From NCBI GenBank assembly GCA_030614785.1, contig JAUWTJ010000046.1, forward strand, positions 1 to 32,317: a stretch of DNA of 32,317 nt, written 5' to 3'. Numbering within the stretch: position 1 is the first letter of the stretch; each line of letters begins with the position of its first letter. The translations under genes and the position numbers were made by a program. This DNA is from Alphaproteobacteria bacterium. Lineage in GTDB: Bacteria > Pseudomonadota > Alphaproteobacteria > M2410. The notes under the pieces are model-generated. The model had not been told where the DNA came from. It did not search any database and saw nothing but the letters and a program-made list of their open reading frames with translations. Below, in pieces: positions 1-32,317 of the stretch.

Positions 1-889
1 CAAGCTCCTGATCGATCTGGCGCTGCAGGTTCTTGGTCTAGGTCGAGATCCACACGGAAGGACCGTTCTTCTGGGCCCAGACGCTGGCCGGGGCAATATA
101 ACCGGCGGTCTTGCCGATGCCGGTGCCAGCTTCCGCCAGCACCATATTCGGCGCGCCAACCTGGGTGCGCGGACGAAAGGCCGCCGCCCCTGCCGCCGCA
201 TAGTCTGCCTGGGCCGTGCGCGGCTCGCGCCGCTCTCCCAGGATCTGACGCAGCCGCAGCCGCGCCTCGTCTTCCTCGACGACTTCGGTTCCCGGCTCGC
301 CAGGCCCGGCGGTCTCTTCCCAATCATCAAGCCGGTTCCAGATATCAAGACCGATGGCGCCGCCCTTTGAGGCGTCGCTCACATCGTCACCAAGCGCATC
401 CAAAACCGCCTCCGCCCACGGCCAGCCTGCGGCTTTCATAGCCAGTGCCGTGCGCCGCGCCTCTGCCTTATGAGGATAGCGCGGGCCCGTCAGCGCCTGA
501 AGTAGAGAGCGCGCCGCATCAAACAGGCTAAGCGCCTCATCCTCCAGAGACAAGGCGGGCGCATCACTGCGAAGAAGCCCGAGCGCCCTGGCAAGACCCG
601 TCGGCGTTGGCAGGCAGAAGAATGCGGGACGCACAAAGGCGAAAAGCTCAAGCACATCGAAATGCCAGTTGAGCGGAATGGTGCCCTGAACCCCGAGCCG
701 GCGCCCCGAAAACACCGAATGGGCGACCAAAAACCGCTGCCGACCGAACTCACCGCGCGCCCTGGCCTGCACCCAGGTCTCGATTTCCCCGTCCGGCGTC
801 ACCAAAGCCGCCTTGCCCGGCGCCACCGCAAGCGCAGCAACCTCGGGCAACAGGATCTCCGGCTTTGATTCGGCGACTTCGTCTGACAT
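1..889 (-). pseudogene. DinG-family ATP-dependent DNA helicase, interrupted by an amber codon, 3' part outside window
   Basis: The protein is the N-terminal part of a superfamily 2 XPD/DinG-like DNA helicase of the long alphaproteobacterial type. A Walker A motif (EAGTGIGKT) follows an N-terminal region of about 245 residues. The reading frame meets a TAG at 38-40 directly after VWIST. Beyond the stop the same frame continues as TKNLQRQIDQEL to the window edge, which matches the expected helicase continuation where a tyrosine codon (TAC/TAT) would stand. It is therefore a nonsense mutation or a base error close to the sequence end. I chose the ATG at 889 (MSDEVAESK). The frame stays open to 1003, but that extension would run through the LexA-type box at 978-992. 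The gene is divergent from lysK. The helicase identity is firm; whether it is a true pseudogene is not. Confidence 0.75.
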
Positions 890-929
890 TCTGATACTTA
901 CAGATACCTTGGGAAAATGAAGCAAGTGC

Positions 930-958
930 TTGACGCTGAGAGCCATCAAAACTAGTTT
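930..958 (+). promoter_or_regulatory. Candidate lysK promoter
   Basis: A TTGACG hexamer (930-935) is followed after exactly 17 bp by TAGTTT (953-958). This is a good -35 and a moderate -10, predicting transcription from about 965 and a leader of about 75 nt before lysK. The SOS box at 978-992 would fall in that leader. Confidence 0.35.
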
Positions 959-977
959 CCCACGACATAAAAAGCGA

Positions 978-992
978 GAACATTTCTCGAAC
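978..992. promoter_or_regulatory. LexA/SOS box between helicase and lysK
   Basis: The sequence GAACATTTCTCGAAC is an exact GAAC-N7-GAAC, the reverse complement of the alphaproteobacterial LexA consensus GTTC-N7-GTTC. It lies about 90 bp upstream of the helicase start on the minus strand, where DNA-damage control would make sense for a DinG-type enzyme. It overlaps a small inverted repeat, CGAGAA-CAT-TTCTCG (975-989). The match is seen directly; LexA binding is inferred. Confidence 0.6.
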
Positions 993-1041
993 ATTCGCGC
1001 CACCAGGATTCACAGCAAGAAAGCAGAGAAAGCCAAACCTC

Positions 1042-2640
1042 ATGTCACCGGACCAACCCGTTACCCGCGACGTCGCCATGGAGGCCAAAGCCTGGCCGTT
1101 TGAAGAAGCCCGCAAGCTCCTCAAACGGGTGGAAAAGCGCTCTGCCGATACGCCGGTGGTCTTCCAGACCGGGTTTGGTGCCAGTGGCCTGCCGCACATC
1201 GGGACGTTCGGTGAGGTCGCCCGCACCGCCATGGTGCGCCATGCGTTCGAGACGATTGATGATCATCCAACGCGGCTAATCTCGTTTTCCGACGATATGG
1301 ACGGCCTCAGGAAAGTCCCGACCAACCTGCCCAATCAGGACATGCTGGCACAGCACCTCGACAAGCCGCTGACCAAAATCCCTGATCCGTTCGGGACCCA
1401 CGAGAGCTTCGGCCATCACAACAATGCCAGGCTGCGCGCCTTTCTTGACACGTTCGAGTTCGACTACGAGTTCCTCAGCGCGACCGAGTGTTATGAGTCA
1501 GGTCGCTTTGATGAAACCCTGCTCAAGATCCTGCAAAATTACGACAAGGTCATCAACATCGTTCTGCCGACCCTCGGATCAGAGCGCCAGGCAACCTATT
1601 CGCCGTTTCTGCCCATCTGTGCGGAGACCGGCAACGTTCTGCAGGTGCCAATCATTGAACGCAATGTGGACGCGGGCACCATCGTCTATCAGCGCGAGGA
1701 CGGCAAAAAGGTCGAGACCCTGGTCACCGGCGGGGCCTGCAAGATGCAATGGAAGGCCGACTGGGCCATGCGCTGGGTCGCACTCGATGTCGATTATGAA
1801 ATGGCCGGCAAGGACCTGATTGAATCCGTCAAGCTCTCATCAAAGATCACCAAAGCCATTGGCGGCACACCGCCCGAGGGCTTCAACTTCGAGCTTTTCC
1901 TTGATGATAAGGGCCAGAAGATTTCCAAGTCGAAGGGCAACGGCCTGACCATCGACGAATGGCTGCGTTATGCCTCGCCCGAAAGCCTGTCACTTTATAT
2001 GTTCAATTCCCCGCGCAAGGCCAAGCGGCTTTATTTCGACGTGATCCCCAAGGCGGTCGATGAATACATCACCCATCTGGGCAACTACGAAGGCCAGACG
2101 GAGGAGCCGGTCAAGCAGGCTCAAAACCCGGTCTGGCACATCCACACCGGCCATCCGCCGACAGAACATGTGCCCCTGTCGTTCAATCTTCTGCTCAACC
2201 TTGTCTCGGCCAGCAACTCCGATGACCGCGACGTGCTGTGGGGTTTCATCCGCGCCTATGACGAGTCTGCCACACCGGAGAACCACCCACTCCTCGACCG
2301 GCTGGTCGATTATGCGGTGAACTACTTCAAAGACTTTGTCGAACCAACAAAGACATTCCGCGCCGCGACGGGCGAAGAAAAAGCCGCCATGCTCGACCTC
2401 ATTGAACGCTTTGAGCGCGTCGCCGCCGAGCGGCCCAACGATCTGGCCGACGCTCTGCAGACCGAAGTCTATGCCACCGGCAAAGACCACGGCTTCGAAC
2501 CCCTGCGCGACTGGTTCAAGGCGCTCTACGAGGTGCTGCTGGGCCAAAGCCAGGGGCCAAGATTCGGCAGCTTCGTGGCGCTTTTCGGCGTGGAAAAGAC
2601 GATTGCGCTGATGCGGGAAAAACTGGGAGAGCCCAATTAG
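1042..2640 (+). CDS. lysK: Lysine--tRNA ligase, class I
   Basis: This 532-residue cytoplasmic enzyme charges tRNA-Lys with lysine using ATP. It belongs to the class I (archaeal-type) LysRS, which alphaproteobacteria use in place of the class II enzyme. The Rossmann-fold signatures are visible: the HIGH-like motif in [14 protein letters not shown] near residue 50 and the KMSKS-like motif KISKSKGNG near residue 295. The length is normal for the family. The ATG at 1042 is used with a weak purine-rich upstream stretch; a second in-frame ATG at 1078 would remove 12 residues before the conserved core. The gene is divergent from the helicase and a promoter candidate lies at 930-958. The identification is secure. 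Confidence 0.97.
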
Positions 2641-2659
2641 AAAAAAGCACCACAGTAAT

Positions 2660-2998
2660 GTGAGTGAAGCGCTCGTAGAGGCCATTGACACGGGTTCGAC
2701 GTGGGTCCCTCTGCGAATTGCATCAGAGATGATTGACGCCATTGAAGCGTCAAATCATGCGATAGTGTCCATGTTTCCTCATCATAAACGGAAAGTCCCT
2801 GATGGAAGTATTCATTTTGGGGTCGCGCGATACGGCCTATTTGGATACCCTACAAACGAGAGAAAGGGCTTTGAGTGGACCGATATAGTACAAGCATCTT
2901 GTCTTCGAATGCGGAAGGACTTGGAATCATACGAACCTGAAGCGGACGAAGTTTTCGTTGAGTTCTGGATTGATTTTGAATCTCTTGATGAAGGCTAA
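2660..2998 (+). CDS. Hypothetical protein, 112 residues
   Basis: I do not recognise this small protein. It is acidic towards the C-terminus (FVEFWIDFESLDEG), has no signal peptide or membrane segment, and contains a central stretch with two histidines (MFPHHKRKVPDG). The DNA is more A/T-rich than lysK upstream, which may indicate recent acquisition. The GTG at 2660 is 20 nt after the lysK stop and has no clear Shine-Dalgarno; an in-frame ATG at 2729 is the alternative start. Its 3' end is close to the lipoprotein gene that follows. It could be a real small gene or an incidental open frame. Confidence 0.45.
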   Translation: MSEALVEAIDTGSTWVPLRIASEMIDAIEASNHAIVSMFPHHKRKVPDGSIHFGVARYGLFGYPTNERKGFEWTDIVQASCLRMRKDLESYEPEADEVFVEFWIDFESLDEG

Positions 2999-3086
2999 GT
3001 GCTCACGTTTCCAGTTTTTCTGGTTAGGAACTGCAATCGCACATTTGTTACTTGGCGGCTCGTGCGACAATCCCTATGCTGACTGG

Positions 3087-4091
3087 ATGATTTTCAGCGC
3101 CATCAAATCCGGAATGATTGTCTTCTTTGTGCTTGTTGTGGGTGCTTGCTCGACGACAGGCATGCCCCATCAGCCAGCAGACGAGCTTGCAGACGATTAC
3201 GTCACCTGGATGCGGGTCGCGGGCCTCTATCCCGTCAGCCGTATTCCCGTCGCCATGGGGTTTGAGCGCTGGAAGCACGACTATGCAGAAGAAGTCGGCG
3301 ACTGGTCCGCAGAGGCCGTTCAAATATGGTCACCGGCACTGGAGGGCAGCAAAGTCCCTGCCGCTGTTCTCCTCCACGCGCCGCTCTTGCTTATCGAAGA
3401 TGAGGTCGCCGCCGACCGCTTCGGCCTGCCGCATCCATCTGCCGACAACAAGGGCGTCAAAGTCGACACCGCGAAGCCAACCGTCCTGTGGCGACAGGGG
3501 ACCACACAGTTCAAGGGCCGGGTCCTCGACCAAATCAGTTACATCCTGTGGTTTCCCGAACGACCAAAAACCGGAGCCTTTGACCTTCGCGGCGGCTCCC
3601 TCGATATCGTCATCATCCGTGTGACCCTGGGGCCGGACGGCAAGCCTGTTCTCTATGACACGATTCATGGCTGCGGCTGCTATCACCTGTTTTTCCCCGT
3701 GCCACCAACCCGGCGCAAACCCATGCCCGAAGACAAGGATATGCGCGAAGCGGCTTTCGTACCCTTCGAGGCCCCGATTCTGGCAGATGGCGAGCGGCTC
3801 GGGATTCGCATCACATCCGGCGCGCACTATGTTGTTGGCCTTGAGGCGCTGCCACACGGCAACGGCGCGCCCTACGAGCTTAGCGATGCTGAAACAGCAA
3901 CCCGCACCTTCGCCCATCTCTACGACCGCAACGGTATTCTCCCCCAGTCAAAAAGGCTCGAGCGGTTCATCCTTTGGCCGATGGGGATCAGGAGCGCCGG
4001 AGCCATGCGCGCCTGGGGACATCACGCCACGGCCTTTGTTGGCAAACGACACTTCAATGACGTGGATTTGCTGGACCGCGCCTTTGAGTAG
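3087..4091 (+). CDS. Putative lipoprotein of unknown function
   Basis: A 334-residue protein with a lipoprotein signal sequence: a lysine-containing n-region, a hydrophobic core (MIVFFVLVV) and a lipobox ending in GAC, so lipidation would be at Cys21. I chose the ATG at 3087 because it supplies the basic n-region; 3114 would leave only eleven residues before the cysteine. The frame is open further upstream and overlaps the preceding gene, but that sequence is unlike coding DNA. The mature protein has a cysteine/histidine cluster (IHGCGCYHLFF) and many tryptophans, with no domain I can name. The CGCYH cluster might bind metal, which is speculation. It is probably attached to a membrane facing the periplasm. 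Confidence 0.7.
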   Translation: MIFSAIKSGMIVFFVLVVGACSTTGMPHQPADELADDYVTWMRVAGLYPVSRIPVAMGFERWKHDYAEEVGDWSAEAVQIWSPALEGSKVPAAVLLHAPLLLIEDEVAADRFGLPHPSADNKGVKVDTAKPTVLWRQGTTQFKGRVLDQISYILWFPERPKTGAFDLRGGSLDIVIIRVTLGPDGKPVLYDTIHGCGCYHLFFPVPPTRRKPMPEDKDMREAAFVPFEAPILADGERLGIRITSGAHYVVGLEALPHGNGAPYELSDAETATRTFAHLYDRNGILPQSKRLERFILWPMGIRSAGAMRAWGHHATAFVGKRHFNDVDLLDRAFE

Positions 4092-4171
4092 GCCACCAGG
4101 CTTTACAGTAAGAGCCAATTGCGACTAGGCTCCTCGCTCATTCGGAGCGGGTTCGAAGTGCGGGAGTCTAG

Positions 4172-4981
4172 ATGCTAAAATCCTTGTCTATCGCGATGGT
4201 GTTGGCCATCCTGCCTCTCGGGGCAAATGCAGCAAGCATCGAAGAAGCCCAGGCGCTTTATGACTCCGGTGACTATGATGCCGCCGCCGACATGGGCGAG
4301 GCGCTGAAGACCGCGAACGGTTATACCCTTGCGACCAAGGCGCTGCTCGGCAAGACCAATCTGCTGCCCCGCAAGGAGCGCTCGCTTGATGATATCGCCC
4401 GGGCAACAGCCATGGCCGAGGCGGCCATTGAAATGGATCCCGCCAATATCGATGCCCATCTGCAATATGCGACATCGCTCGGCATCAGGGGCCGCCTGAT
4501 TTCGAAAATACGCGCCAAGCTGGAGCGCTTGCCGGAACGCGCCGATAAGCATCTTCTCATTGCCCTCAAGCTCGAGCCCGACCATCCCTGGGCCAATGCC
4601 TTTTATGCCGCGTGGCATATGGAGGTCGCGCGCAGTGGCGGCGCCACCCTGGCAAAGGCCATCTATGGCGCTTCGCTGGAGACCGGCATTGAAATATTTG
4701 ATCGGGCATTGACCCTTCAGCCGATGAACCCCGTCCTGCCTTACGAATACGCCCAATTTCTGCTCGCAGCGGACTATTTCGTCTATAAGGACAAGGCCGC
4801 CGGCATGCTTGAAATGTCCCTGGCCCTGCCTGCGAAAAACCATCAGGAGAGGGCGGTCCACGCCCGCATCGCCGCGCTTCAGGCGGGGCTGGAAGCCGAC
4901 GACCCGAAACTGGTCCTGCACCTCATTGCCACCCATCGGGGTTCGAAGAAGATCAAAGTCCCGAAACGGCCACGCGCCTAG
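4172..4981 (+). CDS. Exported TPR-like protein
   Basis: A 269-residue protein with a classical Sec signal peptide (MLKSLSIAMVLAILPLGANA, cleavage after ANA). The mature part is helical and rich in alanine and leucine, with degenerate tetratricopeptide-like units: ALYDSGDYDAAADMGEAL near residue 28, MAEAAIEMDPANIDAHLQYA near residue 85, and a later unit around FDRALTLQPMNPVLPYEYA near residue 180. Proteins of this kind usually act as periplasmic protein-interaction scaffolds; no specific partner is indicated. A GGGAG lies just ahead of the ATG. It follows the lipoprotein gene by 80 bp on the same strand, so the two may share an envelope role. The name rests only on repeat pattern and signal peptide. 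Confidence 0.7.
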   Translation: MLKSLSIAMVLAILPLGANAASIEEAQALYDSGDYDAAADMGEALKTANGYTLATKALLGKTNLLPRKERSLDDIARATAMAEAAIEMDPANIDAHLQYATSLGIRGRLISKIRAKLERLPERADKHLLIALKLEPDHPWANAFYAAWHMEVARSGGATLAKAIYGASLETGIEIFDRALTLQPMNPVLPYEYAQFLLAADYFVYKDKAAGMLEMSLALPAKNHQERAVHARIAALQAGLEADDPKLVLHLIATHRGSKKIKVPKRPRA

Positions 4982-5103
4982 CCTCTCAGCCTTGTCATTG
5001 CACCGATGCTTGACACCAACATCCGGAACAGCGCATTCAGAGTCAGCAACCCCGGGCCATGCAGCCGCACCGCGGGATACCCGACAACAGGAAATCGCCA
5101 GAC

Positions 5104-6168
5104 GTGAGCCACCTCTATAAATTGATCTACCCGTTGATCCGACCTCTCGACCCGGAACTGGCCCATAACCTCACGGTCAAGGCGCTGCAATCCGGCCTTG
5201 CCGGCCTCGCCTTCAACGAACGGGATACGGACAGCCCGGTCCTGCGCACACGGGTTTTTGGTCTCGACTTCAAAAACCCCGTCGGCCTCGCGGCAGGGTT
5301 CGACAAACATGCCCAGATGCCCGATGCCATCCTGAAGCTCGGTTTTGGATTTACCGAGGCAGGCACCGTGACGCCGCTGGCGCAGCCGGGAAATCCGAAG
5401 CCGCGCCTCTTTCGCCTCACCGAGGACCGAGCCGTCATCAATCGGTTTGGCTTTAACAGCCAGGGCCTCGCGCCCTTTTGCAAACGCCTTGAGAAGAGAA
5501 AGGCCAACCCGGAAAAAGCACCAGGCATTTTCGGTGCCAATCTCGGAGCCAACAAGGAAAGCCAGGATCGGATCCAGGATTATGTGACCGGCCTCGAGAC
5601 GCTGAACGGCTTTGCCGACTATTTCACCATCAACGTTTCCTCGCCCAACACACCCGGCCTGCGCGGCCTGCAGGACAAGGCAGAGCTTGTCGATCTCATC
5701 GACCGGCTCAAATCAGTCGGCACCCGCGCCCCGCTCCTCCTCAAGATAGCGCCTGACGTTTCTGACGGCGAACTTGAAGAGATTTGTGAGACCGTTGTTG
5801 AGAAAGAAATGGACGGTCTCATCATCTCCAATACGACGCTGGCGCGCCCGGAAAATCTGAAGAGTGCTCACGCAAGCGAAACAGGCGGGCTGTCCGGAGC
5901 ACCGCTTTTCGACCTTTCAACCGAGCGTCTTGGCCGAGCATACAAACTAACTGGCGGCAAGATCCCCCTCATTGGTGTTGGCGGTATCTCGTCAGGCCGC
6001 GAGGCCTATTCAAAAATACTCAACGGCGCCTCACTCGTGCAGCTCTATTCTGCTATGGTCTTTGAAGGCCCGGCGCTGGTGCAAAAGGTTAAGTCAGAGC
6101 TCAGGCTTTGCCTCAAGGCAGACGGATTTTCCAATGTCGCCGAGGCGGTGGGACAGATGGTGAAATAG
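5104..6168 (+). CDS. pyrD: Dihydroorotate dehydrogenase (quinone), class 2
   Basis: This enzyme oxidises dihydroorotate to orotate in pyrimidine synthesis, passing electrons to the quinone pool at the inner face of the cytoplasmic membrane. Class 2 features are present: the N-terminal helical membrane-association segment (YKLIYPLIRPLDPELAHNL), the FMN/substrate motif NRFGFNSQG, GANLGANKES, the active-site loop NVSSPNTPGLRGLQ with the catalytic serine, and the phosphate-binding GVGGISSG. I use the GTG at 5104 (MSHLYKLIYPL), giving 354 residues, the usual length, with AGGA upstream; an ATG at 5059 would add 15 unlikely residues. arsC follows 57 bp later on the same strand. Confidence 0.95.
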   Translation: MSHLYKLIYPLIRPLDPELAHNLTVKALQSGLAGLAFNERDTDSPVLRTRVFGLDFKNPVGLAAGFDKHAQMPDAILKLGFGFTEAGTVTPLAQPGNPKPRLFRLTEDRAVINRFGFNSQGLAPFCKRLEKRKANPEKAPGIFGANLGANKESQDRIQDYVTGLETLNGFADYFTINVSSPNTPGLRGLQDKAELVDLIDRLKSVGTRAPLLLKIAPDVSDGELEEICETVVEKEMDGLIISNTTLARPENLKSAHASETGGLSGAPLFDLSTERLGRAYKLTGGKIPLIGVGGISSGREAYSKILNGASLVQLYSAMVFEGPALVQKVKSELRLCLKADGFSNVAEAVGQMVK

Positions 6169-6177
6169 CGGTGTGTT

Positions 6178-6194
6178 CCGCGTCTTCGACGCGG
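6178..6194 (+). terminator. Hairpin between pyrD and arsC
   Basis: CCGCGTC-TTC-GACGCGG is a perfect 7-bp GC-rich stem with a three-base loop, ten bases after the pyrD stop. No T-run follows, so it is more likely a transcript-end stabiliser or a weak attenuator than a full intrinsic terminator. Confidence 0.35.
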
Positions 6195-6225
6195 CGAGTC
6201 AAATGGTCAAATAAGGAGAGATCCC

Positions 6226-6573
6226 ATGAGTGTGAAAATTTATCACAATCCAAAATGTTCCAAATCCCGCGCGACACTGGCGCTCCTTGAGGAACGAAAC
6301 ATCGAACTGAAAATCGTCCGCTACCTTGAGACCCCTCCTGGTGCAAAGGAGATCGACGAAATCCTGACGAAGCTCGGCATGGAACCGCGCGACCTTATGC
6401 GCAAGGGTGAAGCCGCCTATAAAGAGCAAAGCCTGGCCGATGAAAGCCTGTCGCGCGACGCGCTCATTGAAGCCATGGCAGGGGAACCCATCCTTATTGA
6501 GCGCCCGATCGTTGTGAAGGGCGACAAAGCTCGCATCGGACGTCCGCCGGAATCAGTTCTGGACATTATTTAG
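6226..6573 (+). CDS. arsC: Arsenate reductase (glutaredoxin-type), ArsC family
   Basis: A 115-residue thioredoxin-fold protein of the ArsC/Spx family. The motif HNPKCSKSRAT carries the reactive Cys11 that attacks arsenate in glutaredoxin-dependent reductases, and the C-terminal IERPIVV and GRPPESV segments match the ArsC form. A strong Shine-Dalgarno (AAGGAGAG) stands before the ATG. No arsR, acr3 or arsB is nearby, so it may be a housekeeping paralogue rather than part of an ars operon. Its stop overlaps by four bases the end of the convergent MATE gene. Confidence 0.9.
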   Translation: MSVKIYHNPKCSKSRATLALLEERNIELKIVRYLETPPGAKEIDEILTKLGMEPRDLMRKGEAAYKEQSLADESLSRDALIEAMAGEPILIERPIVVKGDKARIGRPPESVLDII

Positions 6574-7910
6574 AGACTGCGCACCAGCGCCGGATATCGT
6601 GCGTAGAGCGTCATCGCGCGGGCGATAAAGAAAATCGACAGCGCGGCCCACAGCCCGTGGTTCCCGAAGCGCTCTCCAAGAAAATAAAATGCCGCAAGAT
6701 AGATCGCCAGCGAAAGTGCCATGGCGTTGCGCATGTCTTTGGTGCGCGTCGCACCAATGAAAATCCCGTCAAGCTGATAGCACCAGATCGCCAACATTGG
6801 TGAGACTGCGGCCCAAACCAGAAATTCCCGCGATGCGGCGCGTACATCTTCCGCGCTTGTCAGGGCGTCAATGACGAAACTGCCGCCAATAAAATAGAGT
6901 ACTGAAAAAACAGCCGCCGTCGCCACAGCAAGCTCGGTAGAATAAAGTACCGCCTGCTTCAGGCGCGCACGACTTTTAGCCCCCACCGCCTCGCCAACGA
7001 GGCTCTCCGCCGAGAACGCAAAGCCATCAAGGAAGAACGCCGCAAACGTCACAAGCTGCATCAGGATCGCATTGGCCGCCAGTAGCACATCGCCGGACTT
7101 CGCCCCCTGATTGGTAAACCACGCGAATGAAAAGATCAGACAGAGCGTGCGGATCATAATGTCGAAATTGACACTCACGGTCTTTCTGACCGCCTCGCGA
7201 TCGAGGATCCTTGTCCAGTCGAGAGGCTTGAGCGGTATCCCCGGCAATCTTTGGCGCAGCATCCCGAGCGCCATCCACAGCCCAAATCCTGCGGCGGTAA
7301 CCTCTGCAATCAGGGTCCCGAGCGCCACGCCTTCAACCCCCATATGCAGCCCCATGACAAACAGAACATCCAGACCGATATTGAGCCCGTTGAGCACGAG
7401 CTGAAGCACCAGCGCCGCACGGGAATTTTGCAGACCGATGAAAAAGCCAAGCAGCGCGTATGTCGCAAGGGTCGCCGGCGCGCCCCAGATCCGGATCTGG
7501 AAATAGGCCTGGGCGTTCGCCTCAACCTCGGGACTGCCACCCACTGCGGCCAGAGCGCCGAGCATGATCGGATATTGCAGGACGACGAGAATGAGCCCCG
7601 TAACGCCGCCAAATAGCAGCGCCCGCATCAAGGTCGCCCGAACTTCAGCCTCATCCCGGCCCCCGAGCGCCTGGGCGATCAACCCCGTTGTTCCCATGCG
7701 CAGAAACCCGAAGCCCCAGTATAGGAAACTGAAAATCATCGCGCCGACAGCAATCGCCCCGATCAGCGCCGCATTGCCCAGATTGCCGATGACCGCCGTA
7801 TCAGCCAGGCCGAGCAGCGGCACCGTGGCATTGGAAAGCACAATCGGCCAGGCGATCTTAAAAACCCGGGACCGCGTGACCGGTACCACCCTCTGCTCTA
7901 CCTCAACCAT
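6570..7910 (-). CDS. MATE family efflux transporter, DinF-like
   Basis: A 446-residue inner-membrane antiporter with the twelve hydrophobic segments expected of the MATE fold. N-terminal signatures are FKIAWPIVLSNATVPLLGLADTAVIG and GTTGLIAQALGG; the second half starts near FDIMIRTLCLIFSFAWF. DinF-branch members export organic cations or drugs using sodium or proton gradients; the substrate here is unknown. A GGGGCAGGG stretch precedes the ATG. The gene is divergent from the TetR regulator, with candidate operator sequences between them, so TetR may control it. It is convergent and overlapping with arsC. Confidence 0.93.
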   Translation of the reverse strand: MVEVEQRVVPVTRSRVFKIAWPIVLSNATVPLLGLADTAVIGNLGNAALIGAIAVGAMIFSFLYWGFGFLRMGTTGLIAQALGGRDEAEVRATLMRALLFGGVTGLILVVLQYPIMLGALAAVGGSPEVEANAQAYFQIRIWGAPATLATYALLGFFIGLQNSRAALVLQLVLNGLNIGLDVLFVMGLHMGVEGVALGTLIAEVTAAGFGLWMALGMLRQRLPGIPLKPLDWTRILDREAVRKTVSVNFDIMIRTLCLIFSFAWFTNQGAKSGDVLLAANAILMQLVTFAAFFLDGFAFSAESLVGEAVGAKSRARLKQAVLYSTELAVATAAVFSVLYFIGGSFVIDALTSAEDVRAASREFLVWAAVSPMLAIWCYQLDGIFIGATRTKDMRNAMALSLAIYLAAFYFLGERFGNHGLWAALSIFFIARAMTLYARYPALVRSL

Positions 7911-8010
7911 CCCTGCCCCGCCTCTGACTTGCCTCCACGCGTGCCTCTAGGAGGTTTCACGGGTTTCAAAAACACTATACTCACGATTCTCGGCGATGAG
8001 AGAAAACGCC

Positions 8011-8062
8011 GGGCTCAAGTGACAGGGCTCAAGGGATATGGATAAAACTTGACGTTCCGTCA
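8011..8062. promoter_or_regulatory. Operator-like repeats between MATE and tetR
   Basis: Two exact direct copies of GGGCTCAAG (8011-8019 and 8025-8033) are separated by TGACA. Further right lies the inverted repeat TGACG-TTC-CGTCA (8050-8062). Both sit in the divergent promoter region 7911-8147. An inverted repeat of this size suits a TetR-family dimer. Assignment to the adjacent regulator is inference. Confidence 0.35.
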
Positions 8063-8147
8063 CTTTTTATTGGCGTCACCGAACGCATGAGGTAAACTGC
8101 GGCCAGGCAAAAAGAACAGTCGTTTGCATCAGAGGCAGGAAATCCCC

Positions 8148-8774
8148 GTGGAAGAAATGGAAGTCCCCGCCAAGCGGGGTAAAAGAGAACAGACCAAGGT
8201 CAATAATCGCAAGGCCATATTGGCGGCCGCCCGGTCGATATTTGCCGAACTGGGATATGGCACGACAACGGTGCGCGATATCATTCGCCGCACCGATCTT
8301 GCGTCGGGAACCTTCTATAATTATTTCCAGTCGAAGGAAGAGGTCTTCCAGGCCCTGATGGATGCCAATGCCCTTGAAGTACGCCCGCATCTGATCGAAA
8401 CCCGGGCCAATGCCAGGACTTTCGAGGATCTGATCGAGGGAACGTTCCGTGTGTTTTTCGATTATCTGGCCCGCGATCGCGGCGCTTTTGAAGTTCTGCG
8501 CTCCAATGCCGGCGCGATTCGCGTCCGCATGGACACACCTGAAATCGTCGCCGGCTTTGACGAATTGCAGGTCGATATTGAAAAAGCCATTTCCGACGGT
8601 CTTCTGGAGCCGGTCAATGCGAGTTATCTCACCGCAGCCGCTGTCGGTATGGCCTTCGAGATTGGCGACCGGATGTTGGCCCAGGAAGAGGCCGACGTTG
8701 AAGGTGCCGTCAAATTTGCAACCTCGCTCATCATGGGCGGCGTCGTAAAGCTTTCAAATCCCGATAGTCCCTGA
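8148..8774 (+). CDS. TetR/AcrR family transcriptional regulator
   Basis: A 208-residue one-component repressor. The N-terminal helix-turn-helix is clear: NNRKAILAAARSIFAELGY followed by TTVRDIIRRTDLASGTFYNYF, which is the TetR recognition-helix signature. The C-terminal ligand-binding and dimer domain is variable and gives no ligand clue. I chose the GTG at 8148, which has AGGAA six bases upstream; a TTG at 8124 and an ATG at 8157 are alternatives. The oxidoreductase gene starts 41 bp downstream on the same strand, suggesting co-transcription, and the MATE gene is divergent. Either neighbour is a plausible target. Confidence 0.92.
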   Translation: MEEMEVPAKRGKREQTKVNNRKAILAAARSIFAELGYGTTTVRDIIRRTDLASGTFYNYFQSKEEVFQALMDANALEVRPHLIETRANARTFEDLIEGTFRVFFDYLARDRGAFEVLRSNAGAIRVRMDTPEIVAGFDELQVDIEKAISDGLLEPVNASYLTAAAVGMAFEIGDRMLAQEEADVEGAVKFATSLIMGGVVKLSNPDSP

Positions 8775-8815
8775 CTGTTTAGCCCCGACAACCTTCATAC
8801 AGAAAGCCGCACCCC

Positions 8816-9793
8816 ATGAAAGCCCTGGTATGCCGCTCGCTATCAGCCGATCTGAATGACCTGAGACTGGAAGACATCGAGTTGCCTGCCCCCGGGCCGG
8901 GCCAGGTGAAGCTGCGCATGCACGCCGCGCCGACCTGTTTTCAGGACTATCTCATGGTCCAGGGACTTTATCAGGTCAAGCCGCCCCTTCCCTTTACGCC
9001 GGGCCTGGAAGGCGCCGGCGAAGTGATTGCGATCGGCGACGGCGTGGAAAACGTAAAGGTTGGTGACGCGGTTGTCGCCGGCCTTGGCACCGGCGCTTTT
9101 GCCGAGGAGGCCCTGGCAGCAGCTCACGCGGTCCGGCCAAAGCCGGAAGCTCTGACCTGGGATGAGGCCTCATGCTATTTTTCCGCCTATCTCACCGCCT
9201 ATGTCGCGCTTTACCGCCGGGCAAACCTTCAGGCCGGAGAAACCCTTCTGGTTCACGGCGCCGCCGGAGGTATCGGGCTGGCCGCGTGTGATGTCGGAAA
9301 AATGTTTGGCGCTCGCGTCATTGCTACCGCCTCAAGCCGGGAAAAACGCGAAGTACTCAAGGCGCGCGGCGTGGACCATGTGCTGGATGTAACACAGGGA
9401 TTTCGCGAATCTGTAAAGGATCTGACAGACGGCCGCGGCGCCGATGTCATCTACGACCCGGTCGGCGGCGCTGTTTTTGACGAATCCTGCCGCTGCATCG
9501 CCTTCGACGGTCGCTTGCTCATTATGGGATTTGCGTCAGGGGTCCATGCCAAACTTGCAACCAACTACGCGCTGATCAAGGGTTTTTCCGTGATGGGCGT
9601 GCGCGCAGGCGAGTACGGGCGCAACTTTCCGGAAAAAGGCATTGAAAATATCGCCTGGGTTGATCGCATGGCCGCGACTGGAAAAATTCATCCCTATATT
9701 GGAGGGCGTTTCCCGTTGGAGCAGGCACGGGACGCCATCGCCATGGTCAATGAACGCCGCGCAATAGGCAAAGTCGTTGTAACAATGCTGTGA
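8816..9793 (+). CDS. NADPH:quinone oxidoreductase family (MDR) protein
   Basis: A 325-residue medium-chain dehydrogenase/reductase lacking the catalytic-zinc residues of alcohol dehydrogenases, as in the quinone reductase branch. The N-terminal GroES-like domain includes PFTPGLEGAGEV. The NADPH-binding Rossmann motif is LVHGAAGGIGLAA near residue 145, followed by the YDPVGG signature. Such enzymes reduce quinones or enoyl/acryloyl thioesters, and the physiological substrate cannot be read here. It follows the TetR gene by 41 bp, so it may be regulated with it. Confidence 0.9.
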   Translation: MKALVCRSLSADLNDLRLEDIELPAPGPGQVKLRMHAAPTCFQDYLMVQGLYQVKPPLPFTPGLEGAGEVIAIGDGVENVKVGDAVVAGLGTGAFAEEALAAAHAVRPKPEALTWDEASCYFSAYLTAYVALYRRANLQAGETLLVHGAAGGIGLAACDVGKMFGARVIATASSREKREVLKARGVDHVLDVTQGFRESVKDLTDGRGADVIYDPVGGAVFDESCRCIAFDGRLLIMGFASGVHAKLATNYALIKGFSVMGVRAGEYGRNFPEKGIENIAWVDRMAATGKIHPYIGGRFPLEQARDAIAMVNERRAIGKVVVTML

Positions 9794-10211
9794 TCTTTTC
9801 TGGATCTATGGATTGAATTTCGGGCCTGGCGAGCGCATATTGTTTCGGTAGAAACATTCATGAACCCCTGTAATTCAGCCAGTTCTGAATGATATTCTAA
9901 AGCAATTCAGTACCGGCACCAAAATCGGTCAGCATGACTGACGTGATTGCCTGATGATTTGTCAGTACACGATAGTACCGGTCTGAAAAATTGTCTCGGT
10001 AAAGTTTTTCCAAAACGCCGGCTTGTTAATACATTACTTACCAAACGCGTTCAGAATTTGACTAACGGCGGAGAAAAAAGTGAAAGTGTCAGTATACGTG
10101 CGTAGATTATGAGTAAGAGTTGAGTCAGAAGTACACCGGTTCTTCGCCCCACAATTGACCAGATGTCGGTTCTTTAAAGATCGGCACAGCTCGGTTTTAA
10201 GAGAGGCGAAC
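9794..10211. promoter_or_regulatory. A/T-rich leader/promoter region of prkA with clustered inverted repeats
   Basis: There is no convincing gene in these 418 bp. The region is more A/T-rich than its flanks and holds several exact inverted repeats: TGTTTC-GGTA-GAAACA (9841-9856), ATTCAG-CCAGTT-CTGAAT (9873-9890), GTCAG-CATGA-CTGAC (9928-9942) and TCTTTAAAGA (10171-10180). The octamer AGTACCGG also occurs twice (9909 and 9974). I see no EcfG-type GGAAC/CGTT promoter. The density of repeats suggests several regulator sites or a structured long leader for the stress operon. Confidence 0.4.
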
Positions 10212-12191
10212 ATGACCAATTTAGCAACCAACCCCCACGACGACACATTCCCCCACGACGACATCTTCGAAGCCTTCTCCGATACGTGGGCGCGGCAACG
10301 CCACGAAAGCATGAGCCTTCGTGACTACCTTCTCGCCTGCCGCGAGGATCCCAGGATGTACGCAACGCCGGCCGAACGCATGATCCATGCAATCGGAGAA
10401 CCCAAGTATGTTGACACATCAAAGGATCCGCGCCTGTCGCGCATTCACTTGAACCGAACCATCAAGGTCTATCCCGCGTTCGCCAGTTTCTATGGCATGG
10501 AAGACACCATTGAGCGCATTGTTGGATTTTTCAAACATGCCGCACAGGGTCTCGAAGAGAGCCGCCAGATTATTTATCTCCTCGGTCCGGTCGGCGGCGG
10601 CAAGAGCTCAATTGCCGAATGTCTCAAGGACCTGATGGAAGTCAATCCGATTTACGTCCTGAAAGCCGGCGATCAAATCTCGCCTGTTTTTGAATCTCCG
10701 CTTGTTCTTTTCAATCGCCCCGAACTGTCCGATCTTCTCGAAGAGAAATACGGCATTGAAAAGCGCCGTCTCAGTTATCTAATGAGCCCCTGGGCAACAA
10801 AGCGCCTCGATGAATTCGACGGCGATATCTCCAAGTTTGAAGTGGTGCGTCTCTTCCCCTCCAAACTGCGTCAGATCGCGATCTCCAAGACAGAGCCCGG
10901 CGACGAAAACAATCAGGATATTTCAGCACTGGTCGGCAAGGTCGACATTCGCAAGCTTGAGCACTACAGCCAGTCGGACACCGATGCCTATTCCTATAGC
11001 GGCGGATTAAGCATGTCGAATCAAGGGCTTCTTGAGTTCGTCGAGATGTTCAAGGCGCCGATCAAGGTCTTGCATCCACTCCTGACAGCGACGCAGGAAG
11101 GCAATTACATCGGCACCGAAAGCCTCGGACCAATCCCGTTCAGCGGTGTTGTTCTGGCGCATTCGAACGAAGCCGAATGGCAGATGTTCCGCAACAACAA
11201 AAACAACGAAGCCTTCATCGACAGAATTTGCGTCATCAATGTGCCCTATTGCCTGCGCGTTGCCGAAGAAACCAAAATCTATGAAAAGTTGCTGAGCAGC
11301 AGCGAACTGGGTGCAGCAAAATGCGCGCCCGAAACACTAAGAATGCTGGCGCGCTTTTCTGTGATGACCCGCCTCAAGCCACACGAGAATTCCAATCTGT
11401 TTTCCAAGATGCGCGTCTACGACGGAGATCAACTCAAAGACACAGATCCCAAGGCAAAAAGCGCGCAGGAGTACAAAGACGCTGCGGGTGTCGATGAAGG
11501 TATGAATGGTATTTCAACGCGCTTCGCTTTCAAGGTGCTTTCCCAAACGTTCAATTATGACACCGAGGAAGTTGCCGCCGACCCGGTCCACATGATGTAC
11601 GTCCTGGAACAGGCCATCAAGCGTGAGCAAATGGGCGATGATCAAGAGAAAAAATATCTTGAGTTCATCAAGACTGACCTGGCGCCTCGGTACGCTGAAT
11701 TCATTGGCAATGAAATTCAAAAGGCGTATCTGGAGTCCTACGGCGAATACGGCCAAAATCTCTTTGATCGCTACATCGCCTATGCAGACTCATGGATTGA
11801 GGAGCAGGACTTCAAGGATCCCGACACCGGCCAATTGCTTGATCGGGGGATCATTGATGCCGAGCTTTCAAAAATGGAGAAGCCTGCCGGTATTGCAAAT
11901 CCAAAAGACTTCCGCAACGAGGTGGTCAAGTTTGCATTGCGCTCTCGCGCCGCCAACGAGGGCAGAAACCCGTCCTGGACCTCTTACGAGAAGCTGCGCA
12001 GCGTAATTGAAAAGCGCATGTTCTCCCAGGTTGAGGATTTACTGCCTGTGATCTCCTTCGAGTCCAAAAAGGACACAGACACTGCCAACAAACACAATGA
12101 GTTTGTCGATCGGATGTTGGCCCGCGACTACACCGAACGACAGGTCCGCCGTTTGGTCGAATGGTATATGCGCGTCAACAAATCCGGGTAA
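10212..12191 (+). CDS. prkA: PrkA family serine protein kinase (YeaG)
   Basis: A 659-residue AAA-domain protein of the PrkA/YeaG family, annotated as a serine kinase, with peptidase activity also proposed for some members. In enterobacteria the yeaGH pair is part of the stationary-phase and nitrogen-starvation response. The AAA Walker A, GPVGGGKSS, is at residues 125-133; the C-terminal PrkA domain has the typical RSRAANEGRNPSWTSYEKLR segment. I chose the ATG at 10212 (MTNLATNPHDD), with AAGAGAGG upstream; the frame is open 19 codons further but unsupported. It is the first gene of prkA-yeaH-spoVR. Confidence 0.95.
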   Translation: MTNLATNPHDDTFPHDDIFEAFSDTWARQRHESMSLRDYLLACREDPRMYATPAERMIHAIGEPKYVDTSKDPRLSRIHLNRTIKVYPAFASFYGMEDTIERIVGFFKHAAQGLEESRQIIYLLGPVGGGKSSIAECLKDLMEVNPIYVLKAGDQISPVFESPLVLFNRPELSDLLEEKYGIEKRRLSYLMSPWATKRLDEFDGDISKFEVVRLFPSKLRQIAISKTEPGDENNQDISALVGKVDIRKLEHYSQSDTDAYSYSGGLSMSNQGLLEFVEMFKAPIKVLHPLLTATQEGNYIGTESLGPIPFSGVVLAHSNEAEWQMFRNNKNNEAFIDRICVINVPYCLRVAEETKIYEKLLSSSELGAAKCAPETLRMLARFSVMTRLKPHENSNLFSKMRVYDGDQLKDTDPKAKSAQEYKDAAGVDEGMNGISTRFAFKVLSQTFNYDTEEVAADPVHMMYVLEQAIKREQMGDDQEKKYLEFIKTDLAPRYAEFIGNEIQKAYLESYGEYGQNLFDRYIAYADSWIEEQDFKDPDTGQLLDRGIIDAELSKMEKPAGIANPKDFRNEVVKFALRSRAANEGRNPSWTSYEKLRSVIEKRMFSQVEDLLPVISFESKKDTDTANKHNEFVDRMLARDYTERQVRRLVEWYMRVNKSG

Positions 12192-12210
12192 GCCCTCCAT
12201 GCAGGGGCTT
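12190..12210 (+). terminator. Hairpin between prkA and yeaH
   Basis: AAGCCCT (12190-12196) pairs with GGGGCTT (12204-12210), including one G-T pair, across a seven-base loop; it overlaps the prkA stop codon. No T-run follows. It may set the prkA:yeaH ratio by mRNA processing or partial termination rather than end the operon. Confidence 0.35.
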
Positions 12211-12279
12211 CCTTTCGGTCATGATGATCTTTCCTCATGGCAGCCAAAACAAGACACGCGTTGAACCAGGAAACTTTCT

Positions 12280-13596
12280 ATGTCTTATTTCATCGACCGA
12301 AGACTGAACCCGAAGGGCAAGAGCCTTGGCAATCGCCAACGGTTCTTGCGCCGGGCACGCAGCCAGATAAAAAAGGCGGTGCAGGACTCGCTGAAGGATC
12401 GATCCGTCTCGGACTTTGAAAAGAACCAGAAAATTTCAATTCCTGCCAAGGGAACCACCGAGCCCTTTTTCCATCACGCCAGCAAAGGCGGCACCCGGGA
12501 TTTCGTTCATCCCGGTAACAAGGAGTTCGACGCAGGCGATCGCATTCGCAAGCCCCCGGGCGGCGGAGGCGGCGAGGGCCAGGGCAAGGACGCTTCGGAC
12601 GGCGGCGAGGGAGAGGATGAATTTTCCTTCACCCTCACTCAGGATGAAGTTCTCGACATCTTCTTTGAAGATCTTGAGTTACCCAATATGACCAAGACCT
12701 CTTTGAAACAGGTCAAGAAAATGGCCTACCAGAGGGCTGGTGTCACCGTCGCCGGGGCACCGACCAACCTCAACCTGATCCGCACCATGCGCAACTCCTT
12801 TGGTCGGCGTCTGGCACTCAATCGCCCAAGCACTGCCGATATTGAAGCTCTCAAGGAGCGCCTCTTTGAGCTCGAGGCAAAAGCAGATCGGCACGTCGAG
12901 GATCACGCCGAAATCAAGCGCATCCTCAAGAAGATGGACGAACTTGAAGCCAAACGACGTTGGGTTCCCTATATTGACCCGATGGACGTGCGCTACAATG
13001 CGTTCGAGCAGAGGCCGGTTCCATCAAGCCAGGCCGTCATGTTTTGTCTGATGGATGTTTCCGGATCCATGGGGGAGCGCGAAAAGGATCTTGCCAAGCG
13101 GTTTTACATTCTTCTCCACCTGTTCCTGAAGCGCCGCTATGAAAAGGTCGACACTGTTTTCATTCGCCATACTCACACGGCTCAGGAAGTCGACGAAGAA
13201 ACCTTCTTCTATTCCCGGCAGTCAGGCGGCACAATCGTCTCAACCGCACTTGATGTCATGTTGAAAGTCTGGGAGGACCGCTATCCCGCCGACGAGTGGA
13301 ATGTTTACGGGGCTCAAGCGTCAGATGGCTACACGCAATCCGGTGACGCACAGCGTTGTATTGAACTTCTGACCCAGGAAATTCTGCCCAGGTGTCAGTA
13401 TTATTCCTATATTGAAATTCTCGACGAGCGCGAAATGGAAGTCTTCGCGGACGACGAAAGCGGTGCCGAATTGTGGCGGACCTCCCGCACGATTTTTAAT
13501 GACTGGCCCAATTTCAACACCAAACGAATTTCATCCCCCGGTGATATTTTCCCGGTCTTCCGGGAACTGTTCTCAAAGGAAGCAGCAAGTGAGTGA
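12280..13596 (+). CDS. yeaH: YeaH/YhbH family protein (DUF444)
   Basis: A 438-residue cytoplasmic protein that accompanies PrkA in many bacteria. The N-terminus MSYFIDRRLNPKGKSLGNRQRFLRR is characteristic, followed by a glycine-rich acidic linker (around residue 88). The C-terminal half is a von Willebrand A-like domain with the MIDAS-type motif DVSGSMGE and a later SGGTIVSTAL segment. The biochemical role is unknown; in E. coli it acts with YeaG in stress adaptation. CCAGGA lies eight bases before the ATG. Its stop overlaps the spoVR start by eight bases, showing translational coupling. Confidence 0.95.
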   Translation: MSYFIDRRLNPKGKSLGNRQRFLRRARSQIKKAVQDSLKDRSVSDFEKNQKISIPAKGTTEPFFHHASKGGTRDFVHPGNKEFDAGDRIRKPPGGGGGEGQGKDASDGGEGEDEFSFTLTQDEVLDIFFEDLELPNMTKTSLKQVKKMAYQRAGVTVAGAPTNLNLIRTMRNSFGRRLALNRPSTADIEALKERLFELEAKADRHVEDHAEIKRILKKMDELEAKRRWVPYIDPMDVRYNAFEQRPVPSSQAVMFCLMDVSGSMGEREKDLAKRFYILLHLFLKRRYEKVDTVFIRHTHTAQEVDEETFFYSRQSGGTIVSTALDVMLKVWEDRYPADEWNVYGAQASDGYTQSGDAQRCIELLTQEILPRCQYYSYIEILDEREMEVFADDESGAELWRTSRTIFNDWPNFNTKRISSPGDIFPVFRELFSKEAASE

Positions 13597-15163
13597 TATA
13601 ACAAATTCAGCAAAAGACCTCACCCAAAGCCCTGTTGAGAAGGCCGCATCAGACAAACTTCTCTTCAATTCCGCCGAGTGGGATTTCGAAACCCTGCAAA
13701 CGGTTTTCGATGCCATCCGCGATATTGCCGACAATGACCTGGGTCTTGACTATTACCCCAACCAGATCGAGATCATCGCGTCGGAGCAAATGCTTGACGC
13801 CTACTCGTCTCACGGCATGCCACTCATGTACGGTCACTGGTCCTTTGGCAAAACCTTTGCCCGCGAATCCCACTTCTACTCCAAGGGCATGTCGGCCCTG
13901 GCCTACGAGATCGTGATCAATTCCAATCCCTGCATTTCCTTCCTGATGGAAGAAAACACCATGACCATGCAGACGCTGGTCATTGCCCATGCAGCCTTTG
14001 GCCACAATCACTTCTTTAAAAACAATTATCTTTTTCGCCAGTGGACCGACGCCGATGCCATCCTCGACTATCTGGATTTCGCCAAAAAATTTATCGCCAA
14101 ATGCGAGGAAGAATATGGCTATGAAGCAGTTGAGTTGACACTCGACAGTGCTCATGCACTGATGGGCCAGGGCGTCTTCCGTTATTCGCGAGCCCTCAAG
14201 CTGTCCGATGAAAAACAGCGCGAGCGACTGCGTCGGCGCCTCGCCCATGAACGTAAAACCTTCAATGATCTGTGGCGCACCGTTCCGGCCCTCTCCTCTC
14301 TGGAACCACCGGAAGATGACGACGAAGATCTGGCCCTGAATGAGGCGCTCTCTCTGCCTGAAGAAAACATTCTCTATTTCCTGGAAAAGCACAGTCCGGT
14401 TCTGCAATTGTGGCAAAGAGAACTTTTGCGCATTGTACGGACGGTATCGCAATATTTCTACCCGCAGAAACAAACCAAGATCATGAATGAAGGATGCGCG
14501 ACATTTGTGCACCACTATATCATGAATGAGCTTCATCGTCGTGGTCAGATCGGCGACGGCTCGTTGCTCGAATTCATTCAGAGCCACACCGGTGTGATTT
14601 TTCAACCCGACTTTGACGACCCGCGCTACTCCGGCTTCAACCCCTATGCTCTGGGGTTTGCCATGATGAGTGACATCAAGCGCATCTGCACCCAACCCGA
14701 AGCGGAGGATCGTGAGTGGTTTCCCGACATCGCGGGTTGCGGAGACTGGCGCGGCGTTCTCAAGGATGCCTGGCACAACTACCGGGACGAGAGCTTCATC
14801 CTGCAGTTTCTAAGTCCGAAACTCATGCGCGACTTCAGGCTGTTTTCCCTGCACGACGAAGCCCGCGAGCCCTTCGTGGAAATTTCTGCCATTCACAATG
14901 AGCGCGGTTACCGCCAGGTCCGCCAAACCCTTGCTGAAATGCATGATGTCGGAAACCTTGAACCCAATATCCAGGTGGTCAGAGCCGACATGAAAGGTGA
15001 CAGAACCCTCTCTCTCCAGCACATGATGCACAAGGGCAAACCGCTCGACCAGAAGTCCGCCGGTGAAGTGCTCAAGCACGTCAGCCAGCTCTGGGGCTAT
15101 GACGTCCAAATGATCGACCCTGAAAACTCTGAAGAACCGGAGAAAAATGTTGCAGCGGCCTGA
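13589..15163 (+). CDS. SpoVR family protein (YcgB-like)
   Basis: A 524-residue protein of the SpoVR/YcgB family, the usual third partner of PrkA and YeaH. The family name comes from a Bacillus spore-cortex gene, but non-sporulating proteobacteria carry it as a stress-linked gene of unknown activity. Diagnostic segments are GLDYYPNQIEIIASEQMLDAY, GMPLMYGHWSFGK and NEGCATFVHHYIMN, the last with conserved histidines. I chose the GTG at 13589 (MSDITNSAK), with AAGGA eight bases upstream; it lies inside the end of yeaH. The gene is convergent with the tRNA-Gly/dcd unit. Confidence 0.95.
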   Translation: MSDITNSAKDLTQSPVEKAASDKLLFNSAEWDFETLQTVFDAIRDIADNDLGLDYYPNQIEIIASEQMLDAYSSHGMPLMYGHWSFGKTFARESHFYSKGMSALAYEIVINSNPCISFLMEENTMTMQTLVIAHAAFGHNHFFKNNYLFRQWTDADAILDYLDFAKKFIAKCEEEYGYEAVELTLDSAHALMGQGVFRYSRALKLSDEKQRERLRRRLAHERKTFNDLWRTVPALSSLEPPEDDDEDLALNEALSLPEENILYFLEKHSPVLQLWQRELLRIVRTVSQYFYPQKQTKIMNEGCATFVHHYIMNELHRRGQIGDGSLLEFIQSHTGVIFQPDFDDPRYSGFNPYALGFAMMSDIKRICTQPEAEDREWFPDIAGCGDWRGVLKDAWHNYRDESFILQFLSPKLMRDFRLFSLHDEAREPFVEISAIHNERGYRQVRQTLAEMHDVGNLEPNIQVVRADMKGDRTLSLQHMMHKGKPLDQKSAGEVLKHVSQLWGYDVQMIDPENSEEPEKNVAAA

Positions 15164-15167
15164 TAGC

Positions 15168-15200
15168 GCGGTAATCGGGAGCGGGTGAAGAGAATCGAGC
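15168..15200 (-). repeat. Partial duplicate of the tRNA-Gly 3' end (att-like)
   Basis: These 33 bases match 15262-15294 at 31 of 33 positions, in the same orientation, 94 bp apart. The shared segment is part of the T arm, the acceptor 3' strand and about nine bases past the CCA. This is the portion of a tRNA gene that site-specific integrases commonly use as att core. Mismatches are at 15177/15271 (altering the CCA) and 15199/15293. Confidence 0.7.
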
Positions 15201-15202
15201 CC

Positions 15203-15227
15203 GTGCAAAACACAACCTGTTTTGCAC
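15203..15227. repeat. Perfect 9-bp inverted repeat downstream of tRNA-Gly
   Basis: GTGCAAAAC pairs exactly with GTTTTGCAC across the seven-base loop ACAACCT. It lies between the two copies of the tRNA 3' end, after spoVR on the plus strand and after tRNA-Gly on the minus strand. It may end or stabilise one of the convergent transcripts, although neither side has a T-run. Confidence 0.45.
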
Positions 15228-15270
15228 CGCCCCGGGGTTCCTCGAGAATGATCACCGCTGTGCGGTAATC

Positions 15271-15344
15271 TGGAGCGGGTGAAGAGAATCGAACTCTCGT
15301 CTTTAGCTTGGGAAGCTGCTGCTCTACCATTGAGCTACACCCGC
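15271..15344 (-). tRNA. tRNA-Gly (anticodon CCC)
   Basis: The 74-nt minus-strand gene folds as a cloverleaf with a GCGGGTG acceptor pairing with CACCCGC, discriminator T and an encoded CCA. The D arm is GCTC-AATGGTA-GAGC, the anticodon loop is TTCCCAA (CCC, reading GGG codons), and the T arm is GAGAG-TTCGATT-CTCTT. The anticodon stem GCAGC/GCTAA has only three Watson-Crick pairs next to the loop, with G-A and C-A mismatches at its outer end. It starts 17 nt after the dcd stop on the same strand and is probably released from the dcd transcript. Confidence 0.93.
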
Positions 15345-15361
15345 AGGAATTCGCCACACCC

Positions 15362-16450
15362 TTACATCACAAAATGCTTGGAGAGCTTCAGGCCCTGCGC
15401 CTGATAATTGGAGCCAATGTCCTGGCCATAAATTTCATCGGGCCGTTCTATCATATGTTCAAAGACAAAACGACCAACGATCTGGTTGTCTTCCAGAATG
15501 AACGGGACGTCATGACTGCGCACTTCCAGAACCGCCCGCGCGCCGGAACCCCCGGATTTGGAATGGCCAAAGCCCGGATCAAAGAACCCCGCATAGTGCA
15601 CCCGGAATTCACCCACAAGCGGATTAAACGGCTCCATTTCAGCAGCATAATCCGGCGGAATGTGAATCGCTTCCTTTGAAACAAGAATATAAAATTCATC
15701 CGGATCAAGAATAAGGCGCCCTGGATGTTCGGCGATCACCGGCTCCCAAAAATCCCTTGCACGCAACAGACCTGGTTTGTCCACATCAACAAGCCCCGCA
15801 TGGCGCCTCGCACGGTAGCCGACAAGCCCTGTGTCATTCACGGGCTGGAGATCAACCGTGCAGGCAATCCCGCCGTCAATATCAGCGTCGCCAGCAATGA
15901 TCGCTTCCTGCTCCTGAAGCCGCATCAACTCACTGTCGCTGAATGTTGGCGTTCCCCGGCGCAGACGCAGCTGATTAAGCCGCGTCCCCGGCCGCACCAG
16001 GATGCTGAAGGTTCTGGGAGAAATTTCAATGTAGAGCGGCCCGTGGTACCCCGCCTCCACACGGTCAAAGGACGTGGCACCATCTGCAATCAGCCGTGTA
16101 AAGACGTCAAGGCGCCCCGTTGAGCTTTTCGGGTTCGCGACGCCGGATATTCGCTCCGACAGCTTGAGGCTTTCCATCAACGGCACAAGATAAACGCAGC
16201 CGGTCTCCAGCACAGCACCGCCGGTCAGATCAATCTCGTGCATAACAACGGTTTCAAGTTTGTCCGCCACAAGATTACCCCGCCCGGGCAGAAAACTCGC
16301 CCTGATGCGATAGGCACGGGCCCCAAGGCGCAGATCAAGGCTCGCCGGCTGAACCTGCTCATCAAGGACCGCAGGCTGCCCGCAAATCTCGTGATCGCGG
16401 ATCAGCGCCCGCAATGTCTGGCTTGGCAAAATACCGCTGGTGCGTGCCAT
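15362..16450 (-). CDS. dcd: 2'-deoxycytidine 5'-triphosphate deaminase, double-length form
   Basis: This enzyme deaminates dCTP to dUTP, feeding dTMP synthesis. At 362 residues it is about twice the E. coli Dcd (193), and two dUTPase-fold halves can be read. The first has QPASLDLRLG (34-43), NPKSSTGRLD (106-115) and YIEISPRTFSILVRPG (140-155) with the likely catalytic Glu142. The second has LDPDEFYILVSKEAIHIPP, EMEPFNPLVGEF (271-282), AGFFDPGFG and AVLEVRSHDVPFILEDNQ. Long Dcd proteins of this type are common in alphaproteobacteria. GAGGG precedes the ATG. A good promoter with two DnaA boxes lies upstream, and tRNA-Gly follows at 17 nt. Confidence 0.93.
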   Translation of the reverse strand: MARTSGILPSQTLRALIRDHEICGQPAVLDEQVQPASLDLRLGARAYRIRASFLPGRGNLVADKLETVVMHEIDLTGGAVLETGCVYLVPLMESLKLSERISGVANPKSSTGRLDVFTRLIADGATSFDRVEAGYHGPLYIEISPRTFSILVRPGTRLNQLRLRRGTPTFSDSELMRLQEQEAIIAGDADIDGGIACTVDLQPVNDTGLVGYRARRHAGLVDVDKPGLLRARDFWEPVIAEHPGRLILDPDEFYILVSKEAIHIPPDYAAEMEPFNPLVGEFRVHYAGFFDPGFGHSKSGGSGARAVLEVRSHDVPFILEDNQIVGRFVFEHMIERPDEIYGQDIGSNYQAQGLKLSKHFVM

Positions 16451-16535
16451 TCAAATCCCTCAAAAAAAATTCTGCAACAAAACTGGCAACCCTTCGCACA
16501 AGTCCCGAGCGACTCGCTTTGCCTCTATATTTTTC

Positions 16536-16565
16536 TTTATATTTCAATGCGTTAGGGTCTGCCAA
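16536..16565 (-). promoter_or_regulatory. dcd promoter
   Basis: Read on the minus strand, TTGGCA (16565-16560) is followed after 18 bp by TATAAA (16541-16536), in A/T-rich DNA. Transcription would start near 16529, giving a leader of about 80 nt before the dcd ATG. Confidence 0.5.
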
Positions 16566-16573
16566 GCGCGAAG

Positions 16574-16594
16574 TCATCCACAGGTTTATCCACA
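16574..16594 (+). promoter_or_regulatory. Two DnaA boxes upstream of the dcd promoter
   Basis: TTATCCACA (16586-16594) is an exact consensus DnaA box, and TCATCCACA (16574-16582) differs at one position. They are direct repeats 12 bp apart. The nearer one is only 8 bp outside the -35 hexamer of the dcd promoter, a position suited to activation or repression by DnaA. Confidence 0.6.
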
Positions 16595-16662
16595 GGAGGA
16601 AAATCGGATAACTCCAGCAAAACCGCCATTTTACATGGTTAACAAAGGGTAAATGCTGCATA

Positions 16663-16696
16663 TTACCCCCACGGGGGTAAAGTGATGAGCTATCAC
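16663..16696. promoter_or_regulatory. Operator-like palindromes upstream of metZ
   Basis: TTACCCCCACGGGGGTAA (16663-16680) is a perfect 8-bp inverted repeat with a two-base centre. It is followed by GTGAT-GAGCT-ATCAC (16682-16696). The second ends three bases before the -35 hexamer of the metZ promoter. Both could be protein-binding sites for methionine or nucleotide regulation; no regulator is identified. Confidence 0.4.
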
Positions 16697-16699
16697 GAC

Positions 16700-16728
16700 T
16701 TGACCCGGGCGTCCATGACCCTTATTGG
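16700..16728 (+). promoter_or_regulatory. metZ promoter
   Basis: TTGACC (16700-16705), a 17-bp spacer and TATTGG (16723-16728) form a plausible promoter. The expected start near 16735 coincides with the 5' end of the SAM-II aptamer, which supports the call. Confidence 0.5.
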
Positions 16729-16733
16729 GTAGC

Positions 16734-16811
16734 GCTCGTGGTGATTTGAGCCGACCGGCTTGCGGCCACAGGAGCGTCAACACGCCCCGTTTAAAACGCT
16801 AAAAGGTCGGG
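16734..16811 (+). promoter_or_regulatory. SAM-II riboswitch
   Basis: The sequence has the conserved SAM-II elements. P1 is GTGG (16738-16741) pairing with CCAC (16766-16769), extended by GCTC (16734-16737) with GAGC (16772-16775). TGATTTG follows P1, CTTGCGG closes the loop, and the downstream GCTAAAAGG starts at 16798. The pseudoknot is CCGACC (16751-16756) with GGTCGG (16805-16810). SAM-II aptamers control methionine and SAM synthesis genes in alphaproteobacteria, and here the gene is metZ. Binding of S-adenosylmethionine should reduce expression. Confidence 0.9.
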
Positions 16812-16820
16812 AGCACTGGT

Positions 16821-16850
16821 GCCCCGACCTCTTTTGGCGGGGCTTTTTTT
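16821..16850 (+). terminator. Intrinsic terminator of the SAM-II switch
   Basis: GCCCCG (16821-16826) pairs with CGGGGC (16838-16843), with CC/GG continuing inside past a bulged A, followed by seven Ts (16844-16850). The 5' half contains CCCGACC (16823-16829), which can instead pair with GGTCGGG (16805-16811) as an antiterminator. The latter is also the 3' side of the SAM-dependent pseudoknot. Confidence 0.8.
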
Positions 16851-16867
16851 ATGAGTGGATTTCACCC

Positions 16868-18070
16868 GTGAGCGAACAGAACAACAAGAACCAAAGCTTC
16901 CCGTGGAGCGCCCAGACCCAAATGGTCCATGGCGGAACCTTGCGCAGCCAGTTTGGCGAGACCTCCGAGGCCATCTTCATGACCTCGGGCTACGCCTATG
17001 AGAGCGCGGAGCAGGCCGCGGGCCGGTTTACCGAAGAAGACCCCGGCTTCACCTACTCCCGGTTTGATAACCCGACGGTCTCCATGTTTGAGGATCGCAT
17101 GGCACTGCTCGAAGGCGCAGAAGCAGCGCGCGCCACATCGACAGGCATGGCAGCGGTAACCGCAGCTCTGCTCAGCTACCTGTCTGCCGGTGATCACATC
17201 GTCGCAGCCAAAGCGCTCTTCGGGTCCTGTCGCTATGTGGTGGAGGATTTGTGTCCACGTTTCGGGATTACCACAACGTTGATCGACGGCACCGACAATG
17301 CGGCGTGGGAGCAAGCCGTGCAGCCCAACACCAAAGCCTTTTTCCTTGAGACCCCGTCCAATCCGACGCTGACCATCGTCGATCTGAAAGCCGTCTGCGA
17401 CATCGCCAATGCCAAAGATATCAAGGTCTTTGTCGATAATGTCTTTGCCACACCGATCTTGCAGAAGCCGCTCGAGCTTGGCGCTCATGTGGTGATCTAT
17501 TCGGGAACCAAGCATATCGATGGCCAGGGACGCTGCCTTGGCGGGGTTGTGCTATCCGATGAAAAATACATCCTGGAAACCTTGCGGCCCTTTATCCGCA
17601 ATACCGGGCCTTCGATCAGCCCGTTCAATGCATGGATCTTGCTAAAGAGCCTTGAGACGCTCGATTTGCGGATCCAGGCCCATTGCAACGGCGCCCGCAA
17701 GGTTGCGGATTTTCTGGCAGACCACAAGAATGTCACCCGGGTGCTTTATCCCGAGCGCGACGATCATCCGCAACACGCCCTTGCCATGTCGCAAATGAAG
17801 CGCGGGGCAACAGTCGTCGCTTTCGACGTCCGTGGCGGCAAGGCCGAGGCTTTTGCCTTCGAGAATGCTCTGGAAATCATCAAGATCTCCAACAATCTCG
17901 GCGATGCCAAAAGTCTCGTCACCCACCCGGCGACCACAACCCATTTTCGCCTGACACCCGAAGCACGCGCGGAGCTTGATATAAGTGACGCTCTTGTGCG
18001 TCTTTCCGTCGGACTGGAAGATGCCGGGGACCTCTGCACAGACCTTGATCGCGCACTTTCGCGGATTTAG
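16868..18070 (+). CDS. metZ: O-succinylhomoserine sulfhydrylase
   Basis: A 400-residue PLP enzyme of the Cys/Met metabolism family that makes homocysteine directly from O-succinylhomoserine and sulfide in the cytoplasm. Family motifs are present: the TYSRFDNPT segment (62-70), ETPSNPTL (161-168), VDNVFATP and the PLP lysine in YSGTKHIDGQGR (Lys215). The GTG at 16868 gives MSEQNNKNQ, the usual type of start for alphaproteobacterial MetZ. A six-codon ATG frame (16851-16871) ends with its TGA overlapping this GTG. Expression is set by the SAM-II riboswitch and terminator just upstream. MetZ is preferred over MetB because of the context. Confidence 0.94.
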   Translation: MSEQNNKNQSFPWSAQTQMVHGGTLRSQFGETSEAIFMTSGYAYESAEQAAGRFTEEDPGFTYSRFDNPTVSMFEDRMALLEGAEAARATSTGMAAVTAALLSYLSAGDHIVAAKALFGSCRYVVEDLCPRFGITTTLIDGTDNAAWEQAVQPNTKAFFLETPSNPTLTIVDLKAVCDIANAKDIKVFVDNVFATPILQKPLELGAHVVIYSGTKHIDGQGRCLGGVVLSDEKYILETLRPFIRNTGPSISPFNAWILLKSLETLDLRIQAHCNGARKVADFLADHKNVTRVLYPERDDHPQHALAMSQMKRGATVVAFDVRGGKAEAFAFENALEIIKISNNLGDAKSLVTHPATTTHFRLTPEARAELDISDALVRLSVGLEDAGDLCTDLDRALSRI

Positions 18071-18221
18071 AGCGGGATTTGGGCGGCAGATACCCGCCAG
18101 TCAGCTCCAACAGCCAGCGCCATCAACCATGTTTTCACTTGAAACTGTTCGAAACGCCCGGTTTCTGGTAGATTATGTCGGCTGCGTGGGTGCAGCTGGT
18201 AAACAGGTGGGAGTCGGGTCA

Positions 18222-18614
18222 ATGTCTGAGTTGATGACACGGGAAATTATCGTACGGGTAGAGCCGGAGTTTATGGCCGAGGAATCGGCGCCGGAGGACG
18301 ACTATTACGTCTGGTCCTACACAGTCGAAATCGAAAATTGCGGCACCGAGACGATCCAGCTGAGAACCCGGCAATGGCAGATTACAGACGCAACAGGCCG
18401 CACTCAGGAGATTCACGGCCAGGGCGTCGTTGGCGAGCAGCCCGTCCTGGGCCCCGGCGACGGCTATGAATATTCGAGCGGCGCACCGCTCAGCACACCT
18501 TCAGGACTGATGGCTGGCGCCTATACGGTCCAGACTGACACCGGCGAGCTTTTCGAAGTGCGCGTCCCGGCCTTCTCCCTCGACAGCCCGCATGAGATCC
18601 GCCGCCTCAATTAA
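18222..18614 (+). CDS. apaG: ApaG domain protein
   Basis: A 130-residue protein of the ApaG family, a fibronectin-III-like beta fold named from its link to divalent cation phenotypes; the molecular role is not settled. Conserved features are YYVWSYTVEIENCGTETIQLRTRQWQITD and the glycine-rich GEQPVLGPGDGYEYSSG. The ATG at 18222 gives the standard family length. It lies 151 bp after metZ on the same strand, and this neighbourhood recurs in alphaproteobacteria by my recollection. Confidence 0.93.
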   Translation: MSELMTREIIVRVEPEFMAEESAPEDDYYVWSYTVEIENCGTETIQLRTRQWQITDATGRTQEIHGQGVVGEQPVLGPGDGYEYSSGAPLSTPSGLMAGAYTVQTDTGELFEVRVPAFSLDSPHEIRRLN

Positions 18615-18727
18615 GACGTCCAGTCTCGGAAACCAGCGCGCAGTGTGATTTTCGTCGCCAAACAGGCCCAAAATGCCAACGGTCGCTTTCAAAGCAGATC
18701 AGAAAGCTCTAGATTATCTGTCTGGAA

Positions 18728-18768
18728 CAATTACAAAATTGCCCTCTCGCTCTGTTATAGCGAGAGGG
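18728..18768. promoter_or_regulatory. Adjacent inverted repeats in the folE upstream region
   Basis: CAATT-ACAA-AATTG (18728-18741) is followed directly by CCCTCTCGCT-N7-AGCGAGAGGG (18742-18768), a perfect 10-bp stem. The second ends 31 bases before the folE ATG. A possible -10 (TATAGC at 18756) lies within it, so it may be an operator at the promoter or a strong hairpin in the leader. No T-run follows, which argues against a simple terminator for apaG. Confidence 0.5.
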
Positions 18769-18799
18769 GACAAAACCCGAGATGAGAGGAAGGCAGCCC

Positions 18800-19429
18800 A
18801 TGGCCGATCTTCGCAGTGTCAAGCCAAAAACAGCAAAAGCTGAACGCCCGAGCCGGGAAGAAGCCGAGGATGCTGTCCGCACGCTCCTCAGGTGGGCCGG
18901 CGACGACATTGCGCGCGAGGGCCTGCAAGACACGCCGGGCCGGGTTGCTCGCGCCTATGAGGAATGGTTCGCCGGCTACGACGACGATCCGATCGAATAT
19001 TTGCAGCGCACCTTCGAGGAAGTCGAGGGTTATGACGAAATGGTTCTTTTGAAGAACATTCGCGTTGAAAGCTTTTGCGAACATCATATGGCGCCAATCA
19101 TCGGCAAGGCACATATTGGCTATTTGCCCGCTGCCCGGGTCGTTGGCATATCCAAGCTCGCCCGGGTCGTTGAGACCTATGCCCGGCGCTTCCAGGTGCA
19201 GGAAAAAATGACCGCCCAGATCGCCCACTGCATCCAGGACGTCCTCCAGCCGCGCGGTGTCGCTGTCGTGATAGAAGCCGCCCACCAGTGCATGACCACC
19301 CGCGGCGTCCATAAGCCTGGCGTGACCATGGTGACCAGTCAGATGCTCGGCGCCTTCCGTAATGACCCGATGACCCGGCGTGAGTTCTTGACGATCATCG
19401 GTAATCCGGCCAGTGTCGTAGGCGATTGA
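18800..19429 (+). CDS. folE: GTP cyclohydrolase I
   Basis: A 209-residue cytoplasmic enzyme converting GTP to 7,8-dihydroneopterin triphosphate, the first step of folate synthesis. The zinc ligands are visible as Cys93 and His96 in SFCEHHMAP and Cys164 in HQCMTTRGV; their spacing equals that of the E. coli enzyme. [16 protein letters not shown] is the conserved central helix. I chose the ATG at 18800 because GAGGAAGG stands seven bases upstream; an ATG at 18782 would add six residues. Inverted repeats lie just upstream. Confidence 0.96.
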
Positions 19430-19490
19430 TCCGTTGCGCCGGAAGGCCCGCCGGTCCCTTCGAAATCAATAGTCGAGGCAGCGCTCGCCC

Positions 19491-20939
19491 GTGCAATTCT
19501 TTCGCCCCATACTTCTCATCAATGGCATATTGCTAACGACCCTCGGCGTCTTCATGCTGGTCCCCGGCCTCGTCGATCTTGCGATGGGCAATCCGGACTG
19601 GAAGGTCTTTCTGGCTGCAGCGACCGTCACCACCTTTGTCGGTGCTGCGCTCGGTATTTCCAACTGGGGTTTCAGTGGTGATATCACGCTGCGCCAGGCC
19701 TTTGCGCTAACAACCTTTTCATGGCTTGCAGCAGTGACCTTTGCCGCGCTTCCTTTTGCTTTTTCGGAACTGGGCATGGGTTTCACAAATGCATTCTTTG
19801 AATCCATGTCGGGTCTGACAACAACCGGCTCCACCATCATTGTCGGCCTCGACACCGCCCCGCCAGGTCTTCTTTTGTGGCGCGCTCTTCTGCAATGGCT
19901 CGGTGGCATTGGTATTATCGTTATGGCAATTGCCATTTTGCCGATGTTGCAGGTGGGTGGCATGCAGATTTTCCGACTTGAAAGCTCGGACTCATCGCAG
20001 AAAATCTTGCCACGCGCGAAGCAAATAGCTGTCTCAATCATAGTCCTCTATGTTGGGTTCTCCATCGTCTGCGCCATCGCTTACGGCTTTGCCGGCATGT
20101 CTGGTTTTGACGCTATAACCCATGCCATGACGACCATTGCGACCGGGGGGTTTTCCACCCACGACAGTTCCATGGGTGGTTTCGACTCCATCAGTATAGA
20201 ACTTATCAGTATTGTTTTCATGGTCGTCGGATCGCTCCCTTTTGTGCTCTACCTGCAAGCGATCCGCGGCAAAGTCGGTCCGCTGTATCGAGATTCTCAA
20301 GTCCAGTGGTTTTTCGCAACCCTCGCGACCCTTGTCTTTCTTCTTGCTCTCTATCAAATGCAAAAAACGTCCATCGAATTCAGCGAGGCCTTGCGCCACT
20401 CGGCTTTCAATGTGACTTCCATATTGACTGGCACAGGCTACGCCACGGAAAACTATATGGACTGGGGAACCTTTGCCGCCATTACCATGTTCTGCATCAT
20501 GTTTATCGGCGGATGCGCCGGATCGACAACCTGTGGCCTCAAGATCTTTCGCTTTCAGGTGATCTTTGCCGCGCTCAGGGTTCAGATCAAGCGCATGATC
20601 CATCCGCACGGCGTCTTCTTTCCGCGCTACAACAATCAAAAAATCAATCCCGATGTGGTCTCTTCTGTCGCCAGTTATTTCTTTTTGTTCTTTGCCTGCT
20701 TTTCTGCCCTGGCACTGGGGCTCTCGTTGCTCGGGCTCGACACCATCACAGCCTTTTCCTCCGCCGGCACCGCCATCGCCAATGTTGGCCCGGGCCTTGG
20801 CGATATCGTAGGCCCGGCAGGCAGTTTTGAGCCCCTGCCCGACGCGGCAAAGTGGTTGATGAGTGCAGGCATGCTGCTCGGCCGTCTGGAGCTCTTCACT
20901 GTCCTTGTCATGTTCACTCCCGGCTTCTGGAGGATTTAA
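19491..20939 (+). CDS. trkH: Trk-type potassium uptake protein TrkH
   Basis: A 482-residue membrane channel subunit of the TrkH/KtrB family. The four pore-loop filter segments can be followed in order: MSGLTTTGSTI, TTIATGGFSTHDSSM, TGTGYATENY and AGTAIANVGPG. The glycine-containing filters are characteristic of K+ selectivity. It would work with a cytoplasmic TrkA, which is not encoded here. The GTG at 19491 gives MQFFRPILLING. folE lies 61 bp upstream and argE starts one base after the stop, so the genes are probably co-transcribed. Confidence 0.94.
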   Translation: MQFFRPILLINGILLTTLGVFMLVPGLVDLAMGNPDWKVFLAAATVTTFVGAALGISNWGFSGDITLRQAFALTTFSWLAAVTFAALPFAFSELGMGFTNAFFESMSGLTTTGSTIIVGLDTAPPGLLLWRALLQWLGGIGIIVMAIAILPMLQVGGMQIFRLESSDSSQKILPRAKQIAVSIIVLYVGFSIVCAIAYGFAGMSGFDAITHAMTTIATGGFSTHDSSMGGFDSISIELISIVFMVVGSLPFVLYLQAIRGKVGPLYRDSQVQWFFATLATLVFLLALYQMQKTSIEFSEALRHSAFNVTSILTGTGYATENYMDWGTFAAITMFCIMFIGGCAGSTTCGLKIFRFQVIFAALRVQIKRMIHPHGVFFPRYNNQKINPDVVSSVASYFFLFFACFSALALGLSLLGLDTITAFSSAGTAIANVGPGLGDIVGPAGSFEPLPDAAKWLMSAGMLLGRLELFTVLVMFTPGFWRI

Positions 20940-20940
20940 C

Positions 20941-22110
20941 ATGGGCAAAGAGAAGCCAGACTACACGCCGCGCCAGATGATCGACCGCCTCGTCGCCTTC
21001 GATACCACCAGCCGCAAATCCAATCTCGAGCTCATTCACTTTGTCCAGGACTATCTTGCCGCCTTTGACATTGAAGCGACGTTGATCTTCAACGCCGAAA
21101 AGACCAAGGCCAACCTTTTTGCGACGGTCGGACCCAATGTGCCCGGAGGTATTGTTCTGTCCGGTCATACCGATGTCGTGCCCGTCGATGGCCAGGACTG
21201 GAAGACCAATCCTTTCGAGGTCGCCCGGAAAGAGCGCCGCCTTTACGGTCGCGGCACCGCCGATATGAAGAGTTTCTCAGCCATTGCTCTGGCCCTCGTT
21301 CCCCATTTTCTGGGCCTTGAGCTCAAGCGCCCGCTGCACTTTGCCCTGTCCTATGATGAAGAGGTCGGCTGCCTGGGCTGCGTCGACATGGTGGACCTCA
21401 TCGCCAAAAGTCGGGCGCGCCCCGGCCTCGTGATCATCGGCGAGCCGACCTCCATGCGGGTTATTAACGCCCACAAGGGTATCCGGGTGCTCAGAACGAC
21501 AGTGACCGGCCGCGAGGCCCACTCCTCACGGCAACACGAAGGCGTCAGCGCCATTGTCATCGCCGGGAAACTCATCCACTTCATCGGCACCCTCATTGAC
21601 GAGATGAAGCAAAGAGGTGATCCGACAGGACGCTTTGAGCCGCCCTACACAAGTCTTCAGGTCGGAGAGATCTCGGGCGGCACAGCGATCAACATTATTC
21701 CCGGCTCTTGCACCTTCGGCTGGGAGTATCGCTGCCTGCCGACCCAGGACGTCGATGAAATTCTGGGCCGGTTCAACGCTTTTGCAGCGACCCTCGATGC
21801 CGAAATGAAGCAGCTCTCGCCCGAATGCGGGATTGAGACCATAGAGATCGCCAATGCCCCCGGCCTCATGGTCGAAGACGAAAGCCCGGCTGAACCGCTC
21901 GCCCTTGCTATTCTGGAAAAGAACCAGACCGAAGCCGTCGCCTATGGCACCGAGGCGGGCCACTTCCAAAAGGCAGGTTTTCCCACAATCGTCTGCGGCC
22001 CCGGCGACATCGCCCAGGCCCACATTGCCGACGAATATATTGAGCTTGATCAGATCGAGGCCTGTGAAGCATTCCTGAGGAAAGTGGCACAGCGGCTGAC
22101 TACCCCGTGA
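20941..22110 (+). CDS. argE: Acetylornithine deacetylase
   Basis: A 389-residue M20-family metallohydrolase releasing ornithine from N-acetylornithine in arginine synthesis. Metal-site motifs are SGHTDVVPVDG, YGRGTADMKSF and the catalytic YDEEVGCLG; the dimerisation domain contains the HKGIRVLRTTVTGREAHSS segment. A strong GGAGG precedes the ATG at 20941. M20 enzymes can also act on other acyl-amino acids, but the sequence is ArgE-like throughout. The argD and argF genes of the same pathway are near the right end of the window. Confidence 0.93.
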   Translation: MGKEKPDYTPRQMIDRLVAFDTTSRKSNLELIHFVQDYLAAFDIEATLIFNAEKTKANLFATVGPNVPGGIVLSGHTDVVPVDGQDWKTNPFEVARKERRLYGRGTADMKSFSAIALALVPHFLGLELKRPLHFALSYDEEVGCLGCVDMVDLIAKSRARPGLVIIGEPTSMRVINAHKGIRVLRTTVTGREAHSSRQHEGVSAIVIAGKLIHFIGTLIDEMKQRGDPTGRFEPPYTSLQVGEISGGTAINIIPGSCTFGWEYRCLPTQDVDEILGRFNAFAATLDAEMKQLSPECGIETIEIANAPGLMVEDESPAEPLALAILEKNQTEAVAYGTEAGHFQKAGFPTIVCGPGDIAQAHIADEYIELDQIEACEAFLRKVAQRLTTP

Positions 22111-22135
22111 AGGCCCAAGACGCAATCGCCGGTTT

Positions 22136-22861
22136 CTATTCTGACAATTCGTCCTCACCGCCAGTCGGCGGCAAGCGGGAAACATAATTCGCGACGGCCT
22201 CGAGATCTTCCATCGACAGCTTCTGTATTCTCCTCAACATCCCATGGTAAACGTTCTTGCGTTCGCCTTCCTTCATCTTCTTCAGTTCCCGAAGTGTATA
22301 GCCATAGTGCTGGCCCTGAATTTTGGGGAAGAAAAAATCGTCGAACCCTTCTGCACCGTCATCGTGGCATACGGAGCAATTGTCTTCATAGACTTTTTCC
22401 CCTCGCGCGAAAGTATCTTCCGGGCCGACGCCCGGCTCCGGCGTCATCGGCAGCGAGGCAAGGTAGCTGGCAACATCGGAAATTCCCTGTGATCCGCCAA
22501 AGACATCCGTTTCTGTAAACGGAAGCATGTCGGGGTTGGCGCGATTTCCGAGGCGAAAATCTGAAATCTGCTTGATGATCACACTGCGGTGCTGACCGGC
22601 AAGCTGGGGGTAAACCCCGTCCCGCGATCCCTGGGCGTCGGGGCCATGGCAACTCGCGCACATCTCGAAGAGCGCCTTGCCATTCTCCAGGTCCGGCTCC
22701 AGATCCAGCGCCTGGGTGAGTTCCTCGTCCAGGGAGGCGGGCGGACCCATGGCAACAACCGGGGCCGGGAACAAAACCTGGAATAACAAGGCAGCGGCAC
22801 CGAGCTTCAACCATCGAGACAACTGGTCAGGTGTTTCAGTGACAGGCAAATAGAGCATCAC
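22136..22861 (-). CDS. Dihaem cytochrome c (c4-like), exported
   Basis: A 241-residue periplasmic electron carrier. An N-terminal hydrophobic segment (WLKLGAAALLFQVLF...VVA) is the export signal or membrane anchor. Two class I cytochrome domains follow, with haem sites CASCH (68-72) and CSVCH (162-166). Candidate methionine ligands are Met112 in DMLPF and a methionine in YHGMLRR. The tandem arrangement resembles cytochromes c4, which donate electrons to terminal oxidases. No oxidase genes are adjacent. A CCCCCGAT/ATCGGGGG inverted repeat (22870-22877 and 22911-22918) lies just upstream. The gene is convergent with argE. Confidence 0.92.
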   Translation of the reverse strand: MMLYLPVTETPDQLSRWLKLGAAALLFQVLFPAPVVAMGPPASLDEELTQALDLEPDLENGKALFEMCASCHGPDAQGSRDGVYPQLAGQHRSVIIKQISDFRLGNRANPDMLPFTETDVFGGSQGISDVASYLASLPMTPEPGVGPEDTFARGEKVYEDNCSVCHDDGAEGFDDFFFPKIQGQHYGYTLRELKKMKEGERKNVYHGMLRRIQKLSMEDLEAVANYVSRLPPTGGEDELSE

Positions 22862-23048
22862 GGCAGGTCCCCCCGATTTGTTTGACAGCGGACTTCACGC
22901 CAGCTGCGACATCGGGGGAAGTGTACCCGGTGACGCCCGTTCGGTAAACCAGGTTGACGACCCAATCCACCCGTGTCATTTCGCCCCGGTCACTCCCAGA
23001 GTTGCCCTTGCGTCTCTCATGCGTCGCAAAATCAATTCGACATCTGCA

Positions 23049-23966
23049 TCAGTTTGCGTCCTCCGCGATGTCGGCAAGGGCCTCGTTGATCACATGACGG
23101 GAGGTCCGCACGATGACCGGATTTCTGTCGAGATAATAAGGTAACGCAACAAGCCCTGTGTAAAGCGCCCAGCCGCGCCCTCGCGCCCAGGTCGCCTCAT
23201 CGACACCCACCCCGGCGCGAAAGATATTCCGGCTCTCTCCGGTCAGGAGATTCCATGCGACAATCAAATCACAAGCCGGATCGCCCACACCCGCCAGACC
23301 CCAATCAATGACGCCGCTGATGCGGCCATCAAATATCAGCAGGTTTCCGCCATGGATGTCGCCATGAACCCAGACCGGCGCCTCTTGCCATGACGGCACC
23401 TCCAGGGCTGCTTCCCAGGCCCGGGATGCTGCTGAAGTATCAATGAGGTTTTCCAGAGCAGCAATGGACCTGCGCACGGTCGGGTCCAACACCGACAGGG
23501 CAACACCGCGATAATTGTTGTGCTTTCCCGAGCACGGTCCCCCGGCGGGGTCAATGCGCTGCAAGGCTCTTATAAATCCGGCCAGATCCCTTGCCGCCTG
23601 GTTCAAATCATCGAGCGCACCGGCCTGCACATCCTCGCCACCCAGCCATCTGTATACGGACCCGACCCAGGGATAACTCTCATTCGGTCGCCCTTGTGCA
23701 AGAGGAACCGGGATGGCGAGCGGAAGGTCCGGCGCGAGGCGCGGCAACCACTTTTGTTCCTTGTCCACCTGCTGCGTCGCCCAGGGCGCGCGCGGGATTC
23801 GAATGACCATATCGTCGCCGAGACTGAAAAGCGCATTATCTGTCCCGGCAGAGGCCACGGGCTCAACTCGAAGATGAGCCCAGTGCGGAAATTGTGTCGT
23901 TAACAGGTGGACTGCGAGATCAAGCGCGATATCCACCTGTTCTTCCAGCGCGTTGTTATTGGTCAT
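23049..23966 (-). CDS. Aminoglycoside phosphotransferase (APH) family kinase
   Basis: A 305-residue protein-kinase-like small-molecule kinase. Seen motifs are the catalytic loop HGDIHGGN (201-208, Asp203) and the metal-binding IDWGLAGVGDPACDL starting at residue 220. The N-lobe has the GTDNALFSLG nucleotide-binding region and VIRIPR with the lysine position replaced by arginine. Members phosphorylate aminoglycosides, other antibiotics or metabolites such as homoserine and choline; the target cannot be inferred. Its ATG overlaps the rsgA stop in an ATGA, so the two are translationally coupled. Confidence 0.88.
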   Translation of the reverse strand: MTNNNALEEQVDIALDLAVHLLTTQFPHWAHLRVEPVASAGTDNALFSLGDDMVIRIPRAPWATQQVDKEQKWLPRLAPDLPLAIPVPLAQGRPNESYPWVGSVYRWLGGEDVQAGALDDLNQAARDLAGFIRALQRIDPAGGPCSGKHNNYRGVALSVLDPTVRRSIAALENLIDTSAASRAWEAALEVPSWQEAPVWVHGDIHGGNLLIFDGRISGVIDWGLAGVGDPACDLIVAWNLLTGESRNIFRAGVGVDEATWARGRGWALYTGLVALPYYLDRNPVIVRTSRHVINEALADIAEDAN

Positions 23967-25039
23967 GAGCGCCCCTTCAATGCCATGCGGTCTGCCATAG
24001 CCGACCTGACACGCTTGCCATGTTGACGAAACCGCTTGCGCGCATCGGCGATGGTTTCGCTGTTGTGCCTGTCTTCACGTTCCAGTTTTTGCCAGCGCTT
24101 CAGGCGGTCCGGATCAAGCTCTGCTGATGCAATTGCCTCCTGCACCGCACATCCCGGTTCGCTGTCGTGCCCGCAATCTGAAAACCGGCACGCATTCGCC
24201 AGTTCCACAATATCGGCGAACACCGCTTCCACCCCCTCGCCAACATCGAACAGGCGCAGCTCCCGCATGCCCGGCGTATCCATCAGCCAACGGCCCTCCG
24301 CGACACGGTACAGCCCCCGCGCCGTGGTCGTGTGCCGCCCTTTGGCATCATCCTCGCGAATCCCGCCGGTGTCATGTGCCGCCTGCGTCAGGGTGTTGAG
24401 CAGCGTTGTCTTGCCGACACCCGACGAGCCCAGCAACGCTGCCGTCTGCCCGGCGCGCCACCAGTCAAGCAACGTATCGACCTGATCCTTGTTCCGCGCA
24501 TCAAGCGACAGCACCGGCAACATCTGACCCAATTTCTGCGCCTGCGCTTCATAAGAACCCGGATCAGAAGCCAGATCAGCCTTGGTCAAGAGCACGACAG
24601 GCTGGATCCCCGCATCGCGCGCCAGAATGAGATAGCGCTCCATCCGTGCGACGTTGAAGTCCTTGTTGCACGACGAGGTAATGAAAAGGACATCGATATT
24701 GGCGCCTATCAACTGGGCCCGCGCATCGCCGCCCGCCACCCGCCTTTCAAGCAGGGTCAACCGATCAAGGCGGCGTTCAATACGTGCCTCGCCGCGCTTG
24801 TCTTTTGGCACCAGAACCCAGTCGCCAACGGCGAAGTCACCCGTGCTCATATTGTTTTCAGTCGTTAACGTCAGCGCGCCCTCGGACGTCATGGCCTCGA
24901 TCAGCGAACGGTGGATTTGCATCAGTCGTGCGGGCGTAAAGCGATCCAGCTCATCCGCCTCGACCTGCATCATGAAGTGTGCCGACCAGCCCAGAGAAAT
25001 TAATCCGGGATCGGCCAACCGTGTTGGATTGTTGGTCAT
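23963..25039 (-). CDS. rsgA: Ribosome small-subunit-dependent GTPase A
   Basis: A 358-residue circularly permuted GTPase that helps late 30S assembly by binding the decoding region. After an N-terminal OB-like domain come G4 LTKADL (151-156), G1 GSSGVGKTT (204-212) and G3 DTPGMR (254-259), in the permuted order. A C-terminal zinc motif has Cys284, Cys289, His291 and Cys297. I chose the ATG at 25039 (MTNNPTRLADP), with ACAGG upstream; the open frame to 25078 adds 13 unlikely residues. The downstream kinase gene overlaps by four bases. Confidence 0.94.
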   Translation of the reverse strand: MTNNPTRLADPGLISLGWSAHFMMQVEADELDRFTPARLMQIHRSLIEAMTSEGALTLTTENNMSTGDFAVGDWVLVPKDKRGEARIERRLDRLTLLERRVAGGDARAQLIGANIDVLFITSSCNKDFNVARMERYLILARDAGIQPVVLLTKADLASDPGSYEAQAQKLGQMLPVLSLDARNKDQVDTLLDWWRAGQTAALLGSSGVGKTTLLNTLTQAAHDTGGIREDDAKGRHTTTARGLYRVAEGRWLMDTPGMRELRLFDVGEGVEAVFADIVELANACRFSDCGHDSEPGCAVQEAIASAELDPDRLKRWQKLEREDRHNSETIADARKRFRQHGKRVRSAMADRMALKGRS

Positions 25040-26121
25040 TGTTCTGCCTGTTTTTGAAACACAAAACAGCGCACCCACAGCAGAGGCATGCAGGTAAGCG
25101 GTGTGTCAGGCAGGGCCAGCCGTTAGCTGACTATTACGAACCCGCCTGAGGGTCAAAAGATACAATCATACTGTCCCTCCTTGATTCAGACATTCAGGGG
25201 ATCAACGCGGATCCGGTTATGCGGCAGAGAAAACTCTTCGCAACACTGTGTATACCCGAAAGACCGTACCATGAGCAAGATCAATTTCCGACGGCAGGCT
25301 GCTTCGGAACAGAGGGTGAAATGGATGCGGCAGTATTGGGGCTGAACATCGGACAATATTGCCAACGGTGCAGGACGAGGTCCGCTCTTGAATGAATAGC
25401 AGGCGTGCGAACAGGCGCTTGCCTGAGTCTCAGATTAGCCAAGAGCGGGCATTCCAAGAATCAGCAATTGATATTTAATCCGAGTTGATCGGTATTGAAA
25501 CAAACCGCTATCATAGTGGGCTCGTGCCTCAGATGTTTGCCCGGAAATATCATCGCTGTCTTATAGATGGGGATGCGGATCGTATAGTGGTCTGCCCATG
25601 GATGTGGCTGCCTCATGGGGGTCGGGTCACTATTTAGTGATAGCTTTTGCTGGACCTTAAGGTCCGTAGTTGATATGATAAATTAGTGAGATTTCAATCA
25701 GAGATCAAAGAAACCTGTAATTTCACTATTCGTTTGATTTTCACACCGCATATCACTGAAGTGCGATCGTAGGATATTCGATCACTTTGGAGCGTGAAGG
25801 CAAACTGCGCATAACAGACAACGACGACAACTAACGCAGTCAACACTCTTGGGAGAAGAGTAAGCTGTGCTATCGTGCTTGTCAGCACACTGGACTTTTG
25901 CACCCCGGTCGCTTCTCAGCCGGTGATATCATGGTCTTGTGCTGACGTTGTTTCTGGTACGAGCAGATTATCCGTTAAGAAACTTATTTTTTAATCGATG
26001 GTCCTGGTGTTGTCAGTCCACTAACCAAGTTAATCACGTGAAGGTGATAATGCCGTTGATCCGATCTATATAGCTCGGGGAAGGGCGCTCGCCCTCGCCT
26101 TATGGAGATCTAATTACAATT
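25040..26121. other. A/T-rich region of about 1.1 kb without a recognisable gene
   Basis: No frame on either strand looks like a real protein; the longest is a 69-codon minus-strand frame with a hydrophobic run and no ribosome site. The region marks the left boundary of the A/T-rich island. It contains the perfect palindrome GGACCTTAAGGTCC (25652-25665), the inverted repeat TCACTA-TT-TAGTGA (25627-25640), ATCAC-N6-GTGAT (26033-26048) and AGGGCG-CT-CGCCCT (26082-26095). The right-hand part must contain the promoter of the nucleotidyltransferase gene. It may be decayed foreign DNA. Confidence 0.5.
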
Positions 26122-26910
26122 ATGGTCAACGATAATCGTTTGACGACAGCATTGCTTTTGGCGGCCGGTACAGGCTCTCGCCTGCGTCCTTTGACCCTTG
26201 ATTCACCAAAATGCCTTACAGAAGTTGGCGGCGAAACTATTCTGGGTCGCTTGGTAGACAATCTCTGCTCGCAGGGATTTGATCGATTGGTGGTGGTGAC
26301 GGGATACCTGGACCATTGTGTGCGAGAATTTCTCGATGAATATGCAGCTGATTTGAAGATTGATTACGTTTTCAACCCTGTGTATCGAACAACCAATAAC
26401 ATCTACTCCCTTTGGCTGGCCCGCGAAGCTATCCAGGAGCCCTTTTTGTTGGTAGAGAGCGACCTGGTCTTTCACGGATCGATGCTCAAGGAGTTGTTGA
26501 AACCGGATAGAATCGCAATCTCCCGCATTTTACCCTGGATGAATGGAACAACCGTCGAACTTAATTCGCAAAATGGTGTCGAAGCGTTTCATGTCAGTCG
26601 TGATACTTGCGATACGAACCAGTATAAAACCGTCAATATCTGCAGCCTATCCTTGCAAAGTTGGCAAAGAATGATAGCGCGGTTAGACAGCTACATTTCC
26701 AACAATCGTGTCGGCGAATATTATGAAGCTGTATTTGCCGATATGGTAAGTGACGGAACACTCGAATTTGAAGCTGTTTTCTTTGATGAAAACAGGTGGT
26801 ATGAAGTCGATACTATGGATGATTTGGTTGAAGCCGAATTGCTCTTTCCAATGATTAAAAAGACTTCACCTGCTTCACCCGTATTACCTGCTGTGGCCAC
26901 CGAGTATTAA
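26122..26910 (+). CDS. LicC/PntC-like nucleotidyltransferase
   Basis: A 262-residue NTP-transferase (GT-A fold) protein. The nucleotide loop is LAAGTGSRLRPLT (13-25), followed by PKCLTEVGG (29-37), the NNIYSLW segment (92-98), a metal-binding ESD (112-114) and the second metal site WYEVDTMDDL (226-235). NNxYSL is typical of cytidylyltransferases acting on phosphocholine (LicC) or 2-aminoethylphosphonate (PntC) rather than sugar-1-phosphates. It would make a CDP-activated small alcohol phosphate in the cytoplasm. It is first of four same-strand genes, all A/T-rich compared with the flanks. The substrate is not determined; a sugar nucleotidyltransferase remains possible. Confidence 0.85.
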   Translation: MVNDNRLTTALLLAAGTGSRLRPLTLDSPKCLTEVGGETILGRLVDNLCSQGFDRLVVVTGYLDHCVREFLDEYAADLKIDYVFNPVYRTTNNIYSLWLAREAIQEPFLLVESDLVFHGSMLKELLKPDRIAISRILPWMNGTTVELNSQNGVEAFHVSRDTCDTNQYKTVNICSLSLQSWQRMIARLDSYISNNRVGEYYEAVFADMVSDGTLEFEAVFFDENRWYEVDTMDDLVEAELLFPMIKKTSPASPVLPAVATEY

Positions 26911-26957
26911 CTTCTGCCTCTGATACTGGATTTCTACCAGCCATAATGTGTAACCAT

Positions 26958-26992
26958 TGCCTGACTGAGCAAGTGAGGCATGCTTTTTGTTT
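26958..26992 (+). terminator. Possible intrinsic terminator/attenuator after the nucleotidyltransferase
   Basis: TGCCT (26958-26962) pairs with AGGCA (26976-26980), with a further ACT/AGT inside, followed by TGC and a T-rich run (26984-26992). It lies 30 bases before the aminotransferase start. The stem is modest, so it may only partly end transcripts of the first gene. Confidence 0.4.
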
Positions 26993-27021
26993 GTCGAACT
27001 AAACGATTAGGATCCAGATTA

Positions 27022-28161
27022 ATGTCTGTTCAAGATCAATTGTCCAGGGCGCAACTGTATGAAAAACTTGGGGCCACACATGGGGGATATTGGCGGTATG
27101 ATTTCGTCGATCACTCCTACCTTTACAATCTATATTTCCCTCCACAACGTTTTTTTGAATTGTTAAAAAGCAACATTCATGAGTTGGTTCAAAGTTATCC
27201 GGTTGCACAAGGCGAATTGGCGAATTGGGTTGGCACTTTGATTGATCAGACTCCCGAACGCATTGTAGTAGGAAATGGTGCTGCAGAACTTATCAAAATC
27301 GTCTCGGGGCATCTAGCGAACAAGCTGATTGTTCCTGTGCCGTCGTTCAATGAATATGCCAACGCTGCTCCAGAAGGGACCATCGTTGAGTTTCCGCTTG
27401 ATCCATTGTCTTTTCAGCTGGACGTAGATCAATTTGCTGCCGAAGCACTGCGTTGCAAAGCTGATGTTGCGATTGTAGTGTCGCCGAACAACCCGACGTC
27501 AATGTTGGTGCCAAAGGCTGATCTTATTCGCCTGATTGAAAAACTGGCAGAGCAAGAGTGTATGCTGATCCTGGATGAATCTTTTATTGATTTTGCAGAG
27601 AACCGCGACCAGGAGACCTTTGAAAGGGATATAGCACGATACCCAAACCTCGCGATTTTCAAAAGCATGAGCAAGGCATATGGTATCTGCGGGCTGCGGA
27701 TCGGATATATGCTTACGGCCAATGCCGATTTCGCTGAAAAAGTTCGAGCAGGACTACATATTTGGAACTTGAATGGTTTTGCGGAAACTTTTTTGGAAAA
27801 CGCCCCTGACTATCGTGAAGAGTTTGAAGCAAGCTGCGCCAAGGTGCGCGAAGATCGGGATCAATTTTATCAAGATCTCTGTTCGATCCAGGGAATGGTT
27901 GTTTATAAGCCGGATGCCAACTATATTTTTTGCCGCCTTCCGGATCACGCGCCTTCCGGCCCCGAATTAGCTCTAAGCTTGTTCGTTGAGCACAATATAT
28001 ATATCAAACATTGCGAAGGTAAGAGCATGCCGGAATCGGATCGCTATATGCGTATAGCCAGTCGTACTCCAGTTGAAAATGCCAAACTTTGTGCCGTGCT
28101 TAATAACGTATTGGCCTCAGAGAACACTATGACTTCGGTCAATAATACAGTGTCAGAGTAA
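27022..28161 (+). CDS. HisC/CobD-like PLP-dependent aminotransferase or decarboxylase
   Basis: A 379-residue fold-type I PLP enzyme. It has NGAAELI (85-91), PSFNEY (107-112), SPNNPTS (154-160), LDESFIDF (184-191) and the PLP lysine Lys218 in SMSKAYGICGLRIGY. This layout is shared by histidinol-phosphate aminotransferase (HisC) and threonine-phosphate decarboxylase (CobD). No histidine or cobalamin genes are nearby, so I infer a phosphorylated amino-acid or amino-alcohol substrate linked to the cytidylyltransferase. TAGGA is ten bases before the ATG at 27022. The next gene follows after four bases. Transaminase and decarboxylase activity cannot be separated by eye. Confidence 0.85.
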   Translation: MSVQDQLSRAQLYEKLGATHGGYWRYDFVDHSYLYNLYFPPQRFFELLKSNIHELVQSYPVAQGELANWVGTLIDQTPERIVVGNGAAELIKIVSGHLANKLIVPVPSFNEYANAAPEGTIVEFPLDPLSFQLDVDQFAAEALRCKADVAIVVSPNNPTSMLVPKADLIRLIEKLAEQECMLILDESFIDFAENRDQETFERDIARYPNLAIFKSMSKAYGICGLRIGYMLTANADFAEKVRAGLHIWNLNGFAETFLENAPDYREEFEASCAKVREDRDQFYQDLCSIQGMVVYKPDANYIFCRLPDHAPSGPELALSLFVEHNIYIKHCEGKSMPESDRYMRIASRTPVENAKLCAVLNNVLASENTMTSVNNTVSE

Positions 28162-28165
28162 ACGC

Positions 28166-28831
28166 ATGTCAGAAGATAAAACGATAGACGCCCCGCAGGC
28201 GACACGCCCGACAATCCTCTCCTTTGCCAAAGACTTGCCAAATCTATGCTCGCTGGCAGGTCTTTTGTCCGCCATTCTGGCAATCTATTTCGCTATCCTC
28301 GGTGTTTTCCCAGCCGCTATGATCGGGCTGATCTGGGCTGTGTTCTTTGATTGGAGTGATGGCATTATCGCCCGTGGTATGAAGGGCAGAACTGAACAGC
28401 AGCGCAATTTCGGTGGTCAACTCGATTCGCTCATTGACATCGTCAGCTTCGGTCTGTGTCCAGCTGTCGTTCTATTAAGCTATGGTGATTTTAATCCCTG
28501 GTTCATTCCCGGCGCCTTTTGTATTGTCGCGGCAGGCGTGCTCCGACTAAGTTATTATAACGTGTACGGATTGGTCCGCGAATCAACTTATCAAGGATTG
28601 GCAATTGATAATAATGGCCTGATTCTGGTTTCATTTTTTGTTTTGGACGGTTTTATTGGTTCAGCGATTTTTACCATATTGCTCTACATTTCCATCCTGG
28701 GATTGGCGATCCTGAATGTGGCTCCGATTAGAACACCAAAACTCGAGGGCGGTTGGTATTACGCGATTACAGCCTATACACTTTTGCTGACTTTGTTTTT
28801 TTGCTGGCGGCTAATTCATGCGGTGGGATGA
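28166..28831 (+). CDS. CDP-alcohol phosphatidyltransferase family protein, PssA-like
   Basis: A 221-residue integral membrane enzyme. The family motif is present as D62, D65-G66, A69-R70, G83, D87 and D91 (DWSDGIIAR ... FGGQLDSLID). The spacer between AR and G is 12 residues, four more than the canonical eight. The following DIVSFGLCPA resembles phosphatidylserine synthase (PssA). About six hydrophobic segments are seen. Such enzymes join a CDP-activated partner to an alcohol, releasing CMP. With a cytidylyltransferase in the same cluster, the CDP donor may be the small head group rather than CDP-diacylglycerol. It starts four bases after the PLP enzyme gene. Confidence 0.88.
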   Translation: MSEDKTIDAPQATRPTILSFAKDLPNLCSLAGLLSAILAIYFAILGVFPAAMIGLIWAVFFDWSDGIIARGMKGRTEQQRNFGGQLDSLIDIVSFGLCPAVVLLSYGDFNPWFIPGAFCIVAAGVLRLSYYNVYGLVRESTYQGLAIDNNGLILVSFFVLDGFIGSAIFTILLYISILGLAILNVAPIRTPKLEGGWYYAITAYTLLLTLFFCWRLIHAVG

Positions 28832-28901
28832 CACAAGAGTGTTGACTTGCAGAAATTGTAAGAATTGAACCGTTTGCATGATAATCCAATGGAAATGAGA
28901 A

Positions 28902-29720
28902 ATGTCTGAAATCAATCCGACTCTTGTCAGTCGATACTTTGAGGGCGTAAAAACCTCTATTCTCGGCCCCTATATGATGGATGGGTATGGGTTTCCCAAT
29001 AGTGCCGGCGACTATCGGTTCAAAGCAGAAACCCAAATCGTTGAAAGTTTGCTTAACGGTGTGGATCGTGATGGCGCGGTGCTCGATCTCGGTTGCGGCG
29101 TAGGCTATTGGGCAGAGGCGTTCGCGCAAGAGTTTTCTTCCGTTGTAGCGGTTGAGGGGAGCGCGAATCTTTACGATGCGCTTGTTACGCGATGTCTCCC
29201 ATACCCCAATATTCAATCAGTACACAGTAACGTATTGAGATTTCAGCCCAAGGGTGATTTTAGTTTGACCTTCCTTGGCGGCCTTCTCATGTATCTTGAT
29301 GAAGACGATGTTGTCGGCTTGCTCGGCAATTTGAAGAAACATCTGAAGCCGGGTGGAATTATTCTGTGTCGTGAATCAACAGTGAGAGGCGACACCCTTT
29401 CGCTCACCGGAGACTATTCTGTCGTGTATCGTTCAATCGAGAATTATCGGCGTATATTCAAGAATAGTGGGTTAGCTGTGCGGGTGATTGAGCAAAACGA
29501 GCCCTATGTGCTCCTGCAGATGGGATGTGAACTTATGGACAAGTGGAAAGCCTTGACGCCGAAGCCCTTTCAAATGCTTCCCCTTATGGGGCGCCTGGCC
29601 TATTGGGGACTGCGAGCTATGAACCCCTGGATCTTAAATGTCCCTAAGACATTTGAAACCCCGTTTCCAATTTTAGAAAACCACTTCTTTGTGCTCGAAG
29701 CCATCGATCAAACTGAGTAA
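28902..29720 (+). CDS. Class I SAM-dependent methyltransferase
   Basis: A 272-residue soluble Rossmann-fold methyltransferase. Motif I is VLDLGCGVGYW (60-70), the acidic end of strand 2 is VVAVEGS, motif post-I/II lies around FSLTFLGGLLMYL, and LKPGGIILCRE is the typical motif III. The C-terminal part (residues 200-272) is unusual and aromatic-rich. Candidate roles are N-methylation of an ethanolamine-like head group or methylation of a lipid or polysaccharide substituent. It is the last gene of the island, 70 bp after the CDP-alcohol transferase, with a GGAAATGAG upstream. Confidence 0.87.
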   Translation: MSEINPTLVSRYFEGVKTSILGPYMMDGYGFPNSAGDYRFKAETQIVESLLNGVDRDGAVLDLGCGVGYWAEAFAQEFSSVVAVEGSANLYDALVTRCLPYPNIQSVHSNVLRFQPKGDFSLTFLGGLLMYLDEDDVVGLLGNLKKHLKPGGIILCRESTVRGDTLSLTGDYSVVYRSIENYRRIFKNSGLAVRVIEQNEPYVLLQMGCELMDKWKALTPKPFQMLPLMGRLAYWGLRAMNPWILNVPKTFETPFPILENHFFVLEAIDQTE

Positions 29721-30104
29721 CGATTCAAATCTAGCTCACACGGCACAATGAAGGTTGAACTGGAGCAAAGTCAGGGATCGCGCTGAGTGGATGCTTATCT
29801 CTTGTGTTCATTTGGAGTCGAAACAGCAATCCAGGCCCTCAGCAAGGTCTTGATTGAGGTACTTCAGAAACTGCAATGATGTCCGCTTTGGGTCCAGACT
29901 GTGTAAGAACGCGAACGCTGGAGCCTTCCGCGCAACAATGAAATCCAAAACGGGAGGCTAGCGATTCATAATTGGGACTTTAGTCAGTTTCACGTGTCAA
30001 TATGTCGTTTTGAGCGCCCAGAAATAGTTTTTACACAGTCTGGGTCAACAAGAAACGTTTCAGACTCCGCTCAAAGTAGTCTGCTGTTAGGGGTGAAGCA
30101 GACG
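29721..30104. other. Non-coding region right of the island
   Basis: No gene is visible in these 384 bp. It contains the 13-bp inverted repeat pair described separately (29894-30043) and the hairpin that follows hslO (30074-30110). The composition is A/T-rich like the island, and it ends abruptly at the GC-rich hslO. Confidence 0.5.
29894..30043. mobile_element. Probable MITE or IS remnant bounded by 13-bp inverted repeats
   Basis: CCAGACTGTGTAA (29894-29906) and its exact reverse complement TTACACAGTCTGG (30031-30043) face inward and bound 150 bp. The identity resumes at AAC after one mismatch inside. The CTGTGTAA core resembles terminal repeats of IS256-type elements, from memory. No transposase is left inside and I see no clear target-site duplication. 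It may be a deleted IS or a non-autonomous element at the edge of the island. Confidence 0.5.
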
Positions 30105-30110
30105 CTACTT
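30074..30110 (-). terminator. Hairpin at the end of hslO
   Basis: AAGTAGTCTGCT (30074-30085) pairs with AGCAGA (30097-30102) and CTACTT (30105-30110), with a two-base CG bulge and an 11-base loop, giving 12 bp. It overlaps the hslO stop codon. Only a short T-run follows on the minus strand, so termination efficiency is uncertain. Confidence 0.5.
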
Positions 30111-31034
30111 CCCCAGTTCCCCCGGATCGAAATCATATGTCGAATTGCAAAACTCGCAAGTCACGACAATCTTGCCATCGACAACCATATGGTTCCGCTC
30201 GGCAGCATCAAATCCGTCCAGCACACCGCGCACCTTTTCCTCGCCGCAGGTGCAGTCCGGCTCAATGTCTGTGCCTTCAAAGGCGCGAACGCCGTCCTCA
30301 TTGAAAAGGCGATAGAGCAGTTCTTCTGACGACAGCGATGGATCGGTCAGCTCATGGTCCTCGGTGGTGCCCATCAGGATGTTGATCCGGTTCCAGATTT
30401 CCGCCGGGCTGTCCTCGCGCTCTTTTTTACCCTCACCTGACTTTGGCAAATGCTGGATCATGATCGCGCCTGCCGTCCAGGATTGCCCCTCGCCGGTGAA
30501 TATCTCTGACACGGCCACCTTCAAAGACGTTGCAATTTGCTCCGACTGCAGAAAATAGGTCTCGGCGCACTGGGTAATGCTGTCACCCTCAAGGGCGACA
30601 ATGCCCTGATAAATCTCCGTATCAGCGCCCTGGTCAATCACCACCATGAATTGCCCCTTGCCGAGCAACTCCGGCACCGTGAGACGCTTGCCATCTGCCG
30701 TCTCTACGGCTTCTGCCACCTTCGCCTCGTCAAACCGCGCATAGGCGCGCACCATGCCCGGAGCAAAGAAGTCTGCAACCACCATGGAGACCGGACCATC
30801 TGACTTTGTCTGCAACGACAGCCGGCCGTTGAATTTAAGCGAGACCCCGAGCATCACCGCAACAGAGAGGATCTCGCCCACGAAGATAGAAACCGCCGCC
30901 GGGTATTCATGTTGTTTCAAAACCTGGTCGATGGAGCGATGCAGTCGCACCGCCTGGCCGCGCACATCCGCACCATCAATCTCAAAGGGCAGACATCGGT
31001 CCACAATCCCGTCTGTCGCAAGCTCGGCACTCAT
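30105..31034 (-). CDS. hslO: Hsp33 redox-regulated chaperone
   Basis: A 309-residue cytoplasmic chaperone that is activated by oxidation of a zinc-bound cysteine tetrad and then holds unfolding proteins. The four cysteines are Cys261 and Cys263 (CTC) and Cys293 and Cys296 (CEFC), the expected CXC and CXXC. Other conserved segments are GLxxV-type EILSVAVMLG and DQGADTEIYQGIV. The ATG shares one base with the argF stop (TGATG), so the two genes are translationally coupled. This order (argD-argF-hslO) is common in alphaproteobacteria. Confidence 0.95.
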   Translation of the reverse strand: MSAELATDGIVDRCLPFEIDGADVRGQAVRLHRSIDQVLKQHEYPAAVSIFVGEILSVAVMLGVSLKFNGRLSLQTKSDGPVSMVVADFFAPGMVRAYARFDEAKVAEAVETADGKRLTVPELLGKGQFMVVIDQGADTEIYQGIVALEGDSITQCAETYFLQSEQIATSLKVAVSEIFTGEGQSWTAGAIMIQHLPKSGEGKKEREDSPAEIWNRINILMGTTEDHELTDPSLSSEELLYRLFNEDGVRAFEGTDIEPDCTCGEEKVRGVLDGFDAAERNHMVVDGKIVVTCEFCNSTYDFDPGELGK

Positions 31035-31966
31035 CAGGACGCCGAACCCATCGCCCAGGCCAGGATCGCCTTTTGCGCATGCAGCCGGTTTTCAGCCTCA
31101 TCAAAAACCACCGACTGCGGCCCGTCGATAACCTCTGCGGTCACTTCCTCGCCGCGGTGGGCGGGCAGGCAGTGCATGAAAATGGCGTCCGCTTTTGCCT
31201 TTGCCATCAACGCGGCATCCGCCTGATAGGGTGCGAGGCGATTGTGCCGCGTCTCGCCGTCACCGTCGCCCATGGAAACCCAGGTATCGGCGACCACACA
31301 ATCCGCACCGGCAACCGCCGACGCCGGATCATCGGTCAGCATCAGGCGTACGCCTTCGGCCTCGGCCCATTCGCGCACCGTCTGATCGAGACCGAAGTCT
31401 GCCGGGCAGGCAAGATTGAAACCAAAATCAAACCGCGAGGCCGCATGAATAAAGGAGTTCACCACATTGTTGGCGTCGCCGGTCCAGGCGATGGTCTTGC
31501 CCTTGATCGAGCCCTTGTGTTCCTCATAGGTCATCACATCAGCCATCAACTGACACGGATGGGACTTGTCGGTCAGACCATTGATCACCGGTACGCTGGC
31601 GTGTTCGGCAAGCTCGAGCAGCTTGTTGTGATCATCGGTCCGGATCATGATCGCGTCGACATAGCGCGACAACACGCGCGCCGTATCCGCCGTGGTCTCA
31701 CCGCGCCCGAGCTGCATGTCGCCGCCGGAGATCACCATGGTCTGGCCGCCAAGCTGGCGCATGCCAACGTCAAACGACACACGCGTCCGTGTGGAAGGTT
31801 GCTCAAAGATCATCGCGAGAATGCGCCCGTCCAGCGGTCGGTCAGCATCGACCTGGCCTTGCGGGCGGCCCTTGCGCGCTTGCTTGCGCTTCGAGGCATC
31901 TTTCAAAATAGATTTTAGTTCAGAGCCACTGAAGTCGCTCAGATCGAGAAAATGTTTCACACTCAT
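31034..31966 (-). CDS. argF: Ornithine carbamoyltransferase
   Basis: A 310-residue cytoplasmic enzyme making citrulline from ornithine and carbamoyl phosphate. The carbamoyl-phosphate loop is STRTR (58-62), HPCQ (136-139) and, for ornithine, the SMG loop (230-232) and HCLPAHRG (264-271). The length is typical. It follows argD by 39 bp of T-rich DNA and overlaps hslO by one base. Confidence 0.96.
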
Positions 31967-32005
31967 GGGTTGTAGCTTTTTTGTTATTATTTTTGTTGTG
32001 AGTTC

Positions 32006-32317
32006 TTATTGCGTCTTTTGGCGAAGCGCTTCGCAGGCGCGGCCAAGCTTTTCGATCGCCTCTGTCACGTGTTCAGCTTCGATGTTGAGCGGCGGCAGGA
32101 AGCGGATGACATTTTCACCTGCTGCAACACTCAACAGCTTTTCATCCCGCAGCGCCTGCAACATGTCGAGGTTCAGGACCTTGCACTTGATACCAAGCAT
32201 CAGACCTTCGCCGCGCACATCCTCAATGATATCACTGTAAGTATCAACGATCATGGCAAGTTGCTGACGCAAGAGCTTTGCCATCTCGTTGACATGGTCG
32301 AGAAAGCCCGGCGCCAG
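32006..32317 (-). CDS. argD: Acetylornithine aminotransferase, C-terminal part
   Basis: The last 103 residues of a class III PLP aminotransferase; the 5' part lies beyond the window edge. Recognisable are APGFLDHVNEMAKLLRQQL, IIEDVRGEGLMLGIKC and the C-terminal ENVIRFLPPLNIEAEHV, as in ArgD. The active-site lysine is outside. Position directly ahead of argF on the same strand supports ArgD rather than another class III aminotransferase. Confidence 0.9.
   Translation of the reverse strand: MAPGFLDHVNEMAKLLRQQLAMIVDTYSDIIEDVRGEGLMLGIKCKVLNLDMLQALRDEKLLSVAAGENVIRFLPPLNIEAEHVTEAIEKLGRACEALRQKTQ

Follow-up and report, generated by a model that had tools for sequence, protein, structure and literature searches.

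A mobile gene trio of cytidylyltransferase, CobD-like enzyme and CDP-alcohol phosphotransferase that may lead from phosphoserine through CDP-ethanolamine to a soluble product

In this study we report that three genes, hereafter NT, PLP and CDPOH, form a genuine mobile cassette that is co-inherited across bacterial phyla and into methanogens, and that is accompanied, in the alphaproteobacterial genome where we met it, by a methyltransferase gene, MT. The genome is that of an Alphaproteobacteria bacterium (assembly GCA_030614785.1), and the window is the whole stretch analysed, positions 1 to 32,317 of contig JAUWTJ010000046.1. We observed the genes themselves, their linkage as a mobile trio, the families to which they belong and the residues that these families conserve; on this basis we tentatively favour a reading in which the cassette would convert phosphoserine to CDP-ethanolamine and use the latter on a soluble acceptor, with N-methylation as an accessory step. 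A literature search found no description of this cassette, and queries on a phosphoserine decarboxylase/CDP-ethanolamine cassette, on 6OUX and on Cj1436 found nothing direct. All four genes described by a first-pass annotation of this DNA are present and co-oriented:

25098..26121, no strand: upstream stretch with no open reading frame of at least 80 aa; G+C 48%
26122..26910, + strand: NT, predicted LicC/PntC-like CTP:phospho-amino-alcohol cytidylyltransferase (NTP_transf_3 at 47 bits, motif, conserved glutamates)
26980..28161, + strand: PLP, CobD-like PLP enzyme (CobD model 172.8 bits against HisC 142.1)
28166..28831, + strand: CDPOH, membrane CDP-alcohol phosphotransferase, PSS-like (CDP-OH_P_transf; fold nearest MjPSS)
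28902..29720, + strand: MT, predicted accessory SAM-dependent N-methyltransferase (class I SAM methyltransferase)

Domain matches (Pfam/NCBIfam) are NTP_transf_3/NTP_transferase for NT, Aminotran_1_2 for PLP and CDP-OH_P_transf (PSS-like) for CDPOH. The start of PLP is likelier at 27022, from which point on the family is conserved; an AGGA precedes this ATG. The A/T-richness that had been noted is borne out, with a G+C of 45-48% and a GC3 of 44-52% in the four genes against a GC3 of 63-75% in nine other genes of the window. By this difference in GC3 the four genes are foreign to the genome, and we read them as a horizontally acquired biosynthetic cassette. The upstream stretch probably belongs to the acquired island, on its left side, and holds the cassette promoter; promoter and terminator scans of the cassette gave matches at chance level, and an Rfam search gave no match within it.

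Loci found through PLP number 79 and come from many bacterial phyla as well as methanogens. NT lies directly upstream of PLP in nearly all of those with enough contig, CDPOH lies directly downstream in 69 of the 79, and almost all usable loci have the trio side by side in one orientation. Moreover, the three genes diverge in step with one another, as measured by a distance correlation across loci computed without L047, whose aminotransferase is unrelated. PLP is 61-84% identical between the alphaproteobacterium of the window, many other bacterial phyla and methanogens, and of 385 genomes sampled from the class Alphaproteobacteria a single one carries the cassette. Of 59 loci that could be evaluated, 11 have an MT homologue beside the trio: the co-occurrence foreseen for the four genes holds for the first three, not for the four as one fixed unit, and MT is an optional accessory. 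The other accessory, an ATP-grasp ligase resembling amino-acid ligases, is found in 16 of the 59 and never together with MT.

When the neighbours of the trio were compared across loci, nothing else was conserved, neither a lipid gene nor glycosyltransferase or polysaccharide genes. The latter result makes it quite unlikely that the cassette serves to place phosphoethanolamine, plain or methylated, on a surface glycan, and glycans are not usually modified by a small membrane CDP-alcohol enzyme either, although a LicD-like gene sits inside the cassette at L006 and L007 and, in Fusobacterium, a fused relative of NT and PLP has LicD close by, among genes of O-antigen type (the non-LicD identities were read by eye). 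An osmolyte reading of the neighbourhoods was also rejected: the ProV-like gene near L037 is non-recurrent, and the other members of its cluster are different ABC ATPases.

The best solved relatives of NT are LicC (1jyk) and PntC (6pd1), with an identity of about a quarter. NT carries GTGSR-x8-PK, which fits the LicC/PntC motif GxG(T/S)Rx4-8PK, and its E112 and E202, conserved in at least 97% of 75 NT members, align with the amine contacts E104 and E196 of PntC. The retention of both glutamates speaks against a sugar-phosphate substrate, which the first-pass annotation had named as an objection to its own proposal. The same annotation had stated that pepM and choline kinase are missing, and indeed neither was found in the genome (no pepM over cut-off, no PF01633 match), which sets NT apart from the settings of PntC and LicC and leaves neither a phosphonate pathway of the FrbH type nor a lic pathway indicated by these markers. 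A strong PEP_mutase-family match on C148 was rejected as PepM, because EDW stands in place of the EDKxxxxxNS motif of PepM.

The CobD model outscores the HisC model for PLP and for all six relatives tested, although both scores of PLP stay under the respective cut-offs (290.55 for the CobD equivalog, 276.55 for HisC). The best solved relatives are 6oux, 3ftb and CobD 1lc5; 6oux, the closest, bears the name used for SMUL_1544. Like CobD and the threonine-phosphate-decarboxylase-like 6oux, PLP keeps the HGG motif, the PLP lysine and the equivalent of CobD R337, which together with R323 we take to be the two substrate arginines of CobD. K232 and R358 are retained, whereas K343 stands in place of R323; H34-G-G, K232, F202, K343 and R358 are invariant or nearly so in the family, and the HGG motif is also seen in pepM-less relatives. 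PLP differs further from CobD in lying outside any cobalamin operon. From its sequence PLP is probably a phosphoserine decarboxylase, with a substrate that is not fixed because the score falls below the CobD cut-off and K343 replaces R323. A role in histidine synthesis, another objection raised beforehand, was rejected, given a separate HisC-like gene at another place in the genome.

The PLP family does also score with HisC-type aminotransferases, and the closest match to the LicD of L006 is Mf1, a cholinephosphotransferase that acts on a mycoplasma glycolipid containing serinol. These points would suit an aminotransferase that forms serinol phosphate from dihydroxyacetone phosphate, as in Campylobacter capsule synthesis, or an enzyme giving another amino-alcohol phosphate, for instance aminopropanol phosphate from phosphothreonine, with the rest of the pathway unchanged. 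We regard this as improbable, given the consistent preference for the CobD model and an MT nearest in sequence to phosphoethanolamine methyltransferases.

NT and PLP are together the split form of a cytidylyltransferase-PLP-decarboxylase pair. The closest precedent, absent from the first-pass annotation, is FrbH of FR-900098 biosynthesis, which decarboxylates and cytidylylates a phosphonate analogue of phosphoserine. FrbH, known here by description, likewise joins a LicC-type cytidylyltransferase to a PLP decarboxylase for a phospho-amino acid analogue, and its essential lysine K38 corresponds to K30 of NT. Fusions of the two genes, which had been proposed as a check, do exist (L099, L100, L105 and L106), and a further fused protein, from NGR234 (L098), has no PLP lysine in the alignment. 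Unlike FrbH, the window has NT and PLP as two separate open reading frames, no pepM, and a CDP-alcohol enzyme next to them. Since the substrate of FrbH is a phosphonate and pepM occurs in the records of several rhizobial relatives, a route from a phosphono-amino acid to an aminoalkylphosphonate ester was considered; it is highly improbable, as pepM over cut-off is absent here and present in only two of 30 carriers, and as position 343 is R in the relatives from pepM records but K in the window family, a comparison that leaves out the NGR234 fused protein.

CDPOH is closest to phosphatidylserine synthase by sequence and predicted fold. It has the CDP-alcohol phosphotransferase motif DxxDGxxAR(n)GxxxDxxxD, with D62..D91 invariant, and scores 77.1 bits with the pssA model (cut-off 107); its predicted fold (pLDDT 83.5) is closest to MjPSS (7pow/7b1k). 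As in phosphatidylserine/archaetidylserine synthases, R101 and the serine site are retained, D87, S88, D91 and F/Y131 matching the PSS serine contacts D62, S63, D66 and F105. In contrast to these synthases, CDPOH has a spacer of 12 residues instead of 8, Y130 for R104, and DNN where MjPSS and the genome's own PssA have a PxPAG-type motif, and the cytidylyltransferase of its operon would supply a soluble CDP donor. The four-residue longer spacer pointed out earlier is thus real and does not vary among the family members inspected; it is no peculiarity, however, because a 12-residue spacer is also present in Pcs of the same genome. Pairing of a cytidylyltransferase with a CDP-alcohol enzyme is also known from the fused inositol-phosphate cytidylyltransferase/DIPP synthase, where a soluble phosphodiester is made, although from another substrate and by an enzyme distant from CDPOH in sequence and fold (E 0.06).

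The nearness of CDPOH to phospholipid synthases raises the possibility, which we consider real yet less probable than a soluble product, that diacylglycerol, or archaeol in the case of archaea, is the acceptor for the CDP-amino-alcohol, to give an ethanolamine-type or N-methylated phospholipid, as in a bacterial Kennedy pathway. Treponema denticola makes PC via CDP-choline, and three of the four carriers without PS decarboxylase are Spirochaetales; these four could use the cassette for PE. Furthermore, CDP-alcohol enzymes accept differing lipid cores (PMC8633023). However, PS decarboxylase is present in the other 26 of the 30 carriers, so that most carriers already make phosphatidylethanolamine by the conventional route; with PssA, Psd and Pcs encoded in the genome studied here as well, such a lipid would add nothing unless it bore another head group; the match to the CEPT1 fold is poor (E 0.34), and the conserved neighbourhood of the trio holds no lipid gene. 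The lipid head-group product of the first-pass annotation is therefore disfavoured, while its chain of PLP enzyme, CTP activation, CDP-alcohol transfer and N-methylation finds broad support in the sequences.

We infer the substrates, the order of the steps and, above all, the acceptor as follows. PLP would decarboxylate O-phospho-L-serine to phosphoethanolamine, which NT would join to CTP to give CDP-ethanolamine, or, by analogy with FrbH, the two steps may run in reverse order; this route is favoured because of the conserved residues and because pepM and choline kinase are missing. CDPOH would then move phosphoethanolamine from CDP-ethanolamine to an acceptor hydroxyl, releasing CMP. The acceptor would most likely be a small soluble molecule, possibly serine, as the PSS-family serine site is largely retained. 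A soluble product is favoured because of the likeness of the ATP-grasp accessory to amino-acid ligases and because plasmid-borne relatives of CDPOH, only 31-37% identical, adjoin amide-forming enzymes, exporters and phosphatase-type hydrolases.

MT would N-methylate the ethanolamine moiety, either on the phosphobase or once the product is formed. Among solved proteins its sequence is nearest to the first domain of the plant phosphoethanolamine N-methyltransferases, whereas a fold search places other N-methyltransferases, NTMT1-type first, above the phosphoethanolamine type; it probably adds methyl groups in this genome. A phosphobase, its methylation, activation by CTP and CDP-alcohol transfer are common to the plant and protozoan route, from which the cassette would differ by starting from phosphoserine through a CobD-like enzyme and by an optional MT.

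Every enzyme class in the cassette is already known. That the trio is inherited as a unit across distant hosts, with nothing else conserved around it, points to a self-sufficient product that benefits very different cells. We put forward as a speculative and rather unlikely extension that the trio makes a soluble phosphodiester derived from serine, for example L-serine phosphoethanolamine, perhaps as a compatible solute, and would be the first such pathway to be defined by its genes, with phosphoserine as donor source, serine as acceptor at a PSS-type site, methylation or ligation of the product, and a stand-alone spread in bacteria and archaea; to our knowledge, no gene is assigned to the corresponding reaction, EC 2.7.8.4. 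If our reading is correct, the cassette would lead from phosphoserine to CDP-ethanolamine without a kinase, and FrbH-type chemistry would extend beyond phosphonate antibiotics to ordinary phosphate metabolism.

The genes under study are four open reading frames of the window:
26122-26910, + strand, LicC/PntC-like cytidylyltransferase (NT)
26980-28161, + strand, CobD-like PLP enzyme (PLP)
28166-28831, + strand, membrane CDP-alcohol phosphotransferase (CDPOH)
28902-29720, + strand, accessory SAM-dependent N-methyltransferase (MT)

All four were confirmed where the first-pass annotation had placed them, and its claim of A/T-richness holds, with a GC content of 45-48% and a GC3 of 44-52% in the block versus a GC3 of 63-75% in nine other window genes. 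The true start of PLP is probably 27022, since conservation within the family begins there, and no open reading frame of at least 80 amino acids was found in 25098-26121, the stretch 5' of NT. Two further features were recorded in the window:
23049-23966, - strand, APH-family phosphotransferase about 2 kb upstream of the four genes, on the opposite strand, with only a weak match, far under cut-off, to APH(3') models
16728-16822, + strand, SAM_alpha riboswitch, scoring 38.9 bits, at the 5' end of ORF 16760-18070, a putative homocysteine-synthesis sulfhydrylase

Searching some 85,000 species genomes with PLP in a single scan brought up 79 loci whose PLP homologues are 61-84% identical. They come from Pseudomonadota, Thermodesulfobacteriota, Myxococcota (as labelled), Bacteroidota, Kiritimatiellota, Spirochaetota and others, and from nine methanogen records. 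NT lies 5' of PLP in nearly all loci with enough contig, and CDPOH 3' of it in 69 of the 79. The four-gene set initially proposed recurs elsewhere mostly as the NT-PLP-CDPOH trio, MT being present in 11 of the 59 loci whose contig runs on for 900 bases or more beyond CDPOH. An ATP-grasp ligase, with LdmS and BesA as distant relatives, is found in 16 of these 59 and never together with MT (chance of no overlap about 0.02, uncorrected for phylogeny); apart from these two alternative accessories, the trio has no conserved neighbours. It is a real, compact and widespread cassette. At three loci (L006, L007 and L023) a LicD-like protein and a different CDP-alcohol enzyme replace CDPOH, with a histidine phosphatase wherever the contig extends that far, and L029 is arranged likewise without a LicD match. 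A Methanosarcina MAG (L038, 7046-13368) has two copies of the trio in tandem, and at two loci (L046, 9070-10428; L035, 6301-6907) a class III aminotransferase takes the place of CDPOH behind the NT-PLP pair, the contigs ending shortly beyond.

Pairwise distances of NT, PLP and CDPOH correlate (r 0.74-0.86). The cassette occurs in only 1 of 385 genomes of the window's class, is absent from 58 of 58 nearer relatives, and occurs in only 3 of 395 genomes of the phylum of another locus, L057, with no intermediate scores. In the PLP tree the family is separated from its distant relatives (support 98/97) and the methanogens form a single clade (98/93) nested within bacterial rows; transfer between domains is therefore likely on phylogenetic grounds.

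LicC and PntC are the nearest solved relatives of NT, and the two glutamates of PntC that touch the AEP amine, E104 and E196 (PMC6697681), align with E112 and E202 of NT, which 97% or more of 75 family members retain. PLP scores as CobD-type over HisC-type, its closest solved relatives being 6oux and CobD. SMUL_1544 of Sulfurospirillum multivorans is a phosphoserine decarboxylase, and 6oux is presumably its structure. The name given to SMUL_1544 in PMC7755780 is also that of 6oux. CDPOH is PSS-like in both sequence and fold: the serine contacts of MjPSS, D62, S63, D66 and F105 (PMC8633023), align with D87, S88, D91 and F/Y131, and R101 is kept as R127, but Y130 stands for R104 and DNN for PxPAG. 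The top sequence matches of MT are plant phosphoethanolamine N-methyltransferases (first domain), with which it shares RES, YR and GC blocks; in the fold search, other N-methyltransferases outrank them.

A plasmid search revealed distant PLP relatives (28-46% identity). Fusions of NT with PLP, which the first-pass annotation had suggested seeking, exist as single proteins in Priestia, Erwinia, Rahnella and Fusobacterium, with a CDP-alcohol enzyme 3' in the first three and a LicD gene nearby in Fusobacterium. They have the same make-up as FrbH, which converts 2-amino-4-phosphonobutyrate, a phosphonate shaped much like phosphoserine, to CMP-3-aminopropylphosphonate (PMC8007912; PMC6697681). Position 343 is R in PLP relatives with pepM in the record (L095, L096, L112), and K in those without (L097, L099, L100, L105, L106) and in the window family; since CobD has R at the equivalent position yet acts on a phosphate, this is a correlation with pepM and no rule. 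Only 2 of 30 carrier genomes have pepM above cut-off, and the window's genome has neither pepM above cut-off nor any PF01633 match, in line with the reported absence of pepM and choline kinase.

Plasmid pBM700 of Priestia megaterium QM B1551 (L099, 1847-9951) has no pepM; downstream of its fused NT-PLP come a CDP-alcohol enzyme, a pair of ATP-grasp proteins, an acetyltransferase resembling AAC(3) and a second DXP reductoisomerase. This looks like a candidate cluster for making a DXR inhibitor of the phosphate (fosfoxacin-like) type, the second reductoisomerase then being a resistant copy of the target. Plasmids of Rhizobium, Roseibium and Pelagibacterium (L108, L109, L110) bear clusters in which a CDP-alcohol enzyme and an NTP transferase accompany a GHMP kinase and an asparagine-synthase-like enzyme, joined in some by a glutamate cyclase, a hydrolase of phosphatase type and an ABC transporter; they may specify a small phosphodiester that is apparently undescribed. 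Clusters of pepM, an aminotransferase and a 'phosphocholine cytidylyltransferase' on Mesorhizobium and Agrobacterium plasmids (L096, L107, L111; the last two with a CDP-alcohol enzyme) are likely phosphonate ester clusters, and the same kind of cytidylyltransferase occurs on further Agrobacterium plasmids.

The enzyme classes of the cassette are already known; no description of its gene combination and distribution was found in the literature searched. Most likely, PLP would convert phosphoserine to phosphoethanolamine, NT would activate this to CDP-ethanolamine, CDPOH would transfer the phosphoethanolamine to a presumed alcohol acceptor, giving an ester, and MT, where present, would N-methylate the ethanolamine part; by analogy with the proposal for FrbH, the first two steps may run in reverse order. 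The main rival is that the product of CDPOH is a lipid, but for a plain lipid the cassette would be redundant with the PS decarboxylase of 26 of 30 carriers and with PssA-Psd and Pcs in the window's genome. On rhizobial and Roseibium plasmids, CDPOH relatives are found together with exporters and ABC importers, alkaline-phosphatase-type hydrolases, glutamate cyclases and asparagine-synthase-like enzymes. These neighbours, together with the ligase-type alternative accessory, hint that the cassette may make a soluble phosphoethanolamine ester.
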